This document shows, piece after piece, positions 1-64,000 of a stretch of DNA of 64,000 nt. The notes beneath the pieces were generated by a model. It saw only the letters and a list, made by a program, of their open reading frames with translations, made no database searches and was not told where the DNA came from. Numbering within the stretch: the stretch's first letter is position 1; each line of letters starts with the position of its first letter. This DNA is from Verrucomicrobiales bacterium (GTDB lineage Bacteria > Verrucomicrobiota > Verrucomicrobiia > Verrucomicrobiales > DEV007), in contig JANQVJ010000005.1 of the NCBI GenBank assembly GCA_030730365.1, positions 114,143 to 178,142 on the forward strand, in the 5' to 3' direction. A program made the position numbers and the translations under genes.

Positions 1-40
1 CTGTGTTTTGGGTGGGTGGGGAAATCTCGCCGGGGCCTGC

Positions 41-538
41 TCAGGAGCGGGACTCGAAGAGATCGGGCTGGAGGAGGTGGTTCATCGGCGTGTGTTCGAG
101 CGACTCGATCACTTCGCTGAACTCGCCCACGTCCTGGAACTGCCGATAGACAGAGGCGTAGCGAACAAAAGCGACGGGGTCGATTTGCTGGAGATGGGCC
201 ATGACCTTCGGGCCGATGATGCGGCTCGGGATCTCCCTCAAGTTGTCGGCGGTGAGTTCGTTAACGATCTCCTCGACGGCGTTTTCGAGTTCATCGATCG
301 AGACTCTTCGTTTCTCGCAGGCCTTGATGAGGCCACCGAGGAGTTTCTCACGCTTGAAAGGCTCTCTCGTTCCGTCACGCTTCACGACGAGAACGTCGCG
401 CCTCTCCACCTGCTCGTAAGTGGTGAAGCGATGGGCGCAGTTCAGGCATTCACGCCTGCGCCGGATGGAAAAACCATCCTTCGAAAGGCGGGAATCGATG
501 ACCTTGTCTTCAAGGCTATTGCATTTGACGCAGCGCAT
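41..538 (-). CDS. nrdR: NrdR, transcriptional repressor of ribonucleotide reductase genes
   Basis: NrdR senses ATP/dATP and represses ribonucleotide reductase operons in the cytoplasm. The 165-residue product has the family length. It opens with the zinc ribbon (C3-x2-C6 and C31-x2-C34, with an Arg-rich stretch RRRREC between) and then an ATP-cone domain at roughly residues 49-139. The ATG start gives the canonical MRCVKC N-terminus. It is the last gene of the - strand run at the left edge; no reductase gene is in view. The 5' leader at 539-651 carries two similar palindromes that look like NrdR boxes, so autoregulation is likely. The family call is secure. Confidence 0.97.
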   Translation of the reverse strand: MRCVKCNSLEDKVIDSRLSKDGFSIRRRRECLNCAHRFTTYEQVERRDVLVVKRDGTREPFKREKLLGGLIKACEKRRVSIDELENAVEEIVNELTADNLREIPSRIIGPKVMAHLQQIDPVAFVRYASVYRQFQDVGEFSEVIESLEHTPMNHLLQPDLFESRS

Positions 539-590
539 GGCACGGAACGGAAGAAGAATCGCAGATCATGCGACTCTTTTATCAGAGTTG

Positions 591-636
591 CAACAAGATG
601 TTGTGGTGTCAAATCGAAAACGGCCACAAGATGTGG
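591..636 (-). promoter_or_regulatory. Candidate tandem NrdR-box pair upstream of nrdR
   Basis: Two 13-bp palindromes lie in the nrdR leader: CAACAAGATGTTG at 591-603 and CCACAAGATGTGG at 624-636. Each has 5-bp arms around AGA, and they share the core ACAAGATGT. Their centres are 33 bp apart, close to three helical turns. Known NrdR sites are paired AT-rich palindromes about three turns apart, so the arrangement fits. The match to the published consensus is partial, and the assignment is inference from position, symmetry and spacing. Confidence 0.6.
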
Positions 637-651
637 TGTTTTACGGATATT

Positions 652-1869
652 TCACGCCTCTGCCGGGTTCCTTCGGAAACTCCTCGCCGCGAGCATTGCC
701 GCCATCACGGTCAGGCCTGAACTAAAGAAGAAGGGTGCTCCGGGGACGATGGCGGGAGCCTTGGTGCTGATAAAATACCCGAAGACTCCCGTCGCGAGGG
801 GTGGTCCGATCGCCCCGGCGACACTCTGGAGACTGGTGAGGGAGCCCTGGATGCCGCCCTGCTCGTTGTCGCCGACCGTCCTCGAGATCATGCCCTGGAT
901 CGCGGGCACGGCGATGCCGGAGAGGGATCCGAAAATGATGATGCCGTAGACCATCCAGCCTTCGGGCGCGAGTCCGTAGCCGGTGAGGGCGATGGACATG
1001 ATGAGCAATCCGCCCACGGCGGCGCGGCGCTCGCCTATCATCGGGATAATCTTGCGGGTGAGGCCGCCTTGAACGATCGCGGCCATCAGGCCAACGAGGG
1101 CAAGCGAAAGCCCGGTTTGTCGCGTGCTCCATCCGTATCGATAGCCGGTGTAGAGCACCCAGATGCTGGGGTAGACCTGATGGGCGAGGCTGCTGATGAA
1201 GTAACTGGTGGAGAGTCCGAGGACGAGGCGATGTTTCCGCAGTTCGAGGAGAGCTCCGATCGGATTGGAGCGCCGAAGGCTGAATGGTCGCCGATTTTCC
1301 GCTTTGAGCGATTCGGGTAAAATGAGGAATCCGTAGAGCCAGTTGATCAGCGTTAGGATACCGGCGGCGATGAAGGGAATGCGCAGTCCGTATTCGCCGA
1401 GCCAGCCGCCCAGAGCGGGACCGAAGATGAATCCGAGCCCGAAGGCGGCACCGATAAGGCCGAAATTGGCGGCTCGTTTTTCGGGCGGGCTCACATCGGC
1501 AATGTAGGCGGCAGCGGCGGAGAAGTTAGCCCCGCTGATGCCCGAGAGGATGCGTCCGAGGAAGAACCAAGGTAGAGTCGGGGCCCACGCGAGGAGGAAA
1601 TAATCGATCCCCGATCCGAAGAGGGAAATCAGGATGACAGGCCGCCGTCCGAAGCGGTCCGAGAGATTCCCAATCACCGGTGCGAAGAGGAATTGCATCA
1701 GGGCGTAGAGCCCGACGAGCCAGCCGAAGAGGTAGGAGGCGCGATCGACCCCGCCTCCGGCGAGTTGCTCGACAAGTTTCGGGAGGACGGGGACAACGAG
1801 GCCGATCCCGAGCACGTCGAGGAAGAGGGTGATAAAGATGAAGACCAGCGCCGGTTTGCGGGGAGTCAT
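652..1869 (-). CDS. MFS exporter of the TetA/drug:H+ antiporter type
   Basis: This inner-membrane proton-driven exporter has 405 residues, the usual size for a 12-helix DHA1 transporter. TM1 holds the Asp of FLDVLGIG (D19), and motif [12 protein letters not shown], is at 67-77. Tetracycline exporters and general multidrug or sugar exporters share these motifs, so the substrate cannot be read from sequence. It lies upstream of nrdR on the same strand with a 113-bp gap that holds the candidate NrdR boxes, so it is probably a separate unit. Resistance function should not be assumed. Confidence 0.88.
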
Positions 1870-1933
1870 CGGGGAGACCGGGGTGTCGGGGGGCGTGGAG
1901 GTGATTTTCCGCGTCCCCGGGAACGCGACCGGT

Positions 1934-3304
1934 TCAGATCGATTCTTCGCTCAACGGATGGAGCCGGTTCGTAAGCGGGAAGTAGGCCCGCTTCATCGTC
2001 GCTCCGGCCTGCCAGACGCCATGTATCATCTCGAGTGATTTCATGGAGCGCTGTGCCGAGCTCTTCGGTTCGCGATCTTCTTCGATGGCGGCAAGCCAGT
2101 CCTGCACGATGAGTCGGTTCGAGGCGTCGGTGCCGGTGAGTTTATCGACTGGCTCATGGTAGGGTTCGTCTTTCACTGGCCAGCGCTGCCATCGCTCTTC
2201 CCGATCAGGAGAGGCAGGATCACTCTCCATCAGCAGGGAGAGTGTCGGCGGCATCCCCGCGAAAAGACGGGCCTTGCCTTTGCTGCCGATGAATTCTATT
2301 CCCCAGGGGCCGTGGAGAGGGTGGAGACGGCGATCGGTGACGTAGGAGACATGCACGCCCGAGTCCATCGCGAACTCGGCATGGATGACATCTCCGAGAA
2401 GGGGACCGAGGTCTTCTTTCTCCGAAAAGTGGGCATCCTCGGCGATGACGGATTCTCCCTCTCTCGTGATCTGCGCGGTGCAGTAGCTGGCTTCTCCGCC
2501 GAACCAGCGGACGAGGTCAAACAGGTGGGTGCCAAGCACGAGGAGGTCCTCACCCCCGGCGCGGTGGTCCATCATCCCGAAGACTTTCATCTCGATGAGG
2601 TCTCCGATGATTTCCTGCCGCCGCTCGTGGAAGAGCTCGACATGCGTATCGCAACGCATCTGATGGACGACGGTGACCTTGAGGTTTTTTTCCGCGGCCA
2701 GGGCCAGGAGCTCGTCGGCTTCTTTCAACGTGCGACAGAGTGGCCGCTCGCAGCAGACGTGGGCTCCGGCTTCGAGGGCGGCTTTGACCATGTCGTAGTG
2801 TTGATCAGTCCAGCGCGGGGCGACGGAGACGAGATCGGGCTTTTCCCGCTCGAGCATCTCGCGGTAGTCGGCGTAGGCGTGCTCGGCGCCGCTGCGGGCG
2901 TGAGATCCCTCAAGGCCTTCGGGATCACCGTCGGCGATGGCGACGAGGCGCACGCCGTCGAGGCGGCGGAAAATGAGATCGAGACTGTGGCCGAAGTTTC
3001 CCCGACCGGTGTGACCAATGACGGCGGCACGGAGTCCCTGGAAGACGGGGAGGGGAGTCTCTTCTGGCGTCGGCTCTGCCGCGGGCTCCGCCGCTTCAAG
3101 CTCTTCGGTGCCAATAACGAGATCAGAGAGCGAATCGAATCGGTCTGTGATACCGACTGCTTCCACTTCCTCTTCGGCGATCGTCCCTACTGACGGCTCT
3201 TTCGCCGATTTTGCGCGGGCCTTGCTGGTGCGGATCATTCCTGCTGCGGCCATGCCGGCACTTCCATAGATCGAGTGCTGTTTTTTCGTGTCGTCGTCAG
3301 CCAT
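1934..3304 (-). CDS. Gfo/Idh/MocA family oxidoreductase with a noncanonical ERP motif
   Basis: This is a cytoplasmic NAD(P)-dependent dehydrogenase of the Gfo/Idh/MocA fold, probably acting on a sugar or cyclitol. The nucleotide-binding stretch is VIGHTGRGNFG, and the C-terminal half has a THLFDLVRW motif. The family's EKP motif reads ERP (CCERPLCRTL), so the usual lysine is arginine. Before the Rossmann fold there is a ~90-residue polar, Glu/Ala-rich N-terminal extension. The ATG at 3304 (MADDDTKK) is preferred over a longer reading frame that would begin 111 bases upstream. Substrate unknown. Confidence 0.85.
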   Translation of the reverse strand: MADDDTKKQHSIYGSAGMAAAGMIRTSKARAKSAKEPSVGTIAEEEVEAVGITDRFDSLSDLVIGTEELEAAEPAAEPTPEETPLPVFQGLRAAVIGHTGRGNFGHSLDLIFRRLDGVRLVAIADGDPEGLEGSHARSGAEHAYADYREMLEREKPDLVSVAPRWTDQHYDMVKAALEAGAHVCCERPLCRTLKEADELLALAAEKNLKVTVVHQMRCDTHVELFHERRQEIIGDLIEMKVFGMMDHRAGGEDLLVLGTHLFDLVRWFGGEASYCTAQITREGESVIAEDAHFSEKEDLGPLLGDVIHAEFAMDSGVHVSYVTDRRLHPLHGPWGIEFIGSKGKARLFAGMPPTLSLLMESDPASPDREERWQRWPVKDEPYHEPVDKLTGTDASNRLIVQDWLAAIEEDREPKSSAQRSMKSLEMIHGVWQAGATMKRAYFPLTNRLHPLSEESI

Positions 3305-3459
3305 AGTGGCCGCGATGGTAAACCTGTCGGAACTTCGCGGCAATGCACAATTTGAGATACTCGAAGTGACGATCTTACGCATGAAGTTGACTGGAATCTC
3401 GCGCAATTCCGGCACTTTCGGACTTTTCAGCAGGGCTCCCTCAGGCTATTCATAAACTG

Positions 3460-4200
3460 ATGCACTGCCGACCTTCCAATCTCCTTATCGCCTCCGCCCT
3501 CGCCGGGGTCGTTTTCTTTTCGCAGTCGGCAGGCGCCGACGAGGGGCACTACACGACTAAGGAGCCCTCGCGCGACGGCATTGGCAAAGTTTACATGGGA
3601 CGTGAGATCTCGCAGACGGTCAGCTCGCACGCCATCACCTGGCTTGAGCGCCGTGATCGTGAGGGAGAGGAAAAGCCGTCCCTCGTCATTGAGAATCTCG
3701 ACCTCGAGCCAACCGACGTGGTCGCCGACATCGGTGCAGGCTCGGGATATTTCTCGTTTCTCCTCGCCCCCCTCGTTCCGCAGGGCAAAGTTATCGCGCA
3801 GGACATCCAGCAGGAGATGCTCGACTTCGTCGAAGGCAGTAAGAAGCTGAAAAAGATCGCCAATGTCGAACCGCTTCTCGGCACGATCGAGGACACCCGC
3901 CTGCCCGAGGGCGAGGTCGATCTCGTCATCATGGTCGATGCCTACCACGAATTTTCCCACCCGCGCGAAATGATGGAGTCCATCGTCAAAGGGCTCGCAC
4001 CCGGCGGACGCGTCGTCTTCATCGAATACCGCGGTGAAGACCCCGCCGTGCCGATCAAACCTCTCCACAAGATGACGGTAAAGCAAATCACCGCCGAGAT
4101 GGGATCGGTCGGGCTCGAGTTTGTCGAAGTCCGTGACTTTCTCCCGATCCAGCACTTCATCGTTTTCCGAAAATCCGTGAACAAGATCCCCGCCCCATGA
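3460..4200 (+). CDS. Secreted class I SAM-dependent methyltransferase
   Basis: The 246-residue protein starts with a probable signal peptide (hydrophobic residues 8-22, ending ...SAGADEGH). A Rossmann methyltransferase domain follows: motif I VADIGAGSG is at 88-96, an acidic QDI stretch is the likely SAM ribose contact, and a motif IV-like VDLVIMVDAYHE comes after. A methyltransferase with an export signal is odd, because SAM is cytoplasmic, but this arrangement recurs in PVC and other environmental genomes. Its stop overlaps the start of the beta-propeller gene by four bases (ATGA), so the two are translationally coupled. Substrate unknown. Confidence 0.82.
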   Translation: MHCRPSNLLIASALAGVVFFSQSAGADEGHYTTKEPSRDGIGKVYMGREISQTVSSHAITWLERRDREGEEKPSLVIENLDLEPTDVVADIGAGSGYFSFLLAPLVPQGKVIAQDIQQEMLDFVEGSKKLKKIANVEPLLGTIEDTRLPEGEVDLVIMVDAYHEFSHPREMMESIVKGLAPGGRVVFIEYRGEDPAVPIKPLHKMTVKQITAEMGSVGLEFVEVRDFLPIQHFIVFRKSVNKIPAP

Positions 4201-5432
4201 TCACCCGCTTAGCGCCACTTCTTTTTGTCTCATTGGTTCTTCCTCTCTCGGCCTGGGCGGATAACTGGACCCAATTCCGCGGTCCCGGCGCTCAAGGAGT
4301 TATCGAGAACCCGGCTCTTCCCTCGACCTGGGACGAGTCCGCGATCAAGTGGAAGGCCGCATTGAAGGGCTCGGGCCAGTCCTCGCCGGTGATCTGGGGG
4401 GACAAGCTTTTCCTCACCAGTGCCTCGGCCGACGGACGCGAGCGGTATGTGATCTGCCTCTCCGCCACGGATGGAAAGATTCTGTGGGAAGACACCATCA
4501 CCTGTGAAAAGCCCGAGGACATCCATGCGATGAACAGCTACGCCACGCCGTCCTGCGCCACCGACGGCAAGCATGTCGTGGCCTTCTTCGGTCCCGGAGG
4601 GCTGCATTCCTATGATCTTAATGGGAAAAAAGAATGGTCTATGCCTCTGGGTGATTTCACGGGGACCTGGGGCATCGCCGCCTCGCCCGTCATCGTGGAT
4701 GGAAAGGTGATCCAGAATTGTGATTCCGAAGGCCCCTCGCGTCTCGTCGCAGTCGATCTCGCTACCGGCAAAATCGCCTGGGAAACGCCCCGCGAAACAA
4801 AGCCCAAGGGCGGCTGGAGTACTCCCGCCCTCATCGAACACGAAGGCAAAAAGGAACTCGTCCTCAACGGTGAATTCGGCGTGCAGAGCTACGATCCGGC
4901 CACCGGTAGGGAACTCTGGTTCTGCGAAGCTCCCACCGGACGAGGCGAGCCCGTTCCGGTCTACGCCCATGGCAAGCTCTACGTCGTCTGCGGAAAACCC
5001 GGCGACGCCTACTGCGTTACCCCCGGCGGATCCGGCAACGTCACCGCGACGAATCGACTCTGGCTCGCGCCGCGGAAGGGAGGGCGCGACTTGCCCTCGC
5101 CCTCCGTGGTGGGGGATTTCCTCGTCATTTCCAGCATGAGCGGAATCGTGAGCAGCTACGATACAGCGACCGGGGCAGTCCATTACTCCGAGAGACTGGG
5201 CGAATCAATGGAGATCGCTGCCGCACCAATCGTGGCGAACGGTCTTATCTATTACCAGACCGTCAAAGGCGGGGACGTCGTCATCCTGCGCCCGGGAAAG
5301 AGTATTGATGTGGTCGCCGTGAACTCCCTGGGCGAGGGGGCAAAAGACGAGACCTTCCGGGCGGTGCCGGTAGCTCTGGGGAACCATCTTTTGCTGCGGG
5401 CAGGCTCCACGCTCTACTGCGTGGGCAAGTGA
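4197..5432 (+). CDS. Secreted PQQ-like beta-propeller repeat protein
   Basis: The 411-residue product has a signal peptide (residues 1-21, ...LSAWADNW) followed by WTQFRGPGAQGV, the typical opening of planctomycete and verrucomicrobial PQQ-like beta-propeller proteins. Repeated blade motifs such as ATDGKILWED, ATGKIAWETP and ATGRELWFCE fit a seven- or eight-bladed propeller. Obvious catalytic residues of quinoprotein alcohol dehydrogenases are not seen, so it may be a binding or scaffold protein in the periplasm. It is coupled to the methyltransferase by a 4-bp overlap. A paralogue of the same architecture lies at 49301-50530. Confidence 0.88.
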   Translation: MITRLAPLLFVSLVLPLSAWADNWTQFRGPGAQGVIENPALPSTWDESAIKWKAALKGSGQSSPVIWGDKLFLTSASADGRERYVICLSATDGKILWEDTITCEKPEDIHAMNSYATPSCATDGKHVVAFFGPGGLHSYDLNGKKEWSMPLGDFTGTWGIAASPVIVDGKVIQNCDSEGPSRLVAVDLATGKIAWETPRETKPKGGWSTPALIEHEGKKELVLNGEFGVQSYDPATGRELWFCEAPTGRGEPVPVYAHGKLYVVCGKPGDAYCVTPGGSGNVTATNRLWLAPRKGGRDLPSPSVVGDFLVISSMSGIVSSYDTATGAVHYSERLGESMEIAAAPIVANGLIYYQTVKGGDVVILRPGKSIDVVAVNSLGEGAKDETFRAVPVALGNHLLLRAGSTLYCVGK

Positions 5433-5560
5433 ACGTGGTCGGGGAAAGCGCGTCGCTCCGCATTGAAGGGATTTTCACCCCGTCAATGCGGGAAAACTCT
5501 GGACTTAGTGCCTCTCTCTGTTCTAGGCTCTCCGCCCCCGTGCGGGAGATACTTGTAATC

Positions 5561-6217
5561 ATGAAAACAATCCTTCTTACCATTTTTTCGTTTGCTGCTC
5601 TTACCCTCCCTGCGATGGCGCAGAAAGGCGGAGTAGCCATTCTCGACATTGACGAAGTCGCCCGCCAGCTCGGGGTTGAGGAAAAAGTCCGCGTTGAGCT
5701 GCTCAATATGCAGAACAATCTCAATGCCGACCTCCAGCGCACCCAGACGACAATGCAGAATCAGATGAGCGGTGTCGAAAAGGCTGCCGGGGAAACCCCC
5801 ACCGAAGAGCAGCAGAAACAGATCTTTGCGACGAATCAGCAGCTCAACGAGGAGTTCAACCGCATTAAGTCCCGGGCCCAACAGACGCTAGTAGAGGAGC
5901 GCGTCCGCATGATCAATGAGTTTCGCAGCCGTCTTGAACCCATCGCGCTCAAAGCTGCCGAGGCTCAGGGGCTCGAGGTTGTGCTCATGAAAGTTACTCC
6001 TCCGGTGTTTGCTTACGCGACAAGTGTTGACATCACCCAGGCCACCACCAAACTCGCTCTCGACGCCGGCATGCAGGTCACTGCGCCGGCCGAAACCGCT
6101 CCAGTCGCGGCACCCGCTAACGGCAACACTACAGTCCCTGCCCCTGCCGAGGGAGCGAAGAGCAAGGCAGGGGCCAAAGAAAAAGAAAAAGAAAAGGGCA
6201 AGGCCAAGGCTGAGTGA
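5561..6217 (+). CDS. OmpH/Skp-family periplasmic protein with Ala/Lys-rich tail
   Basis: Translation probably starts at the ATG at 5561, giving a 218-residue protein with a clean signal peptide (MKTILLTIFS... ending AMAQ); a longer frame from 5429 adds a non-protein-like leader. After GGVAILDIDEVARQLG comes a long Gln/Glu/Asn-rich coiled coil, the layout of OmpH/Skp chaperones that escort outer-membrane proteins. The C-terminus is low complexity: Ala/Pro, then a run of Lys-Glu-Lys repeats. A purine-rich GGGAG lies about 13 bases before the start. It is followed 36 bp later by an oxidoreductase on the same strand. The chaperone role is inferred. Confidence 0.75.
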   Translation: MKTILLTIFSFAALTLPAMAQKGGVAILDIDEVARQLGVEEKVRVELLNMQNNLNADLQRTQTTMQNQMSGVEKAAGETPTEEQQKQIFATNQQLNEEFNRIKSRAQQTLVEERVRMINEFRSRLEPIALKAAEAQGLEVVLMKVTPPVFAYATSVDITQATTKLALDAGMQVTAPAETAPVAAPANGNTTVPAPAEGAKSKAGAKEKEKEKGKAKAE

Positions 6218-6253
6218 CCGCAACAGGAAAGAGAGCCGCCTCCCATTATATTT

Positions 6254-7330
6254 ATGGCAACTAAAATTGGTATTATCGGCGCGGGCGGCATGGCCCGCTA
6301 TCACATCGACGGATTCAGAAAAGCCGGAGCCGAAGTCGTCGCCATGGCCGACGTCAGCGTCGAAGCGGCCACGGTCTCGGCGAAGGCAAATGCGATCGAG
6401 CACGTCTACGGCGACGTCGCCGAGCTCCTCGCGAGCGATATCGACGCGGTCTCCATCATCGTGCCGAACAAGTTTCACGGTCCTCTTGCGATTCAGGCGC
6501 TCGAGGCAGGGAAGCACGTTTTTTGCGAAAAGCCCCCGGCAATGAATGCCGCCGAGGTCCGTGACATGATCGTTGCCCGTGACAAAGCGGGGAAACATCT
6601 CATGTTCAACTTCAACAACCGCGCCCGGCCCGAGTCGCGCGAGATGAAGAAGCTGATCGAGAACGGCACGGTGGGGCGTATCAACTCCGCCCAAGCCAAG
6701 TGGATCCGCCGCGCCGGTATCCCCGGCTTCGGAGGCTGGTTCACGACCAAGGCACTCTCCGGAGGCGGCCCCGTCATTGACCTTCTCCACATGCTTGATC
6801 TCGCCATGTATTTCATGGGAAACCCCACGCCGACTTACGTCACCGGTCAGATCTTCGATGACCATATCACCAACAAGGACTTCAAAGGTCCCTGGGGTAT
6901 CCCTGACCGCGAGGGAGGTATTACCGATGTGGAATCCGCGGCCCATGGATTTGTTACTTTCGAGACGGGGCAGGTCCTCAGCTTCCAGATGTCCTGGGCC
7001 GAAATGATCAAGCGTGAGGAAGTCTCCGTTGTTTTCCAGGGCGTCAAAGCCGGTGGTAAGGTCGAGCGCCTCTTCGGCACCGACGGTCTCGATGAGACCG
7101 CTATCGACACCTGTGAACTCTACACCCAGGAGTCAGGCAAGCGCATCGACACAACCATCGAAGTCGAGGAGTGTCAGGACATGGGGCGCATTAATTCCGC
7201 TGCGAACTTCGTCGAGGCGATCGAGGGGCGTTCACTTCCCCTCAACAGCGCCGAGCAGGGGCTGCAACTCATGCAGATCATCGATGCGGTCTACCAGTCC
7301 GCTGCGACGGGCAAGCCGGTCGCGATCTGA
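6254..7330 (+). CDS. Gfo/Idh/MocA family oxidoreductase
   Basis: This 358-residue cytoplasmic NAD(P)-dependent dehydrogenase has the full family signature: IGIIGAGGMARYH at 5-17 for the dinucleotide, EKP at 92-94, and a substrate-domain motif GGPVIDLLHMLDLAMYFMG. It has no signal peptide, unlike many PVC members. Sugar, inositol or amino-sugar derivatives are typical substrates. It follows the OmpH-like gene closely and ends at a strong intrinsic terminator (7360-7384). Confidence 0.92.
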   Translation: MATKIGIIGAGGMARYHIDGFRKAGAEVVAMADVSVEAATVSAKANAIEHVYGDVAELLASDIDAVSIIVPNKFHGPLAIQALEAGKHVFCEKPPAMNAAEVRDMIVARDKAGKHLMFNFNNRARPESREMKKLIENGTVGRINSAQAKWIRRAGIPGFGGWFTTKALSGGGPVIDLLHMLDLAMYFMGNPTPTYVTGQIFDDHITNKDFKGPWGIPDREGGITDVESAAHGFVTFETGQVLSFQMSWAEMIKREEVSVVFQGVKAGGKVERLFGTDGLDETAIDTCELYTQESGKRIDTTIEVEECQDMGRINSAANFVEAIEGRSLPLNSAEQGLQLMQIIDAVYQSAATGKPVAI

Positions 7331-7359
7331 GTTCGGTTGCTGACTCAGGCTTGAAAAAG

Positions 7360-7384
7360 CGGGGGAGCAATCCTCCGTTTTTTT
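7360..7384 (+). terminator. Intrinsic terminator with a GCAA tetraloop
   Basis: The hairpin CGGGGGA-GCAA-TCCTCCG (7360-7377) has seven base pairs including one G-T pair and a GNRA-type tetraloop. It is followed by seven T residues, 29 bp after the oxidoreductase stop. A textbook rho-independent terminator for the + strand unit. Confidence 0.9.
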
Positions 7385-7409
7385 GTGTCTTTCAGTAGGA
7401 TCTTCCGGG

Positions 7410-7474
7410 TTCTTGATTCCGGGTAAATTCAAAACCCGGAATCAAGAAGCCGTGGTGCCCCCTCCGGCTTTTTT
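7410..7474. terminator. Perfect 15-bp inverted repeat plus a second hairpin between convergent genes
   Basis: Positions 7410-7424 and 7434-7448 form a perfect 15-bp inverted repeat (TTCTTGATTCCGGGT) around a 9-base loop. It is followed by AAGCCG/CGGCTT (7447-7452 and 7465-7470) with a T run to 7474. The cluster lies between the + strand oxidoreductase and the - strand nspC, which points to back-to-back termination. The 15-bp stem lacks its own T run and could instead be a transcript-end stabiliser. Confidence 0.6.
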
Positions 7475-7525
7475 AAGATTCGGACCACGAGGGTGGGATG
7501 GTCACGGATGGAAGAGGCTCACCCC

Positions 7526-8719
<1,194 letters not shown>

Positions 8720-8729
8720 TTGGGGAAGG

Positions 8730-8843
8730 GGTTCAGGCTTTCAGGGGTTGAGCTATTGAGGCGTTCAGGAAAAAATCGTTAGACCGCGGATTCCCCGTCT
8801 AAGCCTGAAAACCTGAACTCCTGAACCCCTCAATACCTCTCAA
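8730..8843. repeat. Inverted repeat built from phased 8-nt units, in the nspC leader
   Basis: Five consecutive octamers from 8730 follow the pattern NNTTCAGG/NNTTGAGG, and five from 8804 follow the reverse complement CCTGAANN/CCTCAANN. TTCAGG is at 8732, 8740 and 8764, and CCTGAA at 8804, 8812 and 8820, so all six copies lie on one 8-nt grid. The 34-base centre holds TTAGAC/GTCTAA arms. The perfect outer arm is GGGGTTCAGG (8728-8737) against CCTGAACCCC (8820-8829). The right end touches the stop codon of the synthase gene. Function unknown; a long RNA hairpin or a multi-site operator are both possible. Confidence 0.75.
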
Positions 8844-10051
8844 GGAAGCGGTTCTGCATCGATGACCTGCCAGGGCAGGCCCCAGGCGTTGAGGTCAGCC
8901 ATGTAGGGATCGGGGTCGAGTTGTTCGACGTTCCAGACACCGGGCTTGAGCCAGGCACCGGAGAGGAGCTGGCGTCCGCCTATCATGGCGGGGACGCCGG
9001 CGGTGTAGCTGATGGCCTGGCTCTTTACTTCGGCGTAGCACTCCTGATGATCGCAGACGTTGTAGATGAACTTCGTCGCGGTCTCGCCGGTGCTCTTCAG
9101 CTTGCCGGTGATGAGGCAGCCGATGCAGGTCTTGCCTTTGGTGAGAGGGCCGAGCGAGGCGGGGTCGGGGAGGATGGCTTTGAGGAACTGGATCGGGATG
9201 ATCTGTTTGCCTTCGTAATCGATGGGCTCGATCGAGGTCATGCCGATGTTCTCGAGCACGGTGAGGTGCTTGATGTAGTTGTCCGAAAAGGTCATCCAGA
9301 AACGGATGCGCTTCAGCCCGGGCAGGTTCTGCGCGAGGCTCTCGAGTTCCTCATGATAGAGGAGGTAGATCTTTTTGGTGCCGACGTGGTCGTCGGGGAA
9401 GCGGTAGTCGAGGCCAATCTCGAGCGGTTTGGTCTCTTTCCAATCGCCGTTCTCCCAGTAGCGGCCGTTCGCGGTGATTTCGCGGAGGTTGATCTCGGGG
9501 TTGAAGTTGGTCGCGAAAGGAAGGCCGTGATCGCCGGCATTGGCATCGAGGATGTCGACGGTCTCGATCTCGTCGAAGTAGTGTTTCAGCGCGTAGGCAC
9601 AATAGGCGTTCGTAACACCCGGGTCGAAGCCCGAGCCGAGAATGGCGGTGAGTCCGGCGGCTTTAAATTTCTCCTGATAGGCCCACTGCCACTTGTATTC
9701 GAACTTCGCAGTATCCTGCGGTTCGTAGTTGGCGGTGTCGAGGTAATGGACCCCGGCCTCGAGGCAGGCGTCCATGAGGGTGAGATCCTGGTAGGGCAGG
9801 GCGATGTTGAGAAGGATGGTCGGCTGGACTTCTTTCAAAAAGGCGACGACTTCGGGGACGTTGTCGGCATCGAGCTTCGCGGTTTTGATGGTGATGCCGG
9901 TGGCCGCTTTGATATCGGCGGCGATGGCGTCGCACTTTTCGAGGGTGCGGCTGGCGAGCCAGATTTCCCCGAATGTTTCGGCATCCTGCGCACACTTGTG
10001 CGCGACGACGTTGCCGACCCCCCCTGCTCCGATAATGACCGTTTTGTGCAT
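8840..10051 (-). CDS. Carboxynorspermidine synthase (saccharopine dehydrogenase-like)
   Basis: This enzyme condenses diaminopropane or putrescine with aspartate semialdehyde, using NADPH, to give carboxy(nor)spermidine. The product is 403 residues from the ATG at 10051 (MHKTVIIGAGGVGNVVAHK); a longer frame from 10096 adds an unlikely leader. The Rossmann motif GAGGVGNV is at 8-15. Further on, GSGFDPGVTNAY and DANAGDHGLPFATNFNPEINLREI match the carboxynorspermidine synthase/LYS1-like family. It pairs with nspC directly downstream, which supports the polyamine role over lysine metabolism. Often annotated as saccharopine dehydrogenase. Confidence 0.93.
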   Translation of the reverse strand: MHKTVIIGAGGVGNVVAHKCAQDAETFGEIWLASRTLEKCDAIAADIKAATGITIKTAKLDADNVPEVVAFLKEVQPTILLNIALPYQDLTLMDACLEAGVHYLDTANYEPQDTAKFEYKWQWAYQEKFKAAGLTAILGSGFDPGVTNAYCAYALKHYFDEIETVDILDANAGDHGLPFATNFNPEINLREITANGRYWENGDWKETKPLEIGLDYRFPDDHVGTKKIYLLYHEELESLAQNLPGLKRIRFWMTFSDNYIKHLTVLENIGMTSIEPIDYEGKQIIPIQFLKAILPDPASLGPLTKGKTCIGCLITGKLKSTGETATKFIYNVCDHQECYAEVKSQAISYTAGVPAMIGGRQLLSGAWLKPGVWNVEQLDPDPYMADLNAWGLPWQVIDAEPLP

Positions 10052-10128
10052 GAATTTTTGGAAAGGGTACGCTCCGATTGGCGGGGGGAATGTCAAAGAA
10101 ATTTCTCGTTCCGGGCAGCCTTGTCACA

Positions 10129-10988
10129 TCAGACGGCTCCGTAGGCGAGCATGGCCTCGGCGACTTTTTTGAAGCCGCTGATGTTGGAGCCATTCACATA
10201 ATCGACACGACCGGCACTGGTGGTCCCGGCCTCGACACAGCGAGTGTGGATGTCGCGCATGATCTGCTGGAGGCGTCGATCCACTTCCTCCCGATCCCAG
10301 CTGATGGGCATGGCATTCTGACTCTGCTCGAGGCCGCTTACGGAGACGCCTCCGGCTTGGAGACCTTTACTGGCGCGTGGAGGACGCCGTGCTCGCGGAA
10401 GTATTCGGATGCCTCAAGGGTCGTGGGCATGTTGGCACCTTCGCAGACGGCGACGGCTCCGTTGGAGGTCAAGGTGACGGCGTCCCCGAGTTCAATTTCA
10501 TTTTGCGTCGCGCAGGGCATTGCGATGTCGCACGGAATGGACCAGGGCCGGGCGCCGGCGTGGTAGGTGACGCCGCGACTTTGAAGGGCGGAAAGGGAAC
10601 CGCGTTCGACTTCCTTGAGCTGATGGATCTCGTGCCACTGTTCCTGACGGAGTCCATCGGGTATGTGGATGAATCCGCCCGAGTCGCTCAGGGTGACGAC
10701 TTTGGCCCCCTTTTCGATGAGCTTCGCGGCGGCGTAAAGGGCGACATTGCCGGCCCCGCTCACGGCGACACGTTTGTCGGCGAGGATCTTGTCGTGATGA
10801 TGGAGCATGTGTTCGCAGAAGTAGACGCAGCCCCAGCCGGTCGCTTTGGTGCGGACGACGCTGCCGCCGTAAGCGAGGCCTTTACCGGTGAGGACACCAC
10901 TCCAGCGGTTCTCTAGGCGCATGTATTGTCCGAAGAGCTAGCTGATCTCGCGGCCGCCCACGCCGAAGTCGCTTTTGTTCGGCGTCGG
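10129..10988 (-). pseudogene. gdhA: Decayed NADP-type glutamate dehydrogenase (C-terminal part only)
   Basis: Reading the - strand gives the C-terminal ~60% of a hexameric glutamate dehydrogenase: DFGVGGREIS, TGKGLAYGGSVVRTKATGWGCVYF, VAVSGAGNVALYAAAKL, NGAVAVCEGANMPTT and GGVSVSGLEQSQNAMPISW. Three lesions are visible. An in-frame TAG (10938-10940) falls where family members have a Tyr or similar residue. One base is missing near 10361-10377, which shifts the GGVSVSGLEQ segment. The N-terminal ~180 residues are absent: homology stops at a TGA (10989-10991) beside a G-rich repeat. The ~450-residue enzyme cannot be made from this locus. Confidence 0.88.
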
Positions 10989-10999
10989 TCATAAAGGCA

Positions 11000-11024
11000 G
11001 GGGTAGGGGGTAGGGGGTAGGGGG
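11000..11024 (+). repeat. G-quadruplex-capable (GGGGG-TA) repeat
   Basis: Four G runs of 4, 5, 5 and 5 bases (11000-11003, 11006-11010, 11013-11017, 11020-11024) are each separated by TA. This meets the standard intramolecular G-quadruplex pattern with very short loops. It sits exactly where the glutamate dehydrogenase homology ends and 9 bases from the end of the next gene (11033). It may mark the deletion junction or be a terminator-like element. Role inferred. Confidence 0.8.
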
Positions 11025-11032
11025 AGACTGGC

Positions 11033-11746
11033 TCAGTTTCTGCGCCTCACACGAGGACGTACCCACGGAATCATGAGGAGGATAAAGAGGCCTGCTCCAA
11101 TGAGGATCATCCAGAGGAGTCGGTAGGGGTAGGGCCCGAGAAATCCGAGGAGGTTCGGCTGACTTGGCAGATCAGGGCCGAGGTAGCCGTAGTTCCATCC
11201 GGTGAAGAAGTTCAGAGTCGTCAGTAAGAGAGTGTAAACCAGCGTGATGATGACAGATTTTCTCCAATCGGTCCAACCCGGCCTGAAGCGATCGATGACG
11301 AGGACCCAGGCAAGGGCGAGGAGGATAAAAAGGTGGTAACCCCAGAAGATCCAGAACCAGGTATAGGCCGGGCCGACATAGAGAGAGGGCGTGAGGTAGG
11401 CCCAGATCGTAAGGGAGAAGGTCCAGAAATAAAGGACGCTCTGGGCAGTGCGATGGCGTGTTGCGACGGCCCAGGCACCGATGAGGGTCGCGAAATTGCA
11501 ATATTGGAGCGGCAGGGAATCACCCCAGTCAAATTTAACCGGGGCGATCCCGATTCCGGTGCCGAGGGCGGCAGCGACAAGGCAGCCAGCCACCAGAAAA
11601 TACCGCAGCGGGCGAAGGGCGCTTCCGTTTTTCGCGGTCTTTCGGGCAAGTAGCACGAAGCCAGCGGTGAGCGCGACGGTGACGAAGAGGCTTAGAAAGT
11701 GAAGGAGCGATCCCTGGGTGAAGGTCTCGGGATCGATCCGGTGCAT
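11033..11746 (-). CDS. Multi-pass membrane protein, TIGR02206/YwaF-like
   Basis: From the ATG at 11746 (MHRIDPETF) the protein is 237 residues. The longer frame to 11878 would overlap the upstream AraC gene by about 100 bp, so the shorter start is chosen. About seven transmembrane segments are visible. Conserved features include the LPLQYCNFATLIGAWAV stretch, WTFSLTIWAYLTP and LTTLNFFTGWNYGYLG, which are characteristic of the TIGR02206 family of integral membrane proteins of unknown function. The C-terminus is very basic (RPRVRRRN). Confidence 0.8.
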   Translation of the reverse strand: MHRIDPETFTQGSLLHFLSLFVTVALTAGFVLLARKTAKNGSALRPLRYFLVAGCLVAAALGTGIGIAPVKFDWGDSLPLQYCNFATLIGAWAVATRHRTAQSVLYFWTFSLTIWAYLTPSLYVGPAYTWFWIFWGYHLFILLALAWVLVIDRFRPGWTDWRKSVIITLVYTLLLTTLNFFTGWNYGYLGPDLPSQPNLLGFLGPYPYRLLWMILIGAGLFILLMIPWVRPRVRRRN

Positions 11747-11774
11747 GCGGGAAAGGAGGATTGCCCGGCTTTGA

Positions 11775-12599
11775 TCAATAGAGCTGACCTTTGCGGTAGG
11801 CGGCGGGGGAGACGCCGCGATGCTGCTTGAGCATGCGGCTGAAATAATAGCGATTCGGGAAACCGCAGTTCTCCGCAACTTGCTCGATCGATTGCTCGGT
11901 GTGGCGGAGGAGGTGGCAGGCGCGGTCGAGCCGGTAGCTGAGGAGGACGCTCATCGGTGCCATGCGGACCTGGGAGCGAAAGAGGTGATTGAGATTGCGA
12001 ACGCTAACCCCGGCGGCGCGGGCGGCGTCGTCAGCATTAATGCGGCGGGCGAGGTTGCTCTGGAGGAACTCCATCGCTTTGCTGACCCGATTGTCGAGCT
12101 TTTGATCGGTCCACGCATTGGCCGGCAGCTTGGTGAGGGCGTGGATGACGAGAGCGGCGGACTCCCAGTTATAAGGTTCCCCTTTGGCCCCGGCGAGGGA
12201 TTCGAGGAAGCCGCTCGCGATCTCGTCGACGGGTGAGGAGAACACCCCCGGCACGGACAGCAGATCCGACCGCCCGAGGATGAAGTGGGCATACCACTTC
12301 GTGAAAGGCTCGGGATTGTAAGAGCTAATGGTCGTGCGTGGAGAGATAAGATAGAGATTCCCCGGCAAGAGGACGGTATCGACGCCGTTGAAGCGGACGA
12401 CGGCCTTTCCCTCAACCGGGCAGTAAAGCCGCCAATAAGGGTCGATGAGGTTGTGCAGGTTCCATCGTTGAAGGCGGATCTTACGAGTCGCGAGAATCTC
12501 GAGCGACATGCCCGGAAGCATGACTTCGCGTTCTCCCTCGACTTCGTGGGGTGAGCCGTCTGGGACGAGGCTGAAGAAAGGGTTCTTTTTTGTGCTCAT
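11775..12599 (-). CDS. AraC-family transcriptional regulator
   Basis: The 274-residue protein starts at the ATG at 12599 (MSTKKNPFF); a frame extending to 12689 reads through promoter-like AT-rich sequence. The N-terminal half resembles a cupin-type AraC sensor domain (MLPGMSLEILATRKIRLQRW...). The C-terminal ~100 residues contain the two helix-turn-helix units: INADDAARAAGVSVRNLNHLFRSQ, then SIEQVAENCGFPNRYYFSRMLKQHRGVSPAAYRKG. In this group such regulators often control sugar-uptake or degradation genes; the ligand and target are unknown. The next gene downstream is an unrelated membrane protein. Confidence 0.9.
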   Translation of the reverse strand: MSTKKNPFFSLVPDGSPHEVEGEREVMLPGMSLEILATRKIRLQRWNLHNLIDPYWRLYCPVEGKAVVRFNGVDTVLLPGNLYLISPRTTISSYNPEPFTKWYAHFILGRSDLLSVPGVFSSPVDEIASGFLESLAGAKGEPYNWESAALVIHALTKLPANAWTDQKLDNRVSKAMEFLQSNLARRINADDAARAAGVSVRNLNHLFRSQVRMAPMSVLLSYRLDRACHLLRHTEQSIEQVAENCGFPNRYYFSRMLKQHRGVSPAAYRKGQLY

Positions 12600-12712
12600 T
12601 CCGGATCTATGCGAAAAATGGCACAAAACGGGAAGCGCGTCGATCCCTAAATAAAGTCTAATCACGCCATAGGTGTCGCAATCAGACACAGGATAAAAAT
12701 GCCAAAAAAAAC

Positions 12713-14977
12713 TTATCTCCGCTCGCCGAAGATGAATTTTCCGATGCCGCGGATGGCGTTTCCTACTCCGCTCTCGCCTGTGGGCTGGTTAGAAGCCGGG
12801 GCGGACCCGGTGGCGAGGAGTTCACCCGGGACAGGGAAAGGCTGAGGATCCTGGCTCTGGGTGAAGAGTCCGTTGCCATGGCCCCGGCACGAGCCGCGCG
12901 GGCGGAGATCAGCGGGTAGGTCCATCTGGTAGGGGAATTTGGTTCGGTTCGAGGCGATGAGTCCGCACTCGCGACAGAGATGGGTGTTGCTCGATCCTGG
13001 CGGCGGGGGAATTTTCGCTCCCGCGTAGCCAGCCGTCTCGGCCGTCTTCATCACCTCGGTCCAGATGGGAAGGGCGAGGGTCCCGCCGTAGCCGCGATCC
13101 ATGATTTTTTTCGGCTGGTCGAGTCCGACCCAGACGCCGGTGGTCACTTTGTCGGTGAAGCCAACGAACCAGGCGTCGATGTAGTCGTTCGTCGTGCCCG
13201 TCTTGCCGCTCGCGGGGGCGGTGTAGCCGGCCTTACGTGCTTCGGTGGCGGTGCCTTCGTCGAGGACTTTGGAAAGGATGTCCGAGGTGAGCCAGCTCAC
13301 CGATTCGGGAAAGATGGGGCGCCCCTGCACCTCATTCTGATAAAGGACACTTCCGTCGTGGAGCTCGATGCGGTCGATCAGGTAGGGAGTGAGGTTGACC
13401 CCTTTGGCGGCAAAAGTTGAGTAGGCGCTCGTGATCGTAACGGGAGTCGTTTCAAAGGCACCTAGTGAGATGACGGGCGATTTCGGGATGTCACCAAACT
13501 TGAGTTCCCTCGCCATTCCGCGGACGTTCGGGATGCCCGCGATTTGTCCCACGCGGACCGACATGGTGTTGCGCGATCGGATGAGCCCGAGGGCGGCGGG
13601 CTGGAGTCCGGTGAAGGAGCCGTCACTGTTTTTCGGTGACCAGGCGGGGCTGCCCCCCGTTTGGAGGCGGATCGGGTCATCGCTGACGTAGGCTCCGGGG
13701 AGAAGTCCGCCACGGTCAAAGGCGACCGCGTAGACGAAAGGTTTAAAGGTCGAGCCAACCTGACGACGGGCGCGGTAGGCGCGATTGTAGGAGCTTTCGC
13801 CAAAGTCACGGCCTCCGACGAGGGCGAGGATGCCACCGGTGCGGTTGTCGATCGAGACGACGGCGCCCTGGAGATATTTGGTGTCTTTGCCTTCCTGATG
13901 CGAACTGCGCGGGGAGTGTTTGTAGCCCGGGCGTTTTTCGATCGTGGTAAGATGTCGGTCGAGGGTCTTCTCGGCGGTCGTCTGAAGGGCCGAATCGACG
14001 GTGGTGTAAATCTTGAGCCCCCCGGTCTCGATGAGATGCGGTGGGAGGTAGTCACCGAGCAGGTCGAAAACAGACTGGAGGGGATAGCTACCGGTGGCAA
14101 GGCGTTGATTGGGCGGGCGGAGGGAGATCTTCTGCGACTTGGCTTCGGTCGCCTCGGTCGCGGTGATGATGTCCGCATCGACGAGGCGAGCGAGGACTTC
14201 ACTCTGAATGTCCTTGGCATTTTCCATGCTGCGGAAGGGATTGAGCAGACTGGGACCGCGGATGACCCCGGCAAGCATGGAGCTCTCAGCGAGAGTGAGA
14301 TCGGCGGCGGGTTTCATGAAGTAGCCCTGGGCCGCGCGCTCGATTCCGTAGAGGCCCGAGCCGAAATAGACGCGGTTCATGTAATAGGCGAGGATCTCGT
14401 CCTTGGTGAACTGCCGCTCGATACGCTGAGAGAGGGCAACTTCCATGAATTTTCGCTGGAGACTCATCTCACGCATCCCGAAGGTGTTGCGAGCGAGCTG
14501 CATCGTCAGAGTGGAAGCCCCCTGCTCTGTCCCGCCGGCGCGGAGGTTGGTCACGACAGCGCGGGCGACTCCGATAAAATCGACGCCTCCGTGTTTGTAA
14601 AAGCGGCTGTCTTCCCGGGCGAGAAGGGCTTTGACAAAATGCGGCGAGACCTCCGATACCGCTACCGCGACGCGGTTCTCTCCATGACCGGCGACGTGTC
14701 CGAGGAGATTGCCTGCGCGATCATAGACGAGAGTCCGCTGCGGGGCCTCCCGGATTTCCTCCAGATCAAACTGCATCGCGCGGAATCCATAATAAAGCGA
14801 TCCGGCGAGGGCGACGCAAAAGCCGAGTGCGAGAGTCGTGAAAAAGATCTTACGGAAAAATCGCCCGATCGCCGAACCCCTGCGGCGCTTTCCGGAACGG
14901 GACTTCTTCCCGGAGAGGGAGGCGAACGGCCCCGGCTTGGTCTTGCGACCCGATGAAGATGATTTTCTCCTGCCCAT
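12713..14977 (-). CDS. Class A penicillin-binding protein (PBP1A-like)
   Basis: This is a bifunctional peptidoglycan glycosyltransferase/transpeptidase of the inner membrane. From the ATG at 14977 (MGRRKSSSSG) it has 754 residues: a basic cytoplasmic tail, one transmembrane helix near 43-63, and a GT51 domain with EDSRFYKHGG (about 122-131) and GASTLTMQLARN. The penicillin-binding domain has GSTFKP, SRNTM and SGKTGTT in order. The C-terminal tail is unusual, with CRECG and a further Cys in RGSCRGHG. The longer frame to 15163 would run through an intrinsic terminator, so the internal ATG is preferred. Confidence 0.95.
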   Translation of the reverse strand: MGRRKSSSSGRKTKPGPFASLSGKKSRSGKRRRGSAIGRFFRKIFFTTLALGFCVALAGSLYYGFRAMQFDLEEIREAPQRTLVYDRAGNLLGHVAGHGENRVAVAVSEVSPHFVKALLAREDSRFYKHGGVDFIGVARAVVTNLRAGGTEQGASTLTMQLARNTFGMREMSLQRKFMEVALSQRIERQFTKDEILAYYMNRVYFGSGLYGIERAAQGYFMKPAADLTLAESSMLAGVIRGPSLLNPFRSMENAKDIQSEVLARLVDADIITATEATEAKSQKISLRPPNQRLATGSYPLQSVFDLLGDYLPPHLIETGGLKIYTTVDSALQTTAEKTLDRHLTTIEKRPGYKHSPRSSHQEGKDTKYLQGAVVSIDNRTGGILALVGGRDFGESSYNRAYRARRQVGSTFKPFVYAVAFDRGGLLPGAYVSDDPIRLQTGGSPAWSPKNSDGSFTGLQPAALGLIRSRNTMSVRVGQIAGIPNVRGMARELKFGDIPKSPVISLGAFETTPVTITSAYSTFAAKGVNLTPYLIDRIELHDGSVLYQNEVQGRPIFPESVSWLTSDILSKVLDEGTATEARKAGYTAPASGKTGTTNDYIDAWFVGFTDKVTTGVWVGLDQPKKIMDRGYGGTLALPIWTEVMKTAETAGYAGAKIPPPPGSSNTHLCRECGLIASNRTKFPYQMDLPADLRPRGSCRGHGNGLFTQSQDPQPFPVPGELLATGSAPASNQPTGESGVGNAIRGIGKFIFGERR

Positions 14978-15068
14978 GTTTGTTAAGTTTAGTTCAATAT
15001 CAGGGAATTTGCATCTACCATTTCTGGATAATATGGGAAATTTGTTCCCGTGCCGAGTCAGTGGGCAC

Positions 15069-15096
15069 AAAAAACCCGTGCGAGGTGGCGCGGGTT
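15069..15096 (-). terminator. Intrinsic terminator reading leftward
   Basis: AACCCGTGC (15073-15081) and GCGCGGGTT (15088-15096) form a nine-pair stem with one wobble and a 6-base loop. The + strand A run just left of it becomes a U run on the - strand transcript. It lies 33 bp beyond the stop of the small - strand ORF at 15129 and upstream of the PBP gene, so it terminates something to its right on the - strand. Confidence 0.8.
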
Positions 15097-15128
15097 GTTC
15101 GGAATCCGTTTGAGTGAAGGGGGGCGAC

Positions 15129-15257
15129 TCAGCCTTCGGGTGTCGGCATGTTATCGAGGACACGAATGACGCCCCACTGAACCAATTTGCCGTCGCTGCA
15201 AAGATAGGGGTAAAAGAACTCTTCGGTAATCGTGGAGGGGATCGCGGGAGAGTTCAA
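15129..15257 (-). CDS. Possible small protein (about 42 residues) ending in front of a terminator
   Basis: The - strand frame that stops at 15129-15131 reads ...ITEEFFYPYLCSDGKLVQWGVIRVLDNMPTPEG, which looks like genuine protein sequence rather than noise. It is open back to a TGA at 15282-15284. No ATG is available: TTG at 15257 would give 42 residues, with no clear Shine-Dalgarno. A strong terminator follows 33 bp downstream in the right orientation, which supports expression. It overlaps no other called gene but lies just before the DUF2007-like gene on the opposite strand. Either a real small gene or the tail of a decayed one. Confidence 0.35.
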   Translation of the reverse strand: MNSPAIPSTITEEFFYPYLCSDGKLVQWGVIRVLDNMPTPEG

Positions 15258-15294
15258 GCTTTTCGCGATGGGGTTTCTCTGTCATCTTTGCCGG

Positions 15295-15609
15295 ATGCGG
15301 GAACTTTTCAGGGAGCGGGATTTCACGAGGATAGGATATTACCGTTCTGTCCTCGAGGGAGGGGGGATCGAGACATTGATCCGGAACGAGGTGCTCTCGG
15401 GTGTCGAGGTTCCGATCCCGGACTTTTTCCCGGCGCTCTGTGTTGTCCATGATGAGGACTACGACCGCGCCATGGCGTTGATGCGCGAGCATGCCTCTCA
15501 CGATAGTGCCAAGTCAGAAGAGGAAGTCACCTGTCAGGAGTGCGGTGAAGAAAACCCGGGGAATTTCGAAGTCTGCTGGTCGTGCGGAGGTAATGTTGGG
15601 GCCGTGTAG
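15295..15609 (+). CDS. DUF2007-like small protein with a C-terminal zinc ribbon
   Basis: The 104-residue product starts at the ATG at 15295 (MRELFRERDFTRIGYYRSVLEGGGI). The first ~70 residues resemble the DUF2007 'putative signal transducing protein' fold: an N-terminal RDFTRIGYYRSVLEGGGIETLIRNE stretch and then PALCVVHDEDYDRAMALM. The last ~30 residues contain a zinc ribbon, CQECG...CWSCGG. The function of this family is not known. It converges on the sigma factor gene with only four bases between stops, so the two probably share an overlapping transcript end. Confidence 0.75.
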   Translation: MRELFRERDFTRIGYYRSVLEGGGIETLIRNEVLSGVEVPIPDFFPALCVVHDEDYDRAMALMREHASHDSAKSEEEVTCQECGEENPGNFEVCWSCGGNVGAV

Positions 15610-15613
15610 CCAA

Positions 15614-16204
15614 TCAAGCGGCAAGGCGCTGACCGAAGCTCTCGATGCCGTCCCAGTTTTCACTGAGTTCGGTGCTGAGGGCCTGCTTGGCGCGATGGAT
15701 GAGGACCCAGAGATTGGCTTTTGAAATGTTGAGCTCGCGGGTGATCTCTTCGGTGGAGTAACCGAGCATCTCCCGCATGCGGAAGGCTTCGCCCATTTTA
15801 CCGGGCAGGCGCGAGACGGCGAGTTCGAGCTCTTCCATGAATTCGTTGCGCTCGGTCTCCGCTCCGGGGCGGCCGGCGAGACGTTCATCAGGCTGCTCGT
15901 CGATCCAGGACCGGGTCCTGTCCTCGCCGGCAAAAGAGTTTTCCAGATCGGTCGCGAGGATGGCGGGACGACGGCCCGTCTTGCGGTAATGATCGATGAC
16001 CTTATTCCGCAGGATCCCGGTGAGCCAGGTGCGTTCACTACAATCGCCGCGGAAGTGGTGGCGTCCGTTCCAGCCCGAGAGGAAGGCTTCTTGCACGAGA
16101 TCTTCGGCGGTGCCGTAGTCCGAGACGCGCATGAGAGCAAAGCGGATCAGGTATTCGCGATAGGCAACGTTCCACAGATTGGGATTTAGAGTGTGATCAG
16201 TCAT
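15614..16204 (-). CDS. ECF-type RNA polymerase sigma factor
   Basis: The 196-residue sigma-70 family protein has region 2 (YGTAEDLVQEAFLSGWNG...WLTGILRNKVIDHYRK) and region 4 (LPGKMGEAFRMREMLGYSTEEITRELNISKANLWVLIHRAKQAL). The length and the ~60-residue variable linker fit group 4 (ECF) factors that start transcription of small regulons. No anti-sigma gene is adjacent on the same strand; the next gene upstream is a TetR regulator, 65 bp away. The lack of a visible zinc-binding anti-sigma partner leaves the signal unknown. Confidence 0.92.
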   Translation of the reverse strand: MTDHTLNPNLWNVAYREYLIRFALMRVSDYGTAEDLVQEAFLSGWNGRHHFRGDCSERTWLTGILRNKVIDHYRKTGRRPAILATDLENSFAGEDRTRSWIDEQPDERLAGRPGAETERNEFMEELELAVSRLPGKMGEAFRMREMLGYSTEEITRELNISKANLWVLIHRAKQALSTELSENWDGIESFGQRLAA

Positions 16205-16269
16205 GACGAGTGAAGGGGGAATGAGGAGAATGGCTGACAGAATGGTCCGTCTGGAGGTCCGGGAAAAAG

Positions 16270-16830
16270 TCAGTTTTTAAAGATCTCGAGAGCCGCGTTT
16301 CTGGCTGAATGGACCGGCCACATTGCTTTGAGATTTTGAGCTTCCCCGGTCGCGCCGGAGTAAAGAACAAAAATGCGATCTCCCATCTCCGCTGCTTGGT
16401 CCGGTTCCGGAAAATGGAGAGAAGTGAGAGCGCGAAAAAACGCGCGAATGGTCTCTTTGTGGACGCGGATCTGCTCGATGATGCCGCAGCACTGCTCGTC
16501 CGAGACCGCGCTCGTGTTCGAATAGGGACAGCCCCGAAACTGGCTGTTTTCCATGTAAGACTCCAGCTGGTCAAAGTAGCAGGCGAGTTTTTCCGCCGGC
16601 GTGCCTTCACTTTTCAGTAATTCGGCACGGAAGGTCTCGGAGCGGTCATGCATCGCCTGGAGCCAGGCCTCGCAAAGGAATTCCTTCGAAGGATAATGCT
16701 GATAAAAGCTAGCCTTGGCCGTACCCGCTTTTTCAATAATCTCGTTGATTCCGACTTCGGAATACCCGCGCTGGAAAAAGAGCTCGCCTGCGGTCTCGAG
16801 GATTCGTTCTTTGGCGTTGGGCTTTTTCAT
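16270..16830 (-). CDS. TetR/AcrR-family transcriptional regulator
   Basis: Starting at the ATG at 16830 (MKKPNAKERILETAGELFF) the protein has 186 residues, a normal TetR size. The helix-turn-helix is in GYSEVGINEIIEKAGTAKASFYQHYPSKEFLCEAWL. The C-terminal domain contains FRGCPYSNTSAVSD, like the LmrA/YxaF subgroup, whose members often control nearby exporters; none is adjacent here. A perfect palindrome, 22 bp upstream of the start, is the probable autoregulatory operator. A TTG-initiated form 12 bases longer is possible but less likely. Confidence 0.92.
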   Translation of the reverse strand: MKKPNAKERILETAGELFFQRGYSEVGINEIIEKAGTAKASFYQHYPSKEFLCEAWLQAMHDRSETFRAELLKSEGTPAEKLACYFDQLESYMENSQFRGCPYSNTSAVSDEQCCGIIEQIRVHKETIRAFFRALTSLHFPEPDQAAEMGDRIFVLYSGATGEAQNLKAMWPVHSARNAALEIFKN

Positions 16831-16851
16831 GACTGGACTCAAGATAAACAG

Positions 16852-16865
16852 ACAGACTTGTCTGT
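16852..16865. promoter_or_regulatory. Probable TetR operator palindrome
   Basis: ACAGAC-TT-GTCTGT is a perfect 6+2+6 palindrome 21-35 bp upstream of the TetR gene's ATG, between it and the divergent cytochrome gene. TetR-family repressors usually bind such sites to repress their own promoter. It could also influence the + strand gene starting at 17008, which is about 140 bp away. Inferred from position and symmetry. Confidence 0.65.
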
Positions 16866-17007
16866 AAAGTTATTTTTACCTGATTCCGCAGAAGGGACGG
16901 TCCCGGCAAATCGTTTGGACAGTCGAAAAATTACGCAAACCCGTGAAAGCAAATGCTTTTTAGGCGGGTGTCTTTCCTGCATATTTCAATGGTAGAAGAG
17001 GGGATAA

Positions 17008-19941
17008 GTGCTCCCGGGTTCAAAAATCATGCGTCCGCTTTTTTCCAGCATCCTGCTCCTTGTAAAGGCAATGTCGTTCGGTCGAATGGGTTGGGCCTTG
17101 CTCGCCGGTCTCGTCAGCGGGACCACGGAGGCACGCGCGACCGAAGACATCGCTTTTTTTGAACGTGAAGTGCGTCCGCTCCTCATCGCACATTGCTACG
17201 AATGCCATTCCGCCGACGAAGATCGCAAAGGCGGCCTCCTCCTCGATTCGCGCGAGGGCTGGATGGTGGGCGGGGACTCGGGTCCGGCGATCGTCGCGGG
17301 TGATCCGGAGGAGAGTTTGCTTATTCGCAGTATCCGCTACGAGGATCCCCATCTCGAGATGCCGCCCAAGACCCGTCTGCCGACCGGGGCGATCGCAGTT
17401 CTCACCAAATGGGTCGCAATGGGCGCGCCCGATCCCCGGGACGGAAAAGTCGAGCGTGAGAGTGCGGGCATGTCAGTGGAGGAGGGCAGGCAGTTCTGGT
17501 CCTACCGTCAGCCCGTCGATTCCGCGCCGCCTGCGGTAAAGGAGACGGCCTGGCCGACCGGGGAGATGGATCGATACCTCCTCGCGAAGATGGAATCGGT
17601 CGGCCTTGCGCCCGCCCCGGAAGCTGCCGCCGAGGCGCGACTGCGGCGCCTCCACCTCGACCTGGCTGGTCTGCCCCCCACTCCTGAAGAGATCACCGCG
17701 TTTCTCCGCGATCCGTCCGACGCCGCGTGGGAACGTGAGGTCGACCGGCTCCTCGCTTCGCCGCGTTTTGGAGAACGTTGGGCCCGGCACTGGCTCGACG
17801 TGGCCCGTTATGGAGAGTCCTACACGCTGCGGGGACTGATCATGCGCGAGGCGTGGCGCTACCGCGACTATGTTATCGAGGCGTTCAACCGCGACCTGCC
17901 CTACGATCAGTTTGTGCGCGAGCAGATCGCGGGCGATCTCATGGAGGCGGATGGTGTTCCGCTCGCGGATCGGCAGCGTCGCCTCATTGCGAGCGGGTTT
18001 CTCGCCTTTGGCAATCATAATCTCGAAGAGCAGGACAAACGCCAGCTCGATCTCGACATCGTCGATGAACAGCTCGACACCCTGGGAAAAGCCTTCATGG
18101 GGCAGGCGCTCGGATGCGCCCGCTGCCATGACCACAAATTTGACCCCGTTCCCGCTCGCGACTACCACGCCATGGCCGGCATCCTCGCGAGTACGGTGAG
18201 CCTTTCCCACTCCAATGTCTCGAACTGGCTCGACTTGCCGCTCCCGCTCGATCCGGAGGAGGAAAAAGCGCTTTCGGATCAGGAGACCCGGCTTGCTTCG
18301 CTCGAGAAAGATCTCAAAGCGGCGGAGAAGGAACGCGAAGCGGCTGTCGCGGCAGATCCATCGCGGTCATCGGATGCCCGGCCCGAGGTCGCGGTGGCCA
18401 ACGATTTTCCGGGTCTCGTCGTCGATGATACCGAGGCTGAAAAGGTAGGGGAGTGGAAGCACTCGGTCTACACCCGTTCCTACATCGGCGAAGGATATCT
18501 CCATGACGAGAATGCCGGCAAAGGGCTCAAGACGCTCAGTTTCGTTGCTCGAGTGCCCAAACGCGGACGCTACGAGGTAAGGATTGCCTGGGCGGCGGGT
18601 GAAGGACGGTCTGATTCGGTCCCGGTGATGATCTCCAGTGCCGACGGTGACTTTCCCTTGCGACTCGACCAGAGCGTGCCGCCGCCGATCGAGGGACGAT
18701 TCGCTTCACTCGGGGAATACACTTTCGAGCCGAACGGGGCGAACTTTGTCCTCATCTCGAACGAAGGCACGAGCGGTTACGTGGTGGCCGACGCGGTGCA
18801 GTTTCTTCCTCTCGCCGAGGCGGAAAAATTGACCGAACTCTCGACCGGCCCGGTCGATGACAAAGCGGTGCAGCGTCGTCGCGAGGCAGTCGCCGAAGTC
18901 GCGCGGATCAAGAAGGAGATCGCCGCCTTGAAAGAAACTGGCCCGGTGCGGCCGAAGCATCTCGGGGTGCGCGAGTCGGAAAAACCGGCCGACCTCCCCG
19001 TCCTCGCCCGCGGTCTCGTCCATCAGCCGACGGGGGATCCCGTGCCGCGGGGTTTTCTCCAGGTGACCTTCCCCGCCGAGACCGCCCCGCCCGCGATTCC
19101 CGCAGGAGAAAGCGGACGCCTCGAACTCGCCGATTGGGTTGCCTCTCCCGAAAACCCGCTCACCGCCCGTGTCTTCGTCAACCGCGTCTGGCACTGGATG
19201 TTCGGCAGCGGGCTTGTCCGCACGACGGACAACTTCGGCACCACCGGTGAAGCGCCCTCGCATCCCGAACTGCTCGACTATCTCGCCCTGCGCTTTGTTG
19301 AGCAGGGCTGGTCGGTGAAATGGCTCGTTCGTGAGATCGCCCTGACGAGAGCCTATCGCCTTTCCGCTCCGGCCGATGACTCTCCCTGGTTTACGGCCGA
19401 TCCCGAAAACCGGCTCTTCGCGCGGGCGACTCGCCGCCGTCTCGATGCCGAGGTTCTGCGCGACTCCATCCTCCATGTGAGCGGTCGGCTTGATGCGACG
19501 TCGGGTGGGCCGACGATACGACCCGCTGCTTCGAATGACTATCACTACGCCCAGGACAGCGAACGCCGCAGCATCTACCTGCCTGTCCTGCGGAATTCTC
19601 TGCCCGAGATCCTCGAGACCTTCAACACGGCCGACCCGAGCCGAACGACGGGGAATCGTGACCTCGGCACGGTCGCCCCGCAGGCGCTCTTTATGATGAA
19701 CCATCCCTTCATCCTCGAACAGGCCGCGATCGCAGCTGAACGTGTCGTGAAAGAGGGGGCGAGCGAGGCGGAAGCGCTCGAGCGGGCCACGCTTCGCGTT
19801 CTCGGGCGCAAGCCACTCCCTGCCGAGGAAGCACTCGTCGAGAGTCTCCTCACCGCCACGCCCGCCGCCGAAAAGGGGGAGGCCTGGAGCACGATCATGC
19901 AGGGGCTCTTTGCCAGTCTCGACTTTCGCTACCTCGACTAA
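17008..19941 (+). CDS. PSCyt1-PSCyt2-PSD1 (DUF1549/DUF1553) secreted cytochrome with a golvesin-like insert
   Basis: This 977-residue protein is a PVC hallmark. A GTG at 17008 with GAGGGG five bases before it is the likely start (ATG at 17029 is the alternative). A signal anchor is followed by a c-type heme motif CYECH at 63-67 in a PSCyt1 domain, then DUF1549 (FGERWARHWLDVARYGES) and a second CxxCH, CARCH, near residue 370. A golvesin/xanthan-lyase-like beta domain lies at about 470-610 (GYVVADAVQFLPL). C-terminal DUF1553 (NPLTARVFVNRVWHWMFG...PQALFMMNHPF) completes it. It is followed 7 bp later by a DUF1501 gene, its usual partner. Thought to act in periplasmic polysaccharide oxidation; the reaction is unknown. 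Confidence 0.93.
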   Translation: MLPGSKIMRPLFSSILLLVKAMSFGRMGWALLAGLVSGTTEARATEDIAFFEREVRPLLIAHCYECHSADEDRKGGLLLDSREGWMVGGDSGPAIVAGDPEESLLIRSIRYEDPHLEMPPKTRLPTGAIAVLTKWVAMGAPDPRDGKVERESAGMSVEEGRQFWSYRQPVDSAPPAVKETAWPTGEMDRYLLAKMESVGLAPAPEAAAEARLRRLHLDLAGLPPTPEEITAFLRDPSDAAWEREVDRLLASPRFGERWARHWLDVARYGESYTLRGLIMREAWRYRDYVIEAFNRDLPYDQFVREQIAGDLMEADGVPLADRQRRLIASGFLAFGNHNLEEQDKRQLDLDIVDEQLDTLGKAFMGQALGCARCHDHKFDPVPARDYHAMAGILASTVSLSHSNVSNWLDLPLPLDPEEEKALSDQETRLASLEKDLKAAEKEREAAVAADPSRSSDARPEVAVANDFPGLVVDDTEAEKVGEWKHSVYTRSYIGEGYLHDENAGKGLKTLSFVARVPKRGRYEVRIAWAAGEGRSDSVPVMISSADGDFPLRLDQSVPPPIEGRFASLGEYTFEPNGANFVLISNEGTSGYVVADAVQFLPLAEAEKLTELSTGPVDDKAVQRRREAVAEVARIKKEIAALKETGPVRPKHLGVRESEKPADLPVLARGLVHQPTGDPVPRGFLQVTFPAETAPPAIPAGESGRLELADWVASPENPLTARVFVNRVWHWMFGSGLVRTTDNFGTTGEAPSHPELLDYLALRFVEQGWSVKWLVREIALTRAYRLSAPADDSPWFTADPENRLFARATRRRLDAEVLRDSILHVSGRLDATSGGPTIRPAASNDYHYAQDSERRSIYLPVLRNSLPEILETFNTADPSRTTGNRDLGTVAPQALFMMNHPFILEQAAIAAERVVKEGASEAEALERATLRVLGRKPLPAEEALVESLLTATPAAEKGEAWSTIMQGLFASLDFRYLD

Positions 19942-19948
19942 CCATGCC

Positions 19949-21352
19949 ATGAACCGACGTCATTTACTCCAGACTCTCTCCTGCGGCTTCGGCGGCCTCG
20001 CGATGTCCGCGCTGGCGGGACAGAACACCAGTGTTAACGGCGGCCGGCTCCCATTGCTTCCGGCGCGGGCGAAGCGGGTCATCTTTGTCTTCATGCAGGG
20101 CGGTCCGAGTCATGTCGATACCTTTGACTACAAGCCGCTCTTATTTGATCGTGATGGGGAAATGGTTAATTTTTACGACGCCCGTAAAATTGCCAATTCG
20201 GGGGACACTGCCGCGACCTCACACCGCATCATGAAGCCGCTCTGGGATTTCGCCCAACATGGCCAGAGCGGACGTCATGTCTCGGCGCTCTTTCCCGAAG
20301 TCGCCCGCCATGTCGACGATCTCTGTTTTATTCACTCGATGCACACCGAGGGCATCGCCCATGGCCCGGCGACTCTTTTCCTCCACTGTGGAGCGACCAA
20401 TTTCATCCGCCCCTCGATGGGGTCGTGGATCACCTACGGGCTCGGGAGCGAGAGCGAAAACCTGCCCGGCTTTGTCACGATTGGTCCGTCGTCCGGGAAC
20501 GGCGGAGCGCGGAACTACGGCAGCGCTTTTTTGCCGCCGATTTATCAGGGAACACCGCTGGGTCGGGCCGATGCCCCTGCGGCGACGGCGGCGTTCCGGA
20601 ATGTAATGAACCCCTCGCTCAGTGAGGAAAAACAACGACAACGCTTCGACTTCATCCAGTCGCTCAATGAAGCCCAGCGGAATCGTCGACCCGGAGACGC
20701 GGAACTCGAGGCGGCGGTGAATTCCTACGAACTCGCCTGGCGCCTTCAAAGTGAAGCGCCTGGAGTGACTGACCTCTCAGGCGAGTCGGCCGCGACACTC
20801 GATCTATACGGCATCCGCGACGGCGCGCCGACAGAGGACTTCGGTCGCAAATGCCTCCTTGCCCGGCGCCTCTGTGAGTCGGGGGTGCGTTTTGTCCAGG
20901 TCACCTACGGCGACAACACGGCGAATCCGGCATGGGACCAGCATTCCAATATGCCGAAGCACGCCGACCATGCGCTCGCGGTCGACAAGCCGGTCGCGGG
21001 ACTGCTCGCCGATCTCAAGCAGCGGGGGCTGCTCGAGGACACGATCGTGTGGTTCGGAGGCGAATTCGGTCGCACCCCCTATGCCCAGGGGAATGGCACG
21101 GGGCGGGACCACAATCCCAAAGGTTTCACGACCTGGCTCGCCGGGGGAGGCTTCAAACCCGGACACGCTCACGGCGCGACCGATGAATTCGGGCACATGG
21201 CAGTGGAGAACAAGGTCCACATGCACGATCTCCACGCCACAATCCTTCATCAACTGGGGTTGGATCATGAAAAGCTCACCTACCGTTTTGATGGTCGGAA
21301 TTTCCGCTTTACCGACGTCCACGGGCATGTCGTGCGGGAGGTGCTGAGCTGA
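19949..21352 (+). CDS. DUF1501 secreted sulfatase-like protein
   Basis: The start is the ATG at 19949, giving MNRRHLLQTLSCGFGGLAMSALAG, a twin-arginine-type export signal. The rest of the 467 residues matches DUF1501, distantly related to alkaline phosphatase/sulfatase: MQGGPSHVDTFDYKP near the start, then CFIHSMHTEGIAHGPA, VWFGGEFGRTPYAQGNGTGRDHNPKGFTTWLAGGGFKPG and HATILHQLGLDH. The conserved Asp/His residues look intact. It is paired with the DUF1549/DUF1553 gene just upstream, a universal PVC arrangement; the pair probably acts together in the periplasm. Exact substrate unknown. Confidence 0.92.
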   Translation: MNRRHLLQTLSCGFGGLAMSALAGQNTSVNGGRLPLLPARAKRVIFVFMQGGPSHVDTFDYKPLLFDRDGEMVNFYDARKIANSGDTAATSHRIMKPLWDFAQHGQSGRHVSALFPEVARHVDDLCFIHSMHTEGIAHGPATLFLHCGATNFIRPSMGSWITYGLGSESENLPGFVTIGPSSGNGGARNYGSAFLPPIYQGTPLGRADAPAATAAFRNVMNPSLSEEKQRQRFDFIQSLNEAQRNRRPGDAELEAAVNSYELAWRLQSEAPGVTDLSGESAATLDLYGIRDGAPTEDFGRKCLLARRLCESGVRFVQVTYGDNTANPAWDQHSNMPKHADHALAVDKPVAGLLADLKQRGLLEDTIVWFGGEFGRTPYAQGNGTGRDHNPKGFTTWLAGGGFKPGHAHGATDEFGHMAVENKVHMHDLHATILHQLGLDHEKLTYRFDGRNFRFTDVHGHVVREVLS

Positions 21353-21385
21353 TTTTTTGGGCGGTAAAGAAAATGCTTGTGTTGT

Positions 21386-21417
21386 TTCATGTGGAGTGAT
21401 TAATTGATTCACATGAA
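21386..21417. promoter_or_regulatory. Inverted repeat over the antitoxin start, probable autoregulatory operator
   Basis: TTCATGTG (21386-21393) and CACATGAA (21410-21417) form a perfect 8-bp inverted repeat with 16 bases between. The right arm contains the antitoxin's ATG at 21413, and the left arm overlaps the GGAG ribosome-binding region. RES-Xre operons are usually repressed by the antitoxin-toxin complex at such palindromes. The position is exactly where a repressor would block transcription or initiation. Confidence 0.65.
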
Positions 21418-21913
21418 GGAAGCGGTCGTTCCCACTCAAAAAAATCCCGGTGCCCGCGTCACGGAAAAGCCGCCCTCAACTTATGTCGTTGGCAGGAAGG
21501 GCGCGGTGTCGCTCGTCGCGGCTTGTGTTCGTGGCGAGGGAGCCGGGCCGGTGGCGTTAATCGAGTCGCTCCAGGCGGGGTTTCCCTTCAGCGAACTCGA
21601 GACGCTGCGAGACCTCCTCGATCTGCCGATGGACAGACTCGCCGCTCATTTGTCGATCTCGCGGGCGACTCTCCACCGCCGCAAGACGGCCGGCCGCCTC
21701 GATTCGGGTGAGTCCGACCGGGTGCTGCGTTTTGCTCGTCTCCTCGGGTTGGCGCTGACGACGATGGAGTCCCTCGAGGCCGCACGAGGCTGGCTCGCCA
21801 CCCCGCAGATCGGTCTGGGCGGGGCGGCCCCGCTTGTCTTTGCCGAGACTGAGGTGGGTGCCCGTGAGGTGGAGGATCTCCTCACCCGCATCGAGTTCAG
21901 CGTCTACGCATGA
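21404..21913 (+). CDS. Xre/MbcA/ParS-type antitoxin of a RES-Xre module
   Basis: The antitoxin has a helix-turn-helix of the Xre/ParS type (FSELETLRDLLDLPMDRLAAHLSISRATLHRRKTAGRL) followed by the MbcA/ParS C-terminal domain with GWLATPQIGLGGAAPLVFAETEVGAREVEDLLTRIEFSVYA, the segment that plugs the toxin active site. Length is 169 residues from TTG at 21404 (GGAG seven bases before) or 166 from ATG at 21413; the spacing favours TTG. It overlaps the toxin by four bases (ATGA), the usual coupling of such pairs. Confidence 0.9.
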   Translation: MIHMKEAVVPTQKNPGARVTEKPPSTYVVGRKGAVSLVAACVRGEGAGPVALIESLQAGFPFSELETLRDLLDLPMDRLAAHLSISRATLHRRKTAGRLDSGESDRVLRFARLLGLALTTMESLEAARGWLATPQIGLGGAAPLVFAETEVGAREVEDLLTRIEFSVYA

Positions 21914-22371
21914 AGCTAGCGGTGTGGCGAATCGTGAAGGCGAAATACGCCGACACGGCCTTCTCTGGCGAAGGCGCCTCCCGAGCCGGGGGGCGCTGGA
22001 ACTCGCGGGGCGAATGGGTCGTTTACACCAGCGGGACGCTCTCGCTTGCGGCGCTCGAGTTGCTCGTGCATCTCAATCCGCCGGTCCATTTCGAATGGGT
22101 CGCGCTGCGGGCGGAGTTCGATGGTGGGTTTGTCGAGAATCTCGATCCCGCTCTTCTTCCCGCAAACTGGCAGCGATTCCCTGGACCCGATGCGACCCGT
22201 GCCCTCTGCGACATATGGCTGCGCGAGGCCCGCTCGGCGGTGCTGGCGGTGCCGAGTGTGATCGTGCCGGGTGAGCACAACTACCTCCTCAATCCGTCCC
22301 ATCCCGGTTTTCGGAAGATCGTCGTGTCCGCTCCCGAGCCGTTTGCTTTTGATTCGCGCTTGTTGCGGTAG
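21910..22371 (+). CDS. RES-domain toxin (NAD+-consuming)
   Basis: The 153-residue RES domain carries the residues of the family: R29 in GGRWN, Y39 in VVYTS, E50 in AALELLVH and the serine of NPSHP (S130). Characterised RES toxins degrade or phosphorolyse NAD+ and stop growth. All expected catalytic positions seem present, so the toxin is probably active. The gene is translationally coupled to its antitoxin. The pair stands alone on the + strand; the next gene is convergent. Confidence 0.92.
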   Translation: MKLAVWRIVKAKYADTAFSGEGASRAGGRWNSRGEWVVYTSGTLSLAALELLVHLNPPVHFEWVALRAEFDGGFVENLDPALLPANWQRFPGPDATRALCDIWLREARSAVLAVPSVIVPGEHNYLLNPSHPGFRKIVVSAPEPFAFDSRLLR

Positions 22372-22430
22372 GGGGGAAGAGTTCAGCGGCGAGGGAGGCA
22401 AAGCCCGGGCGTGGGATTTCACGGAAGTCC

Positions 22431-22934
22431 TCACTCAATCGCCTCAATGAGACATCCGATCGCCTCGGTCGTCGCCGGGGCGGGCTTTTCCCCCCGCAGG
22501 ATCGCGTCGAGGGCATCGCGCAGGTAGGGCTCGGTGACGGTGCGGCGGCGTTCGCCGTAGTCGGCGTAGCGGTTGTCGATGCGACCGCGATAGACGACGG
22601 CATCCGAGGTATCAAAGACGGCGACTTCCGGAGTGGTCGTGACGCCGCTTTTCTTCACAAGCGCGTGATCGCGATCAATCGTCGCGCGCAGGGTGAGCGC
22701 GTAGTCCGCGAGGTGCTTTTTCACCTCGTCCCCGGTTAGGTCGGGATCGGGGTAGACGAGGAGAAACTCGACCATTTTTCCTCCGTAGGTTTCGTGGAGG
22801 CGGTTCAGTTCGGGCGCGTAGCTGTTCGCAATGGGGCAGTCGACCGCGACAAAGATCATGACCTTGGCGTGCGGTTCAGCGCCGCCGGTGAGGGAAGGGC
22901 AGGTTAGGAGAAGTGCGAGCCAGAGTGTTTTCAT
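22431..22934 (-). CDS. Secreted thioredoxin-like/redoxin-domain protein
   Basis: The 167-residue protein has a signal peptide (MKTLWLALLLTCPSLTGGAEP) and a thioredoxin fold: VDCPIANSYAPELNRL, where CPIANSY is typical of the AhpC/TSA-like proteins of PVC cytochrome clusters, and the cis-proline stretch TTTPEVAVFD. Only one Cys is in the active site, so classical disulfide exchange is unlikely and peroxiredoxin-like or structural roles are possible. It overlaps the upstream heme/EF-hand gene by four bases, and such pairs recur in Verrucomicrobiota. Confidence 0.8.
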   Translation of the reverse strand: MKTLWLALLLTCPSLTGGAEPHAKVMIFVAVDCPIANSYAPELNRLHETYGGKMVEFLLVYPDPDLTGDEVKKHLADYALTLRATIDRDHALVKKSGVTTTPEVAVFDTSDAVVYRGRIDNRYADYGERRRTVTEPYLRDALDAILRGEKPAPATTEAIGCLIEAIE

Positions 22935-24448
22935 GCGTCACGTTCAGCTTTCAGATTCGCGAGCCAGTCCTTGAGTGATTCGAGCTCGGAGGGATTGAGG
23001 GCTCTATCCCCGTCTTCGTCGAGTCGCAGGAGCAGGGCTGCGCGCATGCGCTGGGGCAGCTCGGATTCCTCCAGAGAACCGTCTCCGTTCGCATCCAGCT
23101 TTTTCACGATCGCGGGGAGTTTCTCGAGGACGCCGCCGCTTCTCAATTCCTGGCCGAGCTGGGTGAAGATTTTGGCGCGCTGGGCTTTGTTCGAGAGATT
23201 GAGGCGCTGGTCATCGGCCGCATCGAGGGCGACGCCGACGAGGGTGATGCTGCCCATCTCGTCGGTGGACTCGCGTCCCCACTTGACCCGTCTTGGCGGA
23301 GTGTGAGGATTTTCCGGATTCCCCGCCGAGTTGTCATAGGTGATGACAGACTCGATCATGGTCTCCGCGGGTAGGACGACAGGTTCGGCGAAGAAGTAGG
23401 TGTCCTGCCAGTCGAGATCCCAGTCTGGAATGTCTAGGAGGAGGCGCGAGCTGCCGTCGGGGAAGGTCGCGGTCATTTTCATGGTGGTGCAGAGGTAGTG
23501 GGCGTGGCCGCTCACGGAGTAGGCTTCGACATCGACGGGGAGTTTGAATTTGTCCCTGATCGTGAAATTGGCCTCGCCCGCGGGGATGTCGATCCCGGCG
23601 CTGCGGCCGAAGCCGGGCGGGACCTGGAGCTCTTCGAGCTTCCGTGACGGCGGGGTGTCGGTGAGGTAGATGCCGACGGTGGTCTGCTCGAGTTCCGGCT
23701 TACCGGAGGGGTGGAAATGGGTCGAGAGGACGAGGTCCGAGCCCTTTGGCAGAGGTCTCGCGAGATCGCCCGGGAGCTTACGCGGACTGACCCCGGGGAC
23801 GTAGCCGCCGAGCGAGCCGCTCTGGCGGAAAGACATGCCGTTGAAGCCGGGCTCGCCATCCTTGCCATCGAGCTGCCGGGCGGTGCCGCTGTCGTCGAGG
23901 AAGTAGAGGGAATGGTGGACGACATTGCGTGCCGAGGGTCGAAGCTCGATCGCCTTGACCCATTTGTCCTCCGGGAGATCGAGAGGCAGGACGAAGTTGC
24001 GGTAGATGTCGGGACCCTCTGCGGGGACCTCATAGGCGGCTCCCATTTTCACCACGAGATCGGGTTCGCCGAGCTGCCAGCCCTGCGTAAAGGCGGGCAT
24101 CGCGGGCGCTTCGGCGGGATCGCCCTCGGGCTTGCCGGTGGCGACCCAGCGATCGATCAGAGTGATCTCTTCCGGCGAGAGGCGGCGCACGTCGAGGAAG
24201 TCGGTGACCTCGTCATTGGCGTGCCACGGCGGCATGTAGCGGTCATTCACGACGCGGCTAATCGTGAGCGCTTTGCGGGAGACCTCGGCATAGTCGGTCA
24301 GGGGGAAAGGAGCGGCTTCGCCCTCGCGGTGGCAGCCGGTGCAGTTCGCGTAGACGATGGGGGCGATGTCGCGGTGGTAGGTAACCGCTTTGTCGGCGGC
24401 GGAGGCGAGCAGGGGAGCGAAGACGAGGAGGAGTAGAAAAGGCTTCAT
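22931..24448 (-). CDS. Secreted c-type heme protein with copper-monooxygenase-like domain and EF-hands
   Basis: From the ATG at 24448 (MKPFLLLLVFAPLLASA) the protein has 505 residues. After the signal peptide comes a CTGCH heme motif within NCTGCHREGEAAPFPLTDY. The middle (RNVVHHSLYFLDD, LSTHFHPSGKPE, SGHAHYLCTTMKM) resembles the copper type II ascorbate-dependent monooxygenase fold with His-rich sites. The C-terminus has two EF-hand-like loops, LDANGDGSLEESELP and LDEDGDRALNPSELE. It is coupled to the redoxin gene by a 4-bp overlap. Its role in periplasmic redox chemistry is inferred. Confidence 0.82.
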   Translation of the reverse strand: MKPFLLLLVFAPLLASAADKAVTYHRDIAPIVYANCTGCHREGEAAPFPLTDYAEVSRKALTISRVVNDRYMPPWHANDEVTDFLDVRRLSPEEITLIDRWVATGKPEGDPAEAPAMPAFTQGWQLGEPDLVVKMGAAYEVPAEGPDIYRNFVLPLDLPEDKWVKAIELRPSARNVVHHSLYFLDDSGTARQLDGKDGEPGFNGMSFRQSGSLGGYVPGVSPRKLPGDLARPLPKGSDLVLSTHFHPSGKPELEQTTVGIYLTDTPPSRKLEELQVPPGFGRSAGIDIPAGEANFTIRDKFKLPVDVEAYSVSGHAHYLCTTMKMTATFPDGSSRLLLDIPDWDLDWQDTYFFAEPVVLPAETMIESVITYDNSAGNPENPHTPPRRVKWGRESTDEMGSITLVGVALDAADDQRLNLSNKAQRAKIFTQLGQELRSGGVLEKLPAIVKKLDANGDGSLEESELPQRMRAALLLRLDEDGDRALNPSELESLKDWLANLKAERDA

Positions 24449-24563
24449 GGAGAGATCGCAGGGGAGAGACGGCAGGATCTGTAAAACGGTTACGTGTTCC
24501 CGCAAAGACGGAAAAAGCATTTCGTGGAAGGCTCGGATTTCGGTATAGAATCAGTTCCACGCC

Positions 24564-25751
24564 ATGAAATTCATTTTCCCCTTCGTTTTCGCCCTGTCTT
24601 TCCTTCCCGGAATCGCTCGTTCTAACGAGCCTGCCCCTGCGGTCATCGAGATGGGAACGCGCGGCACCTCCAACTTCATCGCGAGGCTGGAGAAAGAGCA
24701 AAAAGCCCACGTCGCCTTTCTTGGCGGATCGATCACGCAGAACAAGACCGGCCACACGAAAATGGTGGCGGACTGGCTTGAAGGACAATGGCCGCAGGTC
24801 GAGTTCACCTTCACTAACGCGGGTCTCAGCTCGACCTGCTCGACGACGGGAGCCTTCCGCGCCGACCGAGATGTCTTTTCAAAAGGGCAGATTGATCTGC
24901 TCGTCGTGGAGTTCGCGGTCAACGACGATCAGGATGCAAAGCATGATCGTGCGACGGCGATGCGGGGGCTCGAGGGAATCATCCGCCAGTATTTTGAAGC
25001 CAATCCGACCGGGGACGTCATCTCCGTGCAGTTCGTCAATCCGGGGATCCTCGCCAAAGCGCAGGCCGGTGAAGAGGCCGTCAGCGTCGCCGCGCACAAG
25101 GCCGTGGCGCGTCATTACGATGTCCCCATTGTTGACGTCGGTCTTGCCCTCGCCCGCGAGATCGCGGCCGGGAAGATGACCTGGGAGGCGGATTACAAGG
25201 ACACGCATCCCAACCCGACCGGGTATCAGTTCGCCTCGGACCTCATCACCAAAGTCATCGCCGAGACGATCTCGGGCGAGACGCCGCAGACGGTTGCCCT
25301 GCCCGAGCCGCTCGATCCCTTGTCCTACTCGGGTGCGGCGATGGTCGATCCTCAGGTCTTCAGTTGGCTCGGCGGATGGAAATACGAAATGGTCTCACCC
25401 GAACTCCTCCCGATGGGGAGCATCAGGGCGGACTACACCGCGTTTAAGGCGCTGCGATCCGACGGGGCGGGGGATTATCTTTACCACACCTTTTCGGGGA
25501 CCATGCTCGGTGCCTTCGTCCTCGCCGGGCCCGATGCCGGCATCCTCGAAGTGAGCATTGACGGAGGCGACTGGACGAAAGTCGATCTCTATCACGAGCA
25601 CAGCAAAGGCCTCAACTACCCGCGCAGCGTCATCCTCGCCGACGGCCTGACAAAGTCCTATCACTCCGCCGCGATCCGCGTCGCCGAAGAGAAGAATCCG
25701 CAGAGCAAAGGGAACACGGCGACGATTTTGTATTTTGAGGTGAATGAGTGA
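24564..25751 (+). CDS. Secreted SGNH/GDSL hydrolase
   Basis: The 395-residue product has a signal peptide (MKFIFPFVFALSFLPGIARS). Its SGNH blocks are GGSIT with the nucleophile S56, a VNDD asparagine in block III, and DTHPN with D213 and H215 completing the triad. The C-terminal ~150 residues form an additional beta-rich domain (GAFVLAGPDAGILEVSIDGGDW), as in secreted carbohydrate esterases. A carbohydrate acetyl- or other esterase is the best guess. It is divergent from the heme/EF-hand gene with a 115-bp shared intergenic region. Confidence 0.85.
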   Translation: MKFIFPFVFALSFLPGIARSNEPAPAVIEMGTRGTSNFIARLEKEQKAHVAFLGGSITQNKTGHTKMVADWLEGQWPQVEFTFTNAGLSSTCSTTGAFRADRDVFSKGQIDLLVVEFAVNDDQDAKHDRATAMRGLEGIIRQYFEANPTGDVISVQFVNPGILAKAQAGEEAVSVAAHKAVARHYDVPIVDVGLALAREIAAGKMTWEADYKDTHPNPTGYQFASDLITKVIAETISGETPQTVALPEPLDPLSYSGAAMVDPQVFSWLGGWKYEMVSPELLPMGSIRADYTAFKALRSDGAGDYLYHTFSGTMLGAFVLAGPDAGILEVSIDGGDWTKVDLYHEHSKGLNYPRSVILADGLTKSYHSAAIRVAEEKNPQSKGNTATILYFEVNE

Positions 25752-26023
25752 GCCGGTGGCTGAAATGGGTGCCGGTCTTCGCCTCGTGCCTGCGTGAAGA
25801 ATCACGCTGGAAGAAGAATGCTGAGTGAGTTGAATGGCACGTGATTAAGGACATGATTCGGAGTAAATGGGCGACGGCCAGCCCCGGCTCGAAGCACGGT
25901 AGGGAGGGTTCGATGAACCGTCCACCGTTGAATCTTGCGCGCCCAAGGCGGACGCCCCGGCGGTGCGTCCCTACCAGGGAATTCGGAACGTTTTGGACGC
26001 ACCTGAGTGACAGGAATCACTCC
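25752..26023. other. Intergenic region with a 78-bp inverted-repeat element
   Basis: No gene is seen between the convergent SGNH hydrolase and DAHP synthase genes. The region contains an element bounded by GGTAGGGA (25898-25905) and TCCCTACC (25968-25975). Two internal hairpins are nested in it: GGTTC-GAT-GAACC (25907-25919) and GGACGC/GCGTCC (25950-25955 and 25965-25970). This is the size and shape of a REP- or MITE-like repeat. Confidence 0.6.
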
Positions 26024-27097
26024 CTACGCCAAAAACGTCGCGCGGCGCTTGCGCACTGCTGTCGCGAGATCTTTCACCATTTCGACAGTGGTCTCCCAGC
26101 CGACGCAGGAGTCCGTCACGCTGACGCCGTATTCGAGTTTCCCGAGATCGGGGACAAGCTTCTGGGCGCCTTCTTTGAGGTGGCTCTCGATCATGACCGC
26201 TCGGATCGAGGAATCGCCCCCGGCGATTTGAGATCCGAGGGCGGCGCTCACTTTGGGCTGATTACGGTGGTCTTTTTCGCTGTTGGCGTGGCTGCAATCG
26301 ACCATGATGGCAGGCTCGAGTCCTTTAGCCTCTAGTGCCTTGCGGACTTCGCGGATGCTCTCGTGATCGTAGTTGGTTCCCTTGATGCTGCCGCCGCGCA
26401 GGATGATGTGGCAGGTCTCGTTGCCCCGGGTCGAAATGATGGCGCTGTCGCCCGACTTCGTCACCGAGAGGAAACGGTGCGGTTGCTCGGCGGCCTGGAT
26501 GGCATCGATCGCGATCTGGAAATTCCCGCTCGTGCCGTTTTTGAATCCGACCGGCATGCTGAGTCCCGAGGCGAGTTCGCGGTGGAGCTGGCACTCGGTG
26601 GTGCGGGCGCCGATCGCTCCCCAACTGATGAGGTCGGCGTAGAACTGCGGGCTGATCGTGTCGAGGAACTCGGTCCCGGCGGCCATGCCTTTTTCCGCGA
26701 TCCGGAGGAGGAGCTGGCGGGCGATCGTGAGGCCCTCGTTGATGTCATACGACTCGTCGAGATGGGGATCGTTGATGAGCCCTTTCCAGCCGACCGTGGT
26801 GCGGGGTTTCTCAAAATAGACCCGCATGATGACGAGGACGTCGTCCGCGACCTCTGCGGCGAGTTCGATGAGGTGATCCGCATACTCGAGCGCTGCTTTC
26901 GGGTCGTGGATGGAGCAGGGGCCGACGATCGCGAGGAGCCGGTTGTCGCGTCCGGCGAGGATATCAGCTATCTCCTGCCGCGCCTTCGCCACGGTGCTCT
27001 CCGCCTCGGGAGAGACGGGGAGTTCCTCCATCAGAATGATGGGGGCGATGAGCTGGCGGGTGCTGGCAATACGGACGTCGTCGAGTGGGATGGACAT
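26024..27097 (-). CDS. 3-deoxy-7-phosphoheptulonate synthase (DAHP synthase, class I)
   Basis: This enzyme condenses phosphoenolpyruvate and erythrose 4-phosphate in the first step of aromatic amino-acid biosynthesis. The ATG at 27097 gives 357 residues, the usual length for AroF/G/H-type enzymes. Diagnostic motifs are GPCSIHDPKAALEYA, MRVYFEKPRTTVGWKGLINDP, GAIGARTTECQLHRELASGLSMPVGFKNGTSG and DCSHANSEKDHRNQ, with all metal and substrate contacts present. The N-terminal segment typical of feedback-sensitive enzymes is present, so inhibition by an aromatic amino acid is likely, but which one cannot be told. Confidence 0.96.
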   Translation of the reverse strand: MSIPLDDVRIASTRQLIAPIILMEELPVSPEAESTVAKARQEIADILAGRDNRLLAIVGPCSIHDPKAALEYADHLIELAAEVADDVLVIMRVYFEKPRTTVGWKGLINDPHLDESYDINEGLTIARQLLLRIAEKGMAAGTEFLDTISPQFYADLISWGAIGARTTECQLHRELASGLSMPVGFKNGTSGNFQIAIDAIQAAEQPHRFLSVTKSGDSAIISTRGNETCHIILRGGSIKGTNYDHESIREVRKALEAKGLEPAIMVDCSHANSEKDHRNQPKVSAALGSQIAGGDSSIRAVMIESHLKEGAQKLVPDLGKLEYGVSVTDSCVGWETTVEMVKDLATAVRKRRATFLA

Positions 27098-27237
27098 GGG
27101 GCGGGGAATAAGCATCGGAAAGGCGACCGGTGAAAGGGGAAATTCGTGTATTTTGCACCCGCTCTCAGAGACCGTTGCGGCCGGAACTGATTATCGGAGA
27201 TTGAGGAACGTCGGTTTTTGTCTTAGCCTCGGCGTCT

Positions 27238-28332
27238 ATGAACGAGCGCGCCCACCTTCGTAAGGACCCCCGTGATTTTACCGGTGGAGCCATCCTGGGG
27301 CTGCCCGGGACGCCGGGGAGCACAGGGGACGAACTCTTCGATGACCGGATCAAATTCCTCGTCGAAGACTGGTGCAGTGGTCCTGCCTGTCCGCTCGTGC
27401 GGGAAATGATCGTCTCCGCCCTAAAGATGGGGCGCGACGGAATCGGTCAGGGCGACATGAAGCTCTACAGTCGCGCCCTCAAGGAAATGCGGCGCGCCAG
27501 TCTTGTCTTCGGGCCCTACGAGGATGAACGAAAGCTCTCGATTTTCGGGAGCGCCCGCACGAAGCCCAGCGAGCCGGAATTCCAGGCCGCAGTGGCGTTT
27601 GCGAAAAAAATGAGGGAAGCGGGTTTCATGTCCATCACGGGGGCCGGACCGGGTATCATGGAGGCAGCTCAGGAAGGATCGGGTCGTGACGGGAGTTTTG
27701 GCCTGAACATCAAACTGCCCTTCGAGCAGGGGGCGAATGCGACGATCAGCGGGGATGAAAAGCTCATTAATTTCAATTATTTCTTCACCCGCAAGCTCGC
27801 CTTCGTTAAGGAGAGCGACGCCATCGCCGCTTTTCCCGGAGGCTTCGGAACGATGGACGAACTCTTCGAGGTGATGACGCTGATCCAGACAGGCAAAGCC
27901 CAGGTCGTGCCCATCGTTCTGATTGATGCGAAGGGCGGGACTTACTGGAAAACGTGGTTTCGCTTCGTCAAAGACCATCTTTTCCGTCTCGGATTGATCT
28001 CCGAGGACGACTTTCATCTCTTCAAAGTGACCGACGACCTCGACGAGGCGGTCGAGGTGATCACTGGTTTTTATCGCAACTTCCACAGCTATCGTTATGT
28101 CGGGAAACGCCTCGTGATGCGTCTACAGCATCCGGTCACGCCGGAACTGCTCGGGAAACTCAATGACGAGTTTGTCGATCTAATCGAAGAAGGGGCCTAC
28201 CACACTTCCAACGCGCTGCCGCAGGAGGCCGATGAACCGCATTTGCAGGATCTGCCCCGACTCATTTGCACGAAAAAAAGAGGCTTGGCAGGGCGCTTCA
28301 GGCAGTTGATTGATTGCGTGAACGAGGGCTAA
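27238..28332 (+). CDS. LOG-family protein (TIGR00730-like Rossmann nucleotide phosphoribohydrolase)
   Basis: The 364-residue protein has the LOG signature: GAGPGIMEAAQEG and PGGFGTMDELFEVMTLIQTGK, the latter binding nucleotide phosphate. It is longer than the ~200-residue cytokinin-riboside enzymes, with a ~90-residue N-terminal and ~100-residue C-terminal extension. It therefore fits the long LOG subgroup found in many Gram-negatives, which hydrolyse nucleoside monophosphates. It begins a + strand run with rnhB and yraN; gaps are 24 bp and an overlap. Confidence 0.86.
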   Translation: MNERAHLRKDPRDFTGGAILGLPGTPGSTGDELFDDRIKFLVEDWCSGPACPLVREMIVSALKMGRDGIGQGDMKLYSRALKEMRRASLVFGPYEDERKLSIFGSARTKPSEPEFQAAVAFAKKMREAGFMSITGAGPGIMEAAQEGSGRDGSFGLNIKLPFEQGANATISGDEKLINFNYFFTRKLAFVKESDAIAAFPGGFGTMDELFEVMTLIQTGKAQVVPIVLIDAKGGTYWKTWFRFVKDHLFRLGLISEDDFHLFKVTDDLDEAVEVITGFYRNFHSYRYVGKRLVMRLQHPVTPELLGKLNDEFVDLIEEGAYHTSNALPQEADEPHLQDLPRLICTKKRGLAGRFRQLIDCVNEG

Positions 28333-28356
28333 GTCGCAAAATCATTCCCATCGTCC

Positions 28357-28974
28357 ATGCCCGATCTATTTCACGAAATCCAACTTCGCAGCGAGGGCTT
28401 TATCCTCATCGCGGGGATCGATGAGGCAGGGCGGGGTCCGCTCGCCGGTCCGGTCACGGCGGGAGCGGTCATCTTGCCCGATGACTACCGGCATAGCGTC
28501 CTCAACGATTCCAAAAAGCTCACCGAAAAACAACGCGAAACTCTCTATACAGAACTACTCGCGGATGACCGCGTGCACTGGTCCGCCGCCTGCATCGAGG
28601 CTGACGAGATCGACCGCATCAACATCCTGCGGGCGACATGGCGGGCGATGGGGGTGGCTTTCCAACAGCTCGCCCGTGCCGCCGATATTGCCCTTATCGA
28701 CGGTCGTCCCGTCCGCGATTTTCCGGGCAAGCATCGCGCCCTCGTGAAGGGAGATTCGCTCAGCCTCTCCATCGCCGCGGCCAGTATCATTGCGAAGGTC
28801 CACCGGGACAGGCTCATGGTGGAATATGGGAGCCGCTACCCGGAGTATGGTTTTGATCGGCACAAGGGCTATGGCACTGCGCAGCATCTCGCGGCCCTGC
28901 GAAAACATGGCCCCTGTCCTATCCATCGGCGCAGTTTTGCCCCGGTTTCCCAGCTGGAACTCGATTTCACTTGA
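28357..28974 (+). CDS. rnhB: Ribonuclease HII
   Basis: RNase HII removes ribonucleotides from DNA. The 205-residue product has the conserved acidic residues in GIDEAGRGPLAGPV, the DxxR stretch IDGRPVRDFPG, and the HKGYGTAQHLAALRKHGPCPIHRRSF motif near the C-terminus. Length is typical. The next gene (yraN) overlaps its stop by four bases, a common rnhB-yraN arrangement. Confidence 0.96.
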   Translation: MPDLFHEIQLRSEGFILIAGIDEAGRGPLAGPVTAGAVILPDDYRHSVLNDSKKLTEKQRETLYTELLADDRVHWSAACIEADEIDRINILRATWRAMGVAFQQLARAADIALIDGRPVRDFPGKHRALVKGDSLSLSIAAASIIAKVHRDRLMVEYGSRYPEYGFDRHKGYGTAQHLAALRKHGPCPIHRRSFAPVSQLELDFT

Positions 28975-29447
28975 GACTGCTCTATCAGATTTATTTTCGA
29001 TACTGGGACCGCGAACTCGACGGCATTCCCAAGCTGCCTGATCGCGACGCGATGTCCGCAGGAGAGTGGAATGCTTTCGTCGGAGGCAAGGGTGAGCGCC
29101 TCGCCGCGAAACTGCTATGGCGTTCGGGCAGGAAAGTCCTTTACCGTAATTTCAAACCAAAGGGCGGCGGGGAGGTTGATATCGTCTACCGTGACGGAGA
29201 GATCCTCGTCTTCGCCGAAGTGAAAACGAGGAGCCGTGGAGAGTTCGGAGAACCCGCCAGAGCGGTGGACCGGGGTAAGCGCAAACTCATCATCCGCGGA
29301 GCGAATGCGTGGCTGCGTGAGCTCAATCATCCTGAACTGCTCTTTCGTTTCGACATCATCGAAGTGCTTTTGCAAGCCGGGAGTCCACCGCAGCTTCGAG
29401 TCAGCGAGGGCGCCTTCACGACACCCCAGGTCGGATTGGGGATGTGA
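28971..29447 (+). CDS. YraN/UPF0102-family nuclease-like protein
   Basis: The 158-residue product is a short endonuclease-fold protein: KGERLAAKLLWRSGRKVLYRNFKPKGGGEVDIVYRDGEILVFAEVKTRSRGEFG. It has the E...D...ExK arrangement of restriction-like nucleases (GEVDIV, FAEVKTR). It starts at TTG (28971) overlapping rnhB. An ATG at 29049 (MSAGEWNAFVGGKG) is an alternative start that would leave the nuclease core intact. Function in DNA or RNA processing is inferred. Confidence 0.88.
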   Translation: MRLLYQIYFRYWDRELDGIPKLPDRDAMSAGEWNAFVGGKGERLAAKLLWRSGRKVLYRNFKPKGGGEVDIVYRDGEILVFAEVKTRSRGEFGEPARAVDRGKRKLIIRGANAWLRELNHPELLFRFDIIEVLLQAGSPPQLRVSEGAFTTPQVGLGM

Positions 29448-29476
29448 CCTGAGAAAGAAGCCGGTAGCTAAAACCC

Positions 29477-31234
29477 TTACGCCGCACCCCTTGCCGCAGC
29501 TCGTGCCGCGTCGTGGTCGAAGAAGGTCTCCATGCGGTTGTTGAGATCGTCGTAGAAGGTTTCGGCAAAACGCTCGAGTCGTTTCTCCCGGTTTTTGCTA
29601 CGGGCGTTTTTCTCGTCGGTGAGGCGGCTTTTTTCCTGCTCGATGCGCTCTTCGAAAGCAGTCTCGAGGTCGAGGAGATTTTCCATGAAGGCCTTAGCGG
29701 CGCGCGAGCTGTCGATCCCGTCGATGACAGCGCGCTCGAGCGGCTTGTTCTGAGTAAGATGGAGGAGACGGCCGTCGGAGAGGCCGTCCATGTACTGGTT
29801 GTAGCTTTTCAGCCAGGCCTGGCGCTCGCGAGCGTAGCGCACTTCGTCCCGATCGACGAGGGCGTCGTAGGGCCCGGGCTGTGAAAAGAACTTCACTACC
29901 AGCGGGATCGTGTCGATCAACATGAAGAGGCCGGCGAGGATGAAGTAGGCGGTGAGGGCGAAGTGCCCGCCTTCAGTGTTCTGATCAAAGAGACTGTGGA
30001 GAGCGAGGGTTTGGGTGAGAATGTCGCGACGGGGTTCGGCGGCAATGTCAGCGATGCGCTCCTGCTCCTGCACACCGATCGCGGCGATCTCGCCTTGGAG
30101 ACGAGTGAGTTCGGCGAGACGGGTGTCGATCTGCGCGGTGATGGTCGAGCGGATCGTGTTTTGCTGGTCGACAAACTGGTCTACCTGGGACTGCTGGACC
30201 TGACGCTTCAGGTCAGCGACGCGAACGCGCTCTTCCTTGAGACGCTCGGCCTTGGCGGCGGCGATACCGACGAATTCGCCCTTGATGCCCTCTTCGGTCT
30301 CCTTGATACGCGCGGCGAGGTCGTTCCGCTGCTCGGTGAGATAAGCAAGCGTTTCACTCATGCGCTTCGCTTCGTCACGACGCCAGGCAAGCTGGTCTGC
30401 CTGGATGCTCTTCGCGCGGGGCCCGAGCCCGACGATGCCACTGCGCTGACCGTTGACTTCACGCTCGAACTCCTTCTGCCAGGTATCGAGTTCCGTCTGG
30501 AGCGTGGCGTATTTTGCCTGCATCCCGTCGAAGTCACTGTTGACCGCATCGAGCTTGGTGAGGTAGACGGCAGTGTCGGCGGTGATACGCGCCGTCATCT
30601 GCTCACGGAGCTCGTCATCCAGATCAGCGAGGGGATCAGCGAGACCGGCGGAGTCATCCTCGACGAGGAACTCGGCCGAGAATGTCTTTTCAAAACTGGC
30701 ACGCTGTTCGGCAATTTGAGTCTCGAGCCCGGCTACCTTGGCCTCGACAGTGGCTTTCTCAGCGTTCGCAGCGACCCGGACTGCCTCGATTTCGGTCTGG
30801 CGGTCTCCTTCGACGACACTGGTAATCGTGTCGTTAAAGAGCAGCAGAGTGAGAGGGTGCGAAATTGTCACGCCCATGAGCGCCGCAACCACGATACGCA
30901 GGAAAAACTGGCTGATTTTGCGATGAAACTTCTGATACGAGCGGTAGATCGAGAGGAGGGCCCGGTCGATCGTCATGATGATGAGTCCCCAGGCGAGGGC
31001 GATCGGGACGATAATGTTCCAGTTGTCCGTCAGGGTCGAGAGGGCGTAGCCACAGGCGATGAAGGCAAACACTGTCGGGACGAGGACGGTCGCCCCGAAA
31101 GCGACATACTTACGCTGCTCCCAACCGGGGCACTGTTCGAGAGTATCGGCCCCGGCTCCCGAGAGCCAGAAGAAGAGGTGTTTAATCGGATTGCGCGAGC
31201 GCGGAGGCTGAGAGGTCGGATAAGAGTCGTTCAT
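29477..31234 (-). CDS. DUF4407 membrane protein with long coiled coil
   Basis: From the ATG at 31234 (MNDSYPTSQPPRSRNP) the protein has 585 residues. Four transmembrane helices are visible: around residues 40-65 and 70-90, one near 120-140 (FLRIVVAALMGVTISHPLTLLLF), and one after the coiled coil (FALTAYFILAGLFMLIDTIPLVVKFF). A ~250-residue coiled coil rich in Glu, Ala, Gln and Arg lies between them. This matches DUF4407, a family with no established function. The N-terminal alternative to 31315 is less likely. Confidence 0.85.
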   Translation of the reverse strand: MNDSYPTSQPPRSRNPIKHLFFWLSGAGADTLEQCPGWEQRKYVAFGATVLVPTVFAFIACGYALSTLTDNWNIIVPIALAWGLIIMTIDRALLSIYRSYQKFHRKISQFFLRIVVAALMGVTISHPLTLLLFNDTITSVVEGDRQTEIEAVRVAANAEKATVEAKVAGLETQIAEQRASFEKTFSAEFLVEDDSAGLADPLADLDDELREQMTARITADTAVYLTKLDAVNSDFDGMQAKYATLQTELDTWQKEFEREVNGQRSGIVGLGPRAKSIQADQLAWRRDEAKRMSETLAYLTEQRNDLAARIKETEEGIKGEFVGIAAAKAERLKEERVRVADLKRQVQQSQVDQFVDQQNTIRSTITAQIDTRLAELTRLQGEIAAIGVQEQERIADIAAEPRRDILTQTLALHSLFDQNTEGGHFALTAYFILAGLFMLIDTIPLVVKFFSQPGPYDALVDRDEVRYARERQAWLKSYNQYMDGLSDGRLLHLTQNKPLERAVIDGIDSSRAAKAFMENLLDLETAFEERIEQEKSRLTDEKNARSKNREKRLERFAETFYDDLNNRMETFFDHDAARAAARGAA

Positions 31235-32386
31235 TACGCATTGCTTGAGTGGGTGGTTGAGGGGCGACTGACGCCCGGGGGCAAACCAATGGGCTGCACG
31301 GACGAAGAATCTCAAGGAAAATACTTAAGAAACCTTGACAACATGTAAACACTTATTTTCTAATCTTTCATGGCTCTTTCGAGTACGTGTTCGGGGCGAG
31401 GAAGGCGCTAGAAGGCTACTTTCCCGGCCGCGACAGCGATGGAGATCACTTCGTATCTCAATCCGGATCGTCCGGCGGCGTATCCTCAGCCGTTTCGTCC
31501 CGGGTCCACGGCGGGGCTGGCGGAGCACCCGGCTCGGGCGAATCAATGAGACGGTCGAGGTGGAAGGGCGAGAAAGGAGAGCGCGCTAAGATGGTGAACA
31601 TTGTATCAGCGCGACGGCACTTACAGATTGGGCGGTTCCGATCGCCTCGTCCGAGCCCCCCGCGTCCGCCAGTCACCTAGGAGGGAATCTTGCTCGTGGC
31701 CAAATAGCCGGCGAGAGCGGCGTTGGCGCTGCCATTCTCCGCTTCGGTTTGTGCGATCAGGAGGGAGAACGGAAAAGCGACTGACGAAATACAGGAACTT
31801 ATTTTAAGGCCAGGAGGGCGAGATGGCCTGGGTTCCCACCAAGCCGGCGGAAGAATAACGTCCCGAGCTTCGGAGGGTGGGAGATTTCACTCCTGCGCGG
31901 CTGGGGGAACAAGGGGGAGGTGTATTCTCCCGGCCGTCGCAGAGTGATGAAGAGTCCCGATCCGAAAATTAACGAAGCAGAAAAACCCTTATCACACTAC
32001 TTAGAATCCAATGTAATTCCAGTGGTAATTTTTCAAATTTAAGAGTTTTTAAAATTCGATTCGGAATTAAAGCCGACAAGCGATTGAGTCACCTGTGCAA
32101 TTCCTGCGCACATTGCAAATTCAACGGCAGCATGGGGTTTTGGGGTAAAACAGGGTGTCTTATAGGTAATTTTTGTTGGATGCGTTACGCTCTCAGATGG
32201 ATCGTTTAATTATATATAGATAAGTATTTTTCCGAGTAACTACTATAACGAAATTCTATTTTCCGGTTTTATCTTTTACTACTCCCCGGAACGGGTCTTG
32301 ATGGTTCGGTAGAGCGGAGGGGGGATGCGGTGGCCGCGGCGTTTTTACGTCGCATTATTCTTAAGATGTCTTAAACTTATCGCGTC
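31235..32386. other. Long gene-poor gap with AT-rich right half
   Basis: No convincing gene lies in this 1.15-kb stretch. Left of 31.95 kb it is GC-rich with only scattered short frames; the best is a 36-codon ATG frame at 31439-31549 (MEITSYLNPDRPAAYPQPF...) that overlaps a - strand frame and has no ribosome site. From about 31.95 to 32.30 kb composition drops sharply to AT-rich, unlike anything else in the window, and all frames are broken. A palindrome TTAAGA-TG-TCTTAA (32361-32374) lies 13 bp before the ATG of the next gene. The composition break may mark a degraded foreign insertion or a regulatory or RNA region; no known RNA family was recognised. Confidence 0.6.
32361..32374. promoter_or_regulatory. 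Palindrome upstream of the ABC pseudo-ATPase gene
   Basis: TTAAGA-TG-TCTTAA is a perfect 6+2+6 palindrome ending 12 bases before the ATG at 32387. An operator or translation-blocking hairpin is possible. No regulator gene is adjacent, so the assignment is weak. Confidence 0.35.
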
Positions 32387-33169
32387 ATGAATCTGCTCGA
32401 ACTCGAAAATCTCACGCTGAATCGCCCGCGTCTGCGGCGGCGGTGGTTTCAGCACGGGGTGGAGAATGAAGGTCTCATCGAAGGTCTCAGTCTTACGCTC
32501 CGGTCGGGCGGTAGTCTTTGTCTTGTTGGAGGTGAGGAGAGCGGGATGGTGGCGTTGACGCTGGGTATTTTGAAGTTGGAGGGCATCTCCTCGGGCCGGA
32601 TTGTTTTCGGCGGGATCGATCTTACCTCGCTCGGCGACCGGCAGTTCCGCCCGGTGCGGCGGCGACTCCAGGCTGTTTTTCCCGATCATTTCGGGCAGTT
32701 GACCTCCGGCATGACCATCAGCGAGGCGTTTCGTGAGGTGCTTGGCGTCTGGCACCGGAGTGAGTCGAGGGATCAATGGCATGAGCGCGTCGAATCGGCG
32801 ATGGTCTCCTGCGGGTTGCCCGAGGCGGTGCGTGACCTTTATCCGGTGGAGCTCGATGCCGTTGAGCGCCAGCAGGTCGCCCTCGCGAGAGCGCTGCTCA
32901 CGGGCCCGGAGTTAATTATTTGTCACGGACTAACGGCCGGTCTCGATGCGGTGCAGCAGGCCGAGTTGATCAATCTGATGAGACGGGTGCGCGAAGATTT
33001 TAAATTGACCCTACTCGTGGTCACGGACGACCTTGCGGTGGCGCAGCATCTGGGTGATGATATAGGCCTCATCCATCAGGGTCGACTTATTGAGGCAGGC
33101 AGTGTCGAAGCGGTCGTCAATCGGCCGGAACACGATTATACCAGACGTCTCGTAAGTTGTTTCAGGTGA
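32387..33169 (+). CDS. Catalytically degenerate ABC ATPase-like protein
   Basis: The 260-residue protein aligns along its length with OppF/DppF-type ABC ATPases, yet every ATP-hydrolysis motif is replaced. The Walker A region reads GGEESGMVA (48-56), lacking the GK-S/T. The Q-loop glutamine is proline (FPDHFGQ). The LSGGQ signature reads ELDAVER (155-161), although the following QQVALARAL is kept. Walker B reads LIICHG (176-181) in place of LIxxDE. The H-loop reads VTDDLA with Asp for His. Length and hydrophobic core are intact, so this looks like a maintained pseudo-ATPase rather than random decay. It lies 13 bp before rodA. Confidence 0.85.
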   Translation: MNLLELENLTLNRPRLRRRWFQHGVENEGLIEGLSLTLRSGGSLCLVGGEESGMVALTLGILKLEGISSGRIVFGGIDLTSLGDRQFRPVRRRLQAVFPDHFGQLTSGMTISEAFREVLGVWHRSESRDQWHERVESAMVSCGLPEAVRDLYPVELDAVERQQVALARALLTGPELIICHGLTAGLDAVQQAELINLMRRVREDFKLTLLVVTDDLAVAQHLGDDIGLIHQGRLIEAGSVEAVVNRPEHDYTRRLVSCFR

Positions 33170-33182
33170 AGATTAGACGACC

Positions 33183-34364
33183 ATGACTCCTCTTTTCCGG
33201 AAATTCCTCGGCTTGAACTGGCTGCTCTTTGCGAACATCATCGCCCTGATGATCTTCGGTGTTTTCGCGGTCTACAGCGCCTGCTGGATGCGCGAGCATT
33301 CGAATCTTTCCGACAAATGGCGGGATCAGGTCTACTGGATGCTTATCGGCCTCGTTTTCTTTTTCGCGGCGAGCCTCATTGACTACAAATGGGTGCGGTA
33401 TCTCGGCATTCCGTTCTACCTCGCCGCGACCGGGTTGCTTATTTTCACGACTTTTTTCGGAATTGAGATCAACGGAACGAGAGCCTGGCTGGACTTTGGG
33501 CCTGTTCTCCTGCAGCCTTCGCAGCTCGCCATCGCCGGCGGGGTCATTGCTTTGGCGCTGGCCCTCTGCACTCTACACAAGTTACACCCCGTCTTCCGCA
33601 GCTCTTTCGTGAGGCTTTTTGTTACAGGAATCATTGCCGTAATCCCCTTTGTTTTTGTTCTCATACAGGGTGACTTCGGTTCCGCCCTCGTGTGGGTGCC
33701 GGTCTACGGTGCGATGGTGCTCATTGGCAATATTCCGATCCGATACCTCGTCGTGATCGTGCTTTCGGTGACCATGTTCCTGCCCTTTGCTTTTTTCTTC
33801 GGGCTGAAGGACTACCAGAAAAAGCGGATCACGACCCAGATCGAGATGCTGCAGGGAAAAAAAGTCAATATCCGCGCCGAGGCCTACAGCGCCTACAACA
33901 ATCTGCTCGCGATCGGAAGCGGGGGATGGGGAGGGAAGGGGTTTAAGAATCCTGACACCGTTAACAACAAGGGCTTCATCTCTCCCGACACGGCGATTAA
34001 TGATTTCATTTTCCCTGTCCTCGCCGAAGAGCACGGCTTCCGCGGCAGCCTTCTCATGCTAGGGGGATTCATGCTGCTACTTCTGCAATGCGTTTACGTG
34101 GCCTTTTACAGCCGGGACCTCATGGGAAGATTGCTCGTCGTCGGAGTCGTGGGGCTGCTCTTTGCGCATATTTATCAAAATGTCGGGATGAACCTGCTCA
34201 TCATGCCGATCACGGGGATTCCGCTGCCGCTCATCAGCTACGGGGGGACTTTCACGATCGTGATTCTCTTCCTGCTCGGTCTTGTCCAGAGCGTCTGGGT
34301 GCACCGCATCGATCCGGATGAGAAAGCGGCTCGTCCGGTCCTGCAGATTGAGCATCTTGACTGA
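33183..34364 (+). CDS. rodA: RodA/FtsW-family SEDS peptidoglycan glycosyltransferase
   Basis: RodA polymerises peptidoglycan strands during cell elongation, working with a class B PBP. The 393-residue product has about ten membrane helices. It has the SEDS features: an early GVFAVYSA stretch, INGTRAWLDFGPVLLQPSQLA, the loop ISPDTAINDFIFPVLAEEHGFRG, and GMNLLIMPITGIPLPLISYGGT near the end. RodA rather than FtsW is favoured by length and by the absence of division genes nearby, but no mreB or mrdA is in view. It follows the pseudo-ATPase by 13 bp and is probably co-transcribed with it. Confidence 0.92.
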   Translation: MTPLFRKFLGLNWLLFANIIALMIFGVFAVYSACWMREHSNLSDKWRDQVYWMLIGLVFFFAASLIDYKWVRYLGIPFYLAATGLLIFTTFFGIEINGTRAWLDFGPVLLQPSQLAIAGGVIALALALCTLHKLHPVFRSSFVRLFVTGIIAVIPFVFVLIQGDFGSALVWVPVYGAMVLIGNIPIRYLVVIVLSVTMFLPFAFFFGLKDYQKKRITTQIEMLQGKKVNIRAEAYSAYNNLLAIGSGGWGGKGFKNPDTVNNKGFISPDTAINDFIFPVLAEEHGFRGSLLMLGGFMLLLLQCVYVAFYSRDLMGRLLVVGVVGLLFAHIYQNVGMNLLIMPITGIPLPLISYGGTFTIVILFLLGLVQSVWVHRIDPDEKAARPVLQIEHLD

Positions 34365-34459
34365 GATTCAGAGAGGGCGGGACGGCAAGGGGTGAGGGAA
34401 ATCCAATTGCAGGGTTGAAGTGGCCGCCTTGCCCGTGTATTCATTGCACTTCCCCCGTA

Positions 34460-35503
34460 ATGATCGAAGCCCGAAACCTCACGAAACGATATGCCGGACG
34501 CACTGCCGTCGATTCCGTCTCGTTTGAAGTGGGAAAAGGTGAGATTGTCGGCTTTCTAGGTCCGAACGGAGCGGGGAAAAGCACGACGCTGCGAATGCTG
34601 ACCTGTTTTCTTTCCGCCTCCGAGGGGACGGCAACAGTGGCGGGCTATGACATCTACGAGGACTCCATCGAGGTCCGTCGTCGCGTCGGCTACATGCCCG
34701 AGAATGTCCCTCTCTATCCCGACATGCGGATCGACGAATATCTGCGCTTCCGCGCCCGTATCAAAGGCCTCGGCTGGCGGGCGTCACGATTTGCGGTGAG
34801 CGAGGCGATGGACATCTGCAGTCTCGCGGGGGTCGAGAAAAAGATGATCTCGACGCTTTCGAAAGGCTACAAGCAACGGGTCGGTCTCGCCGATGCCCTC
34901 GTCAACAAGCCCGAACTTCTCATCCTCGACGAGCCTACCAACGGACTCGATCCGAATCAGATCAGGCAATCGCGGGAGCTCATTAAGCGGCTCGGTGAGC
35001 GGCACACGATCCTGATTTCCACCCATATTCTCTCGGAAGTGGAGATGACGTGCGGGCGGGTCATCATTATCGATCGCGGGCACATTCGCGCGTCTGATTC
35101 CCCGCAGAATCTGATCCGGCGGCTCCGCAAGCCCGGCTCGGTCATCCTCGAGCTGAAGGGCGTGGTCGATCCCGCGAAAGCGAAGATCGAAGCGATCGAC
35201 GGGGTCAAAGAGGTGGGGGTTATCCATGAGCGCGGTGACTGGGTCTCTTTTGCGATCACGACTGACCCTCTGATCGATGTGCGCGAGGATCTCTTTGCTC
35301 TTGTGCAGCGCGAAAAGTGGAGCATCAGGGAACTCGCCAGCCGAGCCGCCTCGCTCGAAGATGCCTTCGTCGATATTCTGCAGCAAACACCCGACGCCGC
35401 CGTGCCGGCTGTGGAGGCGCCGAATCTGGACCTCGAAGACTCCGCTGCCGAATCCGATGACGACGCGGAGAATGAATCCAACTCTCTTACGGCCTCGACC
35501 TGA
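34460..35503 (+). CDS. ABC transporter ATP-binding protein (GldA-like)
   Basis: The ATG at 34460 (MIEARNLTKRYAGRTAVDSV) gives 347 residues. The ATPase motifs are intact: Walker A GPNGAGKST, signature LSKGYKQR and Walker B LLILDEPTNGLDP, with a His in the H-loop STHIL. After the nucleotide-binding domain there is a ~110-residue C-terminal region and an acidic tail (LEDSAAESDDDAENE). Followed by GldF-, GldG- and DUF4340-like genes, it forms the Gld-type exporter module found in Bacteroidetes, Planctomycetes and Verrucomicrobia. Confidence 0.92.
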   Translation: MIEARNLTKRYAGRTAVDSVSFEVGKGEIVGFLGPNGAGKSTTLRMLTCFLSASEGTATVAGYDIYEDSIEVRRRVGYMPENVPLYPDMRIDEYLRFRARIKGLGWRASRFAVSEAMDICSLAGVEKKMISTLSKGYKQRVGLADALVNKPELLILDEPTNGLDPNQIRQSRELIKRLGERHTILISTHILSEVEMTCGRVIIIDRGHIRASDSPQNLIRRLRKPGSVILELKGVVDPAKAKIEAIDGVKEVGVIHERGDWVSFAITTDPLIDVREDLFALVQREKWSIRELASRAASLEDAFVDILQQTPDAAVPAVEAPNLDLEDSAAESDDDAENESNSLTAST

Positions 35504-35533
35504 CCCTCCCTAGTCGCCGATTTTTTCACCCCC

Positions 35534-36289
35534 ATGCGCGCCTTTTTCATCCTGTTCGGCAAAGAGCTGAGGTCATTTTTCCTCTCTCCGCTGGCCTATG
35601 TGGTGATGGCGCTGTTCACTTTCCTGAACGGATGGCTCTTCATCAGCATGGTCAAGGCGATGCAGTTGCAGGTCAGCGCGCGCAGTCTCATCTACAATCT
35701 GTTTTCTTCGGGCTGGTTCTGGATGGGGTATTTCATCCTTTTTCCCCTTATTACAATGCGGCTCTTCGCCGAAGAAAGGAAAATGGGCACGATCGAGGGC
35801 CTTCTCACCGCGCCGGTGCGCACGGCGGAGGTGGTCCTCGCGAAGTATGCCGCGACCGTCGTGGTTTACCTTGTCATTGTTGCTCCGGTCTTTCTCTTTT
35901 TCCCGCTCTTCCAGGCGGTCACCGGGGAGGGGGCCGCCTTTCACTCCGGTGCGGTCTGGGGCAGCGCCATGGGGTTGATCCTCGTGGGGCTCTTTAACGT
36001 CGCGATCGGGACGCTCGCCTCCGCCCTGACGACGAACCAGCTCATCGCGGCGATGCTAACTTTTGTCTTTGTGATGCTCCATTACTTCCTCGGATTCCTC
36101 CAGAATTTCGGGATGGTGCCGGGCTCGGCCTGGACGGCGGGGATGGCGTATTTTTCAACAACAGAGCACATCCAGTCGCTCAGCGAGGGGCTCATCGACA
36201 GTCGTCCGGTGATTTATTACCTCAGCTTCAGCGCGGTGCTGCTGGCCTTCACTCACCTCGTCATCGAGTCGAGGAAGTGGCGGGTTTGA
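35534..36289 (+). CDS. ABC transporter permease (GldF-like)
   Basis: The 251-residue inner-membrane subunit has six membrane helices and the ABC-2 type sequence LFGKELRSFFLSPLAYVVMALFTFLNGWLF...LITMRLFAEERKMGTIEGLLTAPV, a GldF/NosY-like pattern. It sits 30 bp after the ATPase gene and 28 bp before the GldG-like gene. The substrate of these exporters is not known; the name comes from gliding-motility genetics in Bacteroidetes and does not imply gliding here. Confidence 0.9.
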   Translation: MRAFFILFGKELRSFFLSPLAYVVMALFTFLNGWLFISMVKAMQLQVSARSLIYNLFSSGWFWMGYFILFPLITMRLFAEERKMGTIEGLLTAPVRTAEVVLAKYAATVVVYLVIVAPVFLFFPLFQAVTGEGAAFHSGAVWGSAMGLILVGLFNVAIGTLASALTTNQLIAAMLTFVFVMLHYFLGFLQNFGMVPGSAWTAGMAYFSTTEHIQSLSEGLIDSRPVIYYLSFSAVLLAFTHLVIESRKWRV

Positions 36290-36317
36290 TGCCCTGATAC
36301 GACAAAGGAATTCGAGA

Positions 36318-37850
36318 ATGGCGAAAAAGGATAAACAGACCCCGAAGAGCAAGGTCAGCCGGCCCGGCAAGACCGAGGGTGCCCTCTTGTCCTCGACGGG
36401 GCGTCGCCTCCAGCGCTACCGCACCGCCGCGCTCGTGGCGATCCAGGCGGTGCTGATTTTCATCGTCTTCCTCCAGGTGAACTACCTCAGCTGTCGCCGT
36501 CACAGCACCTGGGACCTCACTCAGAATCGGCGTTTCACGGTGTCTGATACGACGAAAAACTACCTCGGCAGTCTGGGCGGCGAAGTGCGTCTCGTGATGG
36601 CCTTTCTCGGCACCTCTGAGTTGCATTCCGAGGTCAAAGGTCTCGTCGCCGAGTATGACCGCATTGGTGGTGACGCGGTCTCGGCCGAGTATCTCGATCT
36701 CAGCCGCAGTCGCTCCCGCATCGCGGAATTGAAGGACAAACATCAACTCCAGTTCAGCGGCGATCAGATCGTCGTCTTCGGCGAATCGGGCCGCATTAAG
36801 ACGATCAGCGCGGAAGAACTCGTCGGCCGCGACGCCAACAGCGGGCGGGTCGTCGAATTCAAGGGCGAAGAGGTCCTCACCGCCGCGATTCTCGAAGTCA
36901 CCGAGCAGAAACAGCGCAAGATCTACCTCGTCACCGGCGACCGCCGCGCCGACGAACTCGTCCCCATTGCCGAACAACTCCAACCGCTCGCCAATGCGCA
37001 GAATGCGCGTCTCGAGGGTCTCGTCCTCGAAGGGCGCGAAGAGATTCCCGCAGACGCCGATGCTCTCTTTTTCCCGGGAAATTCCGAGGACCTCACCGAG
37101 CGTGAACTTACCCTCGTGCGGGACTACTGGGAGAGTCGCCGCGGCGGACTCGTCATCTTTCTCGATCCGAACGCGGAGACTCCTGTGCTGAACTCGCTGT
37201 TGCGCGAGCACGGCGTCGCGCCCCGGCCCGACCGGGTCCTCAGTGTCGTCAGCATCCCCGGGGTCGCCGCCCGCAAGACCTACGACGTCCCCGTCTCGCT
37301 GATGCCCGGCCCTGGCCCGACCCGCGACCTGCCCGCGCTCTCGACGCGGCTGATCGATCAGACGCAGTCCATCGAAGTCCTCTACGAGGACGACCTCCTG
37401 CTCTCGGAAAATATCCGGCCGCTCCCGCTTATGATCGCCGCGACCGGATTCTGGGGCGAGACCGATTACCAGGCCGAAGAGATCTCGTTCACCCCTGGGG
37501 TAGATCGCGGGCAGCCCGATCCCGTCTTTACTGCCGCCTCGGTCGAAAAGGGCGTGCAGGGAGATCCCGGCCTTTCCCAGGGCTCGTCGCGTCTCGTCGT
37601 CGTGGGCAATGCGAACGTCATCTCGCCCGAGGGGAACTCCGCCAAGGTCGCGGCCGACTTCACGATGGCCTCGCTCAACTGGGTCATGAACCGCGAGGAA
37701 CTGATGGGCATCTCGCCGCGTCGTCCGACCTTTTTCACCCTCAGCATCAGCCCCGACAAGGTTGCCTTTTTGCAGTCTCTCCTCATCATGGTCCTGCCAG
37801 GGGCGGCCCTGATCCTCGGGGGATTCGTTTGGATGCGACGCCGTGCCTAG
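36318..37850 (+). CDS. GldG-family ABC transport system auxiliary protein
   Basis: The 510-residue protein has a basic N-terminus and a helix near residues 36-54, a large periplasmic domain (TWDLTQNRRFTVSDTTKNYL, VSAEYLDLSRS, IYLVTGDRRADELVP) and a C-terminal helix (SLLIMVLPGAALILGGFVWMRRRA). This is the GldG/DUF7088-type arrangement. It follows the permease and precedes a DUF4340 gene by six bases, so all four are one operon. Confidence 0.88.
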   Translation: MAKKDKQTPKSKVSRPGKTEGALLSSTGRRLQRYRTAALVAIQAVLIFIVFLQVNYLSCRRHSTWDLTQNRRFTVSDTTKNYLGSLGGEVRLVMAFLGTSELHSEVKGLVAEYDRIGGDAVSAEYLDLSRSRSRIAELKDKHQLQFSGDQIVVFGESGRIKTISAEELVGRDANSGRVVEFKGEEVLTAAILEVTEQKQRKIYLVTGDRRADELVPIAEQLQPLANAQNARLEGLVLEGREEIPADADALFFPGNSEDLTERELTLVRDYWESRRGGLVIFLDPNAETPVLNSLLREHGVAPRPDRVLSVVSIPGVAARKTYDVPVSLMPGPGPTRDLPALSTRLIDQTQSIEVLYEDDLLLSENIRPLPLMIAATGFWGETDYQAEEISFTPGVDRGQPDPVFTAASVEKGVQGDPGLSQGSSRLVVVGNANVISPEGNSAKVAADFTMASLNWVMNREELMGISPRRPTFFTLSISPDKVAFLQSLLIMVLPGAALILGGFVWMRRRA

Positions 37851-37856
37851 TATGCC

Positions 37857-39761
37857 ATGAGAATCATCACCACCGCCATCCTCGCCGGGACCGTCATCGC
37901 CCTCGCGGTCGCGACCTATTTTGTGGATCGGGAACCGTCCGCCGGTGAGCGAGCCGCGGCGAGGGCGAATGTGCTGGTGCGTCTCGACATCGACGGGCTC
38001 GACCGCATCGCTATCGAAAAGGGCGGTATGAAGACGCTGCTGGTGAAGCGGGAAGGGTTCTGGTTCTTCTCCGAGCCGCAGGAGGACCGTGTCGACGCGA
38101 CCGTGATCCTCACGCTGCTCGATAAACTCAATCATCTCGGAGTCGTCGACACCATCAGCGGCGGGGAGAGTGGAATGAGCCCGGAGCAAATCGGACTGAG
38201 CGGTGACACGGCGATCCGCGTCACGCTCTCGGGTAAAGCCGGCGAAGAGGGCGAGGAAATTGAAGAGGTCATTGTTCTCGGGGCCGAAGCTCCGCGCACC
38301 GATTCGATTTACGCGAGTCGCGAAGGCGGCGGCGGGGGCACTTTCGTCATCAATACCAACCCGCGCGCCTGGTTGGAGAATCCGCTCGAGACGCTGCGCG
38401 ATCGTCGTGTCCTAGGCGTGCCGGTCGAGGCGGTGGTGCAACTCGTCATCCGGCAGGCGTCCGGTCAGATGTCTCTGCAACGGCGCGTCACGCCGCCTCT
38501 GCAGGACTGGGCACTCGTAGAACCGCTGCGAACCTGGGCGAATCGTGAAGCCCTCGATCAACTGCTCACCGACATCGGTGCGTTGCGTATCGAAGAAGTC
38601 GCCGCCGACGTTGTCGCGGGCGAACCGCTCCCCGATCCGCTTCCCGAAAAATCGGCGGTGCTCCAGTTTCAAGTCTACGGTGTCGAGCAACCGCTCACTA
38701 TTTATATGAAGGAAATCGAGCCCGGCGGGGAAGGGACTCGAGCGCTCGTCGAGGCCCGTGTCTCGGACCGGCCTCTCGTCTATCAAGTGCGATCAGACCT
38801 GCTCACGAAGCTGCCCGGCTCCGCCAACGATCTGCGCGACCGCACTCTCGCCCGCATCCCGATGGAGTTTCTCGACACCATCACCGTGCAGAGCCGCATT
38901 GATCCTCTCGTGTATCTCAAGGCCGACCGATCGGCAGAGAATCCGAACTGGACGGTGAAGCTGAACAATAATCTCGTGCCCGCCAATTTTGCCGAAGTCT
39001 CCGCTCTCGTGAACGCGGTGAACGAGGCCGCGATCCGCGAGTTCACTTCGGACTCTGCGGAGAACCTGACAGAATACGGACTGAATCCTCCGGCGCGGCG
39101 GGTCATCTTCAATCTCGTCTTTCCCGGTGCCCCGCTCGAGGACGGCAGCCCCGGTCAGGTCCAGCAAATGGCGCGCGTGCTCAATCTCGGCTGGCGCGAG
39201 GGTGATGAGGAGCGTCTCTACGCGAACTTCGAGGGTGAGCCCTATGTCTATCAGCTCGATCCCACTTTTGTGACCCATATCCCGACTCACCCGATCAAGT
39301 GGCGTTCGCTCAGTGTGCTGACTTTTAACCCGATGCACCTCAAGTCGATCACGCGGGAGATGCCGGAAAAAGAGAACCTGAAGCTCGACTACGACTACCG
39401 TCGCGACCAGTGGGCGGCCTCCCGCAGCGGGGTCGATGCCACACCGAGTCTCGACATTCCCTCGGCCAGGCGGCTTCGCGACCGGCTTGGGGCACTCACT
39501 GCGAGCGGGTGGTATCTCTCTCTTGGGCCCGCCTACGAGGCTCTCGAAACGCCCAGCGCCCAGTTCAAAATTGTCACGACCGAACTCGACCGGGCAACCA
39601 ATGAACCGATCGAGGTCACGCAGATCGTGACGCTGGCACCGGCTTCGACGAATCTTTACTTCGGCCGCATCGAAGGCTCGCCCGATGTCTTTTTCCTCGA
39701 TCACGAGACCTACCGTGATCTCATTAGACCGGTCACGACAGCGCGGATCTCCAATCCCTGA
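37857..39761 (+). CDS. DUF4340 domain-containing protein
   Basis: The 634-residue product starts with a membrane-anchor helix (IITTAILAGTVIALAVATYFV) and then the DUF4340 pattern (IDGLDRIAIEKGGMKTLLVKREGFWFFSEPQEDRVDATVILTLLDKLNHL), repeated in a second copy further on. The family is a regular companion of GldA-F-G modules and is likely a periplasmic, membrane-tethered partner. Its role is unknown. It begins 6 bp after the GldG-like gene and is followed 6 bp later by the diheme lipoprotein. Confidence 0.88.
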   Translation: MRIITTAILAGTVIALAVATYFVDREPSAGERAAARANVLVRLDIDGLDRIAIEKGGMKTLLVKREGFWFFSEPQEDRVDATVILTLLDKLNHLGVVDTISGGESGMSPEQIGLSGDTAIRVTLSGKAGEEGEEIEEVIVLGAEAPRTDSIYASREGGGGGTFVINTNPRAWLENPLETLRDRRVLGVPVEAVVQLVIRQASGQMSLQRRVTPPLQDWALVEPLRTWANREALDQLLTDIGALRIEEVAADVVAGEPLPDPLPEKSAVLQFQVYGVEQPLTIYMKEIEPGGEGTRALVEARVSDRPLVYQVRSDLLTKLPGSANDLRDRTLARIPMEFLDTITVQSRIDPLVYLKADRSAENPNWTVKLNNNLVPANFAEVSALVNAVNEAAIREFTSDSAENLTEYGLNPPARRVIFNLVFPGAPLEDGSPGQVQQMARVLNLGWREGDEERLYANFEGEPYVYQLDPTFVTHIPTHPIKWRSLSVLTFNPMHLKSITREMPEKENLKLDYDYRRDQWAASRSGVDATPSLDIPSARRLRDRLGALTASGWYLSLGPAYEALETPSAQFKIVTTELDRATNEPIEVTQIVTLAPASTNLYFGRIEGSPDVFFLDHETYRDLIRPVTTARISNP

Positions 39762-39767
39762 GGTTCC

Positions 39768-40472
39768 ATGGAACGGCCTCTATTCTGCGGCATGTCGGCG
39801 GTGCTGGTGAGTCTGGTCCTCGGCTCGTGTGCTGAGGACGCTCCGACAACCCCTGAGGATCCCAGGTTAGCGCCCGAGTCGGTCCCCGTCGCCGGAACCG
39901 GAGTCTACGGCGTGGTCTGCGCCGCCTGTCACGGGGTAAAAGGGGAGGGGAAAGAGGAACTTTTTAGCCCCTCTATCGCCGGATTGCCAGCCTGGTATGG
40001 CGAGGAGCAGTTGCGAAAGTTCCGGAGCGGGCAGCGCGGATTCCATCCCGAGGATCTCCCCGGGCAACAGATGCGGGCCATTTCCCTGACCCTGACAGAC
40101 GAACAGATCAGCGAGGCCGCCGCGTCCGTCGCGGTCATGCCGATGATCCCCACCACGGCACCTCCGGCCGGAGCCGACCTCGAAGGCGGGCGATTTCATT
40201 TTGCGAACGCCTGCATGGAGTGCCATCGCTACAACGGCATGGGCGAGATCGTCTTTCACAGCGCCCCCCTCGTCTCACTCAATGCGAGTTATCTGAAACG
40301 TCAACTCCGTCAGTATCGCGCCGGATGGCGCGGCGCTGCGGCCGGTGATCTCTACGGGCAAAAAATGGCCGATATCACTTCGCAACTTAGTGATGCCGAG
40401 ATCGACCGCCTGGTCGACTACATCGGTGCCCTCGCGCATGGGGACGACCCGCGCGGAGCGCGGGAGAAGTGA
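39768..40472 (+). CDS. Diheme c-type cytochrome lipoprotein
   Basis: The 234-residue protein has a lipobox (LVLGSCAED, Cys about 21) and two cytochrome c domains with heme motifs CAACH and CMECH, each followed by its axial-ligand region. It resembles cytochrome c4/c553-type electron carriers with repeated GQKM/GQQM segments. It is the last gene of the Gld-type operon, six bases after the DUF4340 gene. Whether it works with the transporter or is simply co-transcribed is not clear. Confidence 0.86.
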   Translation: MERPLFCGMSAVLVSLVLGSCAEDAPTTPEDPRLAPESVPVAGTGVYGVVCAACHGVKGEGKEELFSPSIAGLPAWYGEEQLRKFRSGQRGFHPEDLPGQQMRAISLTLTDEQISEAAASVAVMPMIPTTAPPAGADLEGGRFHFANACMECHRYNGMGEIVFHSAPLVSLNASYLKRQLRQYRAGWRGAAAGDLYGQKMADITSQLSDAEIDRLVDYIGALAHGDDPRGAREK

Positions 40473-40508
40473 AATTGGAAAACCAACTGCCCGATCGGCA
40501 CCCCAATC

Positions 40509-41193
40509 CTATTTTTCGGGAGCGTTTCTTTTCCCCTCGTCATTTACCTGCATTCCAGCAGGGTCCATCAGGATGGCCTTGATGAAGACGATCCTCCAGC
40601 TCCTGTCCTTTTTCTCTTCAGCCCATGCCTCGGTCTGCCCGTCCCAGATCGTGACTCTTTCGGGGTCTCTTGAGCCCGGGCCATCCGGGAAAAAGGCTTC
40701 GCCGGGTGAGGGAAGGTAGTATTCAAGATCGATCGTGTAACCATCCGCCCCGATGACCGGCACGATGCCCCATCGTTTCGCGGCATCCTGAACGAGCGCG
40801 TGCTCTCCTGAACGGGCCATGATGGATGATGCGGGAATTTCTTTCAGTGCGAGTTCTTTTAGCGCCGCTCTGATCGTTATCTGGAACTGCGGATCGGTGA
40901 AGACGCCGACGATCCCCCGCTTCGCCACATTCGTCGCCGGTAGATCAGTGCGTGGTGGTTGACTCAGAGCTTCTATGAACGACGCACGTTCGTCGAAGAC
41001 GCGGGCAGTTTTTCCATTTTCAACCTCGGGAAGATTAAACGAAGGGAAGATGAGTTCGAAAAACCGGGGTTTTTCCGCAACTTCGAGTTCTAGAAAAGTG
41101 ACATAGATCAGCCTTTCCCCCTGCGGATCAAAATCCTCCGCGAAAGCTGGGAAACCAGAGAGGAATATGATCAGTAAAAAAAAAGCGCCTCAT
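40509..41193 (-). CDS. Secretin-related secreted protein with a frameshift in a poly-T tract
   Basis: The intact frame for 40509-41180 reads a secreted protein of about 228 residues: ...FLSGFPAFAEDFDPQGERLIYVTFLELEV..., then FTDPQFQITIRAALKELALKEIPASSIMARSG and PVIGADGYTIDLEYYLPSP. Those blocks match part of the domain before the pore in verrucomicrobial secretin-like (Amuc_1098-type) proteins. The ATG at 41193 (MRRFFF...) is one base out of phase, because the tract at 41176-41184 has nine T residues on the coding strand where eight (or eleven) would be in frame. An upstream TGA blocks other starts. Sequencing error, slippage-dependent expression or recent inactivation are all possible. Confidence 0.72.
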
Positions 41194-41645
41194 AGACGCG
41201 ATATTGATTGAGTGGTGCATGGGGTCAAGCCGAAAGCGATCCGAAAGCGATCCGCGCGATACAAATCGCGGCTTCCATGCCGTCGATGGGGTCAGTGATC
41301 TCCGCGTTGAGTTTTGTCCTTTTGCAAAGGATTAAGTGAGAATGATTCGTCCTTTGCAAAAGGATAACGTTGAGGAAAGCGCAGCGTTCTGCGCTCTTCC
41401 CGAATGGGATCCTCGTTCGAGGGAGGCGCGGCCGCTGAATCTCGCCACGCGACCACCGCTGTCGCCCGGGCTGGGCTCTGCTACCTTTCCCCTGACCCTG
41501 CGCGGGGCGGGCGGCTTGGAAGTTCTTCAATCGCGTTCGGAAGGACTGATGACCTCATCCCCGAAATACGGACTGATTTCTGCTTTGATCTCGGCGCAGC
41601 TTCGTTTACAGTTCATCGGTGTTTGTTAAACCCTAACCAAGAACT
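41194..41645. other. Intergenic region with an operator-like double palindrome
   Basis: No gene is supported here; the frames present are short and overlap. TCCTTTTGCAAAGGA (41317-41331) and its reverse complement TCCTTTGCAAAAGGA (41350-41364) are separated by 18 bases, and each is itself nearly palindromic. A short direct repeat (CCGAAAGCGAT) occurs at about 41229-41251. The region separates the divergent secretin-related gene and the small cytochrome gene, so it must hold both promoters. Confidence 0.6.
41317..41364. promoter_or_regulatory. Paired inverted 15-mers, candidate operator
   Basis: Two 15-bp copies, exact reverse complements of each other, each with near-palindromic TCCTTT-TGC-AAAGGA structure, occur with centre spacing of 33 bp, about three helical turns. 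This is typical of two dimers of one DNA-binding protein. No regulator gene is adjacent. Which divergent gene is controlled is unknown. Confidence 0.55.
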
Positions 41646-42116
41646 ATGCGAAAAAGTATCCTCCTTGCCCCTCTCCTCGGTCTCCTCGCGCCGGCGCTCA
41701 CCGCCTCGGCTCAGGATAAGGTCGACTTCCAGACTCAAGTGTATCCGCTCATTAAGGCGAGCTGCGTGCAGTGCCACCGTCCCGAGCACGAAAGCCCCGA
41801 GCGCCCCGGTCGCATGATCAAGCCCAAGGGTGGTTATGTCTTCACCAATGCGGAGTCTCTCCTCGCTGCTGAAGGCGAAGAGGGAGCGAAATTTATCGTC
41901 CCCGGCAAGCCCGATGACAGCCGCATGATCCAGGTGGTGAAGCTCCCGATCGACGACGAATACCACTACCCGCCGGAAGGTAAGGCTCCCCAGTGGACCA
42001 AAGCCGAGATTGAGCTCGTCTCCAAATGGATCGCCGACGGAGCCGACTTCGGTGCCTGGAAAGAGGACGACAAGCCTCTCGAGTATCCCGTCTGGGACGG
42101 AAAAGAGAAGGAGTGA
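41646..42116 (+). CDS. Small secreted PSCyt1-type cytochrome c
   Basis: The 156-residue product has a signal peptide (MRKSILLAPLLGLLAPALTASAQ) and a single heme motif CVQCH in LIKASCVQCHRPEHESPERP. The downstream GKPDDSRMIQVVKLP...HYPPEGKAPQWTKAEIELVSKWIADGAD is the PSCyt1 pattern seen in PVC cytochromes. It is probably a periplasmic electron carrier. A hairpin and a strong intrinsic terminator follow within 35 bp, so it is monocistronic. Confidence 0.88.
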   Translation: MRKSILLAPLLGLLAPALTASAQDKVDFQTQVYPLIKASCVQCHRPEHESPERPGRMIKPKGGYVFTNAESLLAAEGEEGAKFIVPGKPDDSRMIQVVKLPIDDEYHYPPEGKAPQWTKAEIELVSKWIADGADFGAWKEDDKPLEYPVWDGKEKE

Positions 42117-42126
42117 TCCTTCCGTT

Positions 42127-42176
42127 TTTCTGAAATCACAATTTCAGAAAAGCCGGGGCGCGAGCTCCGGCTTTTT
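42127..42176 (+). terminator. Tandem hairpins with intrinsic terminator
   Basis: TTTCTGAAAT-CACA-ATTTCAGAAA (42127-42150) is a perfect 10-bp hairpin. It is immediately followed by AAAAGCCGG/CCGGCTTTT (42148-42156 and 42167-42175), a G+C-rich stem with a T run. The second is a classic rho-independent terminator, active in either direction; the first overlaps it and could be an alternative stem. Confidence 0.85.
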
Positions 42177-42370
42177 GCGTTTGTGGATCCTTTGCGAGCA
42201 TTCCGGCAAAGGCGACGTATTAGACTTTTTGCGGTAAAACGATACAAGAAAGATCGGCTCGGAATCCGATTTAGAAAGATGCAATGAAAAGAGCGGCAAA
42301 AGCGATTTCGCTGCTGGAAAAATTTCGTTGCGGGGGCCATCCCCGCGTGGCTAAAGTGGGGATTGGCCTT

Positions 42371-43393
42371 ATGTCTGCAAGTGATCTTCCATTAACCGGT
42401 TCCGTCGCCGCATCCGAGTTCGTGGACGCGTATCGCGTGATGCTCACGGCGAGGATCTTTGAAGACAAAATCTCGGCACTCTATCGCGGGGGCAAAATTG
42501 TCGGAGGAGTCTACGTGGGGCGGGGGCAGGAGGCCTTTAGCTGTGCCCTCGGCGGCCAGCTTGACCGCGCTCTCGGAGATGTCTACGCTCCGCTCATCCG
42601 CGACCAGGCGGGGCGGGGAGCTTTCGGCGAGGCCCTTATCGACGCCGCGCGCACCTACCTCGGCTCGGTCGAGGGTCCGATGCGGGGACGCGATGGTAAC
42701 ATTCACCGTGGTCGACCCCGCGAGGGCATGCCGGCGATGATCAGTCACCTCGGGTCCTCCATTTCAGTGATTAACGGTATGCTCATGGCGAAAAGATCCC
42801 GCGGACTCGCCGGATTCGTCGGTGGAGCATCAGCCGGAGACGGAGCCACCTCCACTGGTGCTTTTCACGAAGCGCTCAACCAGGCCGCCGTCGAGCGCCT
42901 CCCGCTCGTCCTCGCCGTCGCGGACAACCAATTCGCCTATTCCACGCCGACCTCGCGGCAGTATGCCTGCGCCGATCTTGCGGATCGTGCGATCGGCTAC
43001 GGCATCGCCGGCTACTCCATCGACGGGACTGATCTTATGGAATGTCTCCTCACCTTCCGACAGGCCATCGCGAGGGCGCGAGCGGGGGAGGGGCCGCAAC
43101 TCGTCGTAGGGAAATTGCTGCGCCTTTCCGGACACGGCGAGCATGATGACGCGAGCTACGTTCCCGATGAGGCTCGTGCCGGTCAGTGGGGAGGGGACTG
43201 CATCGTTCTCGCCCGGGAGCGTATCCTCGCGGAGGGTTATGCCGAGGAGTGCGCCCTGACCACTCTCGAAGACGAGGTCCAGGCCACGGTGGAGACGACC
43301 GTGGCCACTGTGCAGAGTGAAGCAGCCCCCGATCCCGCAAGGGAAAATTGGGAGGCCCTCGCGACCGGTCGCCTCATTGAGAGCCATTTCTAG
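42371..43393 (+). CDS. Thiamine diphosphate-dependent dehydrogenase E1 component alpha subunit
   Basis: This is the decarboxylating subunit of a 2-oxoacid (pyruvate, acetoin or branched-chain) dehydrogenase complex. From the ATG at 42371 (MSASDLPLTG) it has 340 residues. The TPP motif is GDGATSTGAFHEALNQAAVERLPLVLAVADNQFAYS. RGRDGNIHRG and RLSGHGEHDDASYVPDEARAG fit the E1-alpha family. No E1-beta, E2 or E3 gene is next to it; the following gene is a GntP permease. The substrate is uncertain. A frame beginning at 42284 adds a leader that is not like the family. Confidence 0.88.
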   Translation: MSASDLPLTGSVAASEFVDAYRVMLTARIFEDKISALYRGGKIVGGVYVGRGQEAFSCALGGQLDRALGDVYAPLIRDQAGRGAFGEALIDAARTYLGSVEGPMRGRDGNIHRGRPREGMPAMISHLGSSISVINGMLMAKRSRGLAGFVGGASAGDGATSTGAFHEALNQAAVERLPLVLAVADNQFAYSTPTSRQYACADLADRAIGYGIAGYSIDGTDLMECLLTFRQAIARARAGEGPQLVVGKLLRLSGHGEHDDASYVPDEARAGQWGGDCIVLARERILAEGYAEECALTTLEDEVQATVETTVATVQSEAAPDPARENWEALATGRLIESHF

Positions 43394-43404
43394 AAATTCA
43401 AGGG

Positions 43405-45117
43405 TTGTCATTGGCACCGTTTCTTGCCACTCTCTGCGGCCTCATGGTCTATCCTTATTTTCCGTTCTTTATTCTCTTTATCGGTGTCGCCGTGGTCATC
43501 GGGATGATCATTGGTCTGCGGATCAATGCCTTTGTCGCCCTCATCTCCGCCGCGCTCGTGGTCAGTCTGATGGCCCCCGGCGAGATTGCGGATAAGGTTG
43601 GTCGGGTCGCCGCTGCCTTCGGCAGCACCGCCGGCGGAATCGGCATCGTCATCGCGATGGCTGCGATCATTGGTGATTGTCTGATGAAGAGTGGTGCGGC
43701 GGACCGCATCGTCCAGGCCTTTCTAAAATGTCTTGGGGAACGGCGATCCCACATCGCCCTGTCGGGGAGCGGATTTGTCCTCGCGATTCCCGTCTTCTTC
43801 GACACCGTCTTCTACCTGCTCGTGCCCCTCGCCCGCTCGCTCTTTCGCAAGACCAAAAAGAACTACCTGCTCTACATCCTGGCGATCTCGGCAGGGGGAG
43901 CGGTGACCCATTCGCTCGTGCCGCCGACACCGGGCCCGCTCCTGATGGCGCAGCAACTCGGGGTCGACCTCGGGGTCATGATCGGGATTGGCTGCCTCAT
44001 CGGCCTGCCGGCGAGTATCGCGGGGTTGCTGTTCAGTCTCTACATTAACCGTCGCATGCCTATCGAGATGCGACATCTACCGGGTGAGGAAGTCGAGGAC
44101 ACTTCAGGGGTCTCTTCGGACCGCCCTCTCCCTGGACTTTTTGTCTCTTTGCTCCCCATCATTCTGCCGGTCGCCCTCATCGGGATCAGCACCGTTCTCG
44201 AAACCCGCGCTAACGCTGAACGTGCCGGCCAGGTCCGCGAGATTGACTTGAAGAACCTCGATGCGTTCTATGCAACTATAGCCGCGGATCAGGACGGGCC
44301 GCTTTCGATCCTGAAGACGACCCTGCCGCCGCGTGAGAGTGCGACGGAGGCGTCGGTTGCCGCGGCGATCAATGCCACCCTCGCCAGTCGAACTGCTTTT
44401 TCGACAGGTGCGAATCTGACCCGCGCGAATCTCGCCGTCGTCGAGCACGAGAATCGCAAAGTCCTCGAGAAAGCCCTGCCCGAGAGCGTCTTAGCACGTC
44501 ACCTGTGGAAAACGCCAAAACGCGAGGCCTCGGACTTCGGGCAGCTCTATGGCAATGCCAACCTCGCCCTGCTCCTCTCCGCGATCCTCGCCGTGCTCCT
44601 TTACCTCCGGCAGTGTCGTCCCGGTAAAGTCGAGTTCTCGAGCATGATCGAGAACTCGCTCATGAGCGGGGGGCTCATCATTCTGATTACCGCAGCGGGC
44701 GGCGCTTTCGGGGCGATGCTCGCGGCCGCCAAAATCGGTCCGGCGATCGAGGCTATCTTTCCGGCGAGCGCCGGAGGCGGAGGTTACACCCTGCTCTTTC
44801 TCGGCTTTGGGATCTCGGTCCTGCTGAAGTTCGCGCAAGGCTCGACCACCGTCGCCGTCATCACCGCCTCGGGCATGATCGCTGCGATGACTGATGGGCT
44901 GCAACTTGGTTTTCACCCCGTCTACCTTGCCACCGCTATCGGGGGTGGCGGGCTCGTCGGAGCCTGGATGAACGACAGCGGATTCTGGATCGTGGCAAAG
45001 ATGAGCGGGCTCACCGAGATGGAGGCGCTCAAATCCTGGACGCCGATGCTCGCAGTGCTCGGGTGCACCATCTTCGTCATGAGCTTGCTTCTTTCCTATC
45101 TGCTACCGCTCGTCTGA
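43405..45117 (+). CDS. GntP-family permease with a soluble insert
   Basis: The 570-residue transporter has the GntP motifs: GIVIAMAAIIGDCLMKSGAADRIV, the FVLAIPVFFDTVFYLLVPLARSL stretch and GGAVTHSLVPPTPGP, with a C-terminal ASGMIAAMTDGLQLGFHPVYLATAIGGGGLVGAWMNDSGFWIVAKMSG. Gluconate and related sugar acids are typical substrates. Between membrane segments near residues 270-370 it has a ~100-residue soluble insert (VREIDLKNLDAFYATIAADQDGP...), absent from most GntP members. The start is uncertain (TTG 43405 or 43411, ATG 43444). Confidence 0.86.
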   Translation: MSLAPFLATLCGLMVYPYFPFFILFIGVAVVIGMIIGLRINAFVALISAALVVSLMAPGEIADKVGRVAAAFGSTAGGIGIVIAMAAIIGDCLMKSGAADRIVQAFLKCLGERRSHIALSGSGFVLAIPVFFDTVFYLLVPLARSLFRKTKKNYLLYILAISAGGAVTHSLVPPTPGPLLMAQQLGVDLGVMIGIGCLIGLPASIAGLLFSLYINRRMPIEMRHLPGEEVEDTSGVSSDRPLPGLFVSLLPIILPVALIGISTVLETRANAERAGQVREIDLKNLDAFYATIAADQDGPLSILKTTLPPRESATEASVAAAINATLASRTAFSTGANLTRANLAVVEHENRKVLEKALPESVLARHLWKTPKREASDFGQLYGNANLALLLSAILAVLLYLRQCRPGKVEFSSMIENSLMSGGLIILITAAGGAFGAMLAAAKIGPAIEAIFPASAGGGGYTLLFLGFGISVLLKFAQGSTTVAVITASGMIAAMTDGLQLGFHPVYLATAIGGGGLVGAWMNDSGFWIVAKMSGLTEMEALKSWTPMLAVLGCTIFVMSLLLSYLLPLV

Positions 45118-45176
45118 GCGCGACAGAGAGGCGAGTAACTCTTTGACGAAAGGCGGGGCATCGCGACAATGCCGCC

Positions 45177-46079
45177 GTGCCTACGCTTTATTTGCTCCTC
45201 CCGCTTGTTGCCGCCATCGTCTACTCTCTAGGGTCCATCGTGATCAAGCGAGCGTTGAAGGAGGGCGTCACGATGGATCAGTCCTTTCACCTGACCAACC
45301 TCGGGCTCGGACTGTTCTTTATCCCCCTGATCTTTCTGGAAAAAACGGTGATCGACTGGAGCCAGTGGGCGAAGCCCGTCCTCATTGGGGCCGCTTTTTT
45401 CTTCGGGCACTGGCTCACCTTCATCGCCCTGCGACGCGGCGATGTCTCCTTCGTCACTCCGCTGATGGGAACGAAGGTCGTCTTCGTCGCTCTCGGGGTT
45501 GTTTTCCTCACCGGAAAGTCTCCCGGTTTTCCGCTCCTCGTCGCTGCCGCGCTCACGACAATCGGGATTTTTGTCATGGGGTTGGGGGATCTGAAAGGCG
45601 GCACCCATCTCGCCTACACTGTCGTCGTCACCCTCTCCAGCGCCCTGCTCTTCGGGCTCTTTGACGTCCTCGTGGCCTGGTGGGCAGCGGACTTCGGCGC
45701 GCTCGGACTTCTCGGGATCGGGATGGGCACGGTCCCGTTCTTCACCTTCGCGCTCTGGCTTTTTCAGGGGCGACCTTCCATGCGGCTACCGAAGGCGGGA
45801 GTCTCGTGGACCTGGTGGGGAGCGATCCTCATCGCCCTGCAGGCCATCATCATGGGCATGGGGCTGAGCTACTTCGACGATGCCACCGGCGTCAATGTAG
45901 TCTATGCCTCGCGGGGGCTCTGGGTCATCGTCCTTCTGGTTGTATTTGGCCGCATTCTCGGAAACAGTGAGCACCATGACACCGGCCGGGGGTTTCTCTG
46001 GCGGGTTCTTGGAACCATCATTTTGACTATAGCCATCATCATCGCCGTGGCCGACCGGGCTGCCGCGACGGCCGGATGA
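45177..46079 (+). CDS. DMT/EamA-family transporter
   Basis: The 300-residue protein begins at GTG (45177) and has about ten membrane helices in two EamA-like halves (MPTLYLLLPLVAAIVYSLGSIVIKRAL, then FGHWLTFIALRRGDVSFVTPLMGTKVVFVALGVVFLTGK). A conserved end, GVNVVYASRGLWVIVLLVVFG, fits this superfamily of drug/metabolite exporters. Its stop overlaps the lpxI start by four bases, so it is co-transcribed with lipid A genes. Substrate unknown. Confidence 0.82.
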   Translation: MPTLYLLLPLVAAIVYSLGSIVIKRALKEGVTMDQSFHLTNLGLGLFFIPLIFLEKTVIDWSQWAKPVLIGAAFFFGHWLTFIALRRGDVSFVTPLMGTKVVFVALGVVFLTGKSPGFPLLVAAALTTIGIFVMGLGDLKGGTHLAYTVVVTLSSALLFGLFDVLVAWWAADFGALGLLGIGMGTVPFFTFALWLFQGRPSMRLPKAGVSWTWWGAILIALQAIIMGMGLSYFDDATGVNVVYASRGLWVIVLLVVFGRILGNSEHHDTGRGFLWRVLGTIILTIAIIIAVADRAAATAG

Positions 46080-46918
46080 CCCCAACTAATTTCATGAGCG
46101 ATACAGAGATCCCCAGCATCGTCGGGATGATCGCCGGCAACGGCATCTACCCCGAGACCTTTGCCCGCGCCGCGCGTCGTGCCGGAGTCAAGAGCCTCGT
46201 CGCCGCCGCCTTCACCGACGAGACCGATCCCGGGTTGAAAGATCTCGTCGACCAGCTCGAGTGGATGCGGGTCGGGCAACTCGGCAAGATGATAAAGCAC
46301 TTCAAAGCGCACAGCGTCACCTCGGTCGTCATGGTTGGACAGATCGCCCCGAAAAACCTCTTCGATCTGCGACCCGACCTGCGTCTCCTGAAAATGCTCA
46401 GTCGCGTAAAAGAGCGCAACGCTGAGACTCTCTTCGCCGCTATCGCCGGCGAACTTGAGGCGGACGGCATTACCCTGCTGCCTGCAACAACCTTTCTCGG
46501 TGATCTCCTTCCCATCGCCGGGCCCGTCTGTGGTCCGGCCTTGAGCGACCGGCAAAAGGAAGACGCTGCCTTTGGTTTTCGCATCGCCAAAGAGATGAGC
46601 CGACTCGACGTAGGACAGACTGTCGTCGTGAAAAAAGGGACCGTCCTCGCCGTCGAGGCTTTCGAAGGGACCAACGAGGCGGTTAAGCGGGGCGGGGAAC
46701 TTGGAAAAGGAGAGGCCATGATGGTTAAAGTCTCCAAGCCAAAGCAGGACTTCCGCTTCGACGTCCCCGTTGTCGGTCCTGCCACAATCGAGACGGCAGC
46801 CTCAGCCGGGGTCAATGCCATCGTTGTCGAAGCCAGGTGCACCCTGTTGCTCGGGAAAGAGGAGATCGTCCGCCTCTGTCAGGAGAAAAGAATCAGTCTC
46901 TTCGCTATCGCCGAATGA
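46076..46918 (+). CDS. lpxI: UDP-2,3-diacylglucosamine pyrophosphatase LpxI
   Basis: LpxI hydrolyses UDP-2,3-diacylglucosamine to lipid X in lipid A synthesis, replacing LpxH in some groups. The 280-residue product has the LpxI signature: IGMIAGNGIYPETFARAARRAG-like start (GMIAGNGIYPETFARAARRAGVKSLVAAAF), MVGQIAPKNLFD, and DVGQTVVVKKGTVLAVEAFEGTNEAVKRGGEL, VVGPATIETAASAGVNAIVVEA. An internal ATG (46094) is an alternative start. The DMT gene overlaps upstream and a Gfo/Idh gene follows by 68 bp. Confidence 0.95.
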   Translation: MTPTNFMSDTEIPSIVGMIAGNGIYPETFARAARRAGVKSLVAAAFTDETDPGLKDLVDQLEWMRVGQLGKMIKHFKAHSVTSVVMVGQIAPKNLFDLRPDLRLLKMLSRVKERNAETLFAAIAGELEADGITLLPATTFLGDLLPIAGPVCGPALSDRQKEDAAFGFRIAKEMSRLDVGQTVVVKKGTVLAVEAFEGTNEAVKRGGELGKGEAMMVKVSKPKQDFRFDVPVVGPATIETAASAGVNAIVVEARCTLLLGKEEIVRLCQEKRISLFAIAE

Positions 46919-46986
46919 GGAAAAACCCATGTCCCGGGACGATACGGAGTTGCCCCCGCCCGCGTATGCTGCCATAGCAGGAGATT

Positions 46987-47904
46987 ATGAGTGTCAAAGT
47001 CGGAGTCGTCGGGGTCGGAGCCATTGGTCGGAATCACGCGCGTATCTACGCCGGTCTCGAATCGGCCGATCTTGTCGCGATCTACGATGCCAATCTCGAT
47101 CACGCCCGCCAGCTCGCCGAAGAGTTCGGAACCGTGGCCGTCGGCAGCATCGGGGAGCTTGTCGAGCGGGTCGATGCCGCCTCTGTCGCGACCCCGACCG
47201 TGTCGCACCGGGAAATCGCGACGATGCTGCTTTCCGCCGGTAAACACGTCCTCGTGGAAAAACCCATCTCCGACTCGGTCGACGACGCTAAAGCCATGAT
47301 CGCCCTCGCCGCGGAAAAGGGTTGTATCCTCCAAGTCGGTCACATCGAGAGATTTAATCCGGTCATGAGCCAGCTCGAGGCTCGGCTCAACTCGCCTAAG
47401 TTCATCGAGTGCCATCGTCTCTCGCCCTTTCCCCAGCGCAGCCTCGACATCGGGGTCGTTCTTGATCTCATGATCCATGACCTCGAGATCGTTCTGCATC
47501 TCGTGAACTCGCCCATCGCCACGATCGATGCCGTCGGCATACCCGTGCTGACGCGCCGCGAAGACATCGCCAACGCACGGATCCGGTTTGAGAATGGCTG
47601 TGTCGCCAACATCACCGCGAGCCGCATCAGTCCCGAACGCCTCCGCAAGATCCGCGTTTTTCAGAGCGACGCCTATCTTTCCCTCGACTATCAGGATCAG
47701 AGCGGCTGGATCTATCGCAAAGACGGCATGACCATCGCCAAAGAAGAAGTCGAAGTCGAAAAGGATGAACCGCTCAAGTGTGAACTCGCCGCCTTTGTCG
47801 AATGCGCAGCGAGAGGCGAGCAGCCAAAAGTCAGCGGACTCCAGGGAGCCGCCGCCCTTGACGTGGCGCTCGAAATCACCCGCCTCATTGAGACTGCCGG
47901 CTGA
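46987..47904 (+). CDS. Gfo/Idh/MocA oxidoreductase next to lpxI (GnnA-like?)
   Basis: The 305-residue protein has GVGAIGRNH (9-17), EKP at 91-93 and the substrate-domain residues DIGVVLDLMIHDLEIVLHLVN. Its position directly after lpxI suggests UDP-GlcNAc 3-dehydrogenase (GnnA), which with GnnB makes an aminated lipid A precursor. No GnnB aminotransferase is next to it, so this is inference from neighbourhood only; a different sugar nucleotide is equally possible. Confidence 0.85.
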   Translation: MSVKVGVVGVGAIGRNHARIYAGLESADLVAIYDANLDHARQLAEEFGTVAVGSIGELVERVDAASVATPTVSHREIATMLLSAGKHVLVEKPISDSVDDAKAMIALAAEKGCILQVGHIERFNPVMSQLEARLNSPKFIECHRLSPFPQRSLDIGVVLDLMIHDLEIVLHLVNSPIATIDAVGIPVLTRREDIANARIRFENGCVANITASRISPERLRKIRVFQSDAYLSLDYQDQSGWIYRKDGMTIAKEEVEVEKDEPLKCELAAFVECAARGEQPKVSGLQGAAALDVALEITRLIETAG

Positions 47905-48293
47905 AAACGTCTGACCGGAAGATACGGGCACGCTCATGAAATGGCGAAAATCGTTCGCTATTGCCTTCCCCTCTGCTTCATCGTGCAGGAATTGACGCGC
48001 ATTAGTTTGGGCGGACGAGAATGAGACGGGAGGAGCGCGCTCAGGCGTTCCCGCAGCGCCTCAGTCCTGCAAAACTGAGCGCTTAATCGCCGCATCATTC
48101 AGGACAGGCTTCCTTGCCGGACAACAGGCACCCAGAACGCTCCATCTGCTCAGGCGGGTGTGGACGCCACGTCCTCGGTCCGATCGTCCGGTCTTGTCAT
48201 TTTCTCAATTTTGAGACGCTTGTTTAATGTTTTTAAAATATTTGATTGTCATTATCTTAAATTGCTCTTAAATTTAAAAACATTCTTCCTACC
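47905..48293. other. Intergenic region with a nested hairpin and a long AT-rich inverted repeat
   Basis: No open frame is supported. GCGCTCAG (48037-48044) and CTGAGCGC (48075-48082) bracket an inner AGGCG/CGCCT stem, a nested structure that could be part of a small RNA or attenuator. Nearer the next gene, AATGTTTTTAAA (48226-48237) and TTTAAAAACATT (48273-48284) are a perfect 12-bp inverted repeat whose right arm ends ten bases before the ATG at 48294. Confidence 0.55.
48226..48284. promoter_or_regulatory. 12-bp AT-rich inverted repeat before the TPR-like gene
   Basis: AATGTTTTTAAA and TTTAAAAACATT are exact reverse complements separated by 35 bases, ending ten bases before the start codon. 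It could be an operator, a leader hairpin that masks the ribosome site, or an H-NS-like binding site. The surrounding 100 bp is much more AT-rich than the genes. Confidence 0.5.
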
Positions 48294-48878
48294 ATGAACA
48301 AGATTCCCTCGTTTGCCGCCCTCCTCGTTCTTCTCCTGATCACCACCGACCAAGTCAGTGCAGCCCCGACGCCGAATGTGCGTGAGTATCGCCCTCTCCT
48401 GGCGAAGTCTGTGAGGATCGAGGTTGCCGGTAAAGGTGCGGTGACCGATCAGAAGGGAAGCGCCGCTCTTACTAATGCGGGTTGGAAGCACTTCGACGGC
48501 AAACGCTGGGATCGCGCAATCGACAAATTCCTCTCCGCGTTGGAGGTAAACTCGGCCGATCACTCCGCCGCCGAGGGACTCGTGATGACGTTCTACCGCT
48601 CGGAAGACTACGCCTCGGCGGCGCGTCTCAGCGCGGAGGTCAGCGCCATCATGCCCGGAGTGAAGGACATCCTCGTCCGGACAGTTACTGCAGAGGTGCG
48701 CTACCTCGTGAACCGTGAGGAAAGCGATGCCGCAGGTAAACTACTCGCCCATTTCCCTGCCGATGACGCCGCCTACCGCGAGGCCCACGGGCTCCTCGAC
48801 GGAGCGAGTGCGATTGAGTCCGCTCTCCGTGAAGGCAATAATGAAGCGGCCGGGCCCGCTACCCTCGCCGGCAATTAA
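48294..48878 (+). CDS. Secreted TPR-like protein of unknown function
   Basis: The 194-residue protein has a signal peptide (MNKIPSFAALLVLLLITTDQVSA). Its middle reads like two or three tetratricopeptide helices (AALTNAGWKHFDGKRWDRAIDKFLSALEVNSADHSAAEGLVMTFYRSEDYASAARLSAEVSAIMPGVKD), which bind protein partners. No known family is recognised. It is transcribed alone, ending at a strong terminator (48924-48955). A structured leader precedes it. Confidence 0.72.
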   Translation: MNKIPSFAALLVLLLITTDQVSAAPTPNVREYRPLLAKSVRIEVAGKGAVTDQKGSAALTNAGWKHFDGKRWDRAIDKFLSALEVNSADHSAAEGLVMTFYRSEDYASAARLSAEVSAIMPGVKDILVRTVTAEVRYLVNREESDAAGKLLAHFPADDAAYREAHGLLDGASAIESALREGNNEAAGPATLAGN

Positions 48879-48923
48879 TTCGCATTTAGTTGCGCGTTAA
48901 ACGCACACGACAGTTAGTAAAAC

Positions 48924-48955
48924 AAAAAAGAGCGGTCGCGAAGCCGCTCTTTTTT
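48924..48955. terminator. Strong bidirectional intrinsic terminator
   Basis: AAAAAAGAGCGG (48924-48935) and CCGCTCTTTTTT (48944-48955) form a 12-bp perfect stem with an 8-base loop and T or A runs on both sides. It can terminate the + strand TPR gene and the - strand small gene at 49007. Confidence 0.92.
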
Positions 48956-49006
48956 GTGCCCGACTCAAGAGGGGGCGGTCACTGACTACACCCCGTCAGG
49001 TTTGAA

Positions 49007-49213
49007 TTAACGGCGCGGTTTGGCCTGATATTCCTTCTTCCATTTCTCCCGATAATGGGTGGACCAGTCCACAAGAGCAGCCTCAAAGCCGATATCCCGC
49101 CCGGCTTCCTCGCTTTTGATCCACTTGTGACGCAGGACCTCGTCCCGCTCGGCGAGGAACTCCTGATAATAGGAGGAATTCCCGGCAATTTCGTCGGTGG
49201 AAATATCGGCCAT
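49007..49213 (-). CDS. Conserved small cytoplasmic protein of unknown function
   Basis: From the ATG at 49213 the product is 68 residues: MADISTDEIAGNSSYYQEFLAERDEVLRHKWIKSEEAG..., rich in Glu, Lys, Tyr and Trp. The pattern EIAGNSSYYQEFLAERDEVLRHKWI...GRDIGFEAALVDWSTHYREKW recalls a small widespread bacterial family without a function. A basic tail ends QAKPRR. A longer frame exists but the internal ATG begins the conserved part. It is divergent from a beta-propeller gene and ends at a bidirectional terminator. Confidence 0.78.
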   Translation of the reverse strand: MADISTDEIAGNSSYYQEFLAERDEVLRHKWIKSEEAGRDIGFEAALVDWSTHYREKWKKEYQAKPRR

Positions 49214-49300
49214 ACGTGGAGAAGGAAGAGGGTGAAACTTGAGTTTTCCATCGTTTGTCGTTTTATTCAAACGATTGCGTTGCCCGCGAACTCTGTGAAA

Positions 49301-50530
49301 ATGAAGCCTGCCATCCTCCTCTTTTTTCTCATCGCGACGCTCCCTCGCTCCGCTTCAGCCACGCAGGACTGGCTGCAGTGGCGCGGACCTAACGGGAATG
49401 GCATCGCCGATCCGAGCGCAAAGCCACCCCTGACCTGGGGCGAGGAGGAAAATGTGCGATGGAAAGTTCCCGTGCCCGGTCGTGGACTATCGAGCCCGAC
49501 GGTGGTGGGAGGTCTCGTCCTGCTGACCTCGTCCACGGATACGACTCGGCTCACCCTCGCCTACGACCGCGCGAACGGGCAAAAACGATGGGAGACGGTT
49601 GTGCATGAAGGGCCGCTTCGCCAAAAAATTCACCGTAAAAACAGCGCCGCGACTCCGACCGTGGCCTCGGACGGGACCCACGCCTTTACCGTCTTTGATC
49701 TGAATGGCGAGGTCTTCCTCAGCGCACTCGATCTCGAAGGCAGGATCGCCTGGCAGCGGAAGACCGGCACTTACTCTTGCGATTACGGATTCGGCTATGC
49801 TCCCAGTCCGACGGTTCACGGCGATCTCGTGATTGTTTCATCGGAGTATGCGGCGGGTGGCTATATTGCCGCCTTCCGGAGGTCTGACGGAGAGGAGGCC
49901 TGGCGCACGGAGCGTAAAGTGAAGACAAGCTATTCCTCACCCATTGTGGCCAATGTAGGCGGCAAAGAGCAGCTGCTCCTGAGCGGGGCTGATCTCGTCA
50001 GCAGCTATGACCCGTCCACAGGCAAGCCTTTCTGGCAGATCGCTGGATCGAGTAAAGCGACCTGCGGGACGATGGTCTGGAGTGAGGACACGGTCTTCGC
50101 GAGCGGGGGATTTCCTAACAAAGAGACACTGGCGGTGCGGGCCGTCGACGAACCGGCGTTGCTCTGGCGCCACGCCGACTCCTCCTACGAGCAGTCATTG
50201 CTCTATCATGACGGCCACGTCTACGCTTTCAACGACGGCGGTATCGCGATCTGCTGGGAAGCGGAGACGGGAATCGAAAAGTGGAAGGTGCGCCTCGGCG
50301 GCCCGGTCAGTGCCTCGCCGACTCTCGCCGGTGGTCGCATCTACGCAATGAACGAGCGCGGCATCACCTACGTCTTTGCTCCCGATCCGGAGAAATTCAC
50401 CAGCCTGGCCGAGAATACTCTCGGCGCGGAGGGTTTTGCGACCCCGTCCTTCGTCGGAGAGACCGTCTACCTACGCACTGCCGATGCCTCGGCTGAGCGG
50501 CAGGAGTGGTTGTATTGCCTGGGCGAGTGA
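49301..50530 (+). CDS. Secreted PQQ-like beta-propeller repeat protein
   Basis: The ATG at 49301 (MKPAILLFFLIATLPRSASATQ) gives 409 residues with a signal peptide and the hallmark DWLQWRGPNGNGIADPSAKPPLTWGEEENVRWKVPVPGRGLSSP. Blade repeats such as RANGQKRWETV, LEGRIAWQRK, SDGEEAWRTE and ETGIEKWKVRL fit an 8-bladed propeller. It is a paralogue of the gene at 4197-5432. It is probably an exported binding or oxidoreductase-accessory protein; catalytic residues are not obvious. It faces the deoB gene convergently with 7 bp between. Confidence 0.88.
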   Translation: MKPAILLFFLIATLPRSASATQDWLQWRGPNGNGIADPSAKPPLTWGEEENVRWKVPVPGRGLSSPTVVGGLVLLTSSTDTTRLTLAYDRANGQKRWETVVHEGPLRQKIHRKNSAATPTVASDGTHAFTVFDLNGEVFLSALDLEGRIAWQRKTGTYSCDYGFGYAPSPTVHGDLVIVSSEYAAGGYIAAFRRSDGEEAWRTERKVKTSYSSPIVANVGGKEQLLLSGADLVSSYDPSTGKPFWQIAGSSKATCGTMVWSEDTVFASGGFPNKETLAVRAVDEPALLWRHADSSYEQSLLYHDGHVYAFNDGGIAICWEAETGIEKWKVRLGGPVSASPTLAGGRIYAMNERGITYVFAPDPEKFTSLAENTLGAEGFATPSFVGETVYLRTADASAERQEWLYCLGE

Positions 50531-50537
50531 GACTTTT

Positions 50538-51698
50538 TCAGGATTGACTCAGAAAGGATTTACCGGCGAGTCCCTCGTTCGATACGGCGAACCACTCAGT
50601 CAGCGTTGCGGCGACGTCAGCGAAGGTGTCCCGGGCTCCGAGAGACTGGGCCTCACCCGGCATTTTCACGAGCAGCGGGACGCGCTCCCGGGTGTGATCG
50701 GTGCCTGTCCAGGTCGGGTCATTTCCGTGGTCGGCGGTGAGGATGAGCAGGGTTTCATCATCGAGCCGAGGCAGCAAAGCGCCGAACCAGTCGTCGAATT
50801 CGACGAGGGCCCGGGCGTATCCGGCAGGATCGCGGCGATGGCCGTAGAGCGAGTCGAAGTCGACGAGGTTGGTCAAGATGAGGCGGGGCCTCTCCGGCTT
50901 TTCGCGAAGGAGTTCGTCCATGCGAGTGCAACCATCGGCATTGTTTTCGGTCGGGATCGAGCGGGTGATTCCGGAGTCGGAAAAAATGTCGCCGATTTTG
51001 CCGACGCTGATAGTCTCGACTCCGGCGATCTCGAGATGGTTCAGCACGGTCTCGGGGGGGCGCATCGAGAAGTCGTGCCGGTTGGCGGTGCGACGAAAGG
51101 ATCCCGGACTGCCTTCGAAGGGCCGGGCGATGACGCGTCCGATCCGCTCACGGTCGGCAATAATGCGGAGGCGGCAACAGATTTCGTAGAGCCGCGCGAT
51201 GGGGAGGATGGATTCGTGCGCGGCGATCTGGATCACGGAATCGGCGCTGGTGTAGAGAATGGGGTGACCGGTGCGGAGGTGTTCTGCGCCGAGTTCATCG
51301 AGAATGATGGTGCCCGATCGAGCGTAGTTGCCGATGAAGCTGACGCCGCAGGCGGCCTCCATCTCCGCGACGAGGGCATCGGAAAAGCGGGCGTGGGTGG
51401 CAAAAGGAACCTCGAGGGGAGCTCCGGCAATCTCCCAGTGTCCGGTCACGGTGTCTTTCCCCGCCGATCGTTCGGTGAGGCAGCCGTGGGAAAGATTAGC
51501 CGGATTGTTAGGCGGGCGGCCGGCGGCGAGGTGTTCACAGGCGATTAGTCCGGACGCGTCGAGATGGGGCAGGGAAAAGCCGGGGATGGTCTCCCGGAGA
51601 TGGCCGAGAGTGTTCGCCCCTTCGTCCCCGAAGGCGGCGGCGTCGGGCGCGTGACCGATGCCGACGGAGTCGAGGATAATGAGGAGCGCCTGCTTCAC
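50538..51698 (-). CDS. deoB: Phosphopentomutase
   Basis: DeoB interconverts (deoxy)ribose 1- and 5-phosphates in nucleoside salvage. The 386-residue product has the alkaline-phosphatase-superfamily sites: LDSVGIGHAPDAAAFGDEGANTLGHL at the N-terminus, the phospho-threonine region SAGKDTVTGHWEIAG, and LTADHGNDPTWTGTDHTRERVPLLV with metal ligands. Length matches the family. It lies three bases after the half ALDH gene, so the two are an operon, recalling deoxyribose-degradation clusters, though deoC is not in view. Confidence 0.93.
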   Translation of the reverse strand: MKQALLIILDSVGIGHAPDAAAFGDEGANTLGHLRETIPGFSLPHLDASGLIACEHLAAGRPPNNPANLSHGCLTERSAGKDTVTGHWEIAGAPLEVPFATHARFSDALVAEMEAACGVSFIGNYARSGTIILDELGAEHLRTGHPILYTSADSVIQIAAHESILPIARLYEICCRLRIIADRERIGRVIARPFEGSPGSFRRTANRHDFSMRPPETVLNHLEIAGVETISVGKIGDIFSDSGITRSIPTENNADGCTRMDELLREKPERPRLILTNLVDFDSLYGHRRDPAGYARALVEFDDWFGALLPRLDDETLLILTADHGNDPTWTGTDHTRERVPLLVKMPGEAQSLGARDTFADVAATLTEWFAVSNEGLAGKSFLSQS

Positions 51699-51701
51699 GG
51701 A

Positions 51702-52583
51702 TCAAACTCCCATGGGATGCCACGCGGTCTTGAACTCGACCGTGTCGAGGATGCGGTAGGGATCGCGGGCGAGCTCGGTGTACCAGTCGGCGGGTGTGGG
51801 GAGGGCGTGCGAATGGACGCGCTTGAGGTTTTCACCGGACCCGGCCTGAAGGGTGGCAAAGGTCGCGGCATCGCCCGAGGCATCGATGATCGCATTCACG
51901 TCCATGTGTCCGGCGAGCCAGGGCGCGAGTTCGGCACGGTGCCCGGTGAGCAGGTTGACGACTCCACCGGGAAGATCGCTCGTGGTGAGGGCTTCACCGA
52001 GGGACGCGGCGGGTAGGGGAGCTGTTTCGGAAGCGAGAGCGACAACGGTGTTTCCCGAGAGGATTATCTGCGCGATGAGCGAGACGAGAGCGAGAAAGGA
52101 CGGCTTGTCCGGAGCGAACAACCCGATGACGCCGACGGGCTCGGGGAAGGTGAAGTTGAAATGCGATGAGGCGACCGGATTCACCGAGCTGAAGATCTGT
52201 GAGTATTTATCGGTCCAGCCGGCGAAATAGACGAGCCGGTCGACCGCGGCTTCGACCTCGCTTTTCGACGCCTTGAGAGACTGACCGGTGAGGTCGGCGA
52301 TCTCGCCGGCAAAGCTGTCAGCGCGTCCCTCGATGATCTCGGCGGCGCGGTAGAGAATTTGCCCTTTGAGGTAGGCGGTCGTCCCGCTCCAGCCGGCGAG
52401 GGCGCTGCGGGCGGCGACGACGGCGTCACGGAGATCTTTGCGCGAGGCGTGGCAATAGTGGGCGAGGTGCTCACCGGTGGTCGCGTGTTGTGCTGTCATG
52501 GTGCGTCCGCTCTCGGTCCGGGGAAACTTCCCGCCGATGTAGAGTTTGTAGGTTTTCAGGACCTTCAGTCGTGCCCGGGTCAT
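51702..52583 (-). CDS. Half-length aldehyde dehydrogenase-like protein, probably inactive
   Basis: The 293-residue protein covers only the N-terminal part of an ALDH (usually ~480): YKLYIGGKFPRTESGRT, VAAARSALAGWSGTTAYLKGQILYRAAEIIEGR, then EPVGVIGLFAPDKPSFLALVSLIAQIILSGNTVVALASE. The family PWNFP is replaced by APDKPSF and KPSE by ASE, so the catalytic Asn and a cofactor Lys are lost. The catalytic-cysteine domain is missing; the C-terminus VEFKTAWHPMGV is a tail seen in short ALDHs of deoxyribose clusters. It likely acts as a partner or structural subunit rather than an enzyme. Confidence 0.85.
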   Translation of the reverse strand: MTRARLKVLKTYKLYIGGKFPRTESGRTMTAQHATTGEHLAHYCHASRKDLRDAVVAARSALAGWSGTTAYLKGQILYRAAEIIEGRADSFAGEIADLTGQSLKASKSEVEAAVDRLVYFAGWTDKYSQIFSSVNPVASSHFNFTFPEPVGVIGLFAPDKPSFLALVSLIAQIILSGNTVVALASETAPLPAASLGEALTTSDLPGGVVNLLTGHRAELAPWLAGHMDVNAIIDASGDAATFATLQAGSGENLKRVHSHALPTPADWYTELARDPYRILDTVEFKTAWHPMGV

Positions 52584-52856
52584 GCTTGAATGTAGGAGGA
52601 AATACGGTTCATGAACAGCGCCGAAGCGCTTTTTTTGGTCTGCGGTGGGGGATTCATGTGAAGAGTCGATGCGTTACTACTCCCGCCGGACCTTCGTGGA
52701 ATGATCCTACAGTGAGGACGTCGAAGGATCTGCGGCTCCTTTGGCCTGACTCGATGAAGCAATTTGTGTGGCTGTCGAACTCCTCTTTGAGAGGTTTGAC
52801 CTCGATGTCGAAAAAAGAGGATGGCCAACTCACGCGGGGTGTGATTCGATTGACGG

Positions 52857-53216
52857 GTGGAAAATCCTGAACACCCCGGGGAAGAAGAACCTTCCTCGAC
52901 GGCGCCGACGGGCGTCTTACTGCATGCGGTCGCCCGCCGGAACCTGCTTTTCGGTCTGACTTTGTTGACTCTTGTCCTTGTTTTTATCGGGGCTGTCACG
53001 CTCGGAGAGACCCTTATGGGGATGCCACTGGCCTTCACCGTTTTTTGGCTGGCCTGCTTTATCCTTGTAGTCCTCATCCTACTCCTCGCGTTTTACGATC
53101 TCAGGCGGGTACGGCGCGAGCACGCGAAGCGCCTGCGCGACCTCGACAAAGAACTCGCCGCAACGGCGGCGGAGGCACGTCGGTTGATGCGGGAGATGAA
53201 AGAGCGGGGGGAGTAG
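52857..53216 (+). CDS. Small two-helix membrane protein with a charged tail
   Basis: Starting at GTG (52857), the 119-residue product has two membrane helices (about residues 28-48, LLFGLTLLTLVLVFIGAVTL, and 57-80, LAFTVFWLACFILVVLILLLAFYDL) and a charged coiled coil (RRVRREHAKRLRDLDKELAATAAEARRLMREMKERGE). No family is recognised. Such proteins may regulate a membrane complex. The downstream FAD gene converges on it. Confidence 0.72.
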   Translation: MENPEHPGEEEPSSTAPTGVLLHAVARRNLLFGLTLLTLVLVFIGAVTLGETLMGMPLAFTVFWLACFILVVLILLLAFYDLRRVRREHAKRLRDLDKELAATAAEARRLMREMKERGE

Positions 53217-53232
53217 CGGAAGATGCCGGAGT

Positions 53233-53261
53233 AAAAAAAGGGGCGGAGATCTCTCCGCCCC
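53233..53261 (-). terminator. Intrinsic terminator for the FAD oxidoreductase gene
   Basis: GGGGCGGAGA (53240-53249) and TCTCCGCCCC (53252-53261) form a 10-bp stem. The + strand A run at 53233-53239 is a U run on the - strand transcript, so it ends the FAD oxidoreductase gene. Confidence 0.88.
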
Positions 53262-53275
53262 CTCTGAGGCTAATG

Positions 53276-55573
53276 TTACTTCAGCTTGATGATCTGCACG
53301 GCGTCGATGTGGGCGCTGCCGTCGATGCCTTTGTTGGTCACGACCACCGAGCCGGGCTTGCCGGCTTCGAAGCGGAAGACGCCGAGGCCGAAGAATCCTT
53401 TGGCAAGGGGAGGCGCGATCCTCTGATTCACGTTGACGGTCACCGCGCTGTCGGCCGAGTTGACGGTCACCGGAGTCTTCGACGAGCGGTTTTCGTGGGG
53501 CTGATGAGAGATACGGACCTCGTATTCGCCGTCTTCAGGGATGGTGAATTCGAAGGTGGCCGAGGCGACGTCGTCACCTTTGGCGGCACCGATGTAGTGG
53601 TAGCCGTTTTCCACATATTTTTTGAGACCAGCCCCGTGGGTCCATTCGCCGACGAGCCTGGCTTTTTCGTCATCGATCACGATACCGTCGAGCTGGCTGA
53701 GGGTGATCCAGTCGGTTTCCTCTTCTAGGATTGCGGGCAGTGCGGGATCGACTGCAAATTCATCAGTGAGGCTGGCGCGGCGGACGTTGCCCGGGAGCTG
53801 GAGCAGCTCGATGAGGTCGCCGAGATGCTGGTAGTAGACTTCACGCGGCGTCACGTCGTGCTGGACGCAGAGAGCGGCGGCTTTGCCGACGACGACACCC
53901 ATCATGCCGCAGGTTTTCATCACTCGGACCGTCCCGAGAGCTTCGTGGGTGACGCTGATGTTGCGTCCGGCCATGAAGAGGTTTTCGATATTCCTCGAGT
54001 AAAAGCAGCGATAGGGAACCGGGTAGCCTTTTTTACGATCTACCCCTTTGCCGTGAACAGCGACAGAGATGAAGGGATTTTCGGGATACTTTTTCGAATA
54101 CTGCTCGTTGGGGTAGTGAAGATCGACGGACCAGGTGGTGAGGACGCAACCGTCGTCAAAGGGCTTTTTGGAAACGATGTCCTCTTCGCTGAGGATGACA
54201 TCTCCGAGGAGCTGTATTGTTTCGCGGGTCCCGCCAACGTATGCCATCCACGTAAGACGGGCGTTTTTATGGGCGAGCATGTCCGGGTCGGACCGTTCGT
54301 GAGCCCCTTTGTTCTTGAGTGCATTCCAAGCGCCGAATCCGGCGAGGAGGTTCCAGTCGCGGATCTCTTCGAGATCGAGGAGAGGGTGTTTATCGTAACC
54401 GCTTTCCCAGAACCACTGAGCGTGGAATTTCTGGGGATAGGGGAAATCCCCTTCTTCGAGGGGGAGCGCCCATGGAGTCTCGGGGAATGTCTGCGTGCTA
54501 TCTGCGTTTTCCCATGCCCACATGTTGGACATGCCCATGCGCCCTTTTTCAAACATCTCGTAGTCTGCGCCGGCCATTTTACCGATAGTGCCGTGCCCGG
54601 TCGTGTCGCAGAAGGTGCGTCCGGTAAAGCGTCTGATCGAGCCGGTACGGGTGTCGAAGGCGTGGACTGACTCGATTTCCGATGCGGAGGCCATCTCGAC
54701 CTTGTAAGCGTGGTGGTTGAGGAAAAGAGTGATGTTTTTCTCGGCGGTGACAATGCGGTGCTTTTTCGCGTCTTCGAACTCCTCGTAGGTGCCCGGTGAG
54801 AGTTTGGCGTCGTCTTCGAATTCCCTGATGATGTCTCCTACTGGGTAGAGGCCGGGAGGAGTGTTGCCCATGGCCCAGACGCGCACTTCGGACGAGCCGT
54901 TTCCGCCTAGGACGGGACGGTTCTGGATGAGGGCGACTTTCAGGCCCATGCGGGCGGCCGAGATCGCGCCGCAGGCTCCGGAGTATCCGCCGCCGACGAA
55001 GACGATGTCAAAGGGGCCCTCAGTCGTCGCCTCTTCGGGGATACCGAGCATCGTGCGCCGCCAGGCAGGGAGGACATCGCTGGAGTTGTCGGGGACAAAG
55101 GCGGGATCGCTCGAGAAGAGGATCGCGTCGCAGCGACCGTTGAAGCCGGTCAGGTCGACGAGGGAGACTTTGGCCTTAAGATCGCTGATCGTGACGGTGC
55201 CACCATCTTCCCAATGCCACGCGGCGCCGGTTTTGCCGAATTCGTGAGCGACGGCGCTGTCGCCGATCTTCACCTGAAATCGGCCGGGTGCGGCAGTGGC
55301 GTCGACCTCCTCCGCGAACTTCTCGACCCAGTTTTTCGTGCGGACCCAGAGGCGGTATTCGCCGGCCTTGGGGAAAGTCACTTCGGTGCTGGCGTCGGCG
55401 ACCGGGGTGCCGAGGCCATGGGCAAGGAGATAGGGCGAGCCCATTGTTTCGATGAACTGGGTATCGAGTTCCCAGCCGCCGGGGTTGGTGAACGATTCTG
55501 CCTCAAGGAGAACCTGTTCCGCATGCCCGGCGAGGGGTAGAGCGAACGCGAGGAGAGCTGCGATTTTTTTCAT
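53276..55573 (-). CDS. Secreted FAD-dependent oxidoreductase with C-terminal golvesin-like domain
   Basis: The 765-residue protein has a signal peptide (MKKIAALLAFALPLAGHAEQ), then a carbohydrate-binding-like beta region (~25-170). The FAD domain opens with IVFVGGGYSGACGAISAARMGLKVALIQNRPVLGGNGSSEVRVWAMG. Its C-terminal ~120 residues form a golvesin/xanthan-lyase-like domain (VVVTNKGIDGSAHIDAVQIIKL), related to the one in the PSD1 protein at 17008. FCDTTGHGTIGKMAGADY is the usual second flavin motif. It resembles the PVC 'FAD-dependent oxidoreductase' family, likely acting on sugar chains. Confidence 0.87.
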   Translation of the reverse strand: MKKIAALLAFALPLAGHAEQVLLEAESFTNPGGWELDTQFIETMGSPYLLAHGLGTPVADASTEVTFPKAGEYRLWVRTKNWVEKFAEEVDATAAPGRFQVKIGDSAVAHEFGKTGAAWHWEDGGTVTISDLKAKVSLVDLTGFNGRCDAILFSSDPAFVPDNSSDVLPAWRRTMLGIPEEATTEGPFDIVFVGGGYSGACGAISAARMGLKVALIQNRPVLGGNGSSEVRVWAMGNTPPGLYPVGDIIREFEDDAKLSPGTYEEFEDAKKHRIVTAEKNITLFLNHHAYKVEMASASEIESVHAFDTRTGSIRRFTGRTFCDTTGHGTIGKMAGADYEMFEKGRMGMSNMWAWENADSTQTFPETPWALPLEEGDFPYPQKFHAQWFWESGYDKHPLLDLEEIRDWNLLAGFGAWNALKNKGAHERSDPDMLAHKNARLTWMAYVGGTRETIQLLGDVILSEEDIVSKKPFDDGCVLTTWSVDLHYPNEQYSKKYPENPFISVAVHGKGVDRKKGYPVPYRCFYSRNIENLFMAGRNISVTHEALGTVRVMKTCGMMGVVVGKAAALCVQHDVTPREVYYQHLGDLIELLQLPGNVRRASLTDEFAVDPALPAILEEETDWITLSQLDGIVIDDEKARLVGEWTHGAGLKKYVENGYHYIGAAKGDDVASATFEFTIPEDGEYEVRISHQPHENRSSKTPVTVNSADSAVTVNVNQRIAPPLAKGFFGLGVFRFEAGKPGSVVVTNKGIDGSAHIDAVQIIKLK

Positions 55574-56247
55574 TGAACTACTTTGTCAGTGATCGGGAGG
55601 AAAATCCACTCTCGAGTTTCCGCGTGGATACGTGCAGAGAATGTGTGTCCAATGATGTTCGAAGCGACATCAAAGGGTGTATTGTCAGGACAATTTTATT
55701 TAGCTCGAATGATTTGATCTGTTTTTGGATACCTCATCACATTCAGATTGGTCCCATTCTCATTCGTTAAAGATGAGCCCGGCCGTCTTCGGGTGGGGAT
55801 GCTGTTTTTGGCGAAGCGAGGGCGAGACCACCGCCTGGACTTCGACGGCAGTGGAATTTGTTTGGGAGTTTCAAATACGGGGTCGTTCGTCCGATTGCCA
55901 TCGGGAGCGGCTACCCGAACCGCACCGTCGCCGCGGGCTTTCCGAGGCCGATTTTCCCCGCACGGGGACCCGTAGCTCGTAGCAACTCAGTCAGGATCTT
56001 GAGCACTGGCACCCGTTCGTCATCAACCCGTCGGGGAGCCCCTCGATCATGAATCCGGGGTCCGGCTACCCCCAAACCGGGGAATGTTTCGCTCAACACT
56101 TCTCCCGTCGCGGTGAAAGACGGCACTCCGCTGCGCGGCGCACCGGTCGACTAAGGCGGAGCCAAGCGCCGCGCGGAGAACTTGTCGATTGACGCTTTCG
56201 CCCCCTGCGTCTATCCGTTGCCCAGTTTTTCTCAGAAGGATATTTTT
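55574..56247. other. Gene-poor region with protein-like fragments
   Basis: No intact gene lies between the FAD oxidoreductase and the ROK gene. From about 55.75 kb the + strand shows short frames with protein-like words in different phases, such as FVINPSGSPSIMNPGSG and PGNVSLNTSPVAVKDGTPLRGAPVD, interrupted by stops. This looks like a decayed secreted protein gene, but no parent family can be named. Upstream of the ROK ATG at 56248, AGAAGGA at 56234-56240 is a good ribosome site. Confidence 0.4.
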
Positions 56248-57270
56248 ATGGCTGAAAACGGGAGTTACTTTGCCGGACTTGATATTGGCGGAACGACGGT
56301 GAAGACCGTGCTGGTGGACGAAGCGGGGGATCTCGCGGGAGAAATGGTCGAGGTTCGCAGTCAGGTAAAAGACGGCTATGAGGCGACTTTCGGGCAGCTC
56401 GAACTTGCGCTCGTTCAGCTCACCGCCAATATCGGTATTTCACGGGAACAGGTTTGCGGCATCGGTATGGACGTGCCCGCCCCCTCGAGCGACGGCGTCA
56501 TCTGGGCGCAGGCGAATCTCGCGCCCGATTGGGTCGGGACGAATGTCCGCGATTGTTTCTCGCAGCGCCTCGGCGGAGTTTCCGTCTACATGACCAATGA
56601 CGGAAATGCCGCCGCGCTGGGCGAGTATGCGGTGCGCAAAAAGCACCATGGTGGTCTTCTCCTTGTTGCGCCCGGCACCGGTCTGGGCGGAGGTCTTGTC
56701 CTCCCGGGCGGTCGCGCCTACGAGGGGCAGAATGGTCTCGCCCTCGAGGTGGGTCACGTCTCCGTTCCGCATCGCGAGGAGAACGGAGAGCTCCCGAAAT
56801 GCAGTTGCGGACTCACCGGATGTCTCGAGGCCTGGGTCTCTCTCATGGCGCTGCGTCGCCGCGTCGGCATCGAACTGGCAAAGACCGAAAACGCCGGGCA
56901 TCCCCTCAACGATGGATCCACGGTCGAGGAAAAGGCCTTCCGTCTCCGTGACTTCGCGAAAGCGGGGGACGAACTCGCCATTTCCATCTTCCGCCAGCAG
57001 GGCCGGATCCTCGGCTACGGACTCGCGGATCTCGTGCGGGTCTTTGACCCCGGTCTTGTCGTGATCGGCGGTGGCCTTGCGGAGACGGTAGGGTTCCGGG
57101 ACGATTACCTCGGCTGGGTCATGGAGGGGTTTGAAGAGCGCGCCTGGCCCGTGTATCTGCGCAGCCCGATCAATCCCGAAAAAGAGACGACCCAGTTTGA
57201 ATGGGCGAGTGGGGGAGACTCTTCAGCTGCTCTCGGCGTGGCTTTTTCCGCGAGGGAGATGTTCGGTTGA
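56248..57270 (+). CDS. ROK-family sugar kinase
   Basis: The ATG at 56248 (MAENGSYFAGLDIGGTTVKT), with AGAAGGA about eight bases before it, gives 340 residues. The ATP-binding GGTT near residue 13 and the zinc motif CSCGLTGCLEAW place it in the ROK family. No N-terminal winged helix is present, so it is a kinase rather than a repressor. GVVIGGGLAE-like VVIGGGLAETVG supports a hexokinase fold. Glucose or an N-acetylated hexose is the likely substrate. Confidence 0.9.
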   Translation: MAENGSYFAGLDIGGTTVKTVLVDEAGDLAGEMVEVRSQVKDGYEATFGQLELALVQLTANIGISREQVCGIGMDVPAPSSDGVIWAQANLAPDWVGTNVRDCFSQRLGGVSVYMTNDGNAAALGEYAVRKKHHGGLLLVAPGTGLGGGLVLPGGRAYEGQNGLALEVGHVSVPHREENGELPKCSCGLTGCLEAWVSLMALRRRVGIELAKTENAGHPLNDGSTVEEKAFRLRDFAKAGDELAISIFRQQGRILGYGLADLVRVFDPGLVVIGGGLAETVGFRDDYLGWVMEGFEERAWPVYLRSPINPEKETTQFEWASGGDSSAALGVAFSAREMFG

Positions 57271-57285
57271 GCCTCGTCGCGGGGC

Positions 57286-57696
57286 TCACCGGCGGTGCAC
57301 GTCGAAGTTGCTGATGCGATAAGTGCCGCCGATGTCCTGGAAATAGACGCGGGCCCAGCCACCGTTGAAATAGAGGATCATTTTGTCATCGTAGTAGGGG
57401 ATATTGCCCCGGTGCGACGTGTTCCAGTTGAGCTTGCTGATCGCTTCGGTGGTGGCATAGCGAGACGCCATATCGCGGTCGAGGCGAATGAAAGCGGTGA
57501 GAAAGCGCAGGGCGACGTCGTGTTTTGTGAGGGCCTCGACGGGAGCGGGTGAGGCGGCGTTGGCGGAGCCCGAGTTACCCGAGTTGCCCGAAGTGAGTGT
57601 CGAAGAGAGCCCGGTGGATTGATACTCTTCGCAGCTGCTGATGAGCATGACGGCAGCGGCGAGGAGAGGCAGGATCAATCGGGGGAGATTTTTCAT
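57286..57696 (-). CDS. Small lipoprotein of unknown function
   Basis: The 136-residue product has a type II signal peptide with the lipobox LISSCEEY (Cys about 22), a Ser/Gly/Asn-rich linker (SGNSGNSGSANAAS) and a C-terminal domain (LTKHDVALRFLTAFIRLDRDMASRYATTEAISKLNW...YYDDKMILYFNGGWARVYFQDIG). The folded part suggests a NTF2-like or similar small domain, not confirmed. It converges on the ROK gene with 15 bp between them and is followed on the - strand by nothing else. Confidence 0.75.
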   Translation of the reverse strand: MKNLPRLILPLLAAAVMLISSCEEYQSTGLSSTLTSGNSGNSGSANAASPAPVEALTKHDVALRFLTAFIRLDRDMASRYATTEAISKLNWNTSHRGNIPYYDDKMILYFNGGWARVYFQDIGGTYRISNFDVHRR

Positions 57697-57764
57697 CGAA
57701 GGATTCGGGTAGGACCGGGAGAAGGAAGCCTAACCGAAAGCAGTGCGGGGGTCCATCGTTCGAT

Positions 57765-58547
57765 TCACGTTTCAGCCGTTTCAAGCACCGCCTTTGTTTC
57801 GAGGGGAGGCAGGATGACTTTGCGCTTCAGCATCCAGCAGACGCCAACGAGATCGTAGACGCCGCGGATGGCGCGGTCGAAGTTTGTGTATTTCGAGGTG
57901 CCTGCCTTGCGCTCGCGGTGGTTGACGGCGATCTCGGTCATCTTCAGCCCAGCGTGGGTGAAGATCGCGGGGAGGTAGCGGTGGAGGCCGTTGAAGGGCA
58001 CGAGCAGATCGACATGGTCCCGGTGAATTGCCTTGAGCGAACAGCCCGTGTCGCTAATGCCGTCGTGGAGGAAGAGTCGTCGCACCCGATTGGCGATGCG
58101 CGAGGCGGCGCGGCGGCTCCAGGTATCCTTGCGAGAGGCGCGGCGTCCGACCGCGACATCACACTGACCGTTGCGGATGAGCTCGACGAGCTTTGCGATG
58201 TCGGCGGGATCGTTCTGCCCGTCGCCGTCGAGCATGACGAGGATGTCGCCGTTCGCAAAGTGGAGTCCGGCATAGAGGGCGCCGCTCTGGCCGCGGTTTT
58301 TCGTGAGACGCAGCGGCGTGACTCCGGGCACACTCTGCATGATCTCCCAGGTGCGATCCGAACTGCCGTCATCGACTGCGACGACCTCCGCCGCGGGCTG
58401 GCAGGCGACGATCTCCTGCAGGACGAACTCGACGCACTCCTCTTCGTTGTAAAACGGGACGACGATACTGACCTGCTTGGTCGAAGCGGGTGTCCCGCGC
58501 AGTCCGGGGAGTCGGGAGAATGGGGAGATGTAGCCGGGGGGTGTCAT
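57765..58547 (-). CDS. Family 2 glycosyltransferase (DPM1-like)
   Basis: The 260-residue cytoplasmic enzyme has the GT2 fold: [42 protein letters not shown] and [24 protein letters not shown], with DxD-like residues. There is no C-terminal membrane tail as in DPM synthase fusions, but the [28 protein letters not shown] pattern is DPM1/polyprenyl-phosphate mannosyltransferase-like. The family 39 gene upstream (24 bp) suggests a lipid-linked sugar donor plus acceptor transferase pair. Confidence 0.88.
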
Positions 58548-58570
58548 TCTTTAATGGCGAGGCGCTCCGC

Positions 58571-60130
58571 TCAGGGTTCTTCGGGGGATGTGCCGGAAGG
58601 CCAGGAATTGAGTTTCGTGCCCCGGAAGACGGAGAAGGCGCGCTCGTCATCGTAGCCGAACCTGACCTTGAATTCACCGACTTTCTCGACTTCGCCAAAG
58701 GCGCGGGCGAAGCGGCGCGGCAGTTCGGTGACTTGTGGAACGAGAATGATAGCGTCTTTTCCCCCGAGGCCGTCCTCGTAGGGGTCGTTCCACATTTCGT
58801 ATTGTGAGCTGATGCGGTCCTGCGACTCCCAGCGGTAGACGCGCGGTTGGTCGGGCAGGCCGAAGGCGAGGTGGCTCGTGATGTCGCGGTGCCCGAGGGC
58901 GACGAGAAAATGGTCATTCGCGCCGGGGACAGTCCTGCGGAGCTTCTCGAACTCCGTCGCGACGAGGTCGTGTCCGAGGATGCGGCGGTTGGGATCGGCG
59001 GTGTGTCCAGATTTGCCTGCTACCGCGAAAACGATGGGGGCGAGGTAGAAGTAGGCCGCGAGAGCGGTGCCGACCCCGATCGTAACCGGAAAGAGCCCCC
59101 GCCACCGCGCCGGGGGATAGGCGAACTGCACCTTGCCATTATACCACGCCGCTGTAAGGACGATCCCCGCGAGGTAAAAAACGGCAGGCCAGTTCGGTTG
59201 CATACTCTGTCGCAGAGCGAGCAGTAGCATCGCGGCGACGGGGAGCGCGCCGAAGGTGAGAAGAAAGCGCACCGGCCGATCCACTTTGCGTAGCAGGGGT
59301 AGTCCGGTGAGGCACAGGCAGAAGAGGACAAAGGCTGTCCCCGGCGAGAGGACCCCGAACTGCGTCCCGATGAAGGAGAAAAAGTCCTCGAGCCGCTCGA
59401 GGAGGGGATTGCCGCCTTTACTTTTGACCTCGAAGTGGTGACTTGTGTGCTTGAAGGTGATCCAGTCGTGCCGCGCATTCCAGACAAGCGGTGGGATAAG
59501 GGAGAGGTAGCTTCCCAGCATCGTGAGCCAGAGCGCCCCCCGCCGCAGGAAAGGGCGTGTCTCGTGATGCAGGGCGAGAAAGATCCCGGTGATGAGCGGA
59601 AAGACCATCATCATCTGCTTGCAAAGATGACCGACTGCGAGCGCGAGAAAGAGGACCGCAAGCGCCCCCGTTTTTCCCTCGCCCGAGAGGTAGCGCCACA
59701 GCATCCACAGAGCCGTCGACCAGCAGACTACGAGCGGGGCATCGATCGTGAGGAAAAAACTGAGGACCGCGTTGGCCGGCGCGGCGAGGCCGAGGAGCAC
59801 CGCGAGCCATCCGGTCCGTTCGTCGAAGAGTGCGGCCGCGAGCTTGTAGAGAATCAGGAGCGAGAGCGTCCCCAACACCGCCGCGGTCGCGCGAATCGCG
59901 AAGAGACTGCCCTGGCCGATCCAGTCGACGAATCCATAGAGCCAGGCAATGAAGGGCGGCTTGGAATAATAGCCGTAATCGAGTTGCCGGCTCCAGTCCC
60001 AGTAGTAGGCCTCATCCCCGATGGGGTTTTTGGCGAAGAGCGCGGCATAGATCAGTCGCAGCACGAGGACCACGCCGACGAGAAGGAGGGCCCGACGCTG
60101 GTAGGAGAGAGATTGGATGAATGGCAACAT
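58571..60130 (-). CDS. Family 39 glycosyltransferase (ArnT/PMT-like)
   Basis: From the ATG at 60130 (MLPFIQSLSYQRRALLLVGVVLVL) the protein has 519 residues. It is an integral membrane enzyme with at least ten helices and the GT39 feature FAKNPIGDEAYYWDWSRQLDYGYYSKPPFIAWLYGFVDWIG, where the DE dyad follows the first helix. Undecaprenyl-phosphate-linked sugars are the typical donors, with lipid A, glycolipid or protein acceptors. It probably works with the GT2 gene downstream. A longer frame to 60286 is not favoured. Confidence 0.88.
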   Translation of the reverse strand: MLPFIQSLSYQRRALLLVGVVLVLRLIYAALFAKNPIGDEAYYWDWSRQLDYGYYSKPPFIAWLYGFVDWIGQGSLFAIRATAAVLGTLSLLILYKLAAALFDERTGWLAVLLGLAAPANAVLSFFLTIDAPLVVCWSTALWMLWRYLSGEGKTGALAVLFLALAVGHLCKQMMMVFPLITGIFLALHHETRPFLRRGALWLTMLGSYLSLIPPLVWNARHDWITFKHTSHHFEVKSKGGNPLLERLEDFFSFIGTQFGVLSPGTAFVLFCLCLTGLPLLRKVDRPVRFLLTFGALPVAAMLLLALRQSMQPNWPAVFYLAGIVLTAAWYNGKVQFAYPPARWRGLFPVTIGVGTALAAYFYLAPIVFAVAGKSGHTADPNRRILGHDLVATEFEKLRRTVPGANDHFLVALGHRDITSHLAFGLPDQPRVYRWESQDRISSQYEMWNDPYEDGLGGKDAIILVPQVTELPRRFARAFGEVEKVGEFKVRFGYDDERAFSVFRGTKLNSWPSGTSPEEP

Positions 60131-60230
60131 ATCCCGAGTCGGGTCTATGCTGGCGCAGGATGGCGAGATTTCCAGCGCTTTCGCCGCCAGTCTTCGGATG
60201 ACGGGAAACGGGGCCTCTTTGAGCCGACCC

Positions 60231-61424
60231 TTAACGCATCGAGCTGATGATCTTGTCCGCTGCCGAGGAAGATCGGGCGTTAACATCGTCCCACGAGTTG
60301 TAGGTCTTGACTCCGTTGACGATCTGGGGCGCCTGACGCTGACCGGTGGAGCCTGGCTCGGGGACTATATCGAAATTGGTTTCCGATCCGGCGACAATCT
60401 CACCATCCTGAATGATGGTCTCGGCAGAGGTGAGATCGATCTCCTTCCGGGGCACCCGGATATTCGCAATGGGGGAGAGGAGGCCGCCGCCGGAGGAACC
60501 GGGCTTGACTTCCTTTTTCTCCTCTTTCTTCGATTCGTCGCGGGGGACTTCAAAAGTCGTTGTCGGTGCCGTTGTCGAAACGGTCGTGGCAGCCGCCGGG
60601 CTTGCGGCGGTGGCCGGCTTCGCAGGCGCAGGGGTGGCGCTGGTCGGGGCGGGTGCGGCGACAACAGGCTCGGCGGTCGCCACCACGGCGGGAGCTGCAG
60701 CCTCCATTACCGGGGCGGCGTCCTGCTTCTTGCGGCCCATGAAAGGGATCCAGCCGAACTTGTCTCCCCTTTCCTTTTCGACTCCGGCAAAATTGGGGGT
60801 CTCAGCTGTCTCGGTGACAGGCACTGCCGAAGTGGCGGGCGAAGCGGGAAGGGCAGGGGGCGCCGGTGCCGCAGCAGCAGGTGCCGGGGCGGCGGCAGGA
60901 GTCGCCCGCGGCGGCGCAAATCCACCTTCTGTCGGAACCGGGGCAACGACTTCGTTTTCGTCGGAGGAATCGTCACGTCGACCGAAGGCAAAAAGGCCGC
61001 CGCGCTTCCTGCCTTCGTTCGAGGCTAACTCGACCCCGTTGCTCGCGGCCAGTACGGCTGCCTGCGCCACGGGTGAGGTTGCGGTAGGTGCCCCCGGTGT
61101 TGCCACGGGAACTGCCGTTTCGACGGGACGTTCCACTTTGCGACCGTTCTGAATGACATACGAGACGGCATCAACCGGCTGCGGCTGACCCGAACGGAAA
61201 ATCTCGCTCCCGCCGGAGCCTGAGGTCGGGGCGTTGGCGGAAGAGGTGACGATCTTATTGGAAGACTCCTCCGCGAAGCCGCGATTCGGGAAGAGACCGC
61301 CTGAGATTTGTTCACTCTTCGGTGCGCCGAATCCGAAAAGACCTCCCCCGCGTTTGGCTGGTGGATCGGCCGCGTTGAGGGAGGCGGCGCTGAGAAGGGT
61401 GGCGAGGAAAAGGCGTCTCTTCAT
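60231..61424 (-). CDS. Ala/Pro/Gly-rich secreted protein of unknown function
   Basis: The 397-residue protein has a signal peptide (MKRRLFLATLLSAASLNAADPP). Glycine-rich blocks containing aromatic residues recur: RGGGLFGFGAPK, KRGGLFAFGRRDD and KFGWIPFMGRKK, set in long Ala/Pro/Thr/Val low-complexity linkers. The last ~80 residues are more ordered (PSSGGGLLSPIANIRVPRKEIDLTSAETIIQDGEIVAGSETNFDIVPEPGSTGQRQAPQIVNGVKTYNSWDDVNARSSSAADKIISSMR). No family is recognised. A cell-surface or stalk-like role is conceivable but not supported directly. Confidence 0.72.
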   Translation of the reverse strand: MKRRLFLATLLSAASLNAADPPAKRGGGLFGFGAPKSEQISGGLFPNRGFAEESSNKIVTSSANAPTSGSGGSEIFRSGQPQPVDAVSYVIQNGRKVERPVETAVPVATPGAPTATSPVAQAAVLAASNGVELASNEGRKRGGLFAFGRRDDSSDENEVVAPVPTEGGFAPPRATPAAAPAPAAAAPAPPALPASPATSAVPVTETAETPNFAGVEKERGDKFGWIPFMGRKKQDAAPVMEAAAPAVVATAEPVVAAPAPTSATPAPAKPATAASPAAATTVSTTAPTTTFEVPRDESKKEEKKEVKPGSSGGGLLSPIANIRVPRKEIDLTSAETIIQDGEIVAGSETNFDIVPEPGSTGQRQAPQIVNGVKTYNSWDDVNARSSSAADKIISSMR

Positions 61425-61497
61425 GAGCGATTATAAGAGGGATAAATCGAACTTCAAGGCTGAGTCAGACTCCTTCTTTAACGGATGAGCGCCCGAT

Positions 61498-64000
61498 TTA
61501 ATGACCCTTTTTTTCGCCTTTCGCTTTCAGGGAACCCATGTAGGCCACGAGATCACGAATCTCGGACTTACTCAGTATAAAGGTCATAGGTGGCATAGCC
61601 GAGACGGGCGGCTGGCGGCCCTCGACTTCGCTCATGGGAATAGTGCGCTCGATTTGTTTTTCGGGTGCGGCAGGGTCGGGCATCCGGATGACGATGTTAC
61701 GGGCGTCCTCATTCATCAGCATGCCGCCGAGGCTCTCGCCGTTTTTCAGGGTCACGAGAGTGATGCCGTAGCCCGGCACCACGACCTTGCTCGGGGCAAT
61801 GAGAGATTCGAGGAGGTATTCCTTCTGGTGGCGCGAGCCGATCCCGGTGAGTTCGGGTCCGGCGATGCCGCCGTCGCCGTCGATCTTGTGGCACTTGGCG
61901 CACTGCCCGGCGGCGTGGGTCATGAAAATTTCTTTGCCTGTTGTCGGGTCGCCTCCCTCGAGGGCGGGTTTGAAAGCGCCGATGAGATCGGCGGGATTGA
62001 TCCCTTTTTCATAGGCGGCGAGTTGATCGGCGACGGCTTTGTCCTCGACTTTCGCAGCGCTCTCGAGCAGATCGAGGAGGGCGCCGGGGAGTTCCCTGGC
62101 TATCGCGGCGAGTCTCTCGTTGAAGAGGGCGGCGGCCTCAGGCGCTTTTGTTTCCCCGAGGAGTCGGTAGCCCTGCTGGCGCAGCGCGACGCTGTCGGCT
62201 TTCGCCATTTCAAGGGCGGAAGCGAGGCCGCGAGCGGGATCGATCGTAAGTAACTGCTTCACCGCGGCCGAGCGGAGAACGGCGTTGTCGGCTTTCAACA
62301 GATCGCCCCAGAGCGATTCGAGGGCGGTGGGATTCTGGCGGGCGAGTCCCTCGAGCGAGCTGGTACGCGAGGCTATCGCGGCCTTGCTGTCTTTGATCTG
62401 GGCCGCGAGGAGTTCTTCGGGCGCATCGACGCCGTAGGTCAGGGCGATGCGGGTCGCGAGTCCGAGGAGACTGCCGTCCGCGTTCGCGAAGACGGCGGGG
62501 AGTCCGGCCTTCACCGCAGCGGTGATGTCGCCGCGGCTTTCCGGCGCGAGGGGCCGATAGGCGCCGTTGGTCGCGTCGACCGGATTGGGATTTTTCCATT
62601 CCTCGATCGCGAAGAGAGCCTGCTCGCGTAGCATCGCGGGCAGCTTCGTCTGCGCGGCGTAGGCGAGGAGCTTGGCCGCGTTTTCATTCCCGCCGAGGCG
62701 GAAATTCGCATTGATGAGCCGGGTCTGCATGATCCAGTCGCGGTGATCGGCGGGGAGACGGAGATCCGGCTCGGCGGCGGCGTAGGCCTTGATCTGGTCG
62801 GCGAGATCGGGCAGGGCGGTGAGCAGGTCGAGGTCGTTGATCGCGCGGATCGCCTCGAAGCGGACTTTTTCGTCGGCATCGTCGAGGAAATATTTCACCC
62901 GCGGGTCGTTCAGCTTGCGCAGCGCGAGGAGAACGCCCAGCCGGACGGCCGCAGATTCGTTTTTGACCTCTTTGAGGATTTTTTCCCGCTCGTTCAAGTA
63001 CCAGATTCCCTGAACGCAGGCGTGGCGTAGGAAGACGTCCTTGTTGTCATTCTCGGCGAGGATCTCGATGAGTCGGACGAGGGCGGGGATGTTGCCGCAT
63101 TTCCCGACACCGATCGCGGCGAAGGCCTTGACGCGGGTGGATTCGTCCGAGAGGGCGGCGACGAGGGCTTCGCCGGCGGCGGGGGAGCGGGAGTCGGCAA
63201 GCACCTTGGCGGACTGGGCGCGCACTTCGGCGTCGGCGTCAGAGAGCAGGGGAATGACCTTCTCGAGCAGGGCGGCGTCTTTTCGCGCGAGCTGACCGAG
63301 TCCCCAGATGCCGTGGAGGCGCTTGAAACGATTCTCCGTCTGCGTGGCGGCCGCGCTGAAAAAGGCGGATCCTTCCGACTCCATTTTGGCAAGCGCGAAC
63401 TGGGCCCGCTGGCGCACGCGCATGTCGGGGTGACCGAGCAGTTCGTCGAGGGTGTTGCCATCGAGGCTGCCGAAGTCTTCGAGGAGAATTTTCCGAGTGC
63501 TTTCGATAAGATCGGCATTTTCCGGCGTGGTCGCCTCGAGGACGTAGATATTGCCGAGATCCTGCTTGTACCAGCCGCTGTTGTTGAAGCAACTCAGATA
63601 CATGCGGCCGTCGGGACCGAACTCGACGTCGGTATTGCCGAGCCCGATCATGAAGACCTCTTTGTTGACGACGGAAAAACCCGCGCCCGACTCTTTTACC
63701 GAGAACGCTTCGAGATCGCCGTTCGAACCGCCGAAGTTGCAGACCCAGAAGTGGCCGGCGTATCGCGCTGGCATCGCGGTGGCTCCGTAGTTGTAGACCA
63801 GACCACTCGGCCCCCACGAGACCTTCTCGACGGGAGGCAGGGCATAGGCGGGACGCCCCTCGTGATCCGGTTCCCAGATTGCCTCGCTCATCCACGGGTT
63901 CATCGGGATTTCCTTGTGGCCGGGATGGGTGTAAACGGGAGTGCGGAGCTTGAGCTGGTTGCGGAAATTCATCAGGACCTGGTGCCCGTGATTCCAGCCC
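61498..64000 (-). CDS. PVC-type membrane-bound dehydrogenase/heme protein with HEAT repeats (partial)
   Basis: The frame is open at the right edge of the window, so the N-terminus (signal peptide and first propeller blades) is missing; 834 or so residues are visible. The N-terminal part reads as the end of a beta-propeller domain of the PVC membrane-bound dehydrogenase family (HFWVCNFGGSNGDLEAFSVKESG, DVEFGPDGRMYLSCFNNSGW). Next come HEAT-like repeats (about residues 170-450 of the visible part). A C-terminal cytochrome c domain has CAKCHKIDGDGGIAGPELTGIG and ends SLKAKGEKKGH. It is a large periplasmic oxidoreductase candidate. Confidence 0.92.
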   Translation of the reverse strand, partial: GWNHGHQVLMNFRNQLKLRTPVYTHPGHKEIPMNPWMSEAIWEPDHEGRPAYALPPVEKVSWGPSGLVYNYGATAMPARYAGHFWVCNFGGSNGDLEAFSVKESGAGFSVVNKEVFMIGLGNTDVEFGPDGRMYLSCFNNSGWYKQDLGNIYVLEATTPENADLIESTRKILLEDFGSLDGNTLDELLGHPDMRVRQRAQFALAKMESEGSAFFSAAATQTENRFKRLHGIWGLGQLARKDAALLEKVIPLLSDADAEVRAQSAKVLADSRSPAAGEALVAALSDESTRVKAFAAIGVGKCGNIPALVRLIEILAENDNKDVFLRHACVQGIWYLNEREKILKEVKNESAAVRLGVLLALRKLNDPRVKYFLDDADEKVRFEAIRAINDLDLLTALPDLADQIKAYAAAEPDLRLPADHRDWIMQTRLINANFRLGGNENAAKLLAYAAQTKLPAMLREQALFAIEEWKNPNPVDATNGAYRPLAPESRGDITAAVKAGLPAVFANADGSLLGLATRIALTYGVDAPEELLAAQIKDSKAAIASRTSSLEGLARQNPTALESLWGDLLKADNAVLRSAAVKQLLTIDPARGLASALEMAKADSVALRQQGYRLLGETKAPEAAALFNERLAAIARELPGALLDLLESAAKVEDKAVADQLAAYEKGINPADLIGAFKPALEGGDPTTGKEIFMTHAAGQCAKCHKIDGDGGIAGPELTGIGSRHQKEYLLESLIAPSKVVVPGYGITLVTLKNGESLGGMLMNEDARNIVIRMPDPAAPEKQIERTIPMSEVEGRQPPVSAMPPMTFILSKSEIRDLVAYMGSLKAKGEKKGH

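Follow-up and report, generated by a model that had tools for sequence, protein, structure and literature searches.

An OppF-derived ABC pseudo-ATPase maintained next to rodA in a genus of Verrucomicrobiales

We analyzed a 64,000-nucleotide stretch of a Verrucomicrobiales genome (the window) and found that the gene immediately upstream of rodA encodes an ABC protein in which every motif of an active ATPase has been replaced and which is nevertheless kept under purifying selection. That this gene encodes a maintained pseudo-ATPase is very well supported, and its exaptation from an OppF already linked to rodA is also well supported, with somewhat less assurance. The preservation of a gene stripped of its ATPase parts suggests a new, non-catalytic job, one that probably has to do with growth of the wall. 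Few known ATPases are as common as ABC domains, and a stand-alone nucleotide-binding domain (NBD) without any catalytic motif, kept by selection and accompanied by intact and partly degenerate relatives, provides a stepwise natural record of the passage from enzyme to non-enzyme.

Results

The gene and its product

The pseudo-ATPase gene is an open reading frame with an ATG start on the forward strand (positions 32387 to 33169; 260 amino acids). A 13-bp gap (33170 to 33182) separates its stop from the ATG of rodA (33183 to 34364, same strand); the intact frame and the 13-bp spacing given in the earlier note were both borne out. The rodA product, a SEDS peptidoglycan polymerase, matched Pfam FTSW_RODA_SPOVE (PF01098) with 197.2 bits against a cut-off of 26.4, and its best NCBIfam model was TIGR02210 RodA, at 260.6 bits and under that model's cut-off of 336.7. 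The upstream protein matched Pfam ABC_tran (PF00005) over residues 32 to 179 with 34.9 bits against a cut-off of 25. Its best NCBIfam models were YejF and OppF, with scores below the equivalog cut-offs of both (157.1 versus 834 and 144.3 versus 540), as was also the case for DppF (105.8 versus 660) and for the FtsE model TIGR02673 (72.3 bits versus 264.85). AlphaFold2, given an alignment of only nine sequences, predicted an intact NBD fold (pLDDT, 86.6; pTM, 0.87), and a Foldseek comparison with the PDB returned E. coli OppF and DppF first (8z21_D and 8z1w_D; TMq, 0.87 to 0.88). Pfam, NCBIfam, and the PDB comparison agreed in assigning the protein to the OppF/DppF group. It had been described as aligning end to end with these ATPases; the alignment holds for the NBD core (about residues 26 to 258), but the C-terminal extension of full-length OppF and DppF is absent.

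Neither opp permease or OppD genes nor ftsX were found among the genes adjoining the pseudo-ATPase gene, whose neighbors were rodA and varied upstream genes. The approximately 1 kb upstream of it (31316 to 32386) contained no convincing gene, no Rfam match to an RNA element was obtained upstream, and promoter and terminator scans gave results near chance. On the 3' side of rodA (34460 to 39761) lies a GldA/GldF/GldG-like ABC-2 exporter cluster together with a gene for a 634-amino-acid protein, in an order conserved over much of the genus. The pseudo-ATPase is unlikely to be a partner of this exporter: in the stretch read after rodA in genera with partly degenerate orthologues (g15, g16, g18, g23, and g26), the exporter genes were not seen.

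Loss of the ATPase motifs

The set of motifs found in active ABC ATPases has been replaced throughout the window protein. When aligned with intact OppF sequences, Walker A (residues 48 to 55; 32528 to 32551, forward strand, as for all motifs here) reads GGEESGMV rather than GESGSGKS/T, and the Q-loop (residues 98 to 101; 32678 to 32689) reads FPDH rather than FQDP. The former LSGGQ signature (residues 156 to 162; 32852 to 32872) is LDAVERQ, newly fixed, with LDAVER standing where the intact consensus has FSGGQR. Walker B (residues 176 to 181; 32912 to 32929) is LIICHG instead of LICDEP, the longer stretch being LIICHGL against an intact consensus of FLICDEP, and the H-loop (residues 213 to 216; 33023 to 33034) is TDDL instead of AHDL. 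The D-loop is retained (AGLD versus the intact SALD; residues 184 to 187; 32936 to 32947), and its Asp187 is present in every genus, intermediate, and intact member of the alignment.

Across the genus, the Walker A Ser/Thr, the Q-loop Gln, LSGGQ, and the H-loop His are gone from all 22 members, with the His-to-Asp change fixed in 22 of 22 and SGGQR switched to DAVER. The Walker A Lys, lost from the window protein, is retained in 11 of the 22 orthologues. The statement that all five catalytic elements are missing is correct for the window protein, then, but not for the genus as a whole, and the suggestion that they were lost at once gives way to a graded series of several stages within the family (see below). 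Sequencing or assembly error was ruled out, because the cluster's next ABC gene (34460 to 35500) carries every motif and the 22 genomes concur.

Selection on the orthologues

Full-length orthologues were found in 22 genomes of the genus, including that of the window, and a contig-edge fragment was found in another. All were open, without a frame break in any of the 22 genomes, and all lay directly 5' of rodA. The shared degenerate motifs and the conserved neighborhood that had been proposed as a check were present in 22 of 22, and none was intact. The gap to rodA ranged from -1 to 29 bp in the full-length copies, and in one genome (G045) the stop of the pseudo-ATPase gene overlaps the rodA start. 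The median gap was 13 bp in this degenerate genus versus 42 bp for the intact copies of family f4 (P = 3e-5), a comparison between genomes that are not independent; the genus counts are likewise not independent, and many of the genomes are metagenome assemblies.

Between close relatives in the genus, omega was 0.09 to 0.15 (0.085 to 0.147), for example, 0.147 between the window genome and G023 and 0.085 between G012 and G046. The dN/dS check suggested in the earlier note was therefore answered by values of about 0.1 and not 1. Values of 0.2 to 0.5 were obtained for more distant pairs and for pairs with the long-branch genome G039. In ten pairs dN was lower than dS (Fisher P < 1e-18). The lowest pN/pS of the gene, 0.134, was measured for residues 141 to 180, the former signature region, which speaks against decay, as a decaying enzyme should relax most there. 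At 23 positions a residue fixed in the intact group had been switched to another fixed residue, and 13 more positions were newly fixed. These omega values and the switched, re-fixed residues rule out recent decay. Taken together, the results give the gene the features of a pseudoenzyme: its catalytic residues are gone, its predicted fold is kept, and it is under purifying selection.

Sixteen of the 36 switched or newly fixed positions fall within residues 95 to 165, the helical part running from the Q-loop to the signature (P = 0.016). The helical subdomain of OppF faces the membrane subunits and their coupling helices in ABC importers. Because the newly fixed residues cluster in this membrane-subunit-facing part, their enrichment suggests that the protein may still dock on a membrane protein. 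An AlphaFold2 model of a read-through fusion of the pseudo-ATPase and RodA had a pLDDT of 37.7 and a pTM of 0.22, its alignment being too shallow.

Ancestry of the OppF-rodA pair

An intact OppF gene was found directly 5' of rodA outside the window's family. In family f4 of the same order this arrangement was present at every sampled locus with a readable upstream stretch, and it was also found in 5 of 8 sampled from f3 and in the single genome of f5 but in none from f2. Such an OppF is carried by 86 of the 117 genomes from a second order of the class, and at all 31 loci inspected there, rodA lay 12 to 159 bp downstream on the same strand and the motifs were intact. The pair was observed over two orders (loci L270 to L299 and L261 in the second order; L177 to L201 in f3 and f4). 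Since intact OppF genes stand 5' of rodA in other families and in the second order, the pairing predates both the split of the two orders and the loss of ATPase function. The ancestor of the gene was thus an OppF-type ATPase with its motifs intact and already located next to rodA, an ancestry that the earlier note had missed.

The alignment showed intact motifs in f3, f4, and f5 and in genus g20 of the window's own family, f1, within which the motifs form a series. From g20 at the intact end, it passes through g21, which keeps Walker A, the Q-loop Gln, and the H-loop His, to g26, which keeps Walker A, and to g15, g16, g18, and g23, where some members retain the Walker A Lys and some the H-loop His. 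The window's genus is at the far end, fully degenerate except for the Lys in half of its members. On a tree, all 65 rodA-adjacent sequences fell on one side of a single branch from 25 OppD/OppF paralogues, with a support of only 76; G020 and G039 had long branches. It is this grouping, together with the graded series at one syntenic place, that points to descent of the window gene from an OppF-type ancestor. The RodA tree placed the degenerate group in one clade (support, 97), and because g21 falls outside the clade running from g26 to g1, erosion may have happened twice.

The genes farther upstream also bear on this history. thiG precedes the ATPase-rodA pair in g15, g21, g23, and g26 (loci L098, L101, L104, and L109 to L111) and directly precedes rodA in g10, g13, and g22, from which the ATPase gene is absent (loci L122 to L128). 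This shared context indicates that the ATPase gene was cleanly lost or gained between these genera. Genes other than thiG lie upstream of the pair in the window's genus; the pairing persists as its upstream neighbors change.

A second OppF

Besides the pseudo-subunit, the window genome encodes two D-F pairs, both intact, and two pairs of B-C permeases. A second type of OppF, represented in this genome by G000:C79 (at least 63% identity), was found in f1, f2, f3, and f6 but in 0 of 17 from f4, and it was absent from three second-order genomes that carry the rodA-adjacent OppF. In f4 and these three genomes, which have no second OppF, the rodA-adjacent copy stays intact, and all cases of its erosion or loss in the order fall in groups that have a second OppF. 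This correlation, over few independent lineages, is consistent with the second OppF having released the rodA-adjacent copy by redundancy. Both copies are held with intact motifs in f3 and g20, so a second copy would permit erosion but not force it. There are also exceptions: in family f10, which belongs to the second order, rodA is accompanied neither by OppF nor by the second OppF, and no second-OppF match was found in G076, G087, G014, G063, or G131, single genomes from eroded or lossy groups, some of which perhaps reflect assembly gaps.

Co-occurrence with RodA and the elongasome

Three genomes of the genus that are 91 to 92% complete (G011, G014, and G022) were without RodA, true MreB, MreC, and the pseudo-ATPase gene. 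They form a sub-lineage with 3.5-Mb genomes (loci L131 and L268). The flanking genes in G014 are intact around a 99-codon rodA remnant, and a single deletion thus removed rodA and the pseudo-ATPase gene together, so that their co-loss may be a matter of linkage. The mreB and mreC genes fall on another contig in G014, which indicates that the entire elongation system was abandoned. Only a few events underlie the co-loss with RodA, MreB, and MreC.

RodA is not strictly dependent on the pseudo-ATPase, because two other genomes of the genus, G041 and G044, keep RodA (as well as MreB and MreC) without the gene. RodA without the gene was likewise found in several f1 genera and in family f2; the losses comprise G041/G044, g10, g13, g14, g19, g22, and f2. 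Conversely, no case of the pseudo-ATPase gene without RodA was seen in the genomes examined. The RodA proteins of G041 and G044 shared only seven substitutions, most of them in hydrophobic segments, with no clear change at a putative contact surface. Two oddities of rodA itself were also observed. In g27 the first gene is followed in tandem by another, divergent RodA-like gene with about 40% identity (L267; G090:C151:56474-59014), and in G068 (L103) rodA follows an ATPase gene that is partly degenerate and carries an in-frame TAA some 160 codons into rodA, representing either an assembly error or a pseudogene.

Discussion

A functional tie to RodA is our best single guess, although we would not put it above an even chance. 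On this reading, which is equally balanced between belief and doubt in its details, the protein is an exapted OppF subunit that now acts as a non-catalytic docking or regulatory partner, most likely of RodA or its complex. The ancestor would have served as F subunit in a peptide transporter encoded at dispersed loci, and another OppF, encoded at a different site, would have taken over the transport work, freeing the rodA-adjacent copy. Stepwise erosion of the ATPase motifs took place in one family, and in the window's genus all of them are gone. Among the least certain steps are those that follow: the remaining protein would no longer hydrolyze ATP; its helical subdomain, which in OppF contacts the membrane coupling helices, would serve for cytoplasmic docking or regulation; the docking target would most likely be RodA or its complex; and tight co-translation would make the protein in step with RodA.

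A bolder extension, which we offer tentatively and are inclined to doubt, is that OppF and RodA form an unrecognized two-gene module in this class of Verrucomicrobiota, with the ABC NBD acting directly on the SEDS polymerase, in most lineages as an active ATPase and here as a non-hydrolyzing subunit of RodA. If so, the active form may couple wall elongation to peptide uptake or to the energy state, and the form found in this family would be an ABC pseudo-ATPase that stands alone and serves a polymerase of the cell wall. The pairing, conserved over two orders, points to a possible new regulator of the polymerase chiefly responsible for wall elongation, in bacteria whose wall biology has been little studied.

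The main rival is a role in regulating a transporter. The protein could still belong to a peptide ABC transporter, as a catalytically dead F that pairs with an OppD and OppBC and forms the inhibitory or structural half; its position next to rodA would then be a relic. Its OppF-like ancestor, the retention of the D-loop and helical subdomain, and the frequency of degenerate sites among ABC transporters (PMC7756269) are all in keeping with this, and f4 genomes have orphan OppD genes and orphan OppBC pairs that possibly need this F. We nonetheless consider it unlikely, as the D, F, and B-C sets of the window genome balance without the pseudo-subunit and the gene is absent where the elongasome was lost but peptide transporters were kept. 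In addition, the Walker A/B and the signature halves of the composite site are both lost, and a D-F dimer would therefore have no complete site.

Somewhat less likely again is a cytosolic function unrelated to either RodA or transport, with the adjacency inherited and kept by operon structure. RodA works without the gene in sister lineages, and the contact with RodA is putative, as this explanation would have it; but the adjacency has persisted across two orders despite changing upstream neighbors, the gap to rodA is shorter after the loss of catalysis, and none of the genomes examined had the gene without rodA. Slow decay, in which a relaxed gene is heading for the loss already seen in G041 and G044, is strongly disfavored and very improbable. 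The several losses of the gene, the long branches of G020 and G039, and omega values of up to about 0.5 in distant pairs and pairs with G039 would fit such a course, but the low omega between close relatives, the 22 unbroken frames, and the switching and re-fixation of the motifs do not. Least probable of all is a purely cis-acting role, in which the expression of rodA is set by translation through the sequence and the cell could dispense with the protein, since such coupling, for all that the short gaps and the stop/start overlap in G045 would suit it, needs neither amino acid-level selection over the whole length nor a preserved fold.

Our search of the open-access literature, with most subscription journals outside its scope, found nothing on an OppF-rodA pairing or on an ABC pseudo-ATPase acting with RodA, and the window gene resembles several known systems only in part. 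It is like the C-terminal NBDs of OppF, DppF, and YejF in sequence, predicted fold, and ancestry. It differs from them in that its catalytic motifs are all replaced, its scores lie below the NCBIfam cut-offs, and the C-terminal extension is absent, and also in its setting, where rodA is the constant neighbor and no opp permease genes adjoin. FtsE, with FtsX, is similarly an ABC NBD genetically linked to the peptidoglycan machinery; however, FtsE is an active ATPase working with FtsX, whereas the window protein has neither the ATPase motifs nor an FtsX neighbor and has rodA as its partner gene. Heterodimeric ABC exporters have degenerate nucleotide-binding sites in which catalytic residues were lost from an NBD that was kept (PMC7756269). 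One of their two sites stays active within the transporter, whereas here a single subunit lacks both its Walker half and its signature half, and no transporter partner is encoded close by. Finally, RagB/YrrS is a stimulator of RodA in Bacillus subtilis, an accessory protein proposed to tune RodA activity (PMC12457691). It spans the membrane, carries an extracellular domain, and is unrelated to ABC NBDs, and the likeness to the window protein lies in the proposed role of tuning RodA.
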